Of a DNA stretch of 64,000 bases, positions 1-64,000 are shown in pieces (positions within the stretch are counted from its first letter, which is position 1; the number at the start of each line of letters is the position of its first letter). Below the pieces are notes generated by a model. It had not been told where the DNA came from. It ran no database searches and saw only the letters and a program-made list of their open reading frames with translations. Origin of the DNA: Alphaproteobacteria bacterium (lineage in GTDB: Bacteria; Pseudomonadota; Alphaproteobacteria; Sphingomonadales; Sphingomonadaceae); the NCBI GenBank assembly GCA_018970445.1, contig JAGWWF010000016.1, forward strand, positions 1 to 64,000, in the 5' to 3' direction. A program made the position numbers and the translations under genes.

Positions 1-268
1 CTTGCGCCGTGCTGCCGATCACGGCGGGGGTGGGGTGAAGCTCTTCCAGATATTCGGCGATCACGGTGATTTCGCTGATGATGCGGCCATCGTCCAGTTG
101 CAGCGCCGGGGTGCTGCCGGTGGGCACCTTCCGGATGTAATCGCCGCTGCGGTTGATGCCCGATCGTATGTCGATCGTCTCGCGCGCCAGGGTGATGCCC
201 TTTTCGGCCGCCACCATGCGCACCACCTGCGGGTTGGGGCCGATTGAATCATACAGCAGCATCGTCAT
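1..268 (-). CDS. Glutathione S-transferase family protein (N-terminal part)
   Basis: Only the first 89 codons lie in the window; the C-terminal part continues beyond base 1. The translation starts MTMLLYDSIGPNPQVVRMV and contains the thioredoxin-fold N-terminal GST pattern: a short first strand, the Asn-Pro-x-x-Val-Arg helix start, the VPTGSTPAL stretch containing the usual cis-proline, and the acidic-Ser pair (IISEITVIAEYL) that binds the glutamyl part of glutathione. The ATG at 268-266 overlaps the stop of the upstream oxidoreductase as ATGA, so the two genes are translationally coupled. An alternative ATG lies two codons further in. The substrate cannot be inferred. Confidence 0.85.
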   Translation of the reverse strand, partial: MTMLLYDSIGPNPQVVRMVAAEKGITLARETIDIRSGINRSGDYIRKVPTGSTPALQLDDGRIISEITVIAEYLEELHPTPAVIGSTAQ

Positions 269-1218
269 TCTCCCGCTTTGCGCACCAGATCGATGGCGCG
301 CATGGATTGCACCGGATCATCCGCCGGCAACGGCCAGGCCGCCCGGCCCGCCACCCGGTCGGCAAAGGCCGCCAGTTGCGCGTCATAGCTGCCGGGTTCG
401 GCGGGGCTGGCGATGTCTGTCACGCTCGCGGCCGTTTCCAGCCTGATGGCGTGGCCGCCGCGCTGCGGGGCCAGCGGGTTGGTGATGGCCAGGCTGCCGG
501 CCGCGCCGTCGATGCGCAACGCCGCGCCAAAGGGGGCCGCCATGTCGGCCGCCACCCCCGCCGTCACGCCGCCGGGCAGATCCAGCGTGGCGGCAAAGGC
601 GCCATCGGCCTGGCGCTGCGCCCGGACCATCACATCGCGCGCGCGCACCGGCTCGCCCGCCACGGCCCGCACCCAGCTGATCGGATAGACGCCCAGATCC
701 ATCAGCGCGCCGCCGCCCAGCCCGGCCTGCCAGCGAAATTCATCGGCGTTGGTCTTCACCGGGGCGTTGAACCAGGCCTCCACATGGCGCAGCTGGCCCA
801 GGCGGGGCAATTGCGCGGCCACGATGGCCCACAGGCCATGGCAGCGGCTGTGCTGCGCCTCCACCACCGCCACACCGGCGGCCCTGGCCTCTGCCAACAG
901 CGTTTCGGCTTGCGCTGCGTCCATCGTGAAGGGCTTTTCCACCAGGCAGGGCTTGCCGGCAGCGATGGCCAGCCTTGCGTGTTCCAGGTGGAAGGCCGGC
1001 GGCGTCGCCACATAGATGGCGTCGATATCGGGATCGGCCACCATCGCGGCATAATCGCCGAAATGCCGGGCAATGCCGTGGGTGACGGCATAATCGGCCG
1101 CGCGCGCGCCATCGCGCGCCGCCACGGCCGCCACCACCACATCGGTGCGGGCCCGCGCCGGGGCGATCATCGCATAGGTCGCCACCCGCGCCGCGCCAAT
1201 GATGCCGATCCGCAGCAT
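265..1218 (-). CDS. Gfo/Idh/MocA family NAD(P)-dependent oxidoreductase
   Basis: A protein of about 317 residues. The N-terminus (MLRIGIIGAARVATYAM) is a Rossmann dinucleotide-binding fold with a GxxG-type loop. It is followed by the family signature around residues 70-100 (DAIYVATPPAFH, then GKPCLVEKPFT) with the conserved Glu-Lys-Pro whose Lys acts in catalysis. The C-terminal half is the substrate-binding alpha/beta domain with GGGALMDLGVYPI. The length is normal for the family, which oxidises or reduces sugars, inositols and related polyols. The ATG at 1218 overlaps the stop of the MFS gene as TGATG; a TTG one codon earlier is possible. The neighbouring sugar-type carrier suggests a carbohydrate substrate, but this is inference. 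Confidence 0.9.
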   Translation of the reverse strand: MLRIGIIGAARVATYAMIAPARARTDVVVAAVAARDGARAADYAVTHGIARHFGDYAAMVADPDIDAIYVATPPAFHLEHARLAIAAGKPCLVEKPFTMDAAQAETLLAEARAAGVAVVEAQHSRCHGLWAIVAAQLPRLGQLRHVEAWFNAPVKTNADEFRWQAGLGGGALMDLGVYPISWVRAVAGEPVRARDVMVRAQRQADGAFAATLDLPGGVTAGVAADMAAPFGAALRIDGAAGSLAITNPLAPQRGGHAIRLETAASVTDIASPAEPGSYDAQLAAFADRVAGRAAWPLPADDPVQSMRAIDLVRKAGE

Positions 1219-2546
1219 CAACGCTTCAGTTCCGCCATGATGCGTTCCTGGGCTTGCCGGTCGATGGTCCAGCCCCAGGCCAGCCAGGCCGCGCCCGCAG
1301 CGGCAATGATCGGTGGCAGCAGGAACAGATTCACCAGGCCATCGATGGCGCCGGCCGAATTGGCCGCCCCCAGCCTGGCATCAAATCCCACCGCATCCAG
1401 CACGATATAGGCCAGTCCCACGGGGATGGCGTAACCGATCTTCTGCACCCCCACCAGCACGGCATAATAAAGCCCGGCATTGTTGCGGCCGCTGTTCAGC
1501 GTTTCGGCATCGGTCACATCGGCCAGCATGGCGCGCACCAGGAAGGGCGGCGCCACCGCTGGCAACCCGGCCAGCAACATGCCGCCGGCCGCCACCCAGA
1601 AATCGCCGGGCGGGGCCAGCACCAGGCCGGCGTGCAGCACGGCATAGCTGCCGATCGACCAGGCCACCGCCCGGTGTTTCGATGTCCGCCGCGCCAGCCA
1701 GCTCCACAGCGGTGCGCCGATCAGGCCGGCGGCGAAATAGAACAGCAGCAGCAACCGCGCCTCGGCCACGCTGAATCCGCGCGCCGCCTCGAAAAAGAAC
1801 ACCAGCAGCGCCCCGCCAAAGCCCGGCGGCAGGCTGGCCAGAAGATCGATCAGCATCAACCGGCCCAGCAGCGGCCGTTTCAGCGCCGCCCACATGTCGC
1901 GCCAGCCATGATGATCGCTGCTGGCCGGCTGGCCTTCCGGCACGCCCGCACAGGCCGCCAGCAACGTGGGCAGCACCAGCGCGATCAGCACCCAGCCCAT
2001 GGCATGCACGCCCAGGCTGGCCGATGGTTCCAGGCCAAAGCGCGGCCCCAGCGCATTGGCCAGCGGCGGCACCGCCAGGATGGAGATCAGCGCCAGCATG
2101 TTGGCCGCCTGCCACCAGCCAAAGATGCGGCTGCGTTCGTGATAATCGGTGGACAGCGATTGCCCCCAGCTGGTGTGCGCCACCTGCGCCGCCGAAAAGC
2201 CGGCATAAACGATCAGCAGGCCGATGAAGGCGCGCAGCGGCGACAGGCCGGGCGCGGCAAAGAAGCTCAAGGCCAGGCCCAGCAGCATCACCAGCCCGCC
2301 GCCCAGCAGCCACGGCCGGAACCGGCCCCAGCGTGTGGCGGTGGCATCGATGCCGCGCCCGAACAATATGTCCAGCGGCAGATCGATCCAGCGCACGGCG
2401 GAAAACAGGATGCCGGTCATCGCCAGATCCAGCCCCAGCGTGCCGGCATAATAAGGCGGCAGATACACCACCATCGGCAGGCCCACCCCGGTCAGGGGCA
2501 GGCAAGGCGCGGCAAAGGCCGCCAGCGTCCGGCGTTTCAGATGCAC
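1218..2546 (-). CDS. MFS carrier, GPH (glycoside-pentoside-hexuronide) type
   Basis: A polytopic inner-membrane protein of about 442 residues with roughly twelve hydrophobic segments. The early motif DLPLDILFGRGIDATATRWGR matches the loop between helices 2 and 3 in cation:sugar symporters of the GPH family, where an acidic residue and an Arg-rich stretch are conserved. The reading frame stays open far upstream, but the convincing start is the GTG at 2546-2544 (MHLKRRTLAAFAAPCLPLTG). It is preceded by GGGGAGGGG about six bases upstream, and the first membrane helix follows directly. The stop overlaps the next gene. It probably imports a sugar or glycoside processed by the downstream oxidoreductase (inference). 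Confidence 0.85.
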   Translation of the reverse strand: MHLKRRTLAAFAAPCLPLTGVGLPMVVYLPPYYAGTLGLDLAMTGILFSAVRWIDLPLDILFGRGIDATATRWGRFRPWLLGGGLVMLLGLALSFFAAPGLSPLRAFIGLLIVYAGFSAAQVAHTSWGQSLSTDYHERSRIFGWWQAANMLALISILAVPPLANALGPRFGLEPSASLGVHAMGWVLIALVLPTLLAACAGVPEGQPASSDHHGWRDMWAALKRPLLGRLMLIDLLASLPPGFGGALLVFFFEAARGFSVAEARLLLLFYFAAGLIGAPLWSWLARRTSKHRAVAWSIGSYAVLHAGLVLAPPGDFWVAAGGMLLAGLPAVAPPFLVRAMLADVTDAETLNSGRNNAGLYYAVLVGVQKIGYAIPVGLAYIVLDAVGFDARLGAANSAGAIDGLVNLFLLPPIIAAAGAAWLAWGWTIDRQAQERIMAELKR

Positions 2547-2677
2547 ATCATGCCCCTCCCCAGGGCCTCGCCCACTGTGCGGTGGCCGCGGTGTGCGCGC
2601 AAGCCTGTGGATTGGAGGAGATTTTGCGGCGGCCCCGTTCCCAAGACGGGGCTGCGCCAGCCCGCGGGGCAGGCCCC

Positions 2678-3511
2678 TCAGGCCACCATCCGCCGCCGTG
2701 CCGCCAGCGTCTTCAGGGCATGGTCCAGCCGGGCCAGCACCTCGGCGTGCAGGGCGGGCGTGGCGGCCGCAAGGCCGTGCACCAGTGGCTGCGGCTGGTT
2801 GAAGCGCAGGGGTGCCCCGTGCCGATCCGTCACCGTGCCGCCGGCTTCGGCCAGGATCAGGCTGGCGGCCGCTACATCCCATTCCGCCACGCTGCGCCCC
2901 TCCACCCAGGCATCGGCCTCGTCGGCGGCCAGCATCGCCATGCGCAGCGCCAGGCTGTTCGGCTTGGCCACCGCCGTGCCCGGCCACGGGCTGGGCCAGA
3001 AGCTGGCATTGAGGTTGGGCGGATCGATCGGCAGGCGCACGCCATCAAGGCTGGCCAGGCCCGACACGGCCAGGCGCCGGCCGTTCAGCGTGGCGCCCAT
3101 GCCGGCACTGGCGGCATAGAGACGTTTCTGCGCCGGGGCGGCCAGCACGCCCACGCGCACCGCGCCATCTTCCACCAGCGCCACCGAAACCGCCCAGCCC
3201 GTGCGGCCGCGCAGGAAATCGCGGGTGCCGTCGATGGGATCAACCACCCACAGCCGGCGCCTGTCCAGCCGCCGGGCGGTGTCGGCGCTTTCTTCCGACA
3301 GCCAGCCATCATCGGGCCGGGCGGCGGCAATCACCCCCTTCAGATAGGCGTTCACCGCCATGTCGGCCTCGCTCACCGGGCTGCCATCGGCCTTGGCCCA
3401 GCTGGCAGCGCCCCCCTTGCGCCCGCTGCCATCGAAATGGCCCATGGCGATGGTGGCGGCATTGCCGGCGATTTCGGCGGCCAGCGCCAGATCGGCGTCG
3501 CGCTGGGTCAA
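2678..3511 (-). CDS. Inositol-monophosphatase-family phosphatase (CysQ/IMPase-like)
   Basis: A 277-residue protein with the lithium-sensitive phosphatase motifs: the acidic pair LSEES near residue 75, the metal-binding WVVDPIDGTRDFLRG near residue 90, and the C-terminal EWDVAAASLILAEAGG that supplies the last metal-binding Asp. Such enzymes remove phosphate from inositol phosphates, histidinol phosphate or 3'-phosphoadenosine 5'-phosphate. The sequence alone does not decide which, though the N-terminal region ending in SPVSEADM resembles CysQ-type nucleotidases. It lies ten bases downstream of pmbA on the same strand and is probably co-transcribed with it. The 131 bases between its stop and the MFS start hold nothing recognisable. 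Confidence 0.85.
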   Translation of the reverse strand: MTQRDADLALAAEIAGNAATIAMGHFDGSGRKGGAASWAKADGSPVSEADMAVNAYLKGVIAAARPDDGWLSEESADTARRLDRRRLWVVDPIDGTRDFLRGRTGWAVSVALVEDGAVRVGVLAAPAQKRLYAASAGMGATLNGRRLAVSGLASLDGVRLPIDPPNLNASFWPSPWPGTAVAKPNSLALRMAMLAADEADAWVEGRSVAEWDVAAASLILAEAGGTVTDRHGAPLRFNQPQPLVHGLAAATPALHAEVLARLDHALKTLAARRRMVA

Positions 3512-3521
3512 CGCCCGGCCC

Positions 3522-4868
3522 TCAACTGCCGGCCACCATCATGCCATCGATGCGCAGCGTGGGCGCGTTGCTGGCATGGCGGAAGGCCAGATCATTGGCG
3601 GCTGTCAGCTGCGCAAACATCGCCAGCAGATTGCCGGCGATGGTGATTTCCGCCACCGGCCCGGCGATTTCGCCGTTGACGATCAGAAAGCCGCTGGCCC
3701 CGCGGCTGTAATCGCCGGTCAGGCCGTTCACCCCCATGCCGATCAATTCGGTGATCAGCACGCCCTGTTTGATATCGGCCATCAGTTCGGCCGGGCTGAT
3801 GGTGCCGCCGTCCAGATGCAGGTTGCTGGTGCCGGCGCCGGGCGGGCCCGATGTGCCGCGGCTGGCATGGCCGGTGGGGGCCAGGCCCAGTTGCCGGGCG
3901 CTGGCGGCATCCAGCAGCCAGGTGGTGAGCACGCCATCATCGATGATGGCGGTGCGGTGCGTGGCCAGGCCTTCGCCATCAAAGGCGCGGCTGCGCAAAC
4001 CGCGCGGGCGCAGCGGATCATCGATGATGTGCAGCCCGGCCGGCAGGATGCGCTGCCCCAGCCGGTCTTTCAGGAAACTGGTGCCGCGCGCGATCGCGCT
4101 GCCGGTGATCGCCCCGGCGAGATGGCCCAGCAGCGAGGAGGAGACGCGCGGATCGAACAGCACCGGCATGGCGCCCGATGCCAGCTTGATCGGGTTGAGC
4201 CGGCTGACGGCGCGCTGCCCAGCGCGGGTGCCGATGGCATCGGGCGATTCCAGATCGGCCAGATGCCGCGCACTAGCCCAAGCATAATCCCGCTGCATGT
4301 CGGCCCCGCTGCCGGCCACCACCGAGGCGGATGTGCCGTGGCTGGTCGATCGCTTGCCGCCGCGAAAGCCGGTGGAGGTGGCCAGCGCCATCACCACCAC
4401 GCCGGCCGATGCGCCGCCGCCTTCGCTGTTGGTGATGCCGGCAACCGCGCGGGCGGCATCCTCGGCGGCCAGCGCGCGCGCCTTCAGTTCGGTCGCCGTC
4501 GGCTCGGCAGGATCGTCGATGTCCAGATCGGGAAACGGCCCGCTGGCCAGGCGTTCGGCCGGGGCCAGGCCGGCAAACCGGTCCTCCGGGGCCAGCCGCG
4601 CCATCATCACCGCGCGCTCGGCCGCTTCGGCCAGCGCCTGTGGCGACAGATCGGACGAGGAGACACTGGCCGAACGCTGGCCAACAAAGACGCGGATGCC
4701 CACCTCCTCGCCTTCGGAGCGGCCGACATCCTCCAGCTGGCCCAGCCGCACCGAGATGGACGTGGACCCATCGCCGACATACAGCGCATCGGCGGCATCG
4801 GCACCGGCGCGGGCGGCGGCGGCAAGGGCGGCATCAAGCCGGTCGAGGGCATCACTGGGCGACAACAT
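3522..4868 (-). CDS. pmbA: Metalloprotease-related protein PmbA/TldE
   Basis: About 448 residues, the usual length of the TldD/PmbA family. Recognisable regions are the N-terminal VRLGQLEDVGRSEGEEVGIRV block, the central IDDPLRPRGLRSRAFDGEG, and the C-terminal NLHLDGG...LMADIKQGVLITELIGMGVN...YSRGASGFLIVNGEI. PmbA lacks the HExxxH zinc site of its partner TldD, and none is seen here. Together the pair forms a cytoplasmic protease that trims peptides such as microcins or modified precursors; TldD is not in the window. The ATG at 4868 is preferred, and a TTG two codons upstream is possible. No clear ribosome site is visible. The 200 bases between this start and the ubiA stop hold nothing recognisable. 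Confidence 0.92.
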   Translation of the reverse strand: MLSPSDALDRLDAALAAAARAGADAADALYVGDGSTSISVRLGQLEDVGRSEGEEVGIRVFVGQRSASVSSSDLSPQALAEAAERAVMMARLAPEDRFAGLAPAERLASGPFPDLDIDDPAEPTATELKARALAAEDAARAVAGITNSEGGGASAGVVVMALATSTGFRGGKRSTSHGTSASVVAGSGADMQRDYAWASARHLADLESPDAIGTRAGQRAVSRLNPIKLASGAMPVLFDPRVSSSLLGHLAGAITGSAIARGTSFLKDRLGQRILPAGLHIIDDPLRPRGLRSRAFDGEGLATHRTAIIDDGVLTTWLLDAASARQLGLAPTGHASRGTSGPPGAGTSNLHLDGGTISPAELMADIKQGVLITELIGMGVNGLTGDYSRGASGFLIVNGEIAGPVAEITIAGNLLAMFAQLTAANDLAFRHASNAPTLRIDGMMVAGS

Positions 4869-5068
4869 GACCAAGATGTAGGGACGGGCAGCCCCGGTGT
4901 CACGGCCTATTCACGCGCGCTTTTGTCGCTTTCATGCAATCCAGTGTCGCACAAGACGCCCATAAGGATTTCGGGTCGGGCGCTGGTGATGGGTGGGCCA
5001 GCCAGCGCCAACAGGGTGCAGCGCGGGGTCGAGACCAACCCGGTCCGGCCCCGCAGCCATGCCAGGGT

Positions 5069-5989
5069 TCAGGCGAATCCCACGGCCGCGCAGGCCGCGG
5101 CCAGCAGCGCCCCGGCCAGCCGGTTGGCGCGGAACAGCCGCAGCGCGGTTTCGGGCACCGGATCACGCAATTGCGCCACCTGCCAGCCAAAATGCGCCAT
5201 CAGCGGCAGCAGCGCCGCCACCGCCAGCGGTTGTGCCGCCACCAGCCACAGCGAAATTGCCCACAAGATCAAGGCGATGGCGTAAAATACCGCCACCCCG
5301 GCCCGCGCCCGCCCGCCCAGCGCCCGCGCCGAACTCTTGATGCCGGCCAGCGCATCATCCTCCAGATCCTGCAGGGCATAGATGGTGTCATAGCCCAGGG
5401 TCCAGGCGATGCCGCCGGCCCACAGCAGCCACATCGCCGGATCGGTTATCGGCGACACCGCCGCCCAGCCGACCAGCGCCCCCCAGTTGAAGGTGAGGCC
5501 CAGCCAGGCCTGCGGCCACCAGGTGATGCGTTTCATGAAGGGATAGGCGGCTACGGCAAAAAGGCTTGCCAAGGCAACAAGTTGCGCCAGCCCGCGCAAT
5601 TGCAGCAGCACGATCAGGCCGATCAGCGACAGGGCAATGGCAAAGGCCAGCGCCGCCGGCACCTTGATCTGCCCCGATGCCACCGGCCGGCTGCGGGTGC
5701 GCGCCACCTGGGCATCCAGATCACGGTCCACAATGTCGTTCCACACGCAGCCCGCGCCGCGCATGGCGATGCTGCCAACCGCAAACCACAGCAACAACAA
5801 GGGTTTGTGGGTGATGCCGCCGGCCAGCGCCAGCCCGGCCACGCACGGCCAGAACAACAGCCAGCTGCCGGCCGGCCGATCCAGCCGCGCCAGCCGTGCA
5901 TAGGCCTGGGCCGCAGCCGGCAGCCAGTCGATCCACCCGCGCTGGGCATCTGGCGTTATCGGGGCAGGGGGCGTAACCACAGGCCCCAT
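5069..5989 (-). CDS. ubiA: 4-hydroxybenzoate polyprenyltransferase
   Basis: This integral membrane prenyltransferase attaches the polyprenyl tail to 4-hydroxybenzoate in ubiquinone synthesis. Both Asp-rich motifs that bind magnesium diphosphate are present: NDIVDRDLD near residue 85 and YALQDLEDD near residue 205. About eight hydrophobic helices fill the rest. The first helix is preceded by YARLARLDRPAGSWLL, typical of the family. The frame remains open upstream, but the ATG at 5989 gives a normal N-terminus of 306 residues. A GTG three codons later (base 5980) is an alternative. The ATG shares bases with the start codon of rsmE on the opposite strand, so the promoters of the two genes must lie inside each other's coding region, or one start is further in. 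Confidence 0.95.
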   Translation of the reverse strand: MGPVVTPPAPITPDAQRGWIDWLPAAAQAYARLARLDRPAGSWLLFWPCVAGLALAGGITHKPLLLLWFAVGSIAMRGAGCVWNDIVDRDLDAQVARTRSRPVASGQIKVPAALAFAIALSLIGLIVLLQLRGLAQLVALASLFAVAAYPFMKRITWWPQAWLGLTFNWGALVGWAAVSPITDPAMWLLWAGGIAWTLGYDTIYALQDLEDDALAGIKSSARALGGRARAGVAVFYAIALILWAISLWLVAAQPLAVAALLPLMAHFGWQVAQLRDPVPETALRLFRANRLAGALLAAACAAVGFA

Positions 5990-6722
5990 GAGCGAAACTG
6001 ACCGCAGCTTGTCAACCACGCCGCGCCTGTTTGTGGGCGATGGCCTGTCGGCCGGCGCCGCCATCACGCTGGATCAGCCGCAATCCCATTATCTTTTCAA
6101 TGTGATGCGCCGCCAGCCCGGCGACATGGTGCGCCTGTTCAACGGCCGCGATGGCGAATGGGCGGCGCGGGTGACGGCGGTGGCCAGGAAATCGGGCAGC
6201 CTTGTGGCCGAATGGCAAAGTGCGCCGCAGGAACAGGTGCCCGATCTCTGGCTGTGCGCCGCGCCGCTGAAAAAGGGCCGCATCGACTGGCTGGTGGAAA
6301 AGGCCTGCGAACTTGGGGTCGCCCGGCTGCAACTGGTCACCACCAGCCGCACCGTGGTGGACAAGCCCAACCGTGATCGCCTGCACGCGCATCTGGTTGA
6401 AGCAGCAGAACAATGTGGCCGCACCGCCGTGCCGGAACTGCCCGAAGCGACCAGCCTTGACCGGCTGCTGCGCGATTGGCCGCCGGGCCGCGCCCTGATC
6501 TTTGCCGATGAACAGGGCGGCACGCCGCTGGCACAGGCGGCGGCCCCGGCCCCGGCGGCCATATTGATCGGCCCGGAAGGCGGCTTCACCCCGGCCGAAC
6601 GCGATGCCATCCGCGCGCACGCCAGCGCCGTGCCGATCAGCCTGGGCCCGCGCATCTTGCGCGCCGATACCGCCGCCCTGGCCGCCGTGGCGGTGTGGCA
6701 ATCAATCAATTCAGCGGGTTGA
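5988..6722 (+). CDS. rsmE: 16S rRNA m3U1498 methyltransferase RsmE
   Basis: A 244-residue SPOUT methyltransferase that modifies U1498 in the decoding region of 16S rRNA. The N-terminal PUA-like domain (PRLFVGDGL...LDQPQSHYLFNVMRRQPGD) is followed by the trefoil-knot domain with KKGRIDWLVEKACELGV. The SAM-binding signatures LIGPEGGFTPAE and LGPRILRADTAALA lie near the C-terminus. The start ATG overlaps that of ubiA head-to-head in the sequence CATG. The 3' end overlaps the 3' end of the convergent acylase gene by 17 bases. Function is assigned from conserved motifs with little doubt. Confidence 0.95.
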   Translation: MSETDRSLSTTPRLFVGDGLSAGAAITLDQPQSHYLFNVMRRQPGDMVRLFNGRDGEWAARVTAVARKSGSLVAEWQSAPQEQVPDLWLCAAPLKKGRIDWLVEKACELGVARLQLVTTSRTVVDKPNRDRLHAHLVEAAEQCGRTAVPELPEATSLDRLLRDWPPGRALIFADEQGGTPLAQAAAPAPAAILIGPEGGFTPAERDAIRAHASAVPISLGPRILRADTAALAAVAVWQSINSAG

Positions 6723-9006
6723 CCGTGATGATCCGTTCTGCTTCCTGCAGCACGCGCGGGCGGCTCCAGGCAAAGGGAACATAGTTGCCGCTGGCCCAGC
6801 GCGGGAACAGGTCGCGATAATGCGGGCTGGCCGGATCGCCGCTCTGGCCGGGCGTGTTGATCGCCATCGAATTGTCCCACGCGCCCACATCCATCACCAG
6901 CCGCACCGATGCGCCCGACGCGACATGCCAATCGGCCGCTGGCCCCATCGCCATCGGGGTGGAGCCGCTGCCGCCGATGGGCAGCGGGCCGACCCGGCGT
7001 TCGGCATCGCGGCCGGCGATCGGCAGCGCCGGCTTGAAATCCGCCACGTGCAGCGCGCCCCAGCGCCATCTGCCAGGATCGGGGCCCAGCAGGCGGCTGG
7101 CCTCGGCAACAGCGCTGCCCAGTGATTCCAGCAGGATGGCGCTGCGCTGGTCGGGCGTGACCAGCGTGCCCGCTTCCAGCACCGGCAGCAGGGCGCCGAT
7201 GCTGGTGCGGCCGAAATTCGCCTGCATCGCCGCCGGCACGATGGCCTTCACCGCTGCGGCCGGCAGATGGCTGCGTGCCCAGATTTCATACAGGGCGGCG
7301 GCGGCCGAATCCGGCCCTTCGTGGCCATCCCAGCCGGCCAGCAGCGCCAGCGCGGTGCGTTCGCCGTCGCTGCGCCCGGCCAGCCCGGCCAGCAGCGCCA
7401 CCGCGCGGCGGGCCATCGGCGAGGTGGCATCATTCTGCAGCGCCATCGCATCGGTGATCCCGAATTTGGCTTTGGCCCCAATCACTTCGGAAATGCGGGT
7501 GATGCGGCTGCGGTCCGCCCAGCTATCAAGGCCAAGCAGGTGCGCATAGCCGGCGGGCAGGTTCATTTCGTTGGCGGTCGCGATCCAGCCTTCGGGCGGA
7601 TTGTGCTTCACCGGCATCACGCGCGCATCCAGCAGCCCGGTCCAGCGATAGGCCGCGCCGGCCGGCACCGGCAGCAGGCCGTCGCCGGCCGCGCGCACCG
7701 GCACGAAGCCACCCGGCGCCCAGCCGATATCGCCGTCCCGCCCGGCAAACATGAGGTTCAGCGGCGGGGCGCCCCAATGGTTGCGGGCAACAAGAAAATC
7801 GCTCCAGCCCTTCGCCTGAAACGCCCAGGTCGCATTGAAATAGGCTGACGCGCCCGGCCGGTCCCAGGTGGCGCGCAAGGCAAAGCTGCGCCCCGACGCC
7901 GGGTCTTCGTGGATGATGGGGCCATCGCTGCTGAATTTCAGCACCACGTCGCGCGGCGCTTCGCCCTTCACGTCGATGGTCTCGCGCACCTCGGTCAGCT
8001 TCGCCGCCTTGGGGTTCACCACCAGATCCTGCTGATCGATGGCAAAGATGGTGATGGCCCAGGCGGCATCCGCGTTGTGGCCAAAGCTGATGCCGGGCAG
8101 GGCGGGTTCACCCGCGCCGGCAATCTGCAACTCTGGCGTGTCGATGTGGGAGAGATAGCGCAGGTTGGGAATGGAATGGGCGCGGTGCGGATCATTGGCC
8201 AGGATCGGCCGGCCGGTGGCGGATCTGCCCGGGCCGATCACCCAGTTGTTCGACCCCTCGCGATTGTCCGGGTCCAGCCCGGCCAGCACCAGCGTGCCGC
8301 CATCAAGGCGCACCTCGCCAGTGCCCAGCGCATAATCATCCAGCAGCTTTTCGGGAATGCTGCACGGATCAAGGCCCTTTGGAATCGTCACCGGCCGGGC
8401 CGGCTCGATGGTGCGGCGCAGCGGTTCCAGCTTCACATCGCCGCCGCACAGGGCGCGGGCGCGGGCGACTTCACTGGCCAGATTGCTGGCCAGCGCGTTC
8501 GACCGGATGCGCACCACATCATCGGCCTGCCAGCGTTCCGGCCGGGTGGCCGTCGCGGCGAATTCCAGCGGCAGCGGCGCACGGCCGGCCTCCACCTCGG
8601 CGATGAAGGCGTTGATTCCGGTCACAAAGCCTTGCGTCCAGCCCTTGGCGCCGGGGGCATAGGCGGCCCATTCCGCCGCCATGTCGCCGCGATAGAGGAA
8701 CAGGCGCGCCGCCCGGTCCTGCGCCACAAAGGCCGGGCCGAAACTGGCCGCCAGCCGGCCCAGCCCGCGTTTGCGCCACAGATCGATCTGCCACAGCCGG
8801 TCGCGCGCCACGGCATAGCCCTGCAGGAAAAACCCGTCGCGGGCATTGGCGGCATAGATGTGCGGGATGCCGGCATGATCGATCACGATCTCGCCCGGCG
8901 CAGACAGGCCGGGCAGCTGCCGCGATTCCTGCATCACGCCGGGCGGCACCGCCTGCGCGCTGGCCCCGCCGGCAATCAGCAGCGCTGCAACCAGCGACCG
9001 CATCAT
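6706..9006 (-). CDS. Penicillin-acylase-family N-terminal-nucleophile hydrolase (PvdQ/QuiP-like)
   Basis: A 766-residue exported precursor. A signal peptide ([19 protein letters not shown]) is followed by an alpha chain (IVIDHAGIPHIYA, then FFLQGYAVARDRLWQIDLWRRRG-like sequence), a spacer, and then GSNNWVIGP. In this last motif Ser252 would be the autocatalytically exposed nucleophile of the beta chain. Later conserved parts are LANDPHR and the Asn-containing region ANEMNLPAGY. The family hydrolyses acyl amides such as beta-lactams, N-acyl-homoserine lactones and N-acyl amino acids in the periplasm. The substrate here is unknown, although acyl-homoserine-lactone acylases belong to this clan. 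The ATG overlaps the upstream amidohydrolase stop as ATGA. Confidence 0.9.
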   Translation of the reverse strand: MMRSLVAALLIAGGASAQAVPPGVMQESRQLPGLSAPGEIVIDHAGIPHIYAANARDGFFLQGYAVARDRLWQIDLWRKRGLGRLAASFGPAFVAQDRAARLFLYRGDMAAEWAAYAPGAKGWTQGFVTGINAFIAEVEAGRAPLPLEFAATATRPERWQADDVVRIRSNALASNLASEVARARALCGGDVKLEPLRRTIEPARPVTIPKGLDPCSIPEKLLDDYALGTGEVRLDGGTLVLAGLDPDNREGSNNWVIGPGRSATGRPILANDPHRAHSIPNLRYLSHIDTPELQIAGAGEPALPGISFGHNADAAWAITIFAIDQQDLVVNPKAAKLTEVRETIDVKGEAPRDVVLKFSSDGPIIHEDPASGRSFALRATWDRPGASAYFNATWAFQAKGWSDFLVARNHWGAPPLNLMFAGRDGDIGWAPGGFVPVRAAGDGLLPVPAGAAYRWTGLLDARVMPVKHNPPEGWIATANEMNLPAGYAHLLGLDSWADRSRITRISEVIGAKAKFGITDAMALQNDATSPMARRAVALLAGLAGRSDGERTALALLAGWDGHEGPDSAAAALYEIWARSHLPAAAVKAIVPAAMQANFGRTSIGALLPVLEAGTLVTPDQRSAILLESLGSAVAEASRLLGPDPGRWRWGALHVADFKPALPIAGRDAERRVGPLPIGGSGSTPMAMGPAADWHVASGASVRLVMDVGAWDNSMAINTPGQSGDPASPHYRDLFPRWASGNYVPFAWSRPRVLQEAERIITVNPLN

Positions 9007-10748
9007 TCGGCCGCCAGCGCCGCCGTCGCCGGGGCGGCCTGCGGCCCGCGGATCAGGCCGCCGGGCAGGGCGCCCGTCATCTGCCCGGCCCGGAAGGTGA
9101 CGACGCCGTTCTTGATCGTGGCGACATAGCCATCGGCCTTTTGCAGCAGCCGCTTGCCGCCGGCCGGCAGATCGAACGCCAGCCACGGCTTGCCCAGCTG
9201 CAACCGATCCAGATCGATGATGTTGAAATCGGCCAGATAGCCCGGCGCGATGATGCCGCGATCGTTCAGGCCATAGAGTTTCGCCGTGTCGTGGCACTGG
9301 CGGCGGATGGCGTTTTCCAGCGCCACCGTGCCGCGCGCCCGGTCGCGCACCCAGTGTTGCAGCAGATAGGTCGGGCTGGCGGCATCGCAGATGGTGCCGC
9401 AATGGGCGCCGCCGTCCGACAGGGAAATCACCACATCGTCGCGCTGCAGCAGGCCGGCCACGAAATCCAGATTGCCATCGGCATAATTCAGGATGGGGAA
9501 ATAGATGAAGCCGCTGCCGCCGTTCGCCGACAGCAGATCATAGGCATATTCGGCCGGCGGCTTGCCGGCGGCAGCGGCGCGGGCGGCGATGGTTTCGGCC
9601 TGCGTCGGTTCATAGTTGAAGCCGTCGCCCATTTCGTAATGCAGGCCAAAGCCTTGCGCGACCGCCATCAGCAGCATCTGGACATCGGATTCGGGAATCA
9701 CATCGGGTTCAGCGAGCAATTTCGCCTTCCACACCGGATCGCTGATGCAGGCCCATTGTTCGTCCCACGGGGCGGCATCGATCGCCTGCCAGCTGGGCTT
9801 GAACTTGAACGGGTGCACGGTGCCGCGCCAGGCCATCAATATGCCGTTGCCGCGGATGGCGATCTGGGCAACGATATTGGCCCCTTGCGCATTGGCCCGC
9901 GCCGTTTCGGCCATCTGTTCTTCCCACGGCAGTTCCTTGGCGATGGATTGCAGCATGGCAAAGGTGACGGGCAGGCCGGTTTCCCGGCTCATCTGCGCCA
10001 TCCAGCCGAATTCATCCCATTCGCGGCGAAGGTCGCTGGCCATTTCGAACACGCCGTGGCCCACCCGGCCCATGGCGCGGCCGATGGCGATCAGTTCGTC
10101 CTTTTCCGCCGTGGTGCCGGGCACCAGCTCGCCGTCGATCGATTTGTGCAGGATGGTGCGGCTGGTCGAAAAGCCCAGCGCCCCGGCCTGCACGCCTTCG
10201 GCCACGATCGCGGCCATTTTCGCGATGTCATCCGTGGTGGGCTTCTCGTTGCGCGCGCCGCGTTCGCCCATCACATAGGCGCGCACCGCCCCGTGCGGCA
10301 CATGGGTGGCCACATCGATGGTGCGCGGCCGCTTTTCCAGCGCATCCAGATATTCGGGGAAGCTTTCCCAATCCCAGCTCATGCCTTCGGCCAGCGCGGT
10401 GCCGGGAATATCCTCCACCCCCTCCATCAGGCCGATCAGCCACTGGTGCCGATCGGGCTTGGCCGGCGCAAAGCCCACGCCGCAATTGCCCATCACCACC
10501 GTGGTCACGCCATGCCAGCTGGATGGCGCCATTTCCGAATCCCAGGTCGCCTGCCCATCATAGTGGGTGTGGATGTCCACGAAGCCGGGGGTGACGATCA
10601 GGCCGTCCGCCGCAATCTCCTCGCGGCCGGGCGCGGTGATGTGGCCCACGGCGGTGATGCGCCCGCCGTCCACCGCGATATCGCCGACAAAGCGCGGATT
10701 GCCGCTGCCATCTACGATGGTGCCACCACGAATGACCAGATCATGCAT
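9003..10748 (-). CDS. Amidohydrolase, N-acyl-D-amino-acid deacylase (D-aminoacylase) type
   Basis: A 581-residue member of the amidohydrolase superfamily. The N-terminal beta-sandwich strand is [16 protein letters not shown]. The metal-binding [11 protein letters not shown] lies near residue 65, with the C-terminal [20 protein letters not shown] typical of D-aminoacylase/N-acyl-D-glutamate deacylase relatives, and the closing [12 protein letters not shown] where the metal-site domain returns to the sandwich. No signal peptide is visible, so it should be cytoplasmic. It is translationally coupled to the exported acylase downstream. Together they could release amino acids from N-acylated compounds in two compartments (inference). 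The ATG at 10748 has GGGGAGGA a short distance upstream. Confidence 0.88.
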
Positions 10749-10824
10749 TGCCGGTTCCTCCCCAGGATCGCGGCAATAGCATGCCCGTTTGGCGGCCCGG
10801 CTCAAGCCGCATCTTTGGGCAGGG

Positions 10825-11013
10825 TCAACCCTTGGGGGCCGGGGCCGGGGCCTGCGCCTGTTGCGGCCGTTCCGGATCGGGCGGCAGATGGCCCCATTTG
10901 TCGGCATCGATCGCCGGAGCCGGCTGGCTGCTTTCCACGCCGCAGCCGCCCAGCGCCAGCACCGCCAGAATCAGCAAGGGGGCAAGGGCGGGGCGAACGG
11001 GCATGGATGGCAA
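10825..11013 (-). CDS. Small predicted lipoprotein (62 aa)
   Basis: A basic start (MPSMPVRPALAPLL) is followed by a hydrophobic stretch and the lipobox LGGC, with the acylated Cys at residue 24. The mature part is about 39 residues, Pro/Ala/Gln-rich, and ends APAPAPKG. I recognise no family. A second ATG three codons downstream (base 11004) is also possible. It sits between the amidohydrolase and the divergent gshA, in its own small transcription unit or at the head of the amidohydrolase-acylase unit. The good lipobox makes a real gene likely despite its size. Confidence 0.65.
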   Translation of the reverse strand: MPSMPVRPALAPLLILAVLALGGCGVESSQPAPAIDADKWGHLPPDPERPQQAQAPAPAPKG

Positions 11014-11128
11014 TGTGATGATGCATGATCAAATGGCAAGGGGGCCAATGCCGCAAACCGGCCCGTCATCACCCTGTAACCTGCGGCTCTGATTGCCTGA
11101 ACCGGGCAACGGGGTTAAGGCGCGGGGC

Positions 11129-12502
11129 ATGAGCAACAAGGTCACCGCTGCGGGCGACGACGCCATCATCGAAACGCGCGATCAACTGATCGCGGTCTTT
11201 GCCGATGGTGCCAAGCCCAGGGCCGCCTGGCGCATCGGCACGGAGCATGAGAAATTCGTGTTCCGCACCACCGATCACGGCGCCCCGTCCTATGACGAGC
11301 CCGGCGGCATCCGCGATCTGTTGCAGGCGATGACCCGCTTTGGCTGGGAACCGATCGAGGAGGGCGGCCATGTCATCGCCCTGAAGGGGGCCGATGGCAA
11401 CATCAGCCTGGAACCGGCCGGCCAGTTCGAACTGTCGGGCGCGCCGCTGGAAAATCTGCACCAGACCTGCGCCGAATCCAACCGCCACCTGAAACAATGC
11501 CGCGAGGTGGGAGCCGAACTGGGCCTGGGCTTCCTGGGCCTGGGCTTCTGGCCCGACAAGGCCCGCGCCGACCTGCCGGTGATGCCCAAGGGTCGTTATG
11601 CCATCATGCTGCGCCACATGCCGCGGGTGGGCACGCTGGGGCTGGACATGATGCTGCGCACCTGCACCATCCAGACCAATCTGGATTATGCCAGCGAAGC
11701 CGACATGGTGAAGAAGTTCCGGGTTTCCATGGCCCTGCAGCCGCTGGCCACCGCGCTGTTCGCCAATTCGCCGTTCACGCAGGGGCAGCCCAACGGCTTC
11801 AAGTCCTTCCGCAGCCATATCTGGACCGATACCGATCCGGCCCGCACCGGCACCCTGCCCTTCGTGTTCGAAGATGGCTTCGGCTTTGAACGCTATGCCG
11901 ATTATGCCCTCGATGTGCCGATGTATTTTGTCTACCGCGATGGCCGCTACATCGATGCCGCCGGGCAGAGCTTCCGCGATTTCCTCGCCGGCCGGCTGCC
12001 GGCGCTGCCCGGCGAAAAGCCGCGGCTGGGCGACTGGAAGGATCATCTGTCCACCGCCTTTCCCGAAGTGCGGATGAAATCCTATCTGGAAATGCGCGGC
12101 GCCGATGGCGGCCGCTGGGATCGCATCTGCGCGCTGCCGGCCTTCTGGGTGGGCCTGTTGTATGACCAGACGGCGCTGGATGCCGCCTGGGACGTGGTGA
12201 AACACTGGACAGCGGCCGATCACGACCGGCTGCGCCGCGAGGTGCCGGCGCTGGCGCTGGGGGCGGCCAGCCCCAATGGCGGCACGTTGCAGCAACTGGG
12301 GGCCCAGGTGCTGGCCATTGCCGATGCCGGGCTGCTGGCGCGCGCCTGCCTGAACGCCGCCGGCGACAGCGAACAGGGCTTTCTGGCCCCCTTGCGTGAA
12401 ATTGTCGCGAGCGGCCAGACCAACGCCGATCGCCTGCTGGCGCAGTGGCATGGGCCCTGGGCCGGCGATCTGTCCCGCATCTATGAATCCGAGGCTTATT
12501 GA
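11129..12502 (+). CDS. gshA: Glutamate-cysteine ligase, plant/alphaproteobacterial type
   Basis: This enzyme catalyses the ATP-dependent joining of glutamate and cysteine, the first step of glutathione synthesis. The 457 residues match the GCS2-like form of alphaproteobacteria and plants: WRIGTEHEKFVF near residue 35 with the metal-binding Glu, GNISLEPAGQFELSG near residue 95, MPRVGTLGLDMMLRTCTIQTNLDY near residue 170, and SYLEMRGADGG near residue 315. The ATG at 11129 is chosen because the conserved N-terminus starts shortly after it. The 168 bases to the next gene hold a possible receptor promoter but no clear terminator. Confidence 0.95.
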   Translation: MSNKVTAAGDDAIIETRDQLIAVFADGAKPRAAWRIGTEHEKFVFRTTDHGAPSYDEPGGIRDLLQAMTRFGWEPIEEGGHVIALKGADGNISLEPAGQFELSGAPLENLHQTCAESNRHLKQCREVGAELGLGFLGLGFWPDKARADLPVMPKGRYAIMLRHMPRVGTLGLDMMLRTCTIQTNLDYASEADMVKKFRVSMALQPLATALFANSPFTQGQPNGFKSFRSHIWTDTDPARTGTLPFVFEDGFGFERYADYALDVPMYFVYRDGRYIDAAGQSFRDFLAGRLPALPGEKPRLGDWKDHLSTAFPEVRMKSYLEMRGADGGRWDRICALPAFWVGLLYDQTALDAAWDVVKHWTAADHDRLRREVPALALGAASPNGGTLQQLGAQVLAIADAGLLARACLNAAGDSEQGFLAPLREIVASGQTNADRLLAQWHGPWAGDLSRIYESEAY

Positions 12503-12670
12503 ACGGCGGCGGCCGCGTTCGCGCCCCGTTCTGGCGGGCGCACCCTCTCATTTCCCAGCGCCGAATCGGCCCTTGCCAAGCAGCCATTTTGCCTTAACAC
12601 TCAACGTGTCGTGATACTGGCCCGCCCGCTCTGGGCAGAGGCTGGACGCGCGTTTTTTGGGGAGGAAGAA

Positions 12671-15631
12671 ATGGCTCTTGCTGCTTTGCGCGCCGGAAGC
12701 GCGCTGTTCGTGATGACATCGGCGCTGGCCTGGGGATCGGCTGCCGCCGCCCAGCAGCCGGCACCGGCACAGACCGCCCAGGCCGAGGCCGAGCCGCAGG
12801 AAGATCTGGAAATCGTCGTCACCGGCAGCTTCATCCGCGGCGCGCGCGAAGACGCGGCCATGCCGATCGACGTGTTCACGGCCGATGACCTCAACCAGCA
12901 GGGCGTCAGCACGCCGCTGGAATTCATCAAGCAGTTGCCGTCGGTGGGCGCGACGCTGGGTGATTCCAACCAATATTCCACCGCTTCGCAGGGCTTTCAG
13001 GGCAATGGCTCGCTGAACCTGCGCGGCCTCGGCCCGGAACGCACGCTGGTGCTGTTCAACGGCCGCCGCACCGTGCTGGCACCGGGTGACGGCTTCATCG
13101 ATACCAACCTGATCCCGGTGTTTGCGTTGCAGAACATCGAAGTGCTGAAGGATGGCGCGGCCGCCACCTATGGTTCCGATGCCATTGCCGGTGTCGCCAA
13201 CTTCACAACCCGCAGCAATCTCAATGGCGTGATCATCCAGGGTGATTTCGATGCCATCAAGGGCTCGCGCGGCAACTGGACCGGATCGATCCTGGCTGGC
13301 AAGCAGTTCGGCCGGCTCAACCTGATGGCCGGCTTTGGCTGGCAGCACCGCTCCACGCTCGCCAATTTCAGCCGTGCGTTCAGCCGCACGCCCTTTGCCG
13401 TCAACCCGTCGGGCTGGTCGGCGCTGTCGACGCCCGGTCTGTTCAACGTGCGCCGTCAGGATGGCACCTCCGTGACCGCGCGCGACGGCGGCAACGCCGG
13501 CTGCGCCGCGGTGGGCGGCGTGAACGACGGCACGCTGTGCCGGTTCAGCTTCATCCCGTGGAACAACATCATCGAAGAGGAAGATCGCTACCAGGCCTAT
13601 GCCCAGGCCGATTGGGAAGTGTCGGATCGCACAAAGGTGCGGCTGGAATTCCTCTATGCCCAGACCGATCTGAACTCCCTGGGTTATTCGCCGTCCTTCC
13701 CGCCCACCCAGGGCCCGCGCGGTTCGGGTTCGGCCAACGCCTTCAGCGTTGCGCCCAACAACCCCGGCGTCGCGCCCTTCCTGTCGCAAACCGGGCTTGC
13801 CGCCAACGATCCGGCCAATCCGATCACGGCCGTCACCGCGGTGTTCTGGCGGCCGTTCGGCTGGCTGGGCAATCCGGCCGATCCCGATCGCGGCACCGGC
13901 CGTGGCCGGGCCAACAACAAGGCCTATCGCTTCTCCGGCGGGATCGAGCATGAATTTGCCGACAATTTCCGCGGCCAGTTCTATGCCACCTGGTGGCGGT
14001 CTGACCGGCGCACCGCCGTGCCCGACATGATCGGCAGCCGCCTGCAGGCGGCCCTGAACGGCCTGGGCGGCCCCAACTGCACCGGCACCACGCCGGGCGC
14101 CAATGGCTGCCAATGGTTCAACCCCTTCATCAACGCCGCGCAGCCGATCTCGATCCAGGGGCTGACCAACCCCAATTTCGTGCCGGGCGCGTCGAACAGC
14201 GTTGATCTGGTCAACTGGGTGCATGTCAAGAACGGCACCTATCAGGTGGAAGAACAGACGGTTCTGGATGCCATCTTCTCCGGCGAAACCGGCATCGATC
14301 TGGGCGGCGGGCCGATCGCCTATGCCTTTGGTGCCCAGTATCGCGGCAACCGCTGGAACAGCGCGCCGATCAACCCCGAATCCGATCTGAACGTGAACCC
14401 CTGCTTCGTGCTGGGTGATCGCAGCTGCGTCGGCACGCCGATCGAAGGCGTTGGCTCCTTCATCTTCCTGGGCGGCACCCGCGCCGAACGGGTGACGCAG
14501 GAAGTCAAGGCGGTGTTCGCGGAAGTGAAGATCCCGGTCAGCACCCGGCTGGAGGTGACCGCGGCCGCCCGCTTCGAAGATTATGGCGGCGCGGTGGGCA
14601 GCACCTTCAACCCCAAGGGCACGGTGCGCTGGAACGCCACCGACTGGCTGATCCTGCGCGGTTCGGTGGGCACCACCTTCCGCGGGCCGCGCGCCAACCA
14701 GGTCGCCCGCAACCAGATCACCAGCCTGGCCGGCATCCAGGCGGCGGCCAACAACTTCAAGTCGGTCGATATCTTCGGCAACCCCAACGATCTGGGGCCG
14801 GAAACCGCCTTCACCTACAATGTGGGTGCCGTGGTCAAGACCGGCGGCTTCAGCGTTTCGGCGGATTACTGGAGCTTTGACGTCAACGACCGCATCGCCA
14901 CCACGCCGGCCCAGGCCATTGCCACCTCGGTGGCCAGCGGCGCAGTTGCGGCCAACGGCACCCGCTTTGCCAATTGCAGCAGCGTGCTGGCCAATCTGAT
15001 CACCTTCCAGGGCGGCTGCGTGCAGGGCACCACCACCGGGTTCGACATCTCCCGCGTCCGCACCGACTGGGTGAACGGCCCCGGCATCAAGGTCAGCGGC
15101 CTTGACCTGTCGATCGATTACAAGACCGGCATGCTCGGCGGCCAGCTCAGCGTGGGGGCCCAGGGCAGCTTCATCCTCAACTTCAAGTTCGAGGATTTCG
15201 TCTTCCGCGGCGTGCTGCTGCAAAGCGGCTATCAGGCGCGCGGCTTCACCAACTATTTCCGCGATCCGCTCACCGTCTCGCCGTTCCGGGCCAATGCCTG
15301 GGTGAATTACAACATCGATGGCTTCAACGCCCGCTACCAGCTGCGCTATGTCGATGGGGTGCGGGATGATCGCTGCATCGGCCTGACCAATTGTGCCAGC
15401 ACCAGCTTTGGCCCGACCAACTTTGGTGCCACGGTGAATGCCTTCACCCAGCACGACATCCACTTCCAGTATGATCTGCCGTTCGAAGGCGTGAAGACCC
15501 AGCTGCAATTCTCGGTGGAAAACTTCACCAATGCCGATCCGCCGGGATCGCGTCTGGAACCGTCCTACGATCCGTTCATCGGCAATCCGCTGGGCCGCGT
15601 GTTCCGCTTTGGCGCCCGCGTGCAGTTCTAA
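12671..15631 (+). CDS. TonB-dependent outer-membrane receptor, large loop type
   Basis: A 986-residue outer-membrane receptor. A signal peptide (to about residue 28, ending AAAAQQ) is followed by a Pro/Ala/Gln linker and the start EIVVTGSFIRG that is characteristic of sphingomonad receptors. The plug domain (MPIDVFTADDLNQQGVSTPLEF...LNLRGLG...LFNGRR...IEVLKDGAAATYGSDAIAGV) runs to about residue 190. The rest is a 22-strand barrel ending in the C-terminal aromatic FGARVQF needed for BAM insertion. All ten cysteines occur as five closely spaced pairs in predicted surface loops. The ATG at 12671 follows GGAGGAAGAA, a strong ribosome site. The substrate is unknown; no transport partner lies alongside. 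Confidence 0.95.
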   Translation: MALAALRAGSALFVMTSALAWGSAAAAQQPAPAQTAQAEAEPQEDLEIVVTGSFIRGAREDAAMPIDVFTADDLNQQGVSTPLEFIKQLPSVGATLGDSNQYSTASQGFQGNGSLNLRGLGPERTLVLFNGRRTVLAPGDGFIDTNLIPVFALQNIEVLKDGAAATYGSDAIAGVANFTTRSNLNGVIIQGDFDAIKGSRGNWTGSILAGKQFGRLNLMAGFGWQHRSTLANFSRAFSRTPFAVNPSGWSALSTPGLFNVRRQDGTSVTARDGGNAGCAAVGGVNDGTLCRFSFIPWNNIIEEEDRYQAYAQADWEVSDRTKVRLEFLYAQTDLNSLGYSPSFPPTQGPRGSGSANAFSVAPNNPGVAPFLSQTGLAANDPANPITAVTAVFWRPFGWLGNPADPDRGTGRGRANNKAYRFSGGIEHEFADNFRGQFYATWWRSDRRTAVPDMIGSRLQAALNGLGGPNCTGTTPGANGCQWFNPFINAAQPISIQGLTNPNFVPGASNSVDLVNWVHVKNGTYQVEEQTVLDAIFSGETGIDLGGGPIAYAFGAQYRGNRWNSAPINPESDLNVNPCFVLGDRSCVGTPIEGVGSFIFLGGTRAERVTQEVKAVFAEVKIPVSTRLEVTAAARFEDYGGAVGSTFNPKGTVRWNATDWLILRGSVGTTFRGPRANQVARNQITSLAGIQAAANNFKSVDIFGNPNDLGPETAFTYNVGAVVKTGGFSVSADYWSFDVNDRIATTPAQAIATSVASGAVAANGTRFANCSSVLANLITFQGGCVQGTTTGFDISRVRTDWVNGPGIKVSGLDLSIDYKTGMLGGQLSVGAQGSFILNFKFEDFVFRGVLLQSGYQARGFTNYFRDPLTVSPFRANAWVNYNIDGFNARYQLRYVDGVRDDRCIGLTNCASTSFGPTNFGATVNAFTQHDIHFQYDLPFEGVKTQLQFSVENFTNADPPGSRLEPSYDPFIGNPLGRVFRFGARVQF

Positions 15632-15655
15632 GGCAATGCAGCGCGCGGCCGGGCG

Positions 15656-16411
15656 TTACCGCCCGCGCCGCGCGCAGGCATAAAGCGCGATGGCGCCGGC
15701 GTTGGACACGTTCAGGCTTTCCACGCCCGAAATCGGCAGGCGGGCCAGCTGGTCGCAATTCTCGATGGTCAGGTGGCGCAGGCCTTCGCCCTCGCTGCCC
15801 AGCACCAGCGCCGGCTGGCAACGGCCCAGCGCGGTTTCCAGATCGTCGGGGGCGTCGCCATCCAGGGCGATGCGCCAGAAGCCGGCCTCGCCGATCTCGC
15901 CCAGCGCGCGCGCCAGATTGACCACGCGCACCCACGGCAACGTCTCCAGCGCGCCGCTGGCACTGCGCGCCAGCACCCCCGATTCGGCCGGGCTGTGGCG
16001 ATCCTGCGTCACCAGCGCCCGTGCATTGAACGCCAGCGCCGATCGCATGATCGCCCCCACATTGTGCGGATCTGTCACCTGGTCCAGCACCACGATCGGC
16101 CGGTTGTCGCCATCATTGGCCTGTTTCAATATGTCGCCCAGCCACACCGTCTCCAGCGGCTCCACCTCCAGCACATAACCCTGGTGCGGCGCATCGACCG
16201 GGCACAGCCGGCCCAGATCATGATCATCGCCATATTGCACCTGCAGGCCGGGCGGGATCACGATGGTCTTGGCCGTCGCCGGTGTCAGCCACAATTTGCG
16301 GTGGCTGCGGTCGGGATTGTCCAGCGCGGCAAACACCGCATGGCGGCCATACAGGCGCGGGAACGGGCTTTTCTGGCCCAGCTGGTTCTTGGGGTGCGGC
16401 CTGCGGCCCAT
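15656..16411 (-). CDS. rlmB: 23S rRNA Gm2251 2'-O-methyltransferase, TrmH/SpoU family
   Basis: A 251-residue SPOUT methyltransferase. An N-terminal substrate-binding domain (FPRLYGRHAVFAALDNPDR) is followed by the knotted catalytic domain with motif 1 PHNVGAIMRSA, motif 2 LVLGSEGEGLR and motif 3 ESLNVSNAGAIALYA. These three motifs define RlmB/TrmH. In E. coli RlmB methylates G2251 in the P loop of 23S rRNA; the exact target here rests on family similarity. The frame stays open across the tRNA-Tyr gene upstream, so the ATG at 16411 is chosen, just after the tRNA. It converges on the receptor gene with 24 bases between the stops. Confidence 0.9.
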   Translation of the reverse strand: MGRRPHPKNQLGQKSPFPRLYGRHAVFAALDNPDRSHRKLWLTPATAKTIVIPPGLQVQYGDDHDLGRLCPVDAPHQGYVLEVEPLETVWLGDILKQANDGDNRPIVVLDQVTDPHNVGAIMRSALAFNARALVTQDRHSPAESGVLARSASGALETLPWVRVVNLARALGEIGEAGFWRIALDGDAPDDLETALGRCQPALVLGSEGEGLRHLTIENCDQLARLPISGVESLNVSNAGAIALYACARRGR

Positions 16412-16442
16412 GTCACATTGCCATCCTGTGCTGGCGGCACGG

Positions 16443-16529
16443 TGGTGGAGGGGGTTGGATTTGAACCAACGTAGGGTGAAACCCGGCAGATTTACAGTCT
16501 GCTGCCATTGACCGCTCGGCCACCCCTCC
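16443..16529 (-). tRNA. tRNA-Tyr (anticodon GTA)
   Basis: Read on the minus strand, the gene forms a full cloverleaf. The acceptor stem GGAGGGG pairs with CCCCTCC, the discriminator is A and CCA is encoded. The anticodon stem CAGAC...(GTA)...GTCTG-type loop reads ACTGTAAAT. A long variable arm is present, as expected for bacterial tyrosine tRNAs. The T-arm is GTTGG-TTCAAAT-CCAAC. It lies 31 bases upstream of rlmB on the same strand and may share its transcript. Confidence 0.95.
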
Positions 16530-16617
16530 ACAATCCGCTTGGGCGTGCCTGTCGGGAGGCGGCCAAATGGGGCAGTCGCGCGCGCCTGTCAACGGCCAAC
16601 TTGCATGGCTCCGGCGA

Positions 16618-17703
16618 TCAGCCGCGATCCGGCACCACGCGGTCGCGGCCCAGCCGCTTGGCCGTGTAAAGCGCGCTGTCGGCCCTGGCGATCAGTTCGT
16701 CGCCGCTCTGGCTGGCGCGATGTTCGGCAACGCCGGCGGAAAAGCTGATGCGGCCCATGCTGCTGCCATCGACAGCGCTGCGCAGCACCTGGCCGGCCAG
16801 TTCGGCGCGCACCCGGTCGATGCGGCCGGCGGCGGCCTGCACCGTCACGCCCGGCATCACGCCCACGAACTCCTCGCCGCCCAGCCGGCCGACCAGACCG
16901 CCGTCGCGGCCCAGCCGGTCGGCCAGATGGCGGGCGACAAAGCACAGCACATCATCACCCATGGCGTGGCCAAAACGATCGTTGAAGCGCTTGAAATGGT
17001 CGATATCCACCACCGTCAGGGCCAGCGGCACGCCGGTCGCCTCGGCCTCGGCCTGGGCCTTGTCCAGGGCGGCCATGATGCCGCGCCGGTTCATCACGCC
17101 GGTCAGCGCATCGGTCACGGCGGCGCGTTCGGCCTGGGTCAGCCGGTCGGCCAGCGCCCGGCTTTCGGCGGCGGCCTGATCCAGTTCGGTCATCAGCCGG
17201 GCATTGGCGGCCTGCACGGCCGCGGTGGCGCTGCCCAGCTGGTCCAGCAGGGCGGCCAGCCCGGTGGCGTCGATCGGCCCGGCCAGCTTGGCGCCGCCCA
17301 CGGCAATGGCGCGGCCGTAATCGGCCAGATCGGTCTGCCCGGTCTGGATGCGCAGGCCCAGCGCTTCGGCCTGGCCCTGGGCCTCGGCGATCAGCTGGTT
17401 CACCTGCGCCTCGCTCATCTGGCCCAGATGGGTCTCGCGCAGCGCCATCACCGTGCTGATCGTCAACCCGTCGCCGGCGATGGCCCGGTCGATGGCCAGC
17501 GAAAGATCATGATCATCATCGCGCACATAGCGCCACAGCACGTCATACACCGGCGGCTCTGCCGGCAGCCCGGTGCGCACCAGCAGGCCGCGCACCCGAT
17601 CGAACCAGCCCAGCGCGCCGGCCGGTGCCGCCCCGCCTGGCGCCAGATCGGCCGGTGCCGGCACTTCGGCTGCCGCCTGATATGGCCCCGGCTGATATTG
17701 CAT
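16618..17703 (-). CDS. GGDEF-domain diguanylate cyclase
   Basis: A 361-residue cytoplasmic protein predicted to make cyclic di-GMP from two GTP. The C-terminal 165 residues form a GGDEF domain: DALTGVMNRRG, VVDIDHFKRFND, and the catalytic GGEEF near residue 272. The upstream residues read RDGG rather than RxxD, so the usual product-inhibition site appears to be missing. The first 190 residues contain no domain I recognise. They include a helical, Ala/Gln-rich part (residues about 145-190) that may form a coiled coil for dimerisation. No membrane segment is present. The ATG at 17703 follows GGAAGGACAGGG. It sits between two tRNA genes. Confidence 0.92.
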   Translation of the reverse strand: MQYQPGPYQAAAEVPAPADLAPGGAAPAGALGWFDRVRGLLVRTGLPAEPPVYDVLWRYVRDDDHDLSLAIDRAIAGDGLTISTVMALRETHLGQMSEAQVNQLIAEAQGQAEALGLRIQTGQTDLADYGRAIAVGGAKLAGPIDATGLAALLDQLGSATAAVQAANARLMTELDQAAAESRALADRLTQAERAAVTDALTGVMNRRGIMAALDKAQAEAEATGVPLALTVVDIDHFKRFNDRFGHAMGDDVLCFVARHLADRLGRDGGLVGRLGGEEFVGVMPGVTVQAAAGRIDRVRAELAGQVLRSAVDGSSMGRISFSAGVAEHRASQSGDELIARADSALYTAKRLGRDRVVPDRG

Positions 17704-17838
17704 TGCCCTGTCCTTCCCGCGACCCATGTTGCATCTGGCAAGGGGAACGGCGGTCAGGGCGGCGGATTAAGGCGGCGGCGGGCGATTTTGCGATGGTGAA
17801 GCCGGCTGCGGCCGCTGGTCGCGCAGCGCCGGCGGCGC

Positions 17839-17912
<74 letters not shown>

Positions 17913-18015
17913 GCTCAGCTTGCCTCTACGGCAGGCGTGCCGCTGTTTCAATGGTCTCGCGCGCGGCCCTCTTGCACCTTGGGCACCGCCTCTCTATAGC
18001 CGCACGCCTGCGCCT

Positions 18016-18091
18016 AGGAGTGTAGCTCAGTTGGTAGAGCATCGGTCTCCAAAACCGAGGGCCGGGGGTTCGAGCCCCTCCACTCCTGCCA
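18016..18091 (+). tRNA. tRNA-Trp (anticodon CCA)
   Basis: A plus-strand cloverleaf of 76 bases: acceptor AGGAGTG with CACTCCT, discriminator G and an encoded CCA. The anticodon loop in CGGTC-TCCAAAA-CCG-type context reads CCA. The T-arm is CCGGGGGTTCGAGCCCC-like. tRNA-Trp directly before secE-nusG is a common order in alphaproteobacteria and marks the start of the ribosomal/RNA-polymerase locus. The following 190 bases before secE hold no feature I can name. Confidence 0.96.
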
Positions 18092-18281
18092 GCAGCCCGG
18101 AATTTCGGCCGCAAGTGGTTGAAGCAAAAGGCGGCTGATCCCATGTGAAGGGCGTGGTGATGCCAAGGCAGCCGGCGGCGGGGCAGGGCCCCGTGCCGGT
18201 TCTTGGTGTTGATGGGCGGCCCTGTGCACCGCACGGGGCTGATTCGTGTTGGGTTTTTGGTCTGGCAAAAGGCGAAGCTGC

Positions 18282-18509
18282 GTGAGCGACGGCAAAGCGG
18301 AAGTGGCGAAGAAGCCCCGGGTGTCTCCGGCGGAATTCGTGCGCCAGGTGCAAACCGAAACCCGCAAGATCGCCTGGCCCACGCTGCCCGATACGGTGCG
18401 GATGACGATCATGGTGCTGGTGATGACCAGCGTGCTGTCGGTCTTTTTCCTCGGCATCGATCAGGTGCTGGGCCGCACCGTCAAGTTCCTGCTCAGCCTG
18501 GCTGCCTGA
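18282..18509 (+). CDS. secE: Preprotein translocase subunit SecE
   Basis: A 75-residue single-span subunit of the SecYEG channel. The conserved amphipathic region is FVRQVQTETRKIAWPT, with the invariant Lys-x-x-W-P, followed by one membrane helix (MTIMVLVMTSVLSVFFLGID). This is the short alphaproteobacterial form. The GTG at 18282 is chosen because it gives SDGKAEVAKKPRVSPAEF; earlier GTG (18246) and TTG (18249) codons in frame would add about twelve residues. nusG begins nine bases after the stop. Confidence 0.93.
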   Translation: MSDGKAEVAKKPRVSPAEFVRQVQTETRKIAWPTLPDTVRMTIMVLVMTSVLSVFFLGIDQVLGRTVKFLLSLAA

Positions 18510-18517
18510 GGAAAAAC

Positions 18518-19054
18518 ATGTCACGCTGGTACATCATTCACGCCTATTCCGGTTTCGAGAACAAGGTGAAGGAGGCGATCCTCGCCGAAGCCCGCCGCAT
18601 GGGGCTGGAAGCCTTCATCGATGCCATCGAGGTGCCGGCCGAAACCGTGACCGAGGTGGTGAAGGGCAAGAAGCGCGCCGTGGAGCGCAAGTCGATGCCC
18701 GGCTATGTGCTGGCCAAGCTGGCGATGACCGACGATGTGTTCCACCTCGTCAAGAACACCCCCAAGGTGACGGGCTTCCTGGGCCAGCAGAACAAGCCGC
18801 AGCCGATCACCGAGGCGGAAGCTGCCCGCATGCTGCACACCAAGGCGGAGGAAACCCCGGCCGCCAAGATCAAGAAGAAGGCCAATTTCGAGATCGGCGA
18901 CAGCGTGCGCGTGCTCGATGGCCCGTTTGCCAGTTTCAACGGCCTGGTCGAGGAAATCGATTACGACCATGGCCGCGTCAAGGTTTCGGTGTCGATCTTC
19001 GGCCGGGCAACCCCGGTCGAACTCGGCTTCGAACAGGTGGAAAAGCAGAAGTAA
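18518..19054 (+). CDS. nusG: Transcription elongation/antitermination factor NusG
   Basis: A 178-residue factor that binds the RNA polymerase clamp and links it to Rho or ribosomal S10. The NGN domain (RWYIIHAYSGFENKVKEAI to about residue 115, with KSMPGYVLAKLAMTD) is followed by a linker. The C-terminal KOW domain (IGDSVRVLDGPFASFNGLVEEID...ILGRATPVELGF-like) completes the protein. The length and domain order are standard. A GAGG-like ribosome site overlaps the secE stop region, suggesting coupled expression. Confidence 0.97.
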   Translation: MSRWYIIHAYSGFENKVKEAILAEARRMGLEAFIDAIEVPAETVTEVVKGKKRAVERKSMPGYVLAKLAMTDDVFHLVKNTPKVTGFLGQQNKPQPITEAEAARMLHTKAEETPAAKIKKKANFEIGDSVRVLDGPFASFNGLVEEIDYDHGRVKVSVSIFGRATPVELGFEQVEKQK

Positions 19055-19127
19055 CGCTGCCCATCCACCACAGGCGTGGGAGGCCGGTTGCCCCGGCCGC
19101 TAGCACCACACAACAAGGAGTGGCCCG

Positions 19128-19562
19128 ATGGCCAAGAAGATTACCGGATATATCAAGCTGCAGGTGAAGGCCGGCATGGCCAACCCCAGCCCGCCGATCG
19201 GCCCCGCGCTGGGCCAGCGCGGCGTCAACATCATGGAATTTTGCAAGCAGTTCAATGCCAAGACCGAAGGCATGGAAAAGGGCACGCCGATCCCCACCGT
19301 GATCACCGTCTATGCCGACCGTTCGTTCAGCTTCATCACCAAGCTGCCGCCGGCCTCCTATCTGCTCAAGCAGGCCGCAGGCCTGAAATCGGGCGGCACC
19401 ACGCCGGGCAAGGGCGCGGCCGTGGCCAAGATCAAGCAGTCGCAGATCCGCGAGATCGCGGAAAAGAAGATGCCTGATCTGAATGCCAACAGCATCGACA
19501 TGGCGATGAAGACGATCGAAGGTTCGGCCCGCGCGATGGGCCTGGAAGTGGTGGAGGGCTGA
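19128..19562 (+). CDS. rplK: 50S ribosomal protein L11
   Basis: A 144-residue L11 with the usual two domains. The N-terminal domain ([26 protein letters not shown]) binds release factors and RelA. The C-terminal RNA-binding domain carries MPDLNA and the closing [10 protein letters not shown]. It starts 73 bases after nusG with AAGGAG upstream of the ATG, and is followed four bases later by rplA. It is the first of four ribosomal stalk-region genes here. Confidence 0.98.
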
Positions 19563-19566
19563 TCCA

Positions 19567-20265
19567 ATGGCAATGACCAAGAAGGCCAAGGCGCTCAGCG
19601 CGGCCGTCAACCGTGACCATCTCTATCCGGTCGATGATGCCATCGCCCTGGTGAAGAGCCTGGCCACCGCCAAGTTCGATGAAACCATCGAAGTGTCGTT
19701 CAACCTGGGTGTCGATCCGCGGCACGCCGATCAGATGGTGCGCGGCGTCGTGCTGCTGCCCAAGGGCACCGGCAAGACCGTGCGCGTGGGCGTGTTCGCC
19801 CGCGGCGCCAAGGCCGATGAGGCCCGCGCTGCCGGCGCCGACGTGGTGGGCGCCGAAGACCTGCTGGAAATCGTGCAGGGCGGCACCATCGATTTCGATC
19901 GCTGCATCGCCACGCCCGACATGATGGGTCTGGTCGGCCGGCTGGGCAAGGTTCTGGGCCCCAAGGGCCTGATGCCCAACCCCAAGCTGGGCACCGTCAC
20001 CATGAACGTGACCGAAGCCGTGAAGGCGGCCAAGGGCGGCCAGATCGAATATCGCGTCGAAAAGGCCGGCATCATCCATGGCATCCTGGGCAAGGCCAGC
20101 TTTGGCCAGGATGATCTGCGCGCCAATTTCAACGCGCTGCTCGATGCCGTGGTCAAGGCCAAGCCGTCGGGTGCCAAGGGCAAATATCTGCTCAAGGTCG
20201 CCGTCAGCTCCTCGATGGGCCCCGGCGTGAAGGTCGATCCGGCCTCCACCGGCGTCACCAACTGA
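19567..20265 (+). CDS. rplA: 50S ribosomal protein L1
   Basis: A 232-residue L1 protein of the mobile L1 stalk, which also represses its own operon by binding the mRNA leader in many bacteria. The typical signatures are present: [63 protein letters not shown] and [21 protein letters not shown] strong terminator begins about 20 bases after the stop, so rplKA transcripts may end before rplJL. Confidence 0.98.
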
Positions 20266-20286
20266 TCGGTTGATCCAGCCAACGGA

Positions 20287-20323
20287 AAAGGGCCGGGGCG
20301 AGGCATCGCTTCCGGCCCTTTTT
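20287..20323 (+). terminator. Rho-independent terminator after rplA
   Basis: A ten-base-pair GC-rich stem (AAAGGGCCGG pairing with CCGGCCCTTT, 20287-20296 and 20312-20321) encloses a 15-base loop and is followed by a short T run. It would end or attenuate the secE-nusG-rplKA transcript. Some read-through into rplJ remains possible. Confidence 0.8.
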
Positions 20324-20345
20324 CATGGCGCGCGCAGCGCGGCGC

Positions 20346-20374
20346 TTGACTCGGCGCACCCCAGCCCCTATCGC
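20346..20374 (+). promoter_or_regulatory. Candidate sigma-70 promoter for rplJL
   Basis: TTGACT (20346-20351), an exact 17-base spacer and TATCGC (20369-20374) lie directly after the rplA terminator and about 300 bases before rplJ. The position fits a dedicated promoter for a leader-containing rplJL transcript starting near 20381. The -10 box matches the consensus only in part. Confidence 0.5.
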
Positions 20375-20404
20375 GCCGCATCCGCACGGTCGAAGGATCG
20401 TGCG

Positions 20405-20460
20405 ACCGTCCGAGATTGCAGGTGGGTTCTGCCCTTAAGCCAGTTGGGCCTGCATGAGAC
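20405..20460 (+). promoter_or_regulatory. Probable L10 (rplJ) mRNA leader with autoregulatory hairpin
   Basis: Upstream of rplJ a hairpin is formed by TGCAGG (20417-20422) and CCTGCA (20449-20454), followed by TGAGAC. This resembles the kink-turn hairpin to which the L10(L12)4 complex binds to repress its own translation in bacterial rplJL leaders. The remaining 200 bases to rplJ contain further GC-rich inverted repeats but no open gene. The assignment is by resemblance and position. Confidence 0.55.
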
Positions 20461-20672
20461 GAGGTTGGTTTTCCCCGGTCGGGCCTGTGCCTGATCGGTC
20501 TGCGCTGGCAAGGCCGGCGTGGTGACGATCCTCTTCGGACGGGCCTGGTGCCCGCTCCTCCCCAGCGATGGTGATTGGCAGGCGCAAGGCTCATGAGCCG
20601 GCGCGGCAGCGATGCTGCGTCATCACCGGCCCGCCGAACCTGGTTTGGCGGGCATGAAACCAAGGAGTGAGC

Positions 20673-21188
20673 ATGGATCGCGCCCAAAAAGCCGAAGCCG
20701 TCTCCAGCCTGGCCAAGACGCTCACCGAAACCTCGGTGGTCGTGGTCACGCGCAACCATGGTCTGACGGTCGCGCAATCGAGCGACCTGCGGAACCGGAT
20801 GCGCGCTGCCGGTGCCAGCTACAAGGTGACGAAGAACAGCCTTGCCCGCATCGCGCTGGAAGGCACGCCCTATCAGCCGATCGGCGATCTGTTGACCGGC
20901 CCGGTGGGCCTGGCGACGTCTGCCGATCCGGTGGCCGCCGCCAAGATTGCGGTGGAATTCGCCAAGACGACCGACAAGTTCGAAATCGTTGGCGGCGCCA
21001 TGGGCGGCACTGTCCTCGATGTGAACGGCGTGAAGGCCCTGGCCGAACTGCCGTCGCTGGACGAACTGCGTGCCAAGCTGATCGGCCTGGTCAATGCGCC
21101 GGCCACCAAGCTGGCCCAGCTGGCCAACGCGCCGGCCGCCAAGCTGGCCCGCGTCGTTACCGCCTATGCCGAGAAGGAAGCCGCGTAA
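20673..21188 (+). CDS. rplJ: 50S ribosomal protein L10
   Basis: A 171-residue L10 forming the base of the ribosomal stalk. The N-terminal rRNA/L11-binding domain starts [17 protein letters not shown] and contains the conserved hydrophobic strand [13 protein letters not shown] and [14 protein letters not shown]. The C-terminal helix that carries the L7/L12 dimers is Ala-rich ([22 protein letters not shown]). The ATG at 20673 follows AAGGAG by six bases. A GTG two codons upstream is in frame but overlaps that ribosome site. Confidence 0.97.
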
Positions 21189-21236
21189 GGCTTTCGCTTT
21201 CATCTGCAAACCAACTGAACACACTGGAGAATCACC

Positions 21237-21611
21237 ATGGCTGACCTGAACTCGATCGTTGACCAGCTTTCCGCCCTGACCGTGCTGGAAGCCGCCGAAC
21301 TGGCCAAGATGCTGGAAGAAAAGTGGGGCGTTTCCGCCGCCGCCGCCGTGGCCGTGGCCGCCGGCCCGGCCGCTGCTGCTGCCCCGGCCGCCGAAGAAAA
21401 GACCGAATTCGACGTGATCCTGACCGGCGACGGCGGCAAGAAGATCAACGTCATCAAGGAAGTCCGCGCCATCACCGGCCTGGGCCTGACCGAAGCCAAG
21501 GCGCTGGTCGAAGGCGCGCCGAAGGCCGTGAAGGAAGGCATCAGCAAGGCCGACGCCGAAAAGTTCAAGAAGCAGCTGGAAGAAGCCGGCGCGACTGTCG
21601 AACTGAAGTAA
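21237..21611 (+). CDS. rplL: 50S ribosomal protein L7/L12
   Basis: A 124-residue acidic stalk protein that recruits translation factors. The N-terminal dimerisation helix ([29 protein letters not shown]) and an Ala/Pro hinge ([10 protein letters not shown]) are followed by the C-terminal domain with [28 protein letters not shown]. Normal in length and sequence. A terminator stands 145 bases downstream, followed by a toxin-antitoxin cassette instead of rpoB. Confidence 0.98.
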
Positions 21612-21755
21612 TGCGCAGCCGGGCGTGCAAATAGCGCAGCGCGCTATTTGCCGACTCCGGCAAGCTCGGCCGGCGGGGCGGTTGGCACAAAGCCAACCGA
21701 ACCCGTTCGACGTCAGGCTGCGGCTTTGCCGCGGCCCGGTGTGGTCGAAGAAACG

Positions 21756-21789
21756 AAAGGGGCGACTCCACGCGGGGTCGCCCCTTTTT
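21756..21789 (+). terminator. Rho-independent terminator after rplL
   Basis: An eleven-base-pair stem (AAAGGGGCGAC at 21756-21766 with GTCGCCCCTTT at 21777-21787), a ten-base loop and a run of five T residues. It would stop rplJL transcription and isolates the following toxin-antitoxin cassette. The RNA polymerase genes downstream would then need read-through or their own promoter. Confidence 0.85.
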
Positions 21790-21790
21790 C

Positions 21791-21819
21791 TTGACCGGTT
21801 GGCGGACAATCTGTACAGA
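21791..21819 (+). promoter_or_regulatory. Promoter and operator palindrome of the yefM-yoeB cassette
   Basis: TTGACC (21791-21796), a 17-base spacer and TACAGA (21814-21819) form a plausible sigma-70 promoter. The -10 box lies within the perfect palindrome TCTGTACAGA (21810-21819). In E. coli and relatives the YefM-YoeB complex represses its operon by binding palindromes with a TGTACA core that overlap the promoter. A weaker CGCACA half-site is centred 12 bases further on (21824-21829). Confidence 0.7.
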
Positions 21820-21840
21820 AATCCGCACAGGAGCCGCCCG

Positions 21841-22092
21841 ATGATCCACGTCAGCTACACCGACCTGCGCAAAAACCTGGCCACCTACATGGACCGCGCC
21901 AACGATGATCGTGCACCCATTTTGATCACCCGCCAGGGCAAGGAACCGGTGGTGATGATGGCGGCCAGCGAATTCGCGGGCTGGGTGGAAACAGCGCATC
22001 TGCTCAACAATCCGCGCAATGCCGAACGTCTGTTGGCCTCTATCGCCGATGCTGACGCCGGCAAATTCGTCGAACATGACCTGCAATTGTGA
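21841..22092 (+). CDS. yefM: Antitoxin YefM (Phd/YefM family)
   Basis: An 83-residue antitoxin. The N-terminal DNA-binding and dimerisation part (MIHVSYTDLRKNLATYMDRA, then APILITRQGKEPVVMMAASEF) closely follows E. coli YefM, including the ILITRQ strand. The C-terminal toxin-neutralising tail contains ETAHLLNNPRNAERLLASI. It binds YoeB and represses the operon. The ATG at 21841 follows AGGAG by seven bases. The stop overlaps the toxin start as GTGA, giving coupled translation. The cassette lies between rplL and rpoB, an unusual site. Confidence 0.93.
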   Translation: MIHVSYTDLRKNLATYMDRANDDRAPILITRQGKEPVVMMAASEFAGWVETAHLLNNPRNAERLLASIADADAGKFVEHDLQL

Positions 22093-22355
22093 ATTTGCAA
22101 TTCACCGCTGCCGCCTGGGACGATTATCGCCACTGGCAGGCGCACGACAAAGACATGATCGCCCGTATCAATGCCTTGCTGTCCGATACAATGCGCGACC
22201 CGTTTCGCGGCATTGGCAAACCGGAACCACTGCGCGGTGAACTCAGCGGCTGGTGGTCACGCCGCATCACATCAGAACATCGGCTGGTCTATCGCTGCGT
22301 GGGCACCGGCAAAGATCAGCGCATCGAAGTGGCGCAGTGCCGCGACCATTACTGA
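22089..22355 (+). CDS. yoeB: Toxin YoeB, ribosome-dependent mRNA endonuclease
   Basis: An 88-residue RelE-fold toxin that cleaves mRNA in the ribosomal A site. The known active residues of E. coli YoeB are all present: Glu46 (in GKPEPLRGE), Glu63 and Arg65 (in [10 protein letters not shown]), and the C-terminal His87-Tyr88 (in CRDHY). The gene therefore appears intact and potentially active. It uses a GTG start that overlaps the yefM stop by four bases, and no terminator follows it. A 266-base gap with a long hairpin separates it from rpoB. Confidence 0.93.
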
Positions 22356-22443
22356 CGCACCCCGCCACACCCCCTTGCCCCGATCCAGCAACCGGCCTAC
22401 ACGGCGGCACAATCACTGGCCGGGCCCCCCGATTCCCGGTCAG

Positions 22444-22507
22444 CCCGCCACCTTTCGGGACACGGCCTGCAGCGCGATCAGGCCGCGACGGATGGAAGGG
22501 TGGCGGG
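22444..22507 (+). other. Long stem-loop in the rpoB upstream region
   Basis: An outer stem (CCCGCCACCTT at 22444-22454 with AAGGGTGGCGGG ending at 22507, one bulge) and an inner stem (GGCCTG at 22464-22469 with CAGGCC at 22479-22484) form a large hairpin between yoeB and rpoB. No T run follows, so it is not a normal terminator. It could stabilise or regulate the rpoB leader; this is inference. Confidence 0.5.
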
Positions 22508-22621
22508 AGTTGCATCGCCAGTGACCGTGCGACATTGCCGCAGCCTGCGGGAATGACGTGCGGTTTTTGCTGTTTTCCGCAAGGCCGTCACCGGCCCTGC
22601 AAGAGAGGCGACACGAAGACC

Positions 22622-26764
<4,143 letters not shown>

Positions 26765-26778
26765 CGGGGCAGGCCTGA

Positions 26779-30963
<4,185 letters not shown>

Positions 30964-30990
30964 CGCCGGCGGCCCGTTCGGGCATGAAAC

Positions 30991-31022
30991 ACCCCGCCGG
31001 CAGCGCTGCCGGCGGGGTTTTT
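30991..31022 (+). terminator. Rho-independent terminator after rpoC
   Basis: A perfect GC-rich inverted repeat (ACCCCGCCGGCAGC with GCTGCCGGCGGGGT, 30991-31018) is directly followed by a run of T residues. It marks the end of the rpoBC transcript. Confidence 0.9.
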
Positions 31023-31071
31023 CTTGGAGCCGTCCACCAATTCGGCCACCAATTGCCGCGCCTTGGCCACA

Positions 31072-32319
31072 ATGCACAGGCACACCGCCACCATCGGACG
31101 GGATTCGTCCACCGTGCAGGACAAGAGTGTGGCCACTGCCTTCAAATTGCCGGAAGCGCTTGCACCCGAAGCGGCCCGCCCGCTGCGGGTGGTGCTGTTT
31201 TCCGGAAACTATAATTATGTCCGCGACGGGGCCAACCAGGCGCTGAACCGGCTGGTCGCCTTTCTGGAACGCGAAGGCTGCACGGTGCGGGTCTATTCCC
31301 CCACCAGCGACACGCCGGCCTTTGAACCGGCCGGCACCCTGGTTTCGGTGCCCAGCCTGGCCGTGCCGGGGCGCGGCGAATATCGCGTTGCCTTGGGCCT
31401 GCCCGAACGGCTGAAACAGGATATCCGCGAATTTGCGCCGGATATCATCCACTTGTCTGCCCCCGATCCTGCCGCCCATGCCGCCAAGAAACTGGCGCGC
31501 AGCCTTGGCGTGCCGGTGGTGGCCTCCATCCACACCCGCTTTGAAACCTATCTTGAATATTATGGGCTGGGCTTTGTGCGCCCCGCCATCGAGGCGTTGC
31601 TGCGCCGATTCTATGCCGGTCTCGACGAAATTTTCGTGACCACCCAAGGCTTTGGCGCGATGATGCAGGACGCGCGGATCATCGCGGCAACGCCCGCGGT
31701 GTGGAGCCGCGGTGTGGACAAGACCCGGTTCAACCCCGCCCGCCGCAGCCCGGAATGGCGCTGGAGCCTGGGGATCGGCGATGCCGAACCCGTGATCGGT
31801 TTCGTTGGCCGGCTGGTGCTGGAAAAGGGCCTCGATACGGTGGCGGCGGCCGTCAACCAGTTGAAACAGCGCGGAATTGCCCACCGGTTGCTGGTGGTGG
31901 GCGAAGGCCCGGCGCGCGAACGCTTTGCCGCCCAGCTGCCCGATGCCATCTTCACCGGCTTTCTGGACGGCACCAATCTGGCCCGCGCCTATGCCAGCGC
32001 CGATCTGCTGCTCAACCCGTCCACCACCGAAACCTTCGGCAACATCAATCTGGAAGCCATGGCCAGCGGCATTCCGGTGGTCGCCGCGCGGGCCAGCGGC
32101 AATGAATGCCTGGTCGGCGATGGGCTCACCGGCGCGCTGATCGCGCCGGGCGACATGACCGCCTATGCCGATGCGCTGGCGCGCTATTGCAGCGATCCGC
32201 AGCTGCGCGCCGCCCATGGCGCGGCCGGGCTGGCCGCCGCCCAGGCCTTTGACTGGGATGTGATCAACGGCGCCGTGCTGTCCCGCTATCGCGAATTGAT
32301 CGCAGCTAACTCCAAGTAA
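31072..32319 (+). CDS. Glycosyltransferase family 4 (group 1)
   Basis: About 415 residues with two Rossmann-like domains (GT-B fold). The N-terminal domain has RVVLFSGNYNYVRDGANQAL and HTRFETYLEYYG. The C-terminal donor-binding domain has GFVGRLVLEKGLDTV, LLVVGEGP and the nucleotide-sugar signature NPSTTETFGNINLEAMASGIPVVAA with the paired Glu residues. It resembles mannosyltransferases of the PimB/MgtA/SQD2 group; donor and acceptor are unknown. The start is uncertain: ATG at 31072 lacks a ribosome site, and a GTG at 31114 may be the true one. It is isolated from other cell-envelope genes. Confidence 0.85.
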   Translation: MHRHTATIGRDSSTVQDKSVATAFKLPEALAPEAARPLRVVLFSGNYNYVRDGANQALNRLVAFLEREGCTVRVYSPTSDTPAFEPAGTLVSVPSLAVPGRGEYRVALGLPERLKQDIREFAPDIIHLSAPDPAAHAAKKLARSLGVPVVASIHTRFETYLEYYGLGFVRPAIEALLRRFYAGLDEIFVTTQGFGAMMQDARIIAATPAVWSRGVDKTRFNPARRSPEWRWSLGIGDAEPVIGFVGRLVLEKGLDTVAAAVNQLKQRGIAHRLLVVGEGPARERFAAQLPDAIFTGFLDGTNLARAYASADLLLNPSTTETFGNINLEAMASGIPVVAARASGNECLVGDGLTGALIAPGDMTAYADALARYCSDPQLRAAHGAAGLAAAQAFDWDVINGAVLSRYRELIAANSK

Positions 32320-32364
32320 AAGAACGAGTTTCACTGCAACTTGCCCTCGTGTAGGCCAAGCGGC

Positions 32365-33612
32365 ATGATTCGCTGTCTTGCCCTGATTGCGCTGCTTGTC
32401 GTCACCCCGGCGCGCGGCCAGACGGCGGCCGTGTCGATCGAGGCGCTGGCAGCGGACGTGGTGGCCGGCAATCCGGAACGCCAGTTTCTGGTGCGCCAGA
32501 TCAGCCTCGCGCAGGCCGGGGCAGCGGCGGCCGGCCGGCTTGCCGATCCGGAAATAAGCGTGGAATTTGGCGAACGCCGCACCGACAATGTGCAGACCGG
32601 CCAACGGCTTGGCGATGGCCCGGCCTTTGCCGCCGCGATTTTGCAACCCATCGAATTCAACGGCCGGCTGCCGCTGCGGAAGGCCATCGCGCAGGGCAAT
32701 GTCACGCTGGCCCGGCTGGGCCTGGCCCAGTTCGAAGCCGCGCTGGCCGGCCGCGCCCGCAGCCTGGGCACCCGCCTGTTCGCTGCCGATGCCCGGGCCG
32801 AGGCGGCGCGCGCCGTGGCCGCCCGGCTGCGCAGCCTGGCCGGCGTGCTGGTGGCGCGCGATCCGGCCGGCCAGACGCCGCGCATCGAAGCCGCCGTGCT
32901 GGAGGCCGCTGCCATCACCGCCGAACGCACCGCCGCCGAAGCCGAAGCGGCCTATAATGCGGCGCTCTATGAACTCAACGGCTTGCGTGGCCAGCCCTTT
33001 CCGGCGCGGCTGCGCATCCAGCGCCCGCCGCTCGGCCCGCCGCCGCTGCCCGACATCAGCCAGCTGGCCGAACAGGCCGAACGCGGCAATTTCGAGCTGC
33101 TGGCGCTGAAGGCCCAGCTGGAACAGCAGGGGCTGGGGGTGCGGCTGGCGCAAAAGGGCCGGGTGGGCGCGATCAGCATCGGGCCGTTCATCAACCGTGA
33201 TCGCGGCGATGTGCAGGACCAGGTGGTCGGCCTGCGCGCCAGCACCACATTGCCGGTGTGGAACCGCCAGGCCGGCGATGTTGCCGTGGCCGAAGGCCGC
33301 GAGGCGCAGGGGCAGGCGGCGCTGATTGCCGCCCGTCGCCGTATCCTGGCGCAGCTTCACGCCGATGCCGCGCTCTATCGCGCCCGTGCCGAGGCGCTGG
33401 CGCGCTGGCCGGCCGATGCCCCGCAGCGCTTTGCCGCCGCCGCGCAGGAAGCCGATCGCGCCTATCGGCTGGGCGCGGTGCCGCTGGCCACCTATGTTGC
33501 CATGCAGACCGGCTGGCTTGATGCCCTGACCGCCGTGGTCGAGACCAGCGCCGGCCTGTGGGACGCGCGCGAGGCCATCCGCATCGCCATCGGGGGCGGC
33601 AGCGAACCGTGA
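32365..33612 (+). CDS. TolC/CzcC-like outer-membrane efflux protein
   Basis: A 415-residue exported protein: a signal peptide MIRCLALIALLVVTPARGQ, then long amphipathic helices with Ala/Glu/Arg-rich heptads typical of the trimeric TolC channel. The conserved GRLADPEISVEFGERR and PLATYVAMQTGWLDAL occur at the expected places. This family forms the outer-membrane exit duct of RND pumps. The stop overlaps the GTG start of the RND gene (GTGA), showing that the two proteins work together. No lipobox is visible. Confidence 0.88.
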   Translation: MIRCLALIALLVVTPARGQTAAVSIEALAADVVAGNPERQFLVRQISLAQAGAAAAGRLADPEISVEFGERRTDNVQTGQRLGDGPAFAAAILQPIEFNGRLPLRKAIAQGNVTLARLGLAQFEAALAGRARSLGTRLFAADARAEAARAVAARLRSLAGVLVARDPAGQTPRIEAAVLEAAAITAERTAAEAEAAYNAALYELNGLRGQPFPARLRIQRPPLGPPPLPDISQLAEQAERGNFELLALKAQLEQQGLGVRLAQKGRVGAISIGPFINRDRGDVQDQVVGLRASTTLPVWNRQAGDVAVAEGREAQGQAALIAARRRILAQLHADAALYRARAEALARWPADAPQRFAAAAQEADRAYRLGAVPLATYVAMQTGWLDALTAVVETSAGLWDAREAIRIAIGGGSEP

Positions 33613-36600
33613 TCGCCGCGCTGATTTCGGCCAGCGAGCGCAACCGCGGCGGCATCGTGCTGGCTGCCATCATCGCGGTGGCCATCGGCCTTTGGCATCT
33701 TGCCACCCTGCCGATCGATGCCATTCCCGATGTGACCGGCGTGCAGGTGCAGGTCAACACCGCGGTGCCGGGCCTGGCCGCGCCGGAAATCGAAACCCGT
33801 GTCACCGTGCCGATCGAACGGCTGATGGGCGGGCAGCCCGGCCTCACCGGCTTCCGCTCGCTCACCCGGTCGGGCCTGAGCCAGGTAACGTTGCTGTATG
33901 AAGACGGCACCGACGTGCTGCGCGCCCGCCAGCTGGTGGCGGAACGGCTGGGCACGGCCGCCGCGCTGCTGCCACCCGGCGCCGCGCCGCAGCTGGCGCC
34001 GATCACCACCGGGCTGGGCGAGATCCTCTATTACACGCTGGAATGGGATCATCCGCCCGATGACGAACCGCACCATCCCGGCCTGACCCCGGCCAGCAGC
34101 GAAGATGATCATCTGATGGCGCTGGCCGAAACCCAGGAATATGTGGTGGTGCCCATGCTGCGCACCGTGCCCGGCGTGGCCGAGGTGAACAGCATCGGCG
34201 GGCTGGAACGCCAATATGTGATCGAACCTGATCTGGCCCGGCTGGCCGCCGCTGGGGTGACGCCGGCCGAACTGGCCGCGGCGGTGGCGGCCTTTGCCGA
34301 AAACGCCGGCGGCGGCGCCATCAGCCGTGCCGGTCGCCGGCTGGTGGTGCGCACCGATGCGCGCGTGATTCAGCCCGAAGCCATTGGCGCGCTGCCGGTG
34401 AAATTTGCCGGCGGCGTGCGGCCGCTCACCGTGGCCGATCTGGCCACGGTGCGGGTGGGCAGCGCCCTGCGATCGGGCGCGGCGACGGTGAATGGCGAAC
34501 AGGCGGTGCTGGGCACCATCATGCTGCTGGCCGGCCGCAACAGCCGCGAGGTGGCGCGTGCTGTCGATGCCGCCCTGCCCGATGTGCAGGCGGCGCTGCC
34601 CCGTGGCATGGTGATCCGCGTGCGCTATGACCGGGCCGATCTGGTGGAACGCACGGTGGCGACCGTGCAGGCCAATCTGTCGGAAGGCGCGCTGCTGGTG
34701 GCGCTGGTGCTCATCCTCATGCTGGGCCACTGGCGCGCGGCGCTGATCGTCGCCGCCGTCATCCCGGTGGCTTTTCTGATCGCCGCCATCTTCATGGCGC
34801 GGCTGGAGATTTCCGGCAATCTGATGAGCCTGGGGGCGCTGGATTTCGGCCTGCTGGTTGATGGGGCGATCGTGGGCATCGAAAACGCCCTGCGCCGGCT
34901 GGCGGCAGAACAGACGCGGCTGGGCCGGCCGCTGGACGAGGCCGCGCGCCGCGCCCTGATCGCGCGGGCGATGGGTGAGGTCGCCCGCCCGGTGGCCTTT
35001 GGCGTGGCGATCATCACGCTGGTCTATGTGCCGGTGCTGGCGCTGGGCGGGGTGGAGGGCAAATTGTTCCGTCCGATGGCGCAGACGGTGATGCTGGCGC
35101 TGGCCGCGGCGCTGCTGGTCAGCCTCACGCTGGTGCCGGCGCTGGCGTCCTTGTTCCTGCGGGCTGGCGGCGATCATGGCCCCGGCCGGCTGATGCGCGG
35201 CCTGGAGGCCGGCTATCGCCCGGTGCTGGCCGCCACGCTGGCACGGCCGGCGCTGGCCATCGTGCCGGCGCTGCTGGTGATGCTGGCCGCCGGGTTGATC
35301 TTCACCCGGCTGGGCACCCTGTTCACGCCGCGGCTGGACGAAGGCGCGATCACCGCCATGGTCTATCGCCCGACCGACATGAGCCTGGAGGCCAGCCTGG
35401 CCCAGCAACAGGCGATCGAACGGGCGATCCTGCAGAAGTTCCCGCAGATTACCCATGTGTTCTCGCGCATCGGCACGGCGGCGGTGGCCACCGATCCGAT
35501 GCCGCCGAACGAGAATGATCTGTATGTCCACTACAGGCCGCAGGGCGAATGGCCGGCTACCGGCCCGCAGACCAAGGCCGAACTGGTGCAGGCGATCGCG
35601 GCCGAAGCCCGGCGCATCCACCCCGATCAGCGCTTCCTGTTCGCCCAGCCCATCGAAATGCGCTTCAACGAGATGCTGGAAGGCACCCGCGCCGATCTGT
35701 CGGTGAAGATCCACGGCGATGATGATGACCGGCTGGAGGCGCTGGGCGCCGCCGCGCTCAAGGTGCTGGAACGCCTGCCCGGCACCGCCCAGGCCGAATT
35801 TGAAGTGGATGGCCGCACCCCCAGCCTGGTGGTGACGGTGAACACGCAAGCGCTGGTGCGGCTGGGCCTTGGGGCAGACGAGGTGAACCGCGCCATCCGC
35901 GCCGGGCTGGCGGGTGAAGAGGTTGGGGCCATATTGGAAGGCATCCGCCGTCACGCCATCGTGGTGCGCCTGGCCGATGCGCAGCGCGCCGATCTGGATG
36001 CGATCCGGGCGCTGCCGCTCAGGGTGGGGGCGGCCGGGCTGGTGCCGCTGGGCCGGGTGGCGACATTGCACGAAGTGATGGCGGTGGAACCGGTGCGGCG
36101 GGACAATGGCCAGAAGCGCGCCGCGCTGCTGGTCAACCTGTCGGGCAGCGATGTGGAGGCCTATGTGGCGCGCGCCCGCACCGAACTGGCCAGGGCGGTG
36201 CCGCTGCCCGCCGGCTATCACATCGAATTTGGCGGCCAGTTCAAGCAGTTGCAGGAAGCCAAGGCCCGGCTGGCGGTGCTGGTGCCGGCCTGCCTGCTGT
36301 TGATCCTGGTGCTGGTGTTCGCGGCGCTGGGTTCGCTGCGCCAGGCGCTGATCGTGTTTGCCGGCATTCCGCTGGCCGTCACCGGCGGGGTGTTCGCGCT
36401 GGCCTTGCGCGGCATGCCGTTTTCGATCACGGCGGCCATCGGCTTCATCGCGCTGTCGGGCATTGCCATGCTCAATGGCCTGGTGCTGGTGGACCATATC
36501 AACCAGCTGCGCGCCGCCGGCATGGCCCGCGCCGAAGCGGTGGTGGCCGGCGCGATCGACCGGCTGCGCCCGGTGCTGGCCACGGCGCTGGTGGCAGCGA

Positions 36601-36749
36601 TCGGCTTTGTGCCGATGGCGCTGGCCAGCGGGGCGGGGGCCGAAGTGCAGCGCCCGCTGGCCACGGTGGTGATCGGCGGCATCATCTCCTCCACCCTGCT
36701 CACCCTGTTGCTGCTGCCCACCCTGTATCGCCGCCTGGCAGGGGATTGA
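33609..36749 (+). CDS. Heavy-metal RND efflux pump, CzcA/CusA family
   Basis: A 1046-residue inner-membrane proton antiporter of the HME-RND group: helix 1 at residues about 12-32, two large periplasmic loops, and eleven further helices. The diagnostic helix-4 motif DFGLLVDGAIVGIEN (about residues 412-426) carries the two Asp and the Glu needed for proton transfer and divalent-metal export. PIDAIPDVTGVQVQVNT at the start also matches CzcA/CusA. Cation specificity is not deducible. The membrane-fusion adaptor (CzcB/CusB type) that normally accompanies such pumps is absent between or after the two genes. Confidence 0.93.
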   Translation: MIAALISASERNRGGIVLAAIIAVAIGLWHLATLPIDAIPDVTGVQVQVNTAVPGLAAPEIETRVTVPIERLMGGQPGLTGFRSLTRSGLSQVTLLYEDGTDVLRARQLVAERLGTAAALLPPGAAPQLAPITTGLGEILYYTLEWDHPPDDEPHHPGLTPASSEDDHLMALAETQEYVVVPMLRTVPGVAEVNSIGGLERQYVIEPDLARLAAAGVTPAELAAAVAAFAENAGGGAISRAGRRLVVRTDARVIQPEAIGALPVKFAGGVRPLTVADLATVRVGSALRSGAATVNGEQAVLGTIMLLAGRNSREVARAVDAALPDVQAALPRGMVIRVRYDRADLVERTVATVQANLSEGALLVALVLILMLGHWRAALIVAAVIPVAFLIAAIFMARLEISGNLMSLGALDFGLLVDGAIVGIENALRRLAAEQTRLGRPLDEAARRALIARAMGEVARPVAFGVAIITLVYVPVLALGGVEGKLFRPMAQTVMLALAAALLVSLTLVPALASLFLRAGGDHGPGRLMRGLEAGYRPVLAATLARPALAIVPALLVMLAAGLIFTRLGTLFTPRLDEGAITAMVYRPTDMSLEASLAQQQAIERAILQKFPQITHVFSRIGTAAVATDPMPPNENDLYVHYRPQGEWPATGPQTKAELVQAIAAEARRIHPDQRFLFAQPIEMRFNEMLEGTRADLSVKIHGDDDDRLEALGAAALKVLERLPGTAQAEFEVDGRTPSLVVTVNTQALVRLGLGADEVNRAIRAGLAGEEVGAILEGIRRHAIVVRLADAQRADLDAIRALPLRVGAAGLVPLGRVATLHEVMAVEPVRRDNGQKRAALLVNLSGSDVEAYVARARTELARAVPLPAGYHIEFGGQFKQLQEAKARLAVLVPACLLLILVLVFAALGSLRQALIVFAGIPLAVTGGVFALALRGMPFSITAAIGFIALSGIAMLNGLVLVDHINQLRAAGMARAEAVVAGAIDRLRPVLATALVAAIGFVPMALASGAGAEVQRPLATVVIGGIISSTLLTLLLLPTLYRRLAGD

Positions 36750-36761
36750 GGAATCGCCGCC

Positions 36762-37060
36762 CAGCGCCTACATGGGATGTGCCGGCTTGCCGGCTATGGC
36801 GATAAATGATGCCGTGGAATAGACGCAGCGGACCCGGGGGCAGTACCCGGCGGCTCCACCATTCTCCAACCCGTTGTCGGGGCGATGTTTGGGGCCGAAC
36901 CAGAATCGACGTGTGTTCAAAGACGATGTTTTCGCCCGGCCTGAATGCGCCGTAAAACCGTTCAAACACCACAAATGCCAACGACAACGAGGCATTCGCG
37001 ATCGCAGCGTAACTGAAGGTCTTCACCGACCAAAGGTTACACTGGCCGAAAGCGCGGCAC
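36762..37060 (+). ncRNA. ssrA: tmRNA (ssrA), circularly permuted two-piece form
   Basis: The gene order is reversed relative to one-piece tmRNA. The acceptor part comes first, with T-arm CCGGG-GGCAGTA-CCCGG and 3' end CGGCTCC-A-CCA (36851-36861). A 29-base intervening loop follows, then the 5' part GGGGCCGAACCAGAATCGAC from 36891. GGGGCCG pairs with CGGCTCC including the G3-U70 wobble used by alanyl-tRNA synthetase. A P2-like helix joins CGTGTGTTC (36910-36918) and GAATAGACG (36817-36825). The tag frame at 36977-37012 reads ANDNEAFAIAA then TAA. The outer boundaries are approximate. It rescues stalled ribosomes and tags the product for ClpXP. Confidence 0.93.
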
Positions 37061-37100
37061 GGGCCACGCCGGGCAACAGAAGTGGATTCCAGCGGCCAGA

Positions 37101-37260
37101 GGGGGGCCGGGCAACAGAACCCCCTCACCAACCTGCGTGTGGCAAGGCCCCCCGGAAAATTCAGTCAATTTGGGGGGCCGGGCAACATTACCCCCTCACC
37201 AACCTGCGTGCGGCAAGGCCCCCCGGAAAATTCAGGCCGTTTGGGGGGGCGGGCAACATG
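37101..37260. repeat. 71-bp tandem repeat, about 2.2 copies
   Basis: Two near-identical 71-base units begin at 37101 and 37172, and the first part of a third begins at 37243. Each starts GGGGGGCCGGGCAACA and contains CCCCCTCACCAACCTGCGTG and GGCCCCCCGGAAAATTCAG. They differ at only a few positions. GGCCCCCC of one unit can pair with GGGGGGCC of the next, with AAATT/AATTT extending the stem, so the array could fold into strong hairpins. It fills the space between ssrA and the DUF3833 gene. I do not recognise the family. Confidence 0.85.
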
Positions 37261-37266
37261 GCCGAA

Positions 37267-37779
37267 TCAATCGGTTTTCCGGATCACCTCATCCAGTCGC
37301 GCGACCGGCAGGCCGAATTTCCGCACGATCATCACATTGTGCAGCGTGCGGCCATCGGCCTGCAACGCCAGTGTCTGTTCGGCCTGAAACCCGCCCTTCA
37401 TGGCAAAGCGCAGGTGCAGCCGGCCAGCGGCCAGCCGGCCGCGCACCGGCCCGCTGGCATCGCTCAACGCGCCGCTGAACCCGCTGTCGCCAGCGCGGCG
37501 CAGCGTCCATTGCCGCCGGGTCGGCGCCTGGCCCGCCACGGTCACCGTCTGCTCCAGCCGGATCGTGCCATCGGGCATCGCCACGCCGTGCCCTTCAACC
37601 GCAATGCTGCGGGGCCGGCGGGTGGCGATGCGCAACCGGCCCTCGCCGTGGGTGGTGCCGGCAAAGAAGGCGATGGGATCAAGCGGCGGTGCGGTGGCCG
37701 CTGGCCGGGGCAGCCCGCCGCTGGCCACGCAGCCCGAAACACTGCCCAGCATCACCACCGCTGCCAGTTGCTGTCGCAT
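37267..37779 (-). CDS. DUF3833-like lipoprotein
   Basis: A 170-residue protein with a lipoprotein signal (MRQQLAAVVMLGSVSGC, lipobox VSGC, Cys17) and a mature domain beginning PLDPIAFFAGTTHGEGRLRI. The FF-G-T-x-GEG sequence is the start of DUF3833, followed by alternating beta strands and the RQWTLRR and GRLHLRF regions. The role of this family is unknown; it is expected at the outer membrane facing the periplasm. The frame stays open upstream, but the lipoprotein signal sets the ATG at 37779. It is divergent from sspB and converges on the tandem repeat. Confidence 0.75.
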   Translation of the reverse strand: MRQQLAAVVMLGSVSGCVASGGLPRPAATAPPLDPIAFFAGTTHGEGRLRIATRRPRSIAVEGHGVAMPDGTIRLEQTVTVAGQAPTRRQWTLRRAGDSGFSGALSDASGPVRGRLAAGRLHLRFAMKGGFQAEQTLALQADGRTLHNVMIVRKFGLPVARLDEVIRKTD

Positions 37780-37918
37780 GTGCCGCTTCTCCCTGTTGCC
37801 GGCGACGCCGGGGTGCGGCGGCGCGATGCGTCTTGTCACACGGCCATGGCATGGATGCTTGACCTCGCCCGCGCCCCGCGCCAATCCAGACCACGCACAT
37901 CAGCCAAGGCCGCCCGTC

Positions 37919-38401
37919 GTGACCGAAACCACCCCAGACAGCCTGATCCCCTATGACGACATCGTCCAGGACGCGCTGCGCGGCGTGGTCAGCCGTGTGT
38001 TGCGCCGCATCCAGGCCGATGGCGGCCTGCCCGGCGGCCATCATTTCTATATCGCCTTTCGCACCCGTGCGCCCGGCGTTGCCATCCCGGCGCACCTGAA
38101 GGAACGTTATCCCGACGAGATGACCATTGTCATCCAGCATCGTTATTGGGATCTGGTGGTGGCCGATGATCATTTTTCCATCGGCCTGTCGTTCAACCAG
38201 ATGCCGGCCACGCTGGTCATCCCCTATGATGCCATTGTCGGCTTTGTCGATCCGGCGGTGAATTTCGCCCTGCAATTTGCGGCCAAGGATGGCGAGATCC
38301 CGCCCGATCAGCCGCCCGAACCCGAAGCACCGCCGCCCGAAACGGATGGCGGCTCCAACAGCGGCAATGTCGTCACGCTCGATCGGTTCCGCCGCAAGTG
38401 A
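37919..38401 (+). CDS. sspB: SspB-like ClpXP adaptor for ssrA-tagged proteins
   Basis: A 160-residue alphaproteobacterial SspB. The folded substrate-binding domain runs to about residue 125 (YDDIVQDALRGVVSRVLRRI, HFYIAFRTRAPGVAIPAHLKERYPDEMTIVIQHRYWDL, FSIGLSFNQMPATLVIPYDAIVGFVDP). A flexible Pro/Glu linker leads to the short C-terminal tail VVTLDRFRRK that docks on ClpX. SspB binds the N-terminal part of the tmRNA tag and hands the protein to ClpXP. The GTG at 37919 is preferred; upstream sequence in frame lacks conservation. The gene lies 0.9 kb from ssrA and overlaps gmk by four bases. Confidence 0.9.
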   Translation: MTETTPDSLIPYDDIVQDALRGVVSRVLRRIQADGGLPGGHHFYIAFRTRAPGVAIPAHLKERYPDEMTIVIQHRYWDLVVADDHFSIGLSFNQMPATLVIPYDAIVGFVDPAVNFALQFAAKDGEIPPDQPPEPEAPPPETDGGSNSGNVVTLDRFRRK

Positions 38402-39048
38402 CCCAGTTTGCCCGCCGTGATGCGCCAGCCCGCCGCGGGCTGATGTTCGTGCTGTCATCGCCGTCGGGCGCCGGCAAGACCACCCTGTCGCGCGCCCTGC
38501 TGGCCGAAGACCCCGACATCACCATGAGCGTTTCGGCCACCACCCGCCGCCCCCGCCCCGGCGAGGTGGACGGGGTGGATTATTATTTCGTCGGCACCGA
38601 TCAGTTCCAGTCGATGGTGGCGGAAAATGCCCTGCTGGAATGGGCCACCGTGTTCGGCAACCGCTATGGCACGCCGCGCAGCCCGGTGGAGGCGGCGCTG
38701 GCCGCCGGCCGCGACGTGCTGTTCGATATCGACTGGCAGGGCACGCAGCAGTTGCAGCAGACCGATGCCGCATCCGATCTGGTGCGGGTGTTCATCCTGC
38801 CGCCCAACCTGGCCGAACTGGAACGCCGGCTGACCAGCCGCGCCACCGATCACCCCGACGTGATCGCCGGCCGCATGGCCCGCGCCCGCGACGAGATCAG
38901 CCACTGGGGCGAATATGATTATATCCTCGTCAATGATGACGCCGAAACCTGCCTGAGCGAGATCAGGGCCATCCTGCAGGCCGAACGGCTGCGCCGCAAA
39001 CGCCAGCTTGGCCTGGCCGGCTTCGTGCGCGGCATGCTGGGCGAATGA
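38398..39048 (+). CDS. gmk: Guanylate kinase
   Basis: A 216-residue cytoplasmic enzyme that phosphorylates GMP to GDP. The P-loop is SSPSGAGKTTLSR (about residues 20-32). It is followed by the GMP-binding SVSATTRRPRPGEVDGVDYYF with the conserved Arg and Tyr residues, and later FDIDWQGTQQL and the lid Arg region RLTSRATD. It starts with GTG overlapping the sspB stop (GTGA), and its own stop overlaps the next start (ATGATG). sspB, gmk and the following gene are probably one operon. Confidence 0.96.
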   Translation: MTQFARRDAPARRGLMFVLSSPSGAGKTTLSRALLAEDPDITMSVSATTRRPRPGEVDGVDYYFVGTDQFQSMVAENALLEWATVFGNRYGTPRSPVEAALAAGRDVLFDIDWQGTQQLQQTDAASDLVRVFILPPNLAELERRLTSRATDHPDVIAGRMARARDEISHWGEYDYILVNDDAETCLSEIRAILQAERLRRKRQLGLAGFVRGMLGE

Positions 39049-39686
39049 TGCGGCCAAGGCCATTGGCGGCGTGGCTGTTGGCGTTTCCGCTGCTGGCGGG
39101 GTGCAGCGGGAACGACGAGCTGCAACCCTTTGCCGTGGTGCGCCGCGCCGACGTGTGGCAGGCGGTGATCCGGGCCGATGATCGTGGCCGGCTGTCCCGC
39201 CTGTCCGATGCCTGGACCCAGGCGCAGGCCGATATTGCCACCGCCGGGGCAGGCGCGGCGCAGGCGGCATTGGGCCCGGTGGCCGATCCGGCGCGCACCA
39301 GCGCCGCGGCCCTGCCGGCGGCGGGGCCGGCGCAGTGCCGCATCATCCGGCTGGGCTGGCGCCAGGGCGGGGATCGCACGGTGCCGCCGGTGCAGGCCGA
39401 AGCCTGGGCGCCATGCACGCTGGCCGCCGATGGCATAGTGCTGCGGCTGGAAACCGCGCCGGGGCCGCAGCGCTTTGCCGGCACGCTTTATCCCGATGTT
39501 GACCGGCTGGTGTTTCTGGGCAGCATTGCCCTGGCCGGTGAACCGGGCCGCCTGCGCTATGGCGAGGATCGCGATCGCGACCAGCTGGGCGTGCTGACCG
39601 CGCTGGGCGACGGGCATTGGCGGCTGGCGCTGCCCTGGCCGCGCTGGAGCGCGCGGCTGGTGCTGATCGAAATCCGGGCTGCCTGA
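39045..39686 (+). CDS. DUF4893-like lipoprotein
   Basis: A 213-residue exported protein. The signal MMRPRPLAAWLLAFPLLAGC ends in the lipobox LAGC with Cys20. The mature domain has DRGRLSRLSDAWTQAQAD, a CRIIRLGWR strand, a second Cys in APCTL, RLVFLGSIALAGE and LRYGEDRDRDQLGVL. This pattern matches DUF4893, whose function is unknown. The Cys pair (QCRIIR and APCTL) may form a disulphide in the periplasm. It is coupled to gmk through overlapping start and stop codons. Confidence 0.75.
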   Translation: MMRPRPLAAWLLAFPLLAGCSGNDELQPFAVVRRADVWQAVIRADDRGRLSRLSDAWTQAQADIATAGAGAAQAALGPVADPARTSAAALPAAGPAQCRIIRLGWRQGGDRTVPPVQAEAWAPCTLAADGIVLRLETAPGPQRFAGTLYPDVDRLVFLGSIALAGEPGRLRYGEDRDRDQLGVLTALGDGHWRLALPWPRWSARLVLIEIRAA

Positions 39687-39690
39687 ACCG

Positions 39691-40470
39691 GTGGCCGATC
39701 TGATCGCCGTGCTGGCCGCGCAAACGGCGGCCTTCTGGGTGGCCGCCATCGTTGGCGTGACCATCCTGGGCCTGGCCAAGGGCGGCTTTGCCGGGCTGGG
39801 CGTGCTGGGCGTGCCGGTGATGGCGCTGGGGATGAGTCCGGTGCTGGCTGCCGCCATCCTGCTGCCCATCCTGCTGGTGCAGGATGTGTTTTCGGTGCGG
39901 GCGTTTGGGGCACAGCGCAGCGGCCCCATCCTGATGCGCATGCTGCCCGGTTCCTGCCTGGGCATATTCGGCGGCTGGGCGCTGGCCAATTTCGTCTCGG
40001 TGGCCGCAGTGGAGGCCGCCGTTGGCCTGATCGCGCTGGGCTTTGGCCTGCAGCGCATCCGGGCGGAACGGCGCGGGGTGGCAGCGCGGGTCGGCCCGCC
40101 CTGGCAGGGCGTGGCCATGGGCGCGGTGGCCGGTTTCACCAGCCAGATCGCCCATGCCGGCGGGCCGCCGTTCCAGATGCACGTGCTGCCGATGAAGCTG
40201 CCGCGCGACATCTTCCTGGGCACCAGCAGCCTGTTCTTTGCGGTGATCAACTGGCTCAAGGTGCCGGCCTATGCCGCGCTGGGCACCTTCACCCCGGCCA
40301 ACATGGCGCTGGCCGCCGCCCTGCTGCCGGCCGCGCTGCTGTCCACCTGGGCCGGCACCGTTCTGGTGCGCCGGGTTGATGGCCCGCGCTTTTATGCCAT
40401 CATGCATGGATTGATGATCATGGTCGGGGGCAAGCTGGCATGGGACGGATTTTCGGGATTGTTGGCCTGA
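39691..40470 (+). CDS. TauE/SafE-family membrane permease
   Basis: A 259-residue integral membrane protein with about eight hydrophobic segments in two related halves. The N-terminal half has GLAKGGFAGLGVLGVPVMAL, the second half GAVAGFTSQIAHAGGPPFQMHVLPMKL. These paired Gly-rich loops are the signature of the TauE/SafE family, which exports sulphite, sulphoacetate or related organosulphur anions. The GTG start lies four bases after the preceding stop. The last 31 bases overlap the start of the M20 amidohydrolase gene. The substrate is unknown. Confidence 0.85.
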   Translation: MADLIAVLAAQTAAFWVAAIVGVTILGLAKGGFAGLGVLGVPVMALGMSPVLAAAILLPILLVQDVFSVRAFGAQRSGPILMRMLPGSCLGIFGGWALANFVSVAAVEAAVGLIALGFGLQRIRAERRGVAARVGPPWQGVAMGAVAGFTSQIAHAGGPPFQMHVLPMKLPRDIFLGTSSLFFAVINWLKVPAYAALGTFTPANMALAAALLPAALLSTWAGTVLVRRVDGPRFYAIMHGLMIMVGGKLAWDGFSGLLA

Positions 40471-41723
40471 CCGCGGGCCTGCTGGCGGTGCCGGCCCTGG
40501 CCGCGCCGGTCGATCTGGTCACGCTGTACAAGGATCTGCACGCCCACCCGGAATTGAGCTTTGAGGAGGTGCGTTCGGCCGGCATCCTGGCCGCCGAAGC
40601 CCGCGCCGCCGGCTTCGAGGTGACGGAAAAGGTCGGCCGCACCGGGGTGGTGGCGGTGCTGAGGAACGGCAAGGGCCCCACCGTGCTGATCCGCGCCGAC
40701 ATGGATGGCCTGCCGGTGAAGGAAGCAACCGGCCTGCCCTATGCCAGCACGGCCATGGGCCGCTATGGCAATGGCCCGCTCACGCCGGTGATGCACGCCT
40801 GTGGCCATGATATCCACATGACGGTGTGGGTGGGCACGGCGCGCTGGCTGGCCGAAAACCGCAGGCGCTGGCGCGGCACGGTGGTGATGGTGGGCCAGCC
40901 GGCCGAGGAGGGGCTGGGCGGCGCGCGCGCCATGATCGCCGATGGCCTGTTCACCCGCTTTCCCAAACCCGATTTCGCCCTGGCCCTGCACGACAGCGCC
41001 GCCATTCCGGCCGGCACGGTGAGCGTGCCGCCGCTGCGCGCCCTGTCGATCAGCAGTTCGATGGAGATGGTGGTGAAGGGCATCGGCGGCCACGGCGCCT
41101 ATCCGGCAACGACGAAAGATCCGGTGGCGCTGGCCGCGCGCATCGTCACCGGGCTGCAACCGCTGATCAGCCGCGAAAATGATCCCTTTCAGCCGGCGGT
41201 GATCACCGTGGGCAGCATCCACGGCGGCACCCGCAGCAACATCATCCCCGATGAGGTGACGTTGCAGCTCACCATCCGCAGTTACGATGCCCGCCAGCAG
41301 CAGCGCCTGCTGGACGGCATTGCCCGCGTGGCGCGCGGGGAGGCGATTGCCGCCGGCCTGCCCGATGCCCTGATGCCCGTAACCACCACATCGCCCGTCG
41401 GCGTGCCCACGCTGAACGACACGCCGCTGGCCACACGGCTGAAGGCTCAGTTCGCCGCCCGGCTGGGCACGGTGCGGGTGGTCGATCTCGATCCGTCGAT
41501 GGCGTCGGAGGATTTCCAGTATTTCGGGCTGGAGGCCAAGGTGCCATCGGTGATCTACTGGCTGGGCGGCGTGCCCCAGGCGAAATGGGATGCGGCCCAG
41601 GCCGGCGGCCCCGCCATCCCGTCGCTGCACAACAGCGGCTGGGCCCCCGATCCGGCCCCGACGATTGCCACGGGGGTGGAAACCATGACGGCGGCGGTGG
41701 AACTGCTGCTGCCGGTGAAATAG
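40440..41723 (+). CDS. Exported M20 amidohydrolase (hippurate/IAA-amino-acid hydrolase type)
   Basis: A 427-residue metal-dependent amidohydrolase. A signal peptide (MGRIFGIVGLTAGLLAVPALA) precedes LHAHPELSFEE. The di-metal site is built by HACGHDIHM near residue 120, EEGLGGARAM near residue 160, and the C-terminal SMASEDFQYF. The lid domain in between begins MVVKGIGGHGAYP. The family hydrolyses N-acyl amino acids such as hippurate. The signal peptide begins exactly at the ATG at 40440, which lies inside the TauE gene, so the 31-base overlap looks genuine. Expression is probably coupled to the permease. Confidence 0.9.
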   Translation: MGRIFGIVGLTAGLLAVPALAAPVDLVTLYKDLHAHPELSFEEVRSAGILAAEARAAGFEVTEKVGRTGVVAVLRNGKGPTVLIRADMDGLPVKEATGLPYASTAMGRYGNGPLTPVMHACGHDIHMTVWVGTARWLAENRRRWRGTVVMVGQPAEEGLGGARAMIADGLFTRFPKPDFALALHDSAAIPAGTVSVPPLRALSISSSMEMVVKGIGGHGAYPATTKDPVALAARIVTGLQPLISRENDPFQPAVITVGSIHGGTRSNIIPDEVTLQLTIRSYDARQQQRLLDGIARVARGEAIAAGLPDALMPVTTTSPVGVPTLNDTPLATRLKAQFAARLGTVRVVDLDPSMASEDFQYFGLEAKVPSVIYWLGGVPQAKWDAAQAGGPAIPSLHNSGWAPDPAPTIATGVETMTAAVELLLPVK

Positions 41724-41810
41724 GGGCCGCCCCCCTCAAAATGCCCAAGCGCGCAAAGCGCCCCCGGCCGTGCTACAACAATCCCATTCCGATCCTGGGG
41801 AGGATGAGCC

Positions 41811-43247
41811 ATGCGCGATTACACCAAATTCTACATCGACGGCCAATGGGTCGATCCGGCCGTGGCCAACCTGGCTGATGTGATCAACCCGGCCACCGAG
41901 GCGGTGGCGGGCCGCATCAATCTGGGCAGCGCGGCCGACGTTGATCGCGCCGTGGCCGCCGCCAAGGCCGCCTTCCCGGCCTTTGCCCGCACCAGCGTCA
42001 AGGAACGCATCGAGCTGCTGGGCGCCATCGCTGGCGAATATCAGAAGCGCTACAACGACATGGCCGCCGCCATCACCGAAGAAATGGGTGCCCCGGCCTG
42101 GCTGTCCAACCAGGCCCAGGCCGCGCTGGGCATCGGCCACATCAGCACCGCGATCGAAGTGCTGAAGAATTACAGGTTCGATGAGCTGAAGGGCACCACG
42201 CTGATCACGAAGGAGCCGATCGGCGTCTGCGCTTTCATCACCCCGTGGAACTGGCCGATCAACCAGATCGCCTGCAAGGTGGCCCCGGCGCTGGCCGTCG
42301 GCTGCACCATGGTGCTGAAACCGTCCGAAATCGCGCCCTTCTCGGCCTGGATCTGGACGGAAATCCTTCATGCCGCCGGCGTGCCCAAGGGCGTGTTCAA
42401 CCTGGTCAACGGCGATGGCCCCGGTGTGGGCGTGGCGCTGTCGTCCCACAGGGATGTCGACATGGTCAGCTTCACCGGCTCGACCCGCGCCGGCATCGCG
42501 GTGGCCAAGAACGCGGCCGACACGGTCAAGCGCGTCGCGCAGGAACTGGGCGGCAAGTCGCCCAACATCGTGCTGCCCGATGCCGATCTGGTGAAGGCCG
42601 TCTCTGGCGGTGTGCAGAGCGTGATGATGAACTCGGGCCAGAGCTGCAACGCCCCCACCCGCATGCTGGTGCCGCGCGCGAAGATGGCGGAAGCCGCCGC
42701 CATTGCGAAGCAGGTCGCCGAAGCCACCACGGTGGGCGATCCCAATGGCAACAGCGCCATGGGCCCGGTCGTCAGCGAAACCCAGTGGCACAAGATCCAG
42801 GGCCTGATCGAACAGGGCATCAAGGAAGGTGCCACGCTGGTCGCCGGCGGCCCCGGCCGGCCCGAAGGGCTCGACAAGGGCTATTATGTCAAGCCGACCA
42901 TCTTTGCCGATGTGACGAACGACATGACCATCGCGCGCGAGGAAATCTTCGGCCCGGTGCTGGCCATGCTGCCCTATGACAGCGAGGACGACGCCATCGC
43001 GATTGGCAACGACACCGTCTATGGCCTCGCCGCCTATGTGCAGGGCGAGCCGGAACATGCGAGGCGGGTGGCCCGCGAACTGCGCGCCGGCCAGGTCAAC
43101 GTGAATCAGGCCGGGTTCGATCTGATGGCGCCGTTCGGCGGCTACAAGCAATCCGGCAACGGCCGCGAATGGGGCGATCACGGCTTTGCCGATTTCCTGG
43201 AAACCAAAGCCATCATCGGCTGGGGCGAAGCCGCCGCGGCCGAATAA
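41811..43247 (+). CDS. NAD(P)-dependent aldehyde dehydrogenase
   Basis: A 478-residue ALDH-superfamily enzyme with the full set of motifs: TPWNWPINQIACKVAPAL, LKPSEIAPFSAWI, FTGSTRAGIAVAK, ELGGKSPNIVLPDADL near residue 245 with the general-base Glu, and NSGQSCNAPTRML with the catalytic Cys near residue 280. EIFGPVLAM and the C-terminal FGGYKQSGNGREWG complete it. The sequence resembles broad-range aldehyde dehydrogenases; the substrate is not evident. GGGGAGGA precedes the ATG by a normal distance. An inverted repeat follows the stop. Confidence 0.94.
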   Translation: MRDYTKFYIDGQWVDPAVANLADVINPATEAVAGRINLGSAADVDRAVAAAKAAFPAFARTSVKERIELLGAIAGEYQKRYNDMAAAITEEMGAPAWLSNQAQAALGIGHISTAIEVLKNYRFDELKGTTLITKEPIGVCAFITPWNWPINQIACKVAPALAVGCTMVLKPSEIAPFSAWIWTEILHAAGVPKGVFNLVNGDGPGVGVALSSHRDVDMVSFTGSTRAGIAVAKNAADTVKRVAQELGGKSPNIVLPDADLVKAVSGGVQSVMMNSGQSCNAPTRMLVPRAKMAEAAAIAKQVAEATTVGDPNGNSAMGPVVSETQWHKIQGLIEQGIKEGATLVAGGPGRPEGLDKGYYVKPTIFADVTNDMTIAREEIFGPVLAMLPYDSEDDAIAIGNDTVYGLAAYVQGEPEHARRVARELRAGQVNVNQAGFDLMAPFGGYKQSGNGREWGDHGFADFLETKAIIGWGEAAAAE

Positions 43248-43250
43248 TCT

Positions 43251-43379
43251 TCCCTCCCCTTCAGGGGAGGGGCCGGGGGAGGGTGGCGAGCGCAGCGAGC
43301 CCTTCCCTTGACGATCATTGGGGGCCGGCTCGCCTGCGGCTCGCACCCTCCCCCAGCCCCTCCCTGAAAGGGAGGGGGG
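43251..43379. repeat. Imperfect inverted repeat with 33-40 bp arms
   Basis: The left arm begins TCCCTCCCCTTCAGGGGAGG and runs through CCGGGGGAGGGTG (43251-43285). The right arm (43341-43379) is close to its reverse complement and contains CACCCTCCCCCAGCCCC. Inside lie shorter inverted parts around GCGAGC and GGCTCGC. The whole would fold into one long hairpin. Palindromes of this composition are common between genes of many alphaproteobacteria and behave like small non-coding repeats. It also provides the ribosome site region of the next gene. Confidence 0.8.
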
Positions 43380-43389
43380 AGTTTGGCGA

Positions 43390-44343
43390 ATGACCATCCA
43401 CACCCCGATCTGCGATCTCCTCGGCGTCGAACATCCCGTGCTGCTGGCCGGCATGGGCGGCGTCTCCTACGCCGAAGTCTGCGCCGCCGTGTCCGCCGCC
43501 GGCGGCTTCGGCTCGCTCGGCATGGCCGGCCTGCCGCCCAAATTCATCGCCGATCAGATGGCGTGCGTGAAGGATCTGACCGACAAGCCGTTCGGCGTCG
43601 ATCTGCTCACCGCCCAGCCCGAAACCCTCACCGCCAGTGTGGACGTGATCATCAAGGGCGGCGCCAGGGCCTTCATCGCCGGCCTGGGCGTGCCGGTGGC
43701 GATCATCAACGAGCTGAAGGCGGCCGGCATCGTCGTCATGTGCATGGCCGGCAATGTGAAGCATGCGGTCAAGGCTGCCGAGGCCGGCTGCGATGTCATC
43801 ATCGCGCAAGGCACGGAAGGTGGCGGCCACACCGGCAGCGTCGCCTCCGTCGCGCTGTGGCCGCAGTGCGTCGATGCCGTCGATATCCCGGTGGTGGCGG
43901 CCGGCGGCCTGTATGACGGTCGCGGCCTTGCCGCCGCGCTGGCCTTTGGCTGTGTCGGCGTGTGGATGGGCACCCGCTTCATCGCCAGCCACGAGGCGCA
44001 CGCCGGCCAGAAATACAAGGAGGCGATTGTGGGCATGAGCGAAAGCGACACGGTGATTTCCAAGGTGTTCACCGGCAAGACGCTGCGCGCCATCGTCAAC
44101 GATTCGAACCGCGATTTCGACAACCGCAACGCCAAGCCGTTCGCCGCCCAGGTCGCCGAATCGGTGCAGCTGAACCGGCTGGGGCCGATTGCCGGCGTGC
44201 TCGATGTCATCCCCGAAACCCAGTGCCTGGCGGCCGGGCAGGGCGGCGGCGGCATCAGCGAGATATTGCCGGCCGGCGAGATCGTGCGCCGCACCGTGGC
44301 CGAGGCCGAATCCACCCTGAAAAGCCTGCGGAGCTTCGGCTGA
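43390..44343 (+). CDS. Nitronate monooxygenase (2-nitropropane dioxygenase family)
   Basis: A 317-residue FMN-dependent TIM-barrel enzyme that oxidises alkyl nitronates. Signatures are the N-terminal PVLLAGMGGVSYAEVCAAVS, the catalytic-His region IIAQGTEGGGHTG near residue 140, the FMN phosphate loop VVAAGGLYDGRGLAAALAFG, and VWMGTRF. Some family members have other, still unknown flavin functions. The ATG at 43390 follows a GGAGGGGGGA ribosome site that belongs to the right arm of the inverted repeat. The stop overlaps the next start as TGATG. Confidence 0.88.
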   Translation: MTIHTPICDLLGVEHPVLLAGMGGVSYAEVCAAVSAAGGFGSLGMAGLPPKFIADQMACVKDLTDKPFGVDLLTAQPETLTASVDVIIKGGARAFIAGLGVPVAIINELKAAGIVVMCMAGNVKHAVKAAEAGCDVIIAQGTEGGGHTGSVASVALWPQCVDAVDIPVVAAGGLYDGRGLAAALAFGCVGVWMGTRFIASHEAHAGQKYKEAIVGMSESDTVISKVFTGKTLRAIVNDSNRDFDNRNAKPFAAQVAESVQLNRLGPIAGVLDVIPETQCLAAGQGGGGISEILPAGEIVRRTVAEAESTLKSLRSFG

Positions 44344-44858
44344 TGCGCCGCCTCCTGCTCGCGCTGGCTCTGCTCGCCACCCCCGCCGCCGCCATCGATG
44401 GCCCGGTCTTTCGTGGCTTCGGCAGCTACACCGCCACCGAACATGATCTGGCCATCCCCAGGGGCACGGTGCTGCGCCATGTCTATGATGTCACCGCTGC
44501 TGCACCGGGCAAGCGCAACCCCGGCTTTGAAACCGCGGCGCGCTTCATCAATTCCCATGTCGGCAACGGCATGGCGCAGCGGGATGTGGCGGTGGCCGTG
44601 GTCGTCCATGGCCCGGCGATTGCCGAACTCACCACGGCGGCGGCCTATGGCGCGCGCAACGCCGGTGCCGCCAACGCCAGCGAGGCGATGGTGAAGGCGA
44701 TGCTGGCCCAGGGCGTGCGCTTCATCGTCTGCGGCCAGGCCGCCAACGCCATGGGCGTGAAGAAGGCCGACTTGCTTCCCGGCGTGGAACTGGCCATCTC
44801 TGCCAGCAGCGCCCACGCCGTCTTGCAGGCGCAGGGCTATACGCTGAACCCGTTCTGA
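44343..44858 (+). CDS. Exported DsrE-like protein, copy 1
   Basis: A 171-residue protein with a signal peptide (MRRLLLALALLATPAAA) and a domain resembling the DsrE/DsrF sulphur-relay fold: LRHVYDVTAAAP, AVAVVVHGPAIAEL, RFIVCGQAANAMGVKKADLLPGVELAISASSAHAVLQAQGY. One Cys (in IVCGQ) occupies the position of the active Cys in the family. It ends GYTLNPF, identical to the ending of the next gene, so the two arose by duplication. Exported DsrE-like proteins have no established role. It is coupled to the nitronate monooxygenase gene. Confidence 0.8.
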   Translation: MRRLLLALALLATPAAAIDGPVFRGFGSYTATEHDLAIPRGTVLRHVYDVTAAAPGKRNPGFETAARFINSHVGNGMAQRDVAVAVVVHGPAIAELTTAAAYGARNAGAANASEAMVKAMLAQGVRFIVCGQAANAMGVKKADLLPGVELAISASSAHAVLQAQGYTLNPF

Positions 44859-44869
44859 AAGGCCCACCC

Positions 44870-45409
44870 ATGCTGCGTGCCGCGCTCCTTGCCACCCTCC
44901 TGATCGCGGCGCCGGCGCTGGCCCAGGATCGCAGCGGCTTTGGCCCCGGCCCGGTGCTGGCAGATGTGGGCCCGATCGCCCCGGTGGCCAGTGATGTGCC
45001 GATCCCCAGGGGCGCCGAATTCCGCATCGCCTTTGATCTGGCCGCAAAAACCACCCCTGGCCAGCTGAGCCGCCAGATCGAAACCGCGGCGCGCACGCTC
45101 AACATGCATGTCGCCGCCGGCGTGCCGCAGAACAAGGTGAAGATCGTGCTGATCTTCCACGGCCCGGCCGCGCTCGATCTGCTGAACCCCGCCGCCTATG
45201 CCGCCCGCAACGATGGCAAGGCCAATGCCAGCGCCGATGCGGTGCAGAAACTGCTGGGCACCGGCGTGGAATTCATCCTGTGCGGCCAGACGGCGGCCAG
45301 CCAGGGCATCAGGAAGGCCGATCTCATCCCCGGCGTGAAGATGGCGCTGTCGGCCATCACCGCCCACGCCCTCTATCAACAGCGCGGCTACACGCTCAAT
45401 CCGTTCTGA
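44870..45409 (+). CDS. Exported DsrE-like protein, copy 2
   Basis: A 179-residue paralogue of the preceding product, eleven bases downstream. Signal peptide MLRAALLATLLIAAPALAQ; the mature part has FRIAFDLAAK, KIVLIFHGPAALDLL, FILCGQTAASQGIRKADLIPGVKMALSAITAHALYQQRGYTLNPF-type sequence. The single Cys in ILCGQ is again conserved, as is the IPRG (first copy IPRGTV, here IPRGAE) before the first strand. Perhaps the two products form a hetero-oligomer in the periplasm, as cytoplasmic DsrEF proteins do; that is inference. Confidence 0.8.
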   Translation: MLRAALLATLLIAAPALAQDRSGFGPGPVLADVGPIAPVASDVPIPRGAEFRIAFDLAAKTTPGQLSRQIETAARTLNMHVAAGVPQNKVKIVLIFHGPAALDLLNPAAYAARNDGKANASADAVQKLLGTGVEFILCGQTAASQGIRKADLIPGVKMALSAITAHALYQQRGYTLNPF

Positions 45410-45414
45410 TTGCC

Positions 45415-46332
45415 GTGCTGTTCGATCCACCGCTGTCCCGCTGGGAAAAACGCATCGGCTGGGCCTGGATGATCACCGGCGGCACCGCGGCGGTGGCGCT
45501 GTGGCTGGGCATCTTCGGCTGGTGGGGGCTGTTGATCGTCACCATCCCGGTGCTGCTCTATGCCCTGATCGCGCCGGGCCTGTTCCTGTACATGAGCGCG
45601 ATCCTGCTGCCGCTGCTGCTCACGCGGCGCGGCCTGCGCCCGGCCGGCTGGGCGGCGGCGGCCATGCTGGTGGCGGCGCTGGCCATCGCACCGGCCTGGC
45701 AATCGGCGCGCGACACCCAGGCCGGGCTGGCCGGGGCCGTGGCCGGCGACCGGGGCGACAGGATTACCCTGCCGCGGGGCGGCACGGTCGCCCTGCTGGG
45801 CCTGGTGGAAAATTGCGATCTCGCCTGCATCGAGGCCTTCACCGATCATGGCGTGGCCGCCGTGCTGATCGGCGATGGCCGCACCACCGATCCGGCCCGG
45901 CCCGTCACCCTGCCGCGGATGCAGCTGGTGCCGGCCGGTGGCCAGCCGTGCCCGCCGGTGGGCAAGACCGCGCGGCAGATCCCCTGGCTCTATCCGGAAA
46001 CCGAACAGAAACTGGCTGGCTCCGGCCGCTGCCTGCTGGTCGATACCGCACCGCTGGCCAGCGCCGATGTGGTGCAACGCTATTCCTATGGCGGGGAAGA
46101 TCATGCCGGTGCCACGGTGGGCATCACCCGCATGGAGGCCTGGGTGCGGCGTGACGGCCGGCTGGCACCCGTGCTGCGCCGCACCCACGCCGTCATGCAG
46201 CAGGTGAATTATCCCGGCATCTATCTGGCGCCGATCATTGCGGACAATGGCCGTGGCCCGGCCGATTGGTGGCGCACCCAGCAGGAACGCGGCGATGATC
46301 TGTCCGATGATCTGTCGCGCTGGTGGCGGTAG
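45415..46332 (+). CDS. Membrane protein of unknown function
   Basis: A protein of about 305 residues that I cannot assign. Four hydrophobic segments occupy residues about 15-115 (WMITGGTAAVALWLGIFGWW, then LLIVTIPVLLYALIAPGLFL, ILLPLLLTRRG and AAAAMLVAALAIAPAW). A soluble, probably periplasmic part of 190 residues follows, with Cys residues in VENCDLACIEAF, PCPPVGK and SGRCLLVD. The GTG at 45415, five bases after the preceding stop, is the most likely start; the upstream frame overlaps the DsrE-like gene. Co-directional with the two DsrE-like genes and probably in their operon. Confidence 0.7.
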   Translation: MLFDPPLSRWEKRIGWAWMITGGTAAVALWLGIFGWWGLLIVTIPVLLYALIAPGLFLYMSAILLPLLLTRRGLRPAGWAAAAMLVAALAIAPAWQSARDTQAGLAGAVAGDRGDRITLPRGGTVALLGLVENCDLACIEAFTDHGVAAVLIGDGRTTDPARPVTLPRMQLVPAGGQPCPPVGKTARQIPWLYPETEQKLAGSGRCLLVDTAPLASADVVQRYSYGGEDHAGATVGITRMEAWVRRDGRLAPVLRRTHAVMQQVNYPGIYLAPIIADNGRGPADWWRTQQERGDDLSDDLSRWWR

Positions 46333-46333
46333 G

Positions 46334-46519
46334 GCGTTTCCCGATCAGTCTGAATCTACGTTGTCGCCGTTCTGGCGACCCTTGCGGGGCGGGGCGATTT
46401 TGGCCCATGGCTGCGTCGCTCACCGGTTGCGATCCCAATTGCATCGCGCCCACCTCGCTTCTTGCCGTGAACGAAAATCGCCGCCGTGCCTCCGATCCAG
46501 ACTGATCGCAAAAAACACT
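46334..46519. repeat. Inverted-repeat element, about 185 bp (MITE-like)
   Basis: CGATCAGTCTGAATC (46342-46356) near one end and the reverse complement of CGATCAGTCTGGATC (46494-46508) near the other match at 14 of 15 positions. Both are preceded on the outside by a GTTT-containing stretch. The interior has no open reading frame of note and is less GC-rich than its surroundings. It looks like a small non-autonomous mobile or palindromic repeat, but no target-site duplication is obvious. Confidence 0.5.
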
Positions 46520-46753
46520 CTAATCGACGATCTCAAGCCGGCGCTTGATGCGATCAACCTCGTCGCGCAGACGGTCAACACGCACATTGAGGTGCGCAGT
46601 CACCTCGGCATCGCCCGCACCGTCACGCCGCAGGCCGGCAACGGCGCTGTTCAATTCGGAAAACCTCAAGCTATGTTCGCGCAGCGTTTCGCGCACCGAC
46701 GACAGGTCGGCCCGGATCGTGCGCAGCATTTCAAGAACAAGGTTCTCAGTCAT
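46520..46753 (-). CDS. Small predicted coiled-coil protein (77 aa)
   Basis: A 77-residue, highly charged protein beginning MTENLVLEMLRTIRADLSSV. Leu/Val/Ile recur at heptad spacing nearly throughout, and it ends NVRVDRLRDEVDRIKRRLEIVD, so most of it should be one or two coiled-coil helices. Similar short proteins are common in alphaproteobacteria and have no known function. It sits between the inverted-repeat element and the [2Fe-2S] protein gene. No DNA-binding motif or membrane segment is visible. Confidence 0.7.
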   Translation of the reverse strand: MTENLVLEMLRTIRADLSSVRETLREHSLRFSELNSAVAGLRRDGAGDAEVTAHLNVRVDRLRDEVDRIKRRLEIVD

Positions 46754-46792
46754 TCTGATCTTTTAGACCAGTTTGCCGAAAAACGCCAGCGC

Positions 46793-47314
46793 TCACCCCT
46801 TCAATGCCGGCACCCGCGCGGCCGCCTCGCCGGCATCGATCGCTGGCCCCGGCACGCCCGCATCCACCCGGCCACTGGCAGCCAGATGGATGGCCTTGCG
46901 GATGCGGCCATAGGTGCCGCAGCGGCAGATGTTGGTGATGGCGGCGTTGATGTCGTCGTCTGATGGGTTGGGCTTGTCCTTCAGCAGGGCGGCGGCGGCC
47001 ATGATCATGCCCGATTGGCAATAACCGCATTGCGGCACCTGAAGGGCAATCCACGCCTGTTGCAGCACATGGTCGCGATTGTCGGACAGGCCTTCGATGG
47101 TGGTGACGAACGTGCCTTCCAGATCGGCAATCGCCAGCTGGCAGCTGCGTGCCGCCTTGCCATCCACATGCACGGTGCACGCCCCGCACAGGCCGGCGCC
47201 ACAGCCGAACTTGGTGCCGGTCAACCCCGCCGCCTCGCGCAGCGCCCACAGCAGCGGGGTGGCAGGGTCCATCAGAAATTCGACAGGATTGCCGTTGACG
47301 GTGAACTTGGTCAT
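46793..47314 (-). CDS. [2Fe-2S] subunit of a molybdenum hydroxylase (IorA/CoxS type)
   Basis: A 173-residue electron-transfer subunit of the xanthine-oxidase family. The plant-ferredoxin-like domain has [16 protein letters not shown] and later CQLAI, providing four Cys ligands. The second [2Fe-2S] domain has [17 protein letters not shown] and [10 protein letters not shown]. It resembles the small subunit of isoquinoline 1-oxidoreductase. The large molybdopterin subunit, which is usually adjacent, is absent; neighbours on both sides are unrelated. About 25 extra residues (after AIHLAASG) extend the C-terminus. The ATG at 47314 is divergent from the crotonase gene 30 bases away. Confidence 0.88.
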
Positions 47315-47343
47315 GCCTGTTTCATAGACCGTGGGAGCCTGCA

Positions 47344-48165
47344 ATGGAACTCAAGACGCTTGATTACCGTGTTGACGACGGCATCGCCCGCATCACGCTG
47401 AACCGCCCGGACGAGCTGAACACCATGAACGGCGATTTCTGGCCGGAAATGGTGCGCGTGTTCGAAGAGATCGCCCACGACATGGCGGTGCGCTGCGTGA
47501 TCATCGCATCGACCGGCCGGCATTTCACCGCCGGGCTGGATCTGAAATGGGCCGGGCAGAACGGCGCGGCGCGCGGCGGCGGCGACATCGGCCGCCAGCG
47601 CGAGGCCTTCCGCCGCCACGTGAAGGAGCTGCAGGACAGTTTCAACGTGATCGACAATTGCCGGGTGCCGGTGATTGCCGTGTGCCAGGGCGGCTGCATC
47701 GGCGGCGGCGTCGATCTGGTCACCGCCTGCGATCTGCGCATCGCCACGGCCGATGCCTATTTCACCATCCAGGAAATCAATGTCGCCATTGTCGCGGATG
47801 TCGGCACGTTGCAGCGCATCCCCTTCCTGTTGCCGCAGGGGCTGGTGCGCGAACTGGCCTATACCGGCCGCAAGTTCCCAGCGGCCGAAGCGGCCAGATG
47901 GGGCTTTGTCAACCAGGTGGCGGACAGTCATGCCGATGCGCTGGCCGCGGCCGAGACAATGGCGCGCGACATTTGTGCGAAATCGCCCCTGGCCATCACT
48001 GGCATCAAGCAGGTGCTCAACTATGGCCGCGATCACAGCGTGGCCGATGGCCTTGAATATGTGGCGGTCTGGAACGCCGGCATGCTGCAGGGCGAAGACA
48101 TGGCGGCCGCCGTGCAGGCCCAGATGGCGCGGCAATCTGCCACCTTCCATAATCTGAAGCCCTGA
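47344..48165 (+). CDS. Crotonase-family protein, dienoyl-CoA isomerase-like
   Basis: A 273-residue enoyl-CoA hydratase/isomerase-superfamily enzyme. The acyl-CoA oxyanion-hole parts are [15 protein letters not shown] and [20 protein letters not shown]. The active-site region reads [23 protein letters not shown]. The Asp-Val-Gly-Thr-Leu-Gln-Arg run and the Glu upstream closely match delta3,5-delta2,4-dienoyl-CoA isomerases, which process unsaturated fatty acids in beta-oxidation. That specific activity is inferred from motif similarity. It is divergent from the [2Fe-2S] gene, and the cox operon starts 108 bases downstream. Confidence 0.88.
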
Positions 48166-48202
48166 TACTTCCGCAGGGTGCGGCGTGTTTCCGGCTTGCG
48201 TG

Positions 48203-48231
48203 TTGCGGTGCAGCGCGGCATAGGAGATACG
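48203..48231 (+). promoter_or_regulatory. Candidate promoter of the cytochrome oxidase operon
   Basis: TTGCGG (48203-48208), a 17-base spacer and GATACG (48226-48231) lie 43 bases before coxB in the only sizeable gap upstream of the operon. The match to sigma-70 boxes is moderate, so this is tentative. Confidence 0.35.
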
Positions 48232-48273
48232 CAATTTGGCGGATGATTCCGCCCGTTTCAGGCCAGGGGCAGT

Positions 48274-49224
48274 ATGCGCCGCATAATCATGATGATGCTT
48301 TCCGCCGGGGCGATGCTTGCCCCGGCTTTCGCCGCCGCACAGGAGGCCGTGGCCGCAGCGCCGGTGCCGCCGGTGGCCACCACCGCTGTGCCGGCCGCCA
48401 CGCCGGCCCTGCTGCCGGCCACGCCCGGCATCGGCCAGCCCACGGGCGGCATCGATCTGCAGGCGCCGGTGACCGACATCGCCATCGAAGCGCACAACAT
48501 GGTGCACAATGTGCTCAACCCGCTGATGTTCGTGGTGGCGGCCTTCGTGCTGGTGCTGCTGGCCTGGACGATCGTGCGCTATCGCGCCGCGGCCAACCCG
48601 GTGCCGTCGAAGAACAGCCACAACACCACGATCGAAGTGATCTGGACGGTGGTGCCGGCGCTGATCCTGATCGTTGTCGCCTTCCCCAGCTTCCGCCTGC
48701 TGGCCAATCAATATGATCCGCCAAAGGCCGATCTCACCATCAAGGCCATCGGCCACCAGTGGTATTGGGAATATGAATATCCCGATCAGGGCGGCTTCAC
48801 CTTCGATTCGATCATGCTCACCAACGACGAGGCCGCCAAGCGCGGCACGCCCAAGCTGCTGGATGTCGACAATCGCCTGGTGGTGCCGGCCGGTGCCACG
48901 GTGAAGATCCTCACCACCGCTGCCGACGTGATCCACAGCTTTGCCATGCCGGCCTTCTATGTGAAGATGGACGCCGTGCCCGGCCGCATCAACGAAACCT
49001 GGTTCAAGGTGGACAAGCCGGGCGTGTATTTCGGCCAGTGCAGCGAATTGTGCGGCACCAAGCACGCCTATATGCCCATCGCCATCGAAGTGCTGCCGCG
49101 GGCGCAGTTCGATGCCTGGGTGGCTGCCAAGCAGAAGGAGAACGGCATCGAGCCGAAGGTGGCAGACGCTGCCGCCCCGGCCACCGAAGCCGCCCCCGCT
49201 GCCGCCCCGGCCGCCGCCGAATAA
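48274..49224 (+). CDS. coxB: Cytochrome c oxidase subunit II
   Basis: A 316-residue precursor. The N-terminal signal (MRRIIMMMLSAGAMLAPAFAAA) is followed by an Ala/Pro linker and two membrane helices around residues 85-145. The periplasmic cupredoxin domain carries QWYWEYEYPDQ, and the CuA site CSELCGTKHAYM has Cys256, Cys260, His264 and Met267. The C-terminus is an Ala/Pro-rich tail of about 25 residues. It accepts electrons from cytochrome c. First gene of the operon; coxA follows after 24 bases. Confidence 0.97.
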   Translation: MRRIIMMMLSAGAMLAPAFAAAQEAVAAAPVPPVATTAVPAATPALLPATPGIGQPTGGIDLQAPVTDIAIEAHNMVHNVLNPLMFVVAAFVLVLLAWTIVRYRAAANPVPSKNSHNTTIEVIWTVVPALILIVVAFPSFRLLANQYDPPKADLTIKAIGHQWYWEYEYPDQGGFTFDSIMLTNDEAAKRGTPKLLDVDNRLVVPAGATVKILTTAADVIHSFAMPAFYVKMDAVPGRINETWFKVDKPGVYFGQCSELCGTKHAYMPIAIEVLPRAQFDAWVAAKQKENGIEPKVADAAAPATEAAPAAAPAAAE

Positions 49225-50886
<1,662 letters not shown>

Positions 50887-50894
50887 CCGCATCA

Positions 50895-50922
50895 CGGGGG
50901 TGGCACCGCGGTGTCACCCCCG
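50895..50922 (+). other. Stem-loop between coxA and ctaB
   Basis: CGGGGGTGGCAC pairs with GTGTCACCCCCG (one G-U pair) around a four-base loop. There is no T run, so it is more likely an mRNA-stabilising or processing element than a terminator. It would protect the coxBA part of the transcript from 3' decay (inference). Confidence 0.6.
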
Positions 50923-50934
50923 AAGGCTGTTCCC

Positions 50935-51879
50935 ATGTCTGACGCTGCTGCCCCTTCCAGCGCCCCCAATCTGGCCCCCAATCTGGCCATGCCCGGCACC
51001 CTGCTGGCCGACTGGCGGGATTATTTCGCCCTGCTGAAACCGCGGGTGATGACGCTGGTGATCTTCACCGCCGCCTGCGCCATGGTGGTGGCCCCCGGCC
51101 GGCTGCACCCGTTCCTCGCCTTCGTTGGCATCCTGTGCATCGCGGTTGCCGCGGGCGCGGCCGGCGCGCTCAACCAATGGTATGAAGCCGATATCGATGC
51201 GGTGATGAAGCGCACCGCCAAGCGGCCGCTGCCGGCGGGCAAGCTGGAAAAGCCTGAAGCGCTGGCATTCGGCGTCATCCTGGGCACCGGATCGGTGGCG
51301 ATGATGGGCCTGGCGCTCAACTGGGTCGCCGCCTTCTGGCTTGCCGTCTCCATCCTCTTTTATGTGGTGGTCTACACCGCCTGGCTCAAACGCCGCACGC
51401 CGCAGAATATCGTGATCGGCGGCGCCGCCGGGGCGTTTCCGGTGATCTGCGGCTGGGCCGCCACCACCGGCGACACGCCGCTGCTGGCCTGGATCCTGTT
51501 CGCCATCATCTTCCTGTGGACGCCGCCGCACTTCTGGGCGCTGGCGCTGTTCATGGAGGCTGATTATGCCAAGGCCGGCGTGCCGATGCTGCCCGTCACC
51601 CATGGCCTGTCCGAAACCCGCCGGCAGATCCTCGCCTATTCGGCTGTGCTGGTGCCGGTCACCATCGCGCCCACGCTGCTGGGGCTGGCCGATTGGGCCT
51701 ATGGCGGCACCGCCATCACGCTGGGAATCATGTTCTTGGGTCTGGCCGTGAAGGTGTGGCGGAACACCGCCACCGCGCCGGCCGGGATGGGGCCGGAAAA
51801 GCAGCTGTTCAAGTTCAGCCTCCTCTATCTGGCCTGCCTGTTCGGCGCGCTCGTCGCCGATGCCCTGCTGCTGCCATGA
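50935..51879 (+). CDS. ctaB: Protoheme IX farnesyltransferase (heme O synthase)
   Basis: A 314-residue UbiA-superfamily membrane enzyme that adds a farnesyl group to heme B on the way to heme A for the oxidase. The first Asp-rich motif is NQWYEADIDAVMKRT (about residue 83). The second region is YTAWLKRRTPQNIVIGGAAGAFP. FLWTPPHFWALALF and YAKAGVPMLPVTHG are also diagnostic. The ATG at 50935 is eight codons inside the longest frame and gives MSDAAAPSS. The stop overlaps the next start as ATGA. Confidence 0.96.
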   Translation: MSDAAAPSSAPNLAPNLAMPGTLLADWRDYFALLKPRVMTLVIFTAACAMVVAPGRLHPFLAFVGILCIAVAAGAAGALNQWYEADIDAVMKRTAKRPLPAGKLEKPEALAFGVILGTGSVAMMGLALNWVAAFWLAVSILFYVVVYTAWLKRRTPQNIVIGGAAGAFPVICGWAATTGDTPLLAWILFAIIFLWTPPHFWALALFMEADYAKAGVPMLPVTHGLSETRRQILAYSAVLVPVTIAPTLLGLADWAYGGTAITLGIMFLGLAVKVWRNTATAPAGMGPEKQLFKFSLLYLACLFGALVADALLLP

Positions 51880-52064
51880 GTGTGGAGCCCGCCAACTGGA
51901 CCGCGGCCGAGCGTGAAGCCTTCCATGCCCGCCGCGCCTCGCGCAACCGGGCGCTGGGCATACTGCTGTTCACGCTGGTGGCGCTGTTCTTCGGCATCAC
52001 CTTGGTGCGCATGGCCGGCCAGGTGAAGAACGCGCCCGACGTTGCCGTGCCGGCCAAGCCATGA
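51876..52064 (+). CDS. Small single-span membrane protein of the cox operon (CoxF-like)
   Basis: A 62-residue protein with a charged N-terminal half (NWTAAEREAFHARRASRNRALG), one membrane helix (ILLFTLVALFFGITLVRMAG) and a short periplasmic tail. Small proteins of this layout occur between ctaB and ctaG in many alphaproteobacteria and are sometimes called CoxF; a role in oxidase assembly is presumed. It is too short for motif-based proof, but overlaps of four bases with both neighbours (ATGA twice) show that it is translated as part of the operon. Confidence 0.8.
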   Translation: MSVEPANWTAAEREAFHARRASRNRALGILLFTLVALFFGITLVRMAGQVKNAPDVAVPAKP

Positions 52065-52666
52065 GCCTGGACGCCGGCCTGGCCCAGTCCAACCGCCGCA
52101 CCGGGCTGATCGCGGCGCTGGGCGCGGTGGCGATGATCGGCGTCGCCTATGCCGCCGTGCCGCTTTATCGTCTGTTCTGCCAGGTGACGGGTTTTGGCGG
52201 CACCACCCAGGTGGCGGCCGCTGCCCCCGGCGCCGATCGGCTGGCCGCCGTTGCCGGTCGCACCATCAAGGTGCGCTTTGATTCCAACGTCGCCCCCGGC
52301 CTGCCCTGGCGCTTCCACCAGAAGCAGACCGAGGTGACGATTCCGATCGGCGAAAAGCGCCTGGCCCATTACAGCGCCACCAACACCAGCGGGGTGCCCG
52401 TCACCGGTCGCGCCGTGTTCAACGTCTCCCCCGATGTGGCCGGGCAATATTTCATCAAGATCGCCTGCTTCTGCTTCACCGAACAGACGCTCAAGGCCGG
52501 CGAAACGGTGGACATGCCGGTGACATGGTATGTCGATCCGGCCATCATGGATGATCCGATCGCCAGCAAGATCGACGAAATCACGCTCAGCTACACCTTC
52601 TATCCGGTGGACAAGCCCCCGGTTGGCAGGCTAAGCGGTGCGACAAATCGTAACATATCAGGATAG
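52061..52666 (+). CDS. ctaG: Cytochrome c oxidase assembly protein CtaG (Cox11)
   Basis: A 201-residue copper chaperone that delivers copper to the CuB site of subunit I. One N-terminal membrane helix (LIAALGAVAMIGVAYAAVPLYRLFCQVTGFGGT) contains a conserved Cys. The periplasmic immunoglobulin-like domain has VAPGLPWRFHQKQTEV, YFIKIACFCFTEQTL with the copper-binding Cys pair CFC, and MPVTWYVDPAI. The length is normal. The start overlaps the small upstream gene as ATGA. Confidence 0.96.
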   Translation: MSLDAGLAQSNRRTGLIAALGAVAMIGVAYAAVPLYRLFCQVTGFGGTTQVAAAAPGADRLAAVAGRTIKVRFDSNVAPGLPWRFHQKQTEVTIPIGEKRLAHYSATNTSGVPVTGRAVFNVSPDVAGQYFIKIACFCFTEQTLKAGETVDMPVTWYVDPAIMDDPIASKIDEITLSYTFYPVDKPPVGRLSGATNRNISG

Positions 52667-52676
52667 GGCCACCATC

Positions 52677-53510
52677 ATGGCTGCGGGCAAGACCCACGAT
52701 TTCCATATTCTCAATCCGTCATCGCGGCCGCTGATGATGTCGATGGCGGTGCTGGTGCTCGCCGCCGGCGCCATCGGCTGGATGCACAAGGCCGGCTGGG
52801 GCATGGCCACCTTCTTCGTTGGCCTGGCCGCCGTTTGCGCCATGTTCTACCTGTGGTGGAAGGATGTGGTGCACGAAGCCAACACTGGCGATCACACGCC
52901 CGTGGTGCAGCTGCACCATCGCTATGGCATGATCCTGTTCATCGCTTCGGAAGTGATGTTCTTCGTCGCCTGGTTCTGGGCCTATTTCAACGCCGCGCTT
53001 TATCCGTCGGCGCACGAAGGCATCGCCGGCGTGTGGCCGCCGCAGGGCATCGAACTGCTCGATCCGTTCGTGTTCCCGCTCCTGAACACGCTGATCCTGC
53101 TGCTGTCGGGCACCAGCGTCACCTGGGCCCACCACGCGCTGATCCACGATGATCGCCAGGGCCTGAAGAACGGCCTGTGGGTGACGATCGCGCTCGGCCT
53201 GATCTTCACCTGCGTGCAGGCCTATGAATATCATCACGCCGAATATGGCCTGGCCGACAGCATCTATGGTGCCGCCTTCTACATGGCGACCGGCTTTCAC
53301 GGCTTCCATGTCATCGTCGGCACCATCTTCCTGATCGTGTGCCTGGCGCGCACCTACCGGGGTGATTTCACCCCGCGTCACCACTTCGGCTTCGAAGCGG
53401 CGGCCTGGTATTGGCACTTTGTCGATGTGGTGTGGCTGTTCCTGTTCATCGCCATCTATGTCTGGGGCTCCAAGTTCGGCGCGGCTGTGGCCCACAGCGC
53501 GCTTGGCTGA
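52677..53510 (+). CDS. coxC: Cytochrome c oxidase subunit III
   Basis: A 277-residue membrane protein with seven helices. Conserved parts are HDFHILNPSSRPLM, HHRYGMILFIASEVMFFVAWFWAYFN, SGTSVTWAHHALI, and TGFHGFHVIVGTIFLIVCLAR. The C-terminal region reads HFGFEAAAWYWHFVDVVWLFLFIAIYVWG. It completes the aa3 core with subunits I and II and stabilises proton uptake. The ATG at 52677 is chosen; a longer frame begins inside ctaG. DUF983 starts just before its stop. Confidence 0.97.
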   Translation: MAAGKTHDFHILNPSSRPLMMSMAVLVLAAGAIGWMHKAGWGMATFFVGLAAVCAMFYLWWKDVVHEANTGDHTPVVQLHHRYGMILFIASEVMFFVAWFWAYFNAALYPSAHEGIAGVWPPQGIELLDPFVFPLLNTLILLLSGTSVTWAHHALIHDDRQGLKNGLWVTIALGLIFTCVQAYEYHHAEYGLADSIYGAAFYMATGFHGFHVIVGTIFLIVCLARTYRGDFTPRHHFGFEAAAWYWHFVDVVWLFLFIAIYVWGSKFGAAVAHSALG

Positions 53511-53859
53511 TCAACTCACCATCGCGCAGGTCGCGCTTCGGGGCTGCTGTCCACGCTGTGGCGGCGGCCCCCTGTTTTCCGGGCTGCTGGCCCTTGCCGG
53601 CGCCTGCCGGGCCTGCGGGCTGGATTATGGCCGCTTCAATGTTGGCGATGGCGCCACCGCCGGGGTGATCCTGCTGGTTGGCGCGCTGGTGCTGCCGGCG
53701 TCGCTGGTGGTGGATTTCCGTTTTGCGCCGCCGCTGTGGGTGCACATGCTGCTGTGGGGGCCCATCGTCACCGGCCTGTCGCTGGGCCTGCTGCGCCTGT
53801 CCAAGGGGCTGTTGGTCGCACTTGAATATCGCCACGATGCCGGTGAAGGCAGGCCATGA
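53503..53859 (+). CDS. DUF983 small membrane protein with zinc-ribbon-like Cys
   Basis: About 118 residues. The N-terminal part has GCCPRCGGGPLFSGLLALAGACRACGLDY, a CxxC...CxxC arrangement that could bind zinc or copper, followed by GDGATAGVILLVGALVLPASLVV and a second membrane helix. DUF983 proteins regularly sit between coxC and surf1 in alphaproteobacteria, suggesting a role in oxidase assembly, which remains unproven. No ATG or GTG fits; a TTG at 53503, overlapping the coxC stop, is the best start. Confidence 0.8.
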   Translation: MADQLTIAQVALRGCCPRCGGGPLFSGLLALAGACRACGLDYGRFNVGDGATAGVILLVGALVLPASLVVDFRFAPPLWVHMLLWGPIVTGLSLGLLRLSKGLLVALEYRHDAGEGRP

Positions 53860-54476
53860 TCCGCCGCCTGCCCGTTCTGCCCACGCTCATCACCATCATC
53901 GGCGTGCTGGTGCTGTGCAGCCTTGGCCGCTGGCAACTGGAACGGCGAGCGTGGAAACACCGGCTGATCGAACGGCTGGCCGCCGCCCCCAGCCTGCCGC
54001 CGGTCTCCCCCGGTGAATTCCAGCGGGCCATGGCCCGCGAACTGTCGCTGCAATATCGCCGGGCCGAAATCGGCTGCCACGCCGGGCCAAAGAAACCCTA
54101 TGATCTGCGCCCGGGCGCGTCGGCTGGCGGCACATCGGGCTATTTCGTCGTCGTGTCCTGCCGGCCCAATGATCGCCCGCCCGATATCGTTGCCGTGGCC
54201 GGGTGGACGCGGCGCATCGATGCCAAGGATGTCGTGATCAATCTGGATCACGAATTGTCGGGCGTGCTGATCGAACGGCCCTATGGCGATGCCCCCGGCC
54301 GCCCGCGCTTCATGCTGATCCCCGATGCGCCGATCGCGCCGCTGGGCAAGGCCCAGCAGCCCAGCGCCGCCGATCTGCCCGACAATCACCTGGCCTATGC
54401 CGGCCAGTGGTTCGGCCTCGCCGTTGCGCTGTCTGCCATCTATGGCCTGTGGCTGCGGCGGCGTGTTCCGGCTTGA
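53856..54476 (+). CDS. surf1: SURF1-family cytochrome oxidase assembly protein
   Basis: A 206-residue membrane protein with one helix at each end (LPTLITIIGVLVLCSLGRWQLERRAWK at the start, FGLAVALSAIYGLWLRRR at the end). The periplasmic part between has YFVVVSCRP and VAVAGWTRR. The N-terminal GRWQLERRAWK and C-terminal NHLAYAGQWFGLA are the family signatures. SURF1 proteins help insert heme a into subunit I. It overlaps DUF983 as ATGA and is the last oxidase gene of the operon. Confidence 0.9.
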   Translation: MIRRLPVLPTLITIIGVLVLCSLGRWQLERRAWKHRLIERLAAAPSLPPVSPGEFQRAMARELSLQYRRAEIGCHAGPKKPYDLRPGASAGGTSGYFVVVSCRPNDRPPDIVAVAGWTRRIDAKDVVINLDHELSGVLIERPYGDAPGRPRFMLIPDAPIAPLGKAQQPSAADLPDNHLAYAGQWFGLAVALSAIYGLWLRRRVPA

Positions 54477-54502
54477 TCAAACAGAGTTTATGCACTTATA
54501 GC
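54473..54502 (+). promoter_or_regulatory. Candidate promoter for the inserted ATPase gene
   Basis: TTGATC (54473-54478), an 18-base spacer and TATAGC (54497-54502) fall in a 56-base segment that is clearly richer in A and T than the surrounding genes. A second -10-like TATAAC lies at 54513. The segment separates surf1 from the ATPase gene, the only real gap in the cox-to-methyltransferase series. Confidence 0.45.
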
Positions 54503-54532
54503 GCCGTGATCCTATAACTGGATAAAGTTTGA

Positions 54533-55726
54533 ATGGACAGCGTCCGCAACCCCTATGCGCCCGGTGCCGGCAATCCACCGCCGGAACTGGCTGGCCGGGC
54601 CGACATCCTGTCGACCGTCGATGTTGTCCTGCGTCGCACCAGCGAAGGGCGCGCGGTGCAGTTCCCGATTCTTGTCGGGCTGCGCGGTGTCGGCAAGACT
54701 GTTCTGCTCAATCGCGCCCGGGAAATGGCCGAGGCGCTGCACTTCCTGGTTGTCGATGTCGAGGCGCATGAAGGCAAGGCGCTGGCCGAACTGCTCTTGC
54801 CGGGATTCCGCCGCTGTCTGTTCGCGCTCAACACGCTGGATGCGGCCAGGGACAAGGCCCGACGCGGCCTGCGGGTGCTGAAGAGCTTTCTTTCGGGGCT
54901 GAAGATCAATGTGGCAGGGGTGGAAATCGGCCTGGATGCCGAACTGGGCGTCGCCGACAGCGGTGATCTTGAAGCCGACCTGCCCGAATTGATCCTGGCG
55001 CTGGGAGAGGCGGCCAAGGCCGCCAATCGCCCGGTGGCCATCATCATCGATGAACTGCAATATCTGTCGACGATCGAATTCAGCGCCTTGATCATGGGCA
55101 TGCACAAGATCAACCAGCGCCAGCTGCCGCTGGTCATGATCGGTGCCGGCTTGCCCCAGATCCTGGGCCTGGCCGGCAATTCGAAATCCTATGCCGAACG
55201 ATTGTTCACCTATCCACGCATCGGCGCGTTGAGCCCGGATGATGCTGCCGCTGCCATCATCAATCCGGCGCTGGCCGAACAGGTCACCATCGATCCGGCC
55301 GCGATCCAGCAGATCATGGCCGTGACCGACCGCTACCCCTATTTCCTGCAACAATGGTCGCATGATGCCTGGAATGTGGCGGCAGGTGACGGCATCACTG
55401 CGGCCGATGTCGCCAGGGCGACCCCGATTTCGATTGCCGCGCTGGATCAAAGCTTCTTCCAGGTCCGCTTCGACCGCTGCACGCCCACCGAAAAAATCTA
55501 CATGCGGGCGCTGGCGGAACTTGGACCCGGCGCCCATCGTTCGGGCGACATTGCCGAAAAACTCAAGCTGAGCACCACCAGCGCTGCACCGACACGCAGT
55601 GCGCTGATCAAGAAGGGCATGATCTACTCGCCCGCCTATGGCGATACGGCCTTCACCGTGCCGCTGTTCGATGATTATCTGCGGCGCACGATTCCCGTCT
55701 TCCGCCCCAAGGATCGCACCGTCTGA
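54533..55726 (+). CDS. P-loop ATPase with C-terminal winged-helix region, function unknown
   Basis: A 397-residue AAA-type (STAND/archaeal-ATPase-like) protein. It begins NPYAPGAGNPPPELAGRADILSTVDVVL, a common lead-in for such ATPases. Walker A is GLRGVGKT (about residues 49-56), Walker B VAIIIDELQ (about 166-174), and a sensor-like GAGLPQI follows. The last 80 residues (TPTEKIYMRALAELGPGAHRSGDIAEKL and the following KKGMIYSP) look like a winged helix. No sensor or effector domain is attached. It stands between surf1 and thrC, which are adjacent in related genomes, and therefore looks inserted. Its stop overlaps thrC as TGATG. Confidence 0.88.
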   Translation: MDSVRNPYAPGAGNPPPELAGRADILSTVDVVLRRTSEGRAVQFPILVGLRGVGKTVLLNRAREMAEALHFLVVDVEAHEGKALAELLLPGFRRCLFALNTLDAARDKARRGLRVLKSFLSGLKINVAGVEIGLDAELGVADSGDLEADLPELILALGEAAKAANRPVAIIIDELQYLSTIEFSALIMGMHKINQRQLPLVMIGAGLPQILGLAGNSKSYAERLFTYPRIGALSPDDAAAAIINPALAEQVTIDPAAIQQIMAVTDRYPYFLQQWSHDAWNVAAGDGITAADVARATPISIAALDQSFFQVRFDRCTPTEKIYMRALAELGPGAHRSGDIAEKLKLSTTSAAPTRSALIKKGMIYSPAYGDTAFTVPLFDDYLRRTIPVFRPKDRTV

Positions 55727-57144
55727 TGCGCTACGTCTCCACCCGCGGGCAGGCCCCGATTCTCGATTTTCAAGGGGCCACCCTGGCCGGCCTGGCCAGC
55801 GATGGCGGGCTTTATGTGCCCGAAGCCTGGCCGCGCTTCAGCCCGGCCGAAATCGCCGCCATGGCCGGCCTGCCTTATGTGGAGGTGGCGGTGCGCGTGT
55901 GCCGGCCGTTCACCGGCGACTGCCTGGATGAAGCGGCGCTGCGGGCGATCTTCACCACCGCCTATGGCCGCTTTGCCCACGCCGCCGTGGTGCCGCTGAA
56001 ACAGCTGGATCATCGGCATTTCCTCGCCGAGATTTTCCACGGGCCCACGCTGGCCTTCAAGGATATCGCGCTGCAGGCGCTGGGCCTGGTGTTCGAGCGT
56101 TTCCTGGGCGCATCGGGCCAGCATGTGACGGTGATCGGCGCGACATCGGGCGACACCGGTTCGGCCGCCATCGATGCGCTGGCCGGGCGGGCCGGGGTGG
56201 AGGTGTATATGCTGCACCCGCACGGCCGGGTGAGCGCGGTGCAGCGCCGCCAGATGACGACGGTGCTGGATGGCAACATCCACAACATCGCCATCGAAGG
56301 CAATTTCGATGATGCGCAGGCGCTGGTGAAGGCGATGTTCAACGATGCCGCCTTTGCCGGCCGCTTCCCGCTGGCCGCGGTGAACAGCATCAACTGGGCG
56401 CGGCTGATGTTCCAGATCGTCTATTATTTCACCACCGCGCTCAGCCTGGGCGCGCCGCACCGCGCCGTCGCCTATGCCGTGCCCACCGGCAATTTCGGTG
56501 ATGTGTTTGCCGGCTATGTCGCGGCGCAGATGGGCCTGCCCATCGAACGGCTGGTGGTGGCGACGAACGAGAATGACATCCTGCACCGCGCCCTTTCCGC
56601 CGGGGATTACAGCCAGGGCGTGGTGCGCCCCACGGATGCACCGTCGATGGACATTCAGGTCTCCTCCAACTTCGAACGGCTGCTGTTCGATCTGGCCGGC
56701 CGCGACGGCGCCGGGCTGGCGGCGCGCATGGCCGAATTCGAAGCCACGAAGCAGCTGCGCCTGCCTGATGATCAGCGCGCCGCCGCTGCGCGCCTGTTCA
56801 CCTCGGCACGGGTGGACAGCGCCGAAATGGCCGACACCATGCGCTGGGCGCTGGCGCAGACGGGCGAACTGCTCGATCCGCACACCGCCATCGGCCTTGC
56901 GGCGGCACGACGCCAAACGGAAACTGCCGCCGCGCGGCGCGATCCCGGCACCGCGCCGATGATCACGCTGGCCACCGCCCACCCGGCCAAATTCCCGGCC
57001 GCCGTGGCCGCCGCCACCGGCATCACCCCCGCCCTGCCGGCGCGGCTGGCCGATCTGATGAGCCGTCCGGAACGCTATGATGTGGCGCCCGCGCAATTGC
57101 AGGCCATCGAAGCCTATATTGCCCAAAGGGCCCGGCCGCGGTGA
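55726..57144 (+). CDS. thrC: Threonine synthase
   Basis: A 472-residue PLP enzyme that converts O-phosphohomoserine to threonine. The N-terminal signature is MRYVSTRGQAPILDFQGATLAGLASDGGLYVPE. The PLP-binding Lys is in FHGPTLAFKDIALQ (about residue 111). The phosphate-binding region is ATSGDTGSAAIDAL, with later NSINWARLMFQIVYYF and VPTGNFGDVFAGY. This is the longer bacterial/fungal form. It overlaps the upstream ATPase and the downstream protease genes by one and four bases, so all are probably co-transcribed. Confidence 0.97.
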   Translation: MRYVSTRGQAPILDFQGATLAGLASDGGLYVPEAWPRFSPAEIAAMAGLPYVEVAVRVCRPFTGDCLDEAALRAIFTTAYGRFAHAAVVPLKQLDHRHFLAEIFHGPTLAFKDIALQALGLVFERFLGASGQHVTVIGATSGDTGSAAIDALAGRAGVEVYMLHPHGRVSAVQRRQMTTVLDGNIHNIAIEGNFDDAQALVKAMFNDAAFAGRFPLAAVNSINWARLMFQIVYYFTTALSLGAPHRAVAYAVPTGNFGDVFAGYVAAQMGLPIERLVVATNENDILHRALSAGDYSQGVVRPTDAPSMDIQVSSNFERLLFDLAGRDGAGLAARMAEFEATKQLRLPDDQRAAAARLFTSARVDSAEMADTMRWALAQTGELLDPHTAIGLAAARRQTETAAARRDPGTAPMITLATAHPAKFPAAVAAATGITPALPARLADLMSRPERYDVAPAQLQAIEAYIAQRARPR

Positions 57145-58373
57145 CCACGCCCGACATCACCATCCTCGACAATGGCCTGCGCGTGGCCAGCTGGGCGATT
57201 CCGGGGCTGGAAACCGCCGCTGTCGCCCTGATCGCCGATGCCGGATCGCGCCAGGAACGGCCAGAGCTGAACGGGTTGGCGCATCTGTTCGAACATATGG
57301 TGTTCAAGGGCACCCACCGCCGTTCCGCCCGCGCCATCGCGGAGGAGATGGAGGATGTCGGCGGCCAGCTCAACGCCTGGACCAGCCGCGATTCGACCAT
57401 GTTCCACGCCCGCCTGCTGGCGCGCGACCTGCCGCTGGCGGTGGACCTGATCGCCGATCTGGTGACCGGCGCCCGCTTCGATGCCGACGACATGGCGCGC
57501 GAGAAGGAGGTGGTGCTGCAGGAACTGGGCGAGGCCCGCGACACGCCGGACGACATCGTGTTCGACCATCTCCAGCTCGCCGCCTTTCCGGGGCAGGGGC
57601 TGGGCCGCTCCATCCTGGGCGAGGAGGCCAGCCTGGCGCGGATCACCGCCGCCGATCTGCGCGCCTGGCAGGCCAGCCATTATGCCCCGCAGCGGCTGAC
57701 GCTGGTTGCCACCGGCAAGGTGGATCACGCCGCCCTGTGCCGGCTGGCGGCCACCGCCATCCCTGGCGCCGCCACCAGTGCGCCGGTTGCGGCCACCGAA
57801 TCGGCGGTTTTTGCCGCCAGCAGCCACCACGACAGCCGCCGGATCGAACAGGCGCAGCTCACCGCCGGCTGGGCCGCTCCCAGCCACCATGACCCCGCCC
57901 AGGATGCCGCGCTGCTGTACACGCTGGCCGCCGGTGGCGGCATGTCGTCCCGGCTGTTTCAACAGGTCAGGGAAGAGCGCGGGCTGGCCTACACCGTCTC
58001 GGCCTCGCTGCAGCCCTATGCCGATGCCGGCCTGATGAGCGTGCACGCCGCCACCGATCCCAAACAGGCCGCCGCCGCCCGCGCCCTGATCGGCGAGGTG
58101 CTGCACCAGACCGCGCAAAGCCTTGAAAAGCCAGAACTTGATCGCGCCCGTGCCCAGGCCGTTGCCGGCCTGTTGATGGCGCTGGAAGGCGCGCAGGGCA
58201 CGGCGGATTATCTGGGCCGCAGCCTGATGGTGCATGGCCGCTTCCTGCCGCCGGCCGAACTGGTCGCCCGGATCGAGGCGGTGACGGTGGAACAGGCCCG
58301 CGCCGCCGGGGCCGCCATGCTGGCCGGCGCCCCCGCCCGCGCCGAAATCGGCCGCCACAAGCCGGCTGCATGA
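57141..58373 (+). CDS. M16-family zinc peptidase (mitochondrial-processing-peptidase-like)
   Basis: A 410-residue protease with the inverted zinc motif HLFEHMVFKGT (HxxEH, about residues 50-54) and the third ligand Glu in EKEVVLQELGEA about 75 residues later. The substrate-handling GGQLNAWTSRDSTMFHA also fits. The C-terminal half is the catalytically inactive duplicated domain with GGGMSSRLFQQVREERGLAYTV. It has no signal peptide. Bacterial relatives of mitochondrial processing peptidase occur next to thrC in many sphingomonads. The GTG start overlaps the thrC stop (GTGA). Confidence 0.93.
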   Translation: MTTPDITILDNGLRVASWAIPGLETAAVALIADAGSRQERPELNGLAHLFEHMVFKGTHRRSARAIAEEMEDVGGQLNAWTSRDSTMFHARLLARDLPLAVDLIADLVTGARFDADDMAREKEVVLQELGEARDTPDDIVFDHLQLAAFPGQGLGRSILGEEASLARITAADLRAWQASHYAPQRLTLVATGKVDHAALCRLAATAIPGAATSAPVAATESAVFAASSHHDSRRIEQAQLTAGWAAPSHHDPAQDAALLYTLAAGGGMSSRLFQQVREERGLAYTVSASLQPYADAGLMSVHAATDPKQAAAARALIGEVLHQTAQSLEKPELDRARAQAVAGLLMALEGAQGTADYLGRSLMVHGRFLPPAELVARIEAVTVEQARAAGAAMLAGAPARAEIGRHKPAA

Positions 58374-59233
58374 CCGGGCTTTCCACATTGATCACAGAGG
58401 CTTGGCCCGATTATGGCCTGGTGGATTCCGGCCATGGCCGCAAGCTGGAACGCTATGGCCGCTTCCGCTTCATCCGCCCTGAACCCCAGGCGATGTGGGC
58501 CCCGGCCGCGCCCGACTGGAAAGCCGATGGCGAATTCATCGGCGGCAGTGACGAGGATGGTGGCGGCCGCTGGCAATTGAAGCCGCAGGTGCCCGATCGC
58601 TGGGAACTGGCGCGCGGGCCGGTGCGTTTCTGGGCCAGCAACACGCCATTTCGCCATCTGGGCTTTTTCCCCGACATGGGCGGCCAGTGGGACTGGCTGG
58701 CCGGCCGTATCCGTCCCGGTGACAAGATATTGAACATGTTCGGTTATACCGGCGTTGGCAGCCTGGTTGCCGCCCATGCCGGGGCGCAGGTGACGCATGT
58801 GGATGCCAGCAGGAAGAGCGTCGCGGCCGCGCGCGAGAATGCCGGGCTGTCGGGCCTTGGCGATGCGCCGGTGCGCTGGATCATCGATGATGCGCTGAAA
58901 TTCCTGCGCCGCGAGGTGCGGCGCGGGGCCCGATATCACGGCCTGATCTTCGATCCGCCCAAATATGGCCGCGGGCCGGATGGCGAGGTGTGGCAACTGG
59001 AACGCGATCTGCCCGAACTGGTTGATCTGGCACGGCAACTGCTGGCCGATGATGCGCGCTTCCTGGTGCTCACCGTCTATGCCATCCGCATGTCGGCCCT
59101 GGCCCTCCATCCGCTGATCGGCCAGGCCACGGCCAGCCGTGGCGGCAGCATCGAGGTGGGCGACATGGCGATCCGCGAGGAAAGCCGCGGCCTGCTGCTG
59201 CCCACCGCCATCTTTGCGCGCTGGAGCGCCTGA
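58370..59233 (+). CDS. Class I SAM-dependent methyltransferase (RlmI/RsmC-like fold)
   Basis: A 287-residue enzyme. An N-terminal region (GHGRKLERYGRFRFIRPEPQAMW) precedes the Rossmann methyltransferase domain, with motif I ILNMFGYTGVGSLVAAHAG, VDASRKSVAAARENAGLSG for SAM-ribose binding, and motif IV LIFDPPKYGRGPDGEVW. The FDPPKYGRG motif is shared with RlmI/RlmK-type rRNA cytosine/guanine methyltransferases, so an RNA substrate is likely but not certain. The ATG overlaps the protease stop as ATGA, and it is the last gene of the operon. It converges on the DUF3429 gene with one base between the stops. Confidence 0.85.
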   Translation: MTGLSTLITEAWPDYGLVDSGHGRKLERYGRFRFIRPEPQAMWAPAAPDWKADGEFIGGSDEDGGGRWQLKPQVPDRWELARGPVRFWASNTPFRHLGFFPDMGGQWDWLAGRIRPGDKILNMFGYTGVGSLVAAHAGAQVTHVDASRKSVAAARENAGLSGLGDAPVRWIIDDALKFLRREVRRGARYHGLIFDPPKYGRGPDGEVWQLERDLPELVDLARQLLADDARFLVLTVYAIRMSALALHPLIGQATASRGGSIEVGDMAIREESRGLLLPTAIFARWSA

Positions 59234-59234
59234 T

Positions 59235-59660
59235 TCAGCCCTGCAACAGGGCCTGCCAGGCCAGCGCCGTGATCGCTCCGGCGCTGAGCACCAGGCGCAG
59301 CCGGCCATACCATCCGGGCAGCGCCCGTGCCGCCAGATCCCACAGCAGATGCAGCAGCAGGGCCACCGCCAGCGCGCTGAACTGGAAAACCCGCGCGGTG
59401 GCCGGCAGCAGCAGGATCAGCCAGCCGGCGATGCTGGGCAGCATGGCCAGCCCGATCAGCCGCGGCGACGGGGCGTCGGCCTGCACCGCCGCACCCCAGC
59501 GCGCGCCACCCAGAAAACTCAGGATGATGGCGGCCCACCACAGCAGTGCCTCGTTGAATTGCCAGCGGAAATCGGGCGCAATCAGCGTGCCGACCGGACT
59601 GGCGAAAAACGGAATCAGGCCAGCCAGGCCATAAAACAGGACAATGCGCGGGATGTGCAT
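59235..59660 (-). CDS. DUF3429 membrane protein
   Basis: A 141-residue protein with about four or five membrane helices: IPRIVLFYGLAGLIPFFA, ALLWWAAIILSFLGGARWGAA, LIGLAMLPSIAGWLILLL, and LAVALLLHLLWDLAA followed by a last helix near the end. SFLGGARWG and LLLHLLWDL are the conserved parts of DUF3429. The function is unknown. The ATG at 59660 is chosen because the frame upstream lacks conserved sequence. Confidence 0.82.
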   Translation of the reverse strand: MHIPRIVLFYGLAGLIPFFASPVGTLIAPDFRWQFNEALLWWAAIILSFLGGARWGAAVQADAPSPRLIGLAMLPSIAGWLILLLPATARVFQFSALAVALLLHLLWDLAARALPGWYGRLRLVLSAGAITALAWQALLQG

Positions 59661-59709
59661 GGCCGCGCCCTGCCACGGCCGGCACGGCGGCGCAAATGCG
59701 GCAATTTGG

Positions 59710-60372
59710 TCAGGCCCGGCAGGCGCGCACACTGGCCGGATCGGGCCGCACCCCCGGCCGGAACACGGCGACATAGCCCTGGGCGATGTCGGTCACCCCC
59801 ACCAGCTCATAACCCACCGCCTTCACCTCGCAGACCAGCAGCGCCTTGGGCATGCCATGGGCTTCGGACGGCCGATCCAGATCGACGATGACGATGCGCC
59901 CCCCCGGCCGCAGGCTGGCGCGCAGCCGATCAAGCAGCAGATAGGGCTGCTCGATCTCGTGATACATGTGCACCATCAGCACGACATCCACACTGGCCGC
60001 CGGCAGCCGCGCGCTGGTCTGCCGTCCCTGAACATAGCGGACATTGCGCAGCCCGGCATTGCGCACGCGCTGGCGCACCTGCTCCAGCGCCGATGCCGAC
60101 AGATCCTGGGCATAGACCCGGCCCTGCGGCCCGACCAGCGGCGCCACGCGCAGCACATAATAGCCGCCACCGGTGCCGATATCGGCCACCGCCATGCCGG
60201 GCCGGATGCCGGCGATGCGGATCACGTCGCCGGCTTCGCCCACTCGGTCACGCAGCGCTTCCTCGCCCCAGGATTGCGACACGATCGGCGCCACCGGCCG
60301 CGCCGGGCGGGGCAACGGGCCGGCCCCGCCCAGCAGGGGCAGCAGCAGTAGGGCAGGCACGATCCGGCGCAT
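59710..60372 (-). CDS. Exported class I SAM-dependent methyltransferase
   Basis: A 220-residue protein with a clear N-terminal export signal (MRRIVPALLLLPLLGGAGPLP) followed by a methyltransferase domain. Motif I is VADIGTGGGYYVLRVAPLVG, then VYAQDLSASALEQVR with the acidic SAM-binding residue, motif IV-like VDVVLMVHMYHEIEQP, and LRPGGRIVIVDLDRPS. Such exported methyltransferases with a YHE-type motif are seen in other proteobacteria. Their substrate is unknown, and it is unclear how SAM would be available in the periplasm. The gene is monocistronic in appearance, 39 bases upstream of the M23 peptidase stop region. Confidence 0.85.
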   Translation of the reverse strand: MRRIVPALLLLPLLGGAGPLPRPARPVAPIVSQSWGEEALRDRVGEAGDVIRIAGIRPGMAVADIGTGGGYYVLRVAPLVGPQGRVYAQDLSASALEQVRQRVRNAGLRNVRYVQGRQTSARLPAASVDVVLMVHMYHEIEQPYLLLDRLRASLRPGGRIVIVDLDRPSEAHGMPKALLVCEVKAVGYELVGVTDIAQGYVAVFRPGVRPDPASVRACRA

Positions 60373-60410
60373 CCTGGTGTCTTATGGCAGGCCAGCATGG
60401 CCAAAACATG

Positions 60411-61922
60411 TCAACGCGCTGTGGCGCTTGCCGATTTCGGTGCGCGGCCCAGCACCGGCAGGGCGCGCCAGCGGTTCATCTGGCGCTGGAAGTCGTTCAG
60501 GGCCCGCCCGCTCAATTCCGCGCCGCCGATGAAGCGCAGGGACACCGGATTGACCGCCTTGCCGCGCAGCCACACTTCGTAATGCAGGTGCGGCCCGGTC
60601 GACAGGCCCGATGATCCCACCGTGCCGATCATCTGGCCCTGGCGCACGCGCTGTCCGGCGGCCACCGCGATGCGCCCCATATGGGCATAGGCCGTCACCA
60701 GTTCCTTGTTGTGGCGGATCATGACATACCGGCCATGGCCGCCATGCCAGCCGGCAAAGCTGATGGTGCCGCCACCGGCGGCCATGATCGGCTCGCCACT
60801 GCCGGCGCCGAAATCCACGCCCTGGTGCATGCGCGAAAAGCCCAGCAGCGGGTGCAGCCGCATGCCGAACCCGCTGGTCATCCGGGCGCCGTCCACCGGC
60901 GTCTTCATCAGGCCCTTCTTCACGCCTTCGCCGCTGCCCAGATAATATTCGCCCTTGTACACGCCGATTTCCACGGGGGTCTTGCCGGTGCGCATGATCG
61001 CGCCAAACAGCAATTTGCCGTGCCGCACCTCGCCGGTTTCGGCGCGATCCTGTTCGATGATGATGTCGTAGCGGTCGGTCTTGCCAAGGCCGCGCTGGAA
61101 ATCGACGACATGGCGCAGCTGGCGCACGAATTCGCTGGCCTGGGCCGCCGGAATGCCGGCACTGCGCACCGCCCGGTTGAGGCTGCTGCCCACCAGCCCC
61201 GACACCCGCAGCGGGGTGGAATCCACCCGGATCGGGATGCGCCTCATGGTCAGGCCGCCGGCAGTGCGGCTGATTTCGACGCGCAGATCAAAGGCGGCCC
61301 GCACGGCCAGGCTTTCCAGCGGCCGCGGCACGGTGCGGGTTTCACGCCGGCCCAGCACCAGTTCGGCCCGCACGCCGCCGCCGGGCTGGATGCCGGCCAG
61401 CAGCCGCACCACCTCGGCCACATCGCTGCTGCCCACGCCGGCATTGCGCAGGGCGGCGGCCAGCCCGCGCGCACCGATGGTGACGCTGCGTTCCACGCGT
61501 GGCCGTTCCGGCGGTTCGGCCAGCGGCCGCAACAGCCGGGCGTTGACGCGCGGGCGCGCGCCCGTCACCCCGCCCAGTGCCAGTGGCGCGATGGCTTGTG
61601 GCCGCGCCTCGTCCTGCTGGGCCGGCGTGAACGGCGCCGGCAGGGCGGGCAGGATCGGCTGCACCCGCCCGCCGGCCCACAGCGCCAGGCCGATCAGGGT
61701 GGCGCACATCCCGGCCTTCAGCCACCAGCGCCGGCTGCCGATGGCGGTGCCCAGATCAAGATCGATGGCCCCATGGGCGATCCCGCGCCGCGCGTCCTGC
61801 CAGTCCACGGCCAGCCGTTGCCATGCCTGGGCCAGCCCGCGGCGCGCTGCCCGCTGTGTCCGCATCGGCACGGGCAGCGCAAGGCTGCGGCCGGCTGCGG
61901 GATGAAATCCGGGTTGATACAA
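60411..61922 (-). CDS. M23-family peptidase, membrane-anchored (LytM domain)
   Basis: About 503 residues. A cytoplasmic N-terminus (LYQPGFHPAAGRSLALP, then a basic Arg-rich part) is followed by one membrane helix (MCATLIGLALWAGGRV) at about residues 70-85. The periplasmic part has two OapA/LysM-like modules and the LytM domain: SGFGMRLHPLLGFSRMHQGVDFG with the first zinc ligands, and AYAHMGRIAVAAG and GPHLHYEVWLRG with the HxH ligands. It probably cuts peptidoglycan cross-links during growth or division. The start is uncertain: TTG at 61922 gives the usual N-terminus, ATG at 61865 is the next option, and the frame continues to 62186. Confidence 0.88.
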   Translation of the reverse strand: MYQPGFHPAAGRSLALPVPMRTQRAARRGLAQAWQRLAVDWQDARRGIAHGAIDLDLGTAIGSRRWWLKAGMCATLIGLALWAGGRVQPILPALPAPFTPAQQDEARPQAIAPLALGGVTGARPRVNARLLRPLAEPPERPRVERSVTIGARGLAAALRNAGVGSSDVAEVVRLLAGIQPGGGVRAELVLGRRETRTVPRPLESLAVRAAFDLRVEISRTAGGLTMRRIPIRVDSTPLRVSGLVGSSLNRAVRSAGIPAAQASEFVRQLRHVVDFQRGLGKTDRYDIIIEQDRAETGEVRHGKLLFGAIMRTGKTPVEIGVYKGEYYLGSGEGVKKGLMKTPVDGARMTSGFGMRLHPLLGFSRMHQGVDFGAGSGEPIMAAGGGTISFAGWHGGHGRYVMIRHNKELVTAYAHMGRIAVAAGQRVRQGQMIGTVGSSGLSTGPHLHYEVWLRGKAVNPVSLRFIGGAELSGRALNDFQRQMNRWRALPVLGRAPKSASATAR

Positions 61923-62258
61923 GGGCAACCCCCAACCAAGGGCCCGCCACCGGCACGACGGCGCGCTGGCCCGCTGTGCCGCTGGCCGGCACGCAGCTGA
62001 TGTGCCCGTGTCGATTCGCAGTGTCAATTGCGCAACAAGCTGTGGACAAGTCTGCCGCCCCACGGCCCGGCGCATCAAGGACTCTTGCGCCGCGAATCGG
62101 CTCATGTCACCGTGCGCCCATGCTTGATCGAGACCGATCCGCGTGACCGTCCGGCGGCCCGTTCCGCCCCTGGCCCTGTTGGCCACCCCTTGTCATCCTG
62201 TCTGTTGTCGTTGCCACATGGCCTTGTCGCGGCGCGCTGGTCGCGCCACCGTGGCCCG

Positions 62259-64000
62259 GTGAACAACCGCCCCGCCTCGTCCCATCTGGCCGCCACGGTC
62301 ACCGCCGTGCTGGGGCCGACCAACACCGGCAAGACGCATCTGGCGGTCGAGCGTCTGTGCGGCCATGCCAGCGGCATCATGGGCTTTCCGCTGCGCCTGC
62401 TGGCCCGCGAGGTGTATGACAAGGTGGTGGCGGCCAAGGGGGCCCACCAGGTCGCGCTGATCACCGGCGAAGAAAAGATCGTGCCGCCGCAGGCGCGCTG
62501 GTTCCTGTGCACGGTGGAATCCATGCCGCTGGATCGCGAGGTGGCCTTTGTCGGCATCGATGAAGGCCAGCTGGGTGCCGATCCCGAACGCGGCCATGTC
62601 TTCACCGATCGCCTGTTGCGCGCGCGCGGCTATGCCGAAACCATGATCCTGGGCTCGGAAACGCTCAAACCCCTGATCCGCAAGCTGTTGCCCGAAGCAG
62701 AAATCATCACCCGGCCGCGCTTTTCCACCCTGGCCTATGCTGGCCCCAAGAAGCTGTCACGCCTGCCGCGCCGCACCGCCATCGTGGCGTTCACGGCGGC
62801 CGAGGTCTATGCCATCGCCGAAATGCTGCGCCGGCAAAAGGGCGGCGCGGCGGTGGTCATGGGCTCGTTGTCCCCCCGCACCCGCAACGCCCAGGTGGCG
62901 ATGTATCAATCGGGCGAGGTGGATTATCTGGTGGCCACCGATGCCATCGGCATGGGCCTCAACATGGATATCGCCCATGTCGCCTTTGCCGGGCTGGGCA
63001 AGTTCGACGGCAAGCGCCAGCGCCGGCTGACTCTGGCCGAAATGGCCCAGATTGCCGGCCGCGCCGGCCGTCACCAGCGCGATGGCACCTTCGGCACGGT
63101 GCAACTGGGCGCGCAGGAACAATGCAGCTTTGCCGCCGAAGAGATCGAGGGGCTGGAAGCCCATCGCTTCGAACCGCTCACCCAATTGGTGTGGCGCAAC
63201 AGCGCGCTGGATTTTTCCAGCCTGCCGCGGCTGGTGGCCACCATGGATGCCCGGCCGCCGCGCGCCGAACTGGTGCGCAGCGATGATGCGCTGGATCTGG
63301 CCGTGCTCAAGCGGCTGGCGGGGGAGCCCTGGGTGATGGAACGCGCCAGCCGCCGCCTGGCCGGCCAGCCCGGCCTGATGCGCCTGTGGCAGGCGTGCAG
63401 CCTGCCCGATTATCGCAAGACCGGGGTGGAAGCCCACACGCGGCTGGTGGCGCGGGTGTTCCGCCACCTCACCGAAGCCGATGGCCGCCTGCCCGAAGCC
63501 TGGATCGCGGCCGAGATTGCCCATCTGGATCGCGTTGCCCGCGATGTGGAGGCGCTGGCCGATCGCATCGCCGCGGTGCGCACCTGGACCTATGTGGCCC
63601 ACCGGCCCGACTGGGTGGACAATCAGGCCAGCTGGGCCGAACGCACCCGCGCGGTGGAAGACCGCTTGTCCGACGCGCTGCACGGCGCGCTCACCCAGCG
63701 CTTTGTCGATCGCCGCACGGCGGTGCTGCTCAAGGATCTGAAGGCGCGCGGCAGCGATGCGCTGGTCGCCATTGCCGCCGATGGTGCGGTTGCGGTGGAT
63801 GGCGAGGAGATCGGCCGCATCGACGGGTTCCGCTTCACCGCCGATGCCGCGGCCCGCGCCGGCGAACAGCGGCTGCTGCTGGCGGCGGCCGAACGCCATC
63901 TGGTGCGCGAACGCGCCCACCGCGCCCGCCAGCTGGCCGACAGCCCGGCCGGCGATTTTGCGCTGGTCGGCGGCAGTGGCGGCCAGCAACTGCACTGGCG
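62259..64000 (+). CDS. SUV3-like ATP-dependent RNA/DNA helicase (5' part)
   Basis: The frame runs from a GTG at 62259 to the window edge without a stop, giving at least 580 residues. Motif I is VLGPTNTGKTHLAVERL. FPLRLLAREVYDKV, then TGEEKIVPPQARWFLCTVESMPL, the motif II region FVGIDEGQLGADPERGHVF, and VATDAIGMGLN with motif VI QIAGRAGRHQRDGTFG match the SUV3 helicases of mitochondria and alphaproteobacteria. The middle contains PLTQLVWRNSALDFSSL as in that group. Mitochondrial SUV3 works with RNA-degrading enzymes. The 150 bases upstream, shared with the divergent M23 gene, show no clear promoter. Confidence 0.93.
   Translation, partial: MNNRPASSHLAATVTAVLGPTNTGKTHLAVERLCGHASGIMGFPLRLLAREVYDKVVAAKGAHQVALITGEEKIVPPQARWFLCTVESMPLDREVAFVGIDEGQLGADPERGHVFTDRLLRARGYAETMILGSETLKPLIRKLLPEAEIITRPRFSTLAYAGPKKLSRLPRRTAIVAFTAAEVYAIAEMLRRQKGGAAVVMGSLSPRTRNAQVAMYQSGEVDYLVATDAIGMGLNMDIAHVAFAGLGKFDGKRQRRLTLAEMAQIAGRAGRHQRDGTFGTVQLGAQEQCSFAAEEIEGLEAHRFEPLTQLVWRNSALDFSSLPRLVATMDARPPRAELVRSDDALDLAVLKRLAGEPWVMERASRRLAGQPGLMRLWQACSLPDYRKTGVEAHTRLVARVFRHLTEADGRLPEAWIAAEIAHLDRVARDVEALADRIAAVRTWTYVAHRPDWVDNQASWAERTRAVEDRLSDALHGALTQRFVDRRTAVLLKDLKARGSDALVAIAADGAVAVDGEEIGRIDGFRFTADAAARAGEQRLLLAAAERHLVRERAHRARQLADSPAGDFALVGGSGGQQLHW

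Follow-up and report, generated by a model that had tools for sequence, protein, structure and literature searches.

A permuted alphaproteobacterial tmRNA gene linked to sspB, and evidence that its tail pseudoknot module is tandemly multiplied

We consider it very probable that the locus described here, in a 64,000-nucleotide stretch of alphaproteobacterial DNA (the window), consists of a permuted tmRNA gene (ssrA) followed by the gene for an SspB-alpha adaptor, and that the tandem repeat at the end of the tmRNA gene is the tail pseudoknot module of the tmRNA in tandemly multiplied form. In these families, tmRNA adds a tag to stalled proteins, and SspB brings proteins so marked to ClpXP. What is new, the coverage of the linkage in older papers aside, is the array of tail pseudoknots and the breadth of the ssrA-sspB linkage: a keyword search of the literature, with older tmRNA and SspB papers outside its coverage, returned no report of either. 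The SspB-alpha papers of 2007 might mention the linkage.

A two-piece tmRNA gene followed by sspB

ARAGORN placed a permuted tmRNA at 36766-37103 on the plus strand with the tag ANDNEAFAIAA, and the Rfam models alpha_tmRNA (RF01849; 215 bits at 36742-37090, gathering score 50) and tmRNA_permuted (RF04321; 135 bits) both matched at this locus, bearing out the permuted tmRNA and the tag that had been read from the sequence originally. The CCA at 36861 precedes the coding piece at 36891, i.e. the two pieces lie in permuted order; moreover, the GGGGCCG at the start of the coding piece pairs with CGGCTCC in the acceptor piece, with a G-U at the third pair, and the tag frame starts with ANDN and ends with AA. 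The locus shares its gene order, tRNA-like domain, tag and conserved GGCAACAGAA tail with the two-piece tmRNA of RF01849. For S. meliloti, PMC2245857 reports a Northern blot with two tmRNA pieces, 204 and 82 nt long.

The 3' end of the gene is placed differently by the two programs, with Rfam stopping at 37090 and ARAGORN at 37103, and a second tail pseudoknot ends at 37126. The coding piece probably reaches the end of this second pseudoknot, which gives a predicted 3' end at 37126 (Table 1).

Table 1. Features of the ssrA-sspB locus, in window coordinates
Feature	Position	Strand	Basis or remark
Acceptor piece region, tRNA-like 3' part	36742..36861	+	RF01849 alignment, CCA at 36861; 5' end approximate
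Intervening segment, predicted to be removed	36862..36890	+	Between CCA and GGGGCCG; removal inferred from the family
Coding piece, extended to end of second 3' pseudoknot	36891..37126	+	ARAGORN, Rfam, pairing; 3' end predicted
Tag frame ANDNEAFAIAA	36977..37012	+	ARAGORN and position check
Tail pseudoknot 1, internal	37055..37085	+	S2 CCAC/GTGG, loop GGCAACAGAA; S1 CGGC/GCCG
Tail pseudoknot 2	37093..37126	+	S1 CGGC/GCCG, S2 GAGGGGG/CCCCCTC
71-bp tandem array	37101..37259	+	TRF
Extra copy 3	37171..37198	+	Retains the S2 hairpin; loop altered to GGCAACATTA; adjacent S1 absent
Extra copy 4, decayed	37242..37258	+	3' arm lost
DUF3833 gene, convergent, between tmRNA and sspB	37267..37779	-	PF12915, E 1.6e-8
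CTTGACC, candidate -35 of a putative sspB promoter	37858..37864	+	Motif count in the genus
sspB, SspB-alpha adaptor, 160 aa, GTG start	37919..38401	+	PF04386, E 1e-42
gmk, guanylate kinase	38398..39048	+	TIGR03263 above cut-off; 4-nt overlap with sspB end

The identification of sspB was likewise upheld. Its product matches PF04386 with 146 bits (cut-off 27; E 1e-42) as well as the PDB chains 2nys (AGR_C_3712p), 2qas and 2qaz (both 'SspB Protein'), the SspB-alpha matches covering most or all of the protein with E-values from 5e-43 to 5e-38. By analogy with these relatives of solved structure, this SspB would bind the tag and deliver tagged proteins to ClpXP. ssrA (36742-37126) and sspB (37919-38401), the two class-wide neighbours at the locus, are both on the plus strand; sspB lies downstream at a distance of 792 nt, counted from the last good tmRNA pseudoknot (37126), rather than 0.9 kb. 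The gene on the opposite strand between them, which matches PF12915 and was absent from the first description of the locus, encodes a DUF3833 protein. By eye, DUF3833-like sequence also follows the array in five other loci (L041, L047, L048, L049 and L052) and does not in L057 and L059.

ANDN begins 140 of the 144 tags in our survey, duplicate loci included. Two exceptions were rechecked in the DNA, L010 with ANEN and L084 with ANNN (genomes G059 and G174, respectively). Two further tags read as non-ANDN by ARAGORN (L179 and L184) are probable mis-readings, our own script giving ANDNNEAFAVAA and ANDNEMALAA. We therefore found no evidence for the proposed co-evolution of the AND part of the tag with SspB: with a start this close to invariant, co-evolution cannot be seen. 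In both genomes with a natural variant of the tag start, sspB is still found less than 5 kb downstream. Separately, one genome (G065) has three alpha-tmRNA matches above the cut-off and three (G190, G193 and G198) have none.

The repeat carries tail pseudoknot modules

TRF reported a 71-bp unit in 2.2 copies at 37101-37259, and the two full copies are identical at 64 of 71 positions, spacer included. CGGGCAACA occurs six times in the window (1.3 expected), four of them at this locus, and GGCAACA is found at 37072, 37110, 37181 and 37252, i.e. in the 71-bp repeat and in the stretch directly upstream of it. The same GGCAACA lies near the tmRNA end in the RF01849 alignment. Thus, the tandem repeat noted originally is present, and it is not of unknown nature: each repeat unit carries the stem-loop of the 3'-terminal tmRNA pseudoknot with the loop GCAACAGAA. 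Of the four copies in the window, two are good pseudoknots, one is reduced to its hairpin and one has decayed, and neither of these last two has an adjacent S1. For pseudoknot 1, S1 was taken as CGGC/GCCG with 5 nt between the strands, where our script favoured a longer pairing 17 nt away.

Among 118 distinct alphaproteobacterial tail sequences, 116 have a similar module, consisting of the loop and its hairpin, downstream of the tag. These sequences are a convenience set that includes several loci fetched because of the pattern and lacks L010 and L084, as the search expression demanded ANDN. Units were accepted with at most one mismatch to GCAACAGAA, further mismatches being tolerated where GGCAACA was unbroken, provided that their stem had roughly four pairs. 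The stem S2 encloses a loop made up of a 4-nt strand and then GGCAACAGAA, with small variations, and in many modules a short upstream strand pairs with the first four loop bases (S1), giving an H-type pseudoknot. An internal unit is present in 37 loci, and pseudoknot 2 corresponds to the last one in most relatives.

Both helices covary. S2 arms match their own partner at 5.78 of 6 positions and partners from other loci at 4.25 of 6 (0 of 2000 permutations), a figure that, like the conservation of the loop, is inflated because loci were found by the loop-plus-hairpin rule. For S1, by contrast with S2, we used a fixed 2-nt spacing on which detection did not depend: among 61 distinct units with a 7-bp S2, standard pairs form in 52 to 56, and the first pair alternates between T-A (36) and C-G (16), again with 0 of 2000 permutations. 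All S1 pairs form in the nine distinct units with a 6-bp S2, which vary too little for the permutation test to be informative (221 of 2000). With flexible spacing, four Watson-Crick S1 pairs were found in 62 of 112 primary units, compared with 19% of cross-combinations. All permutation tests on S1 and S2 ignore the relatedness of the loci. In total, two interleaved covarying helices are seen across the 61 distinct units, as expected of an H-type pseudoknot. Folding the repeat alone gave no gain over shuffled sequence (z 0.03), and we rejected the idea that it is an unusually stable RNA by itself. We also rejected a dispersed element, as just one other genome match was obtained at E <= 0.001, 45 bp at 83% identity, which on inspection by eye of its surroundings (L002) we put down to chance and which probably lies inside a gene.

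We infer that the tail module corresponds to pk4. PMC1168896 describes the pk4 of alphaproteobacteria as a reduced form with one helix left, whereas our comparison supports two; it also describes tandem pk4a and pk4b in cyanobacterial tmRNA, which likewise has two small tandem pseudoknots 3' of the tag but is a one-piece molecule of another lineage. Two pseudoknots are typical of two-piece tmRNA according to a review (PMC3985003). Compared with RF01849, the tail pseudoknot occurs here two to four times; the structure line of that model has no nested pairs in the tail region, and pseudoknots would not be printed there.

By the hairpin rule, 73 of the 118 tails have one unit, 29 have two, 13 have three, one has four and two have none. 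In the genus of the window, 14 of 21 loci have two units, among the two-unit tails being that of Sandarakinorhabdus oryzae (L042), whereas S. limnophila has three, and three or four units are present in seven loci by the hairpin rule or eight by the GGCAACA motif, the eighth being L059 with a third GGCAACA that lacks a hairpin. In addition to the terminal unit, 17 of 116 loci carry further units, 21 in all, with 0.93 expected from Markov resampling; among these 21, the one in L022 is without the loop and probably due to chance and the one in L187 is weak. Extra units outside the genus are also found in loci that were not fetched for the pattern, L011, L024, L030 and L182 among them, and in L182, which comes from an alphaproteobacterial MAG, the units form a tidy array with 68-nt spacing, followed by sspB. 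In a survey of 249 genomes of the family for a further copy 50-80 nt away, 46 genomes matched the pattern and 18 matched its reversed control, meaning that most matches may be due to chance and that no frequency follows; eight matches resembling tmRNA tails were picked by eye and fetched. Altogether, the comparison shows the last predicted pseudoknot of two-piece tmRNA to be a covarying module that appears to have been duplicated repeatedly.

In L048 and L052, the spacer strand after units 2 and 3 is complementary to the 5' arm of the unit and changes with this arm (GGGAGGGC with GCCCTCCC) in two units, matching at 8 of 8 positions within the two loci and at 5-6 of 8 with other arrays. This co-change possibly reflects an alternative pairing or a single inherited change.

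We give about an even chance to the reading in which the repeat is a non-functional slippage duplication that included the tmRNA tail, the first two pseudoknots alone being of importance. The near-identity of the 71-bp copies, extending into the spacer, and the difference in copy number among close species are what slippage would leave; moreover, copy 3 of the window keeps the hairpin with an altered loop and the 3' arm of copy 4 is gone, suggesting that the array is partly decaying. As S1 is also missing or distant in most extra units, these may do nothing. Against this reading, spacings outside the genus differ (39 nt in L011, 68 in L182, 82 in L195 and about 98 in L024), and the arms of 20 extra units match their own partner at 4.65 of 6 positions compared with 3.88 of 6 across units.

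Linkage of ssrA and sspB across the class

The distance between ssrA and sspB was surveyed in a class sample of 142 genomes other than that of the window, using the best match per genome. sspB lies within 5 kb downstream of ssrA on the same strand in 106 of the 131 genomes with both genes, and in 88 of these 106 the gap separating the matches does not exceed 250 nt. The remaining 25 comprise six with both genes on one contig but otherwise placed and 19 with the genes on different contigs, which were scored as unlinked and some of which may be assembly breaks. By family label, typed from tables, the linkage is present in 84 of 104 families; an SspB match is missing in 10 of 143 genomes. In the genus, 21 of 22 genomes with both genes are linked. 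Among 58 nearer relatives with both, that of the window included, 41 are linked, five are unlinked on one contig and 12 have split contigs; loss of the linkage is frequent in the other genera of the family. The conserved neighbourhood suggested originally therefore stands. As for the accompanying remark that this linkage is not discussed, we found no statement of it; however, PMC2245857 describes both genes flanking tmRNA as conserved in alphaproteobacteria, their names not being given there. Similar to the smpB-ssrA pairs of other bacteria mentioned in the same paper, tmRNA here is beside a gene for a trans-translation protein, but this neighbour is a proteolysis adaptor.

When match starts were compared, none of 136 genomes had smpB less than 5 kb from ssrA; both genes were on one contig in 28 of these, where the nearest pair was 15 kb apart, and on split contigs in 108. 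As a control we took thyA, which has no known role in trans-translation. Of the 16 genomes of a chosen subset that carry thyA, 12 have it at most 5 kb from ssrA, and sspB was likewise placed in 15 of these 16. The subset consisted of 40 of the 142 genomes, G060 to G108 minus nine in which sspB was missing, unlinked or off-contig, and leaving out these nine favours intact neighbourhoods for both genes; thyA distances were read off tables without a script. Where thyA lies near ssrA, the two are divergent in 11 genomes and share a strand in the twelfth (G088), and G096 has a broken thyA-like stretch near ssrA with better thyA copies elsewhere. A gene order that is sometimes thyA - ssrA - sspB is widespread in Alphaproteobacteria.

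A functional linkage, in which ssrA and sspB are co-transcribed or co-regulated and the extra pseudoknots tune read-through into sspB, is in our view possible but doubtful. It would account for a neighbourhood kept with the same strand and order in 84 of 104 families and for the absence of smpB from it, the latter seen with both genes on one contig in just 28 genomes. At L090:1850-1868, a plausible sspB ATG, seen by eye, begins 11 nt past the terminal stem of the tmRNA, leaving no room for a separate promoter and suggesting co-transcription there; our automated finder of sspB starts errs at some loci, L090 included. On the other hand, thyA too is often near ssrA, albeit in the chosen subset of 40, so that the linkage could reflect local gene order inherited from an ancestor; several genera within the family, moreover, have lost it. 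In 'Candidatus Pelagibacter ubique', tmRNA is beside thyX and a COG4696 gene rather than sspB according to PMC2704228. Together with the thyA result, this means that the broad linkage alone is no evidence of shared function.

In the window itself, a convergent gene separates ssrA and sspB, and sspB has a motif of its own: TTGACC, first spotted by eye and then counted, precedes sspB at all 21 loci of the genus, with 0.022 per locus expected after shuffling. A scan for sigma-70 consensus promoters gave no site near sspB. The occurrence of TTGACC in every genus locus suggests separate transcription of sspB, and we conclude that sspB in the genus is probably transcribed from its own promoter.

A proposed role for the tail pseudoknots

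In the explanation that we prefer, the permuted tmRNA with a tandemly multiplied tail module, the coding piece would end in a small H-type pseudoknot with the conserved loop GCAACAGAA. This module is usually present twice in the family of the window and has been duplicated again, to three or four copies, in part of the genus, whose nearest named relatives are Sandarakinorhabdus, and in some other lineages. The tail pseudoknots may help the 3' end of the coding piece to fold and may shield it, in line with a review in which the later pseudoknots of tmRNA serve folding and maturation (PMC3968760). A read-through precursor would be trimmed at this 3' end, and the extra copies would be reserve stops for the 3' end, mostly dispensable and in decay. 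Tag-making by tmRNA and tag delivery by SspB to ClpXP would be encoded by neighbours, with sspB of the genus probably under its own promoter.

That the repeat is instead an array of intrinsic terminators, or a bidirectional terminator between the tmRNA and DUF3833 genes, is unlikely: GC-rich hairpins do lie between convergent genes in the window, but a scan of 36600-38100 gave 0 sites with a GC hairpin and a T run, L057 and L059, in which sspB follows at no such wide gap as in the window, likewise have a third copy, and the loop is more conserved than a terminator needs, as far as the detection rule permits this to be judged. Attachment-site scars of integrative elements using the tmRNA gene are highly improbable, the copies being 38-98 nt apart, with shared spacers in the window, and thus too close to enclose an element.

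A bolder extension of the preferred explanation, which we regard as quite unlikely, is that the tail pseudoknot is portable and has been multiplied repeatedly in tandem, in between the genes for the tag-maker and the tag-reader, its copies being 3'-end stops or processing sites whose number splits transcripts between tmRNA and read-through into sspB. If this were true, pseudoknot copy number would couple tagging to the supply of the adaptor.

Our findings suggest that current models place the 3' end of the tmRNA too early, both in the window and in relatives with at least two units. Moreover, the tag-maker and the tag-reader are documented here as neighbours across the class, with thyA as the control that any functional claim must beat. 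Finally, as the module appears to have been duplicated repeatedly, these bacteria provide natural copy-number variants that could be used to ask what the tail pseudoknots of tmRNA do.
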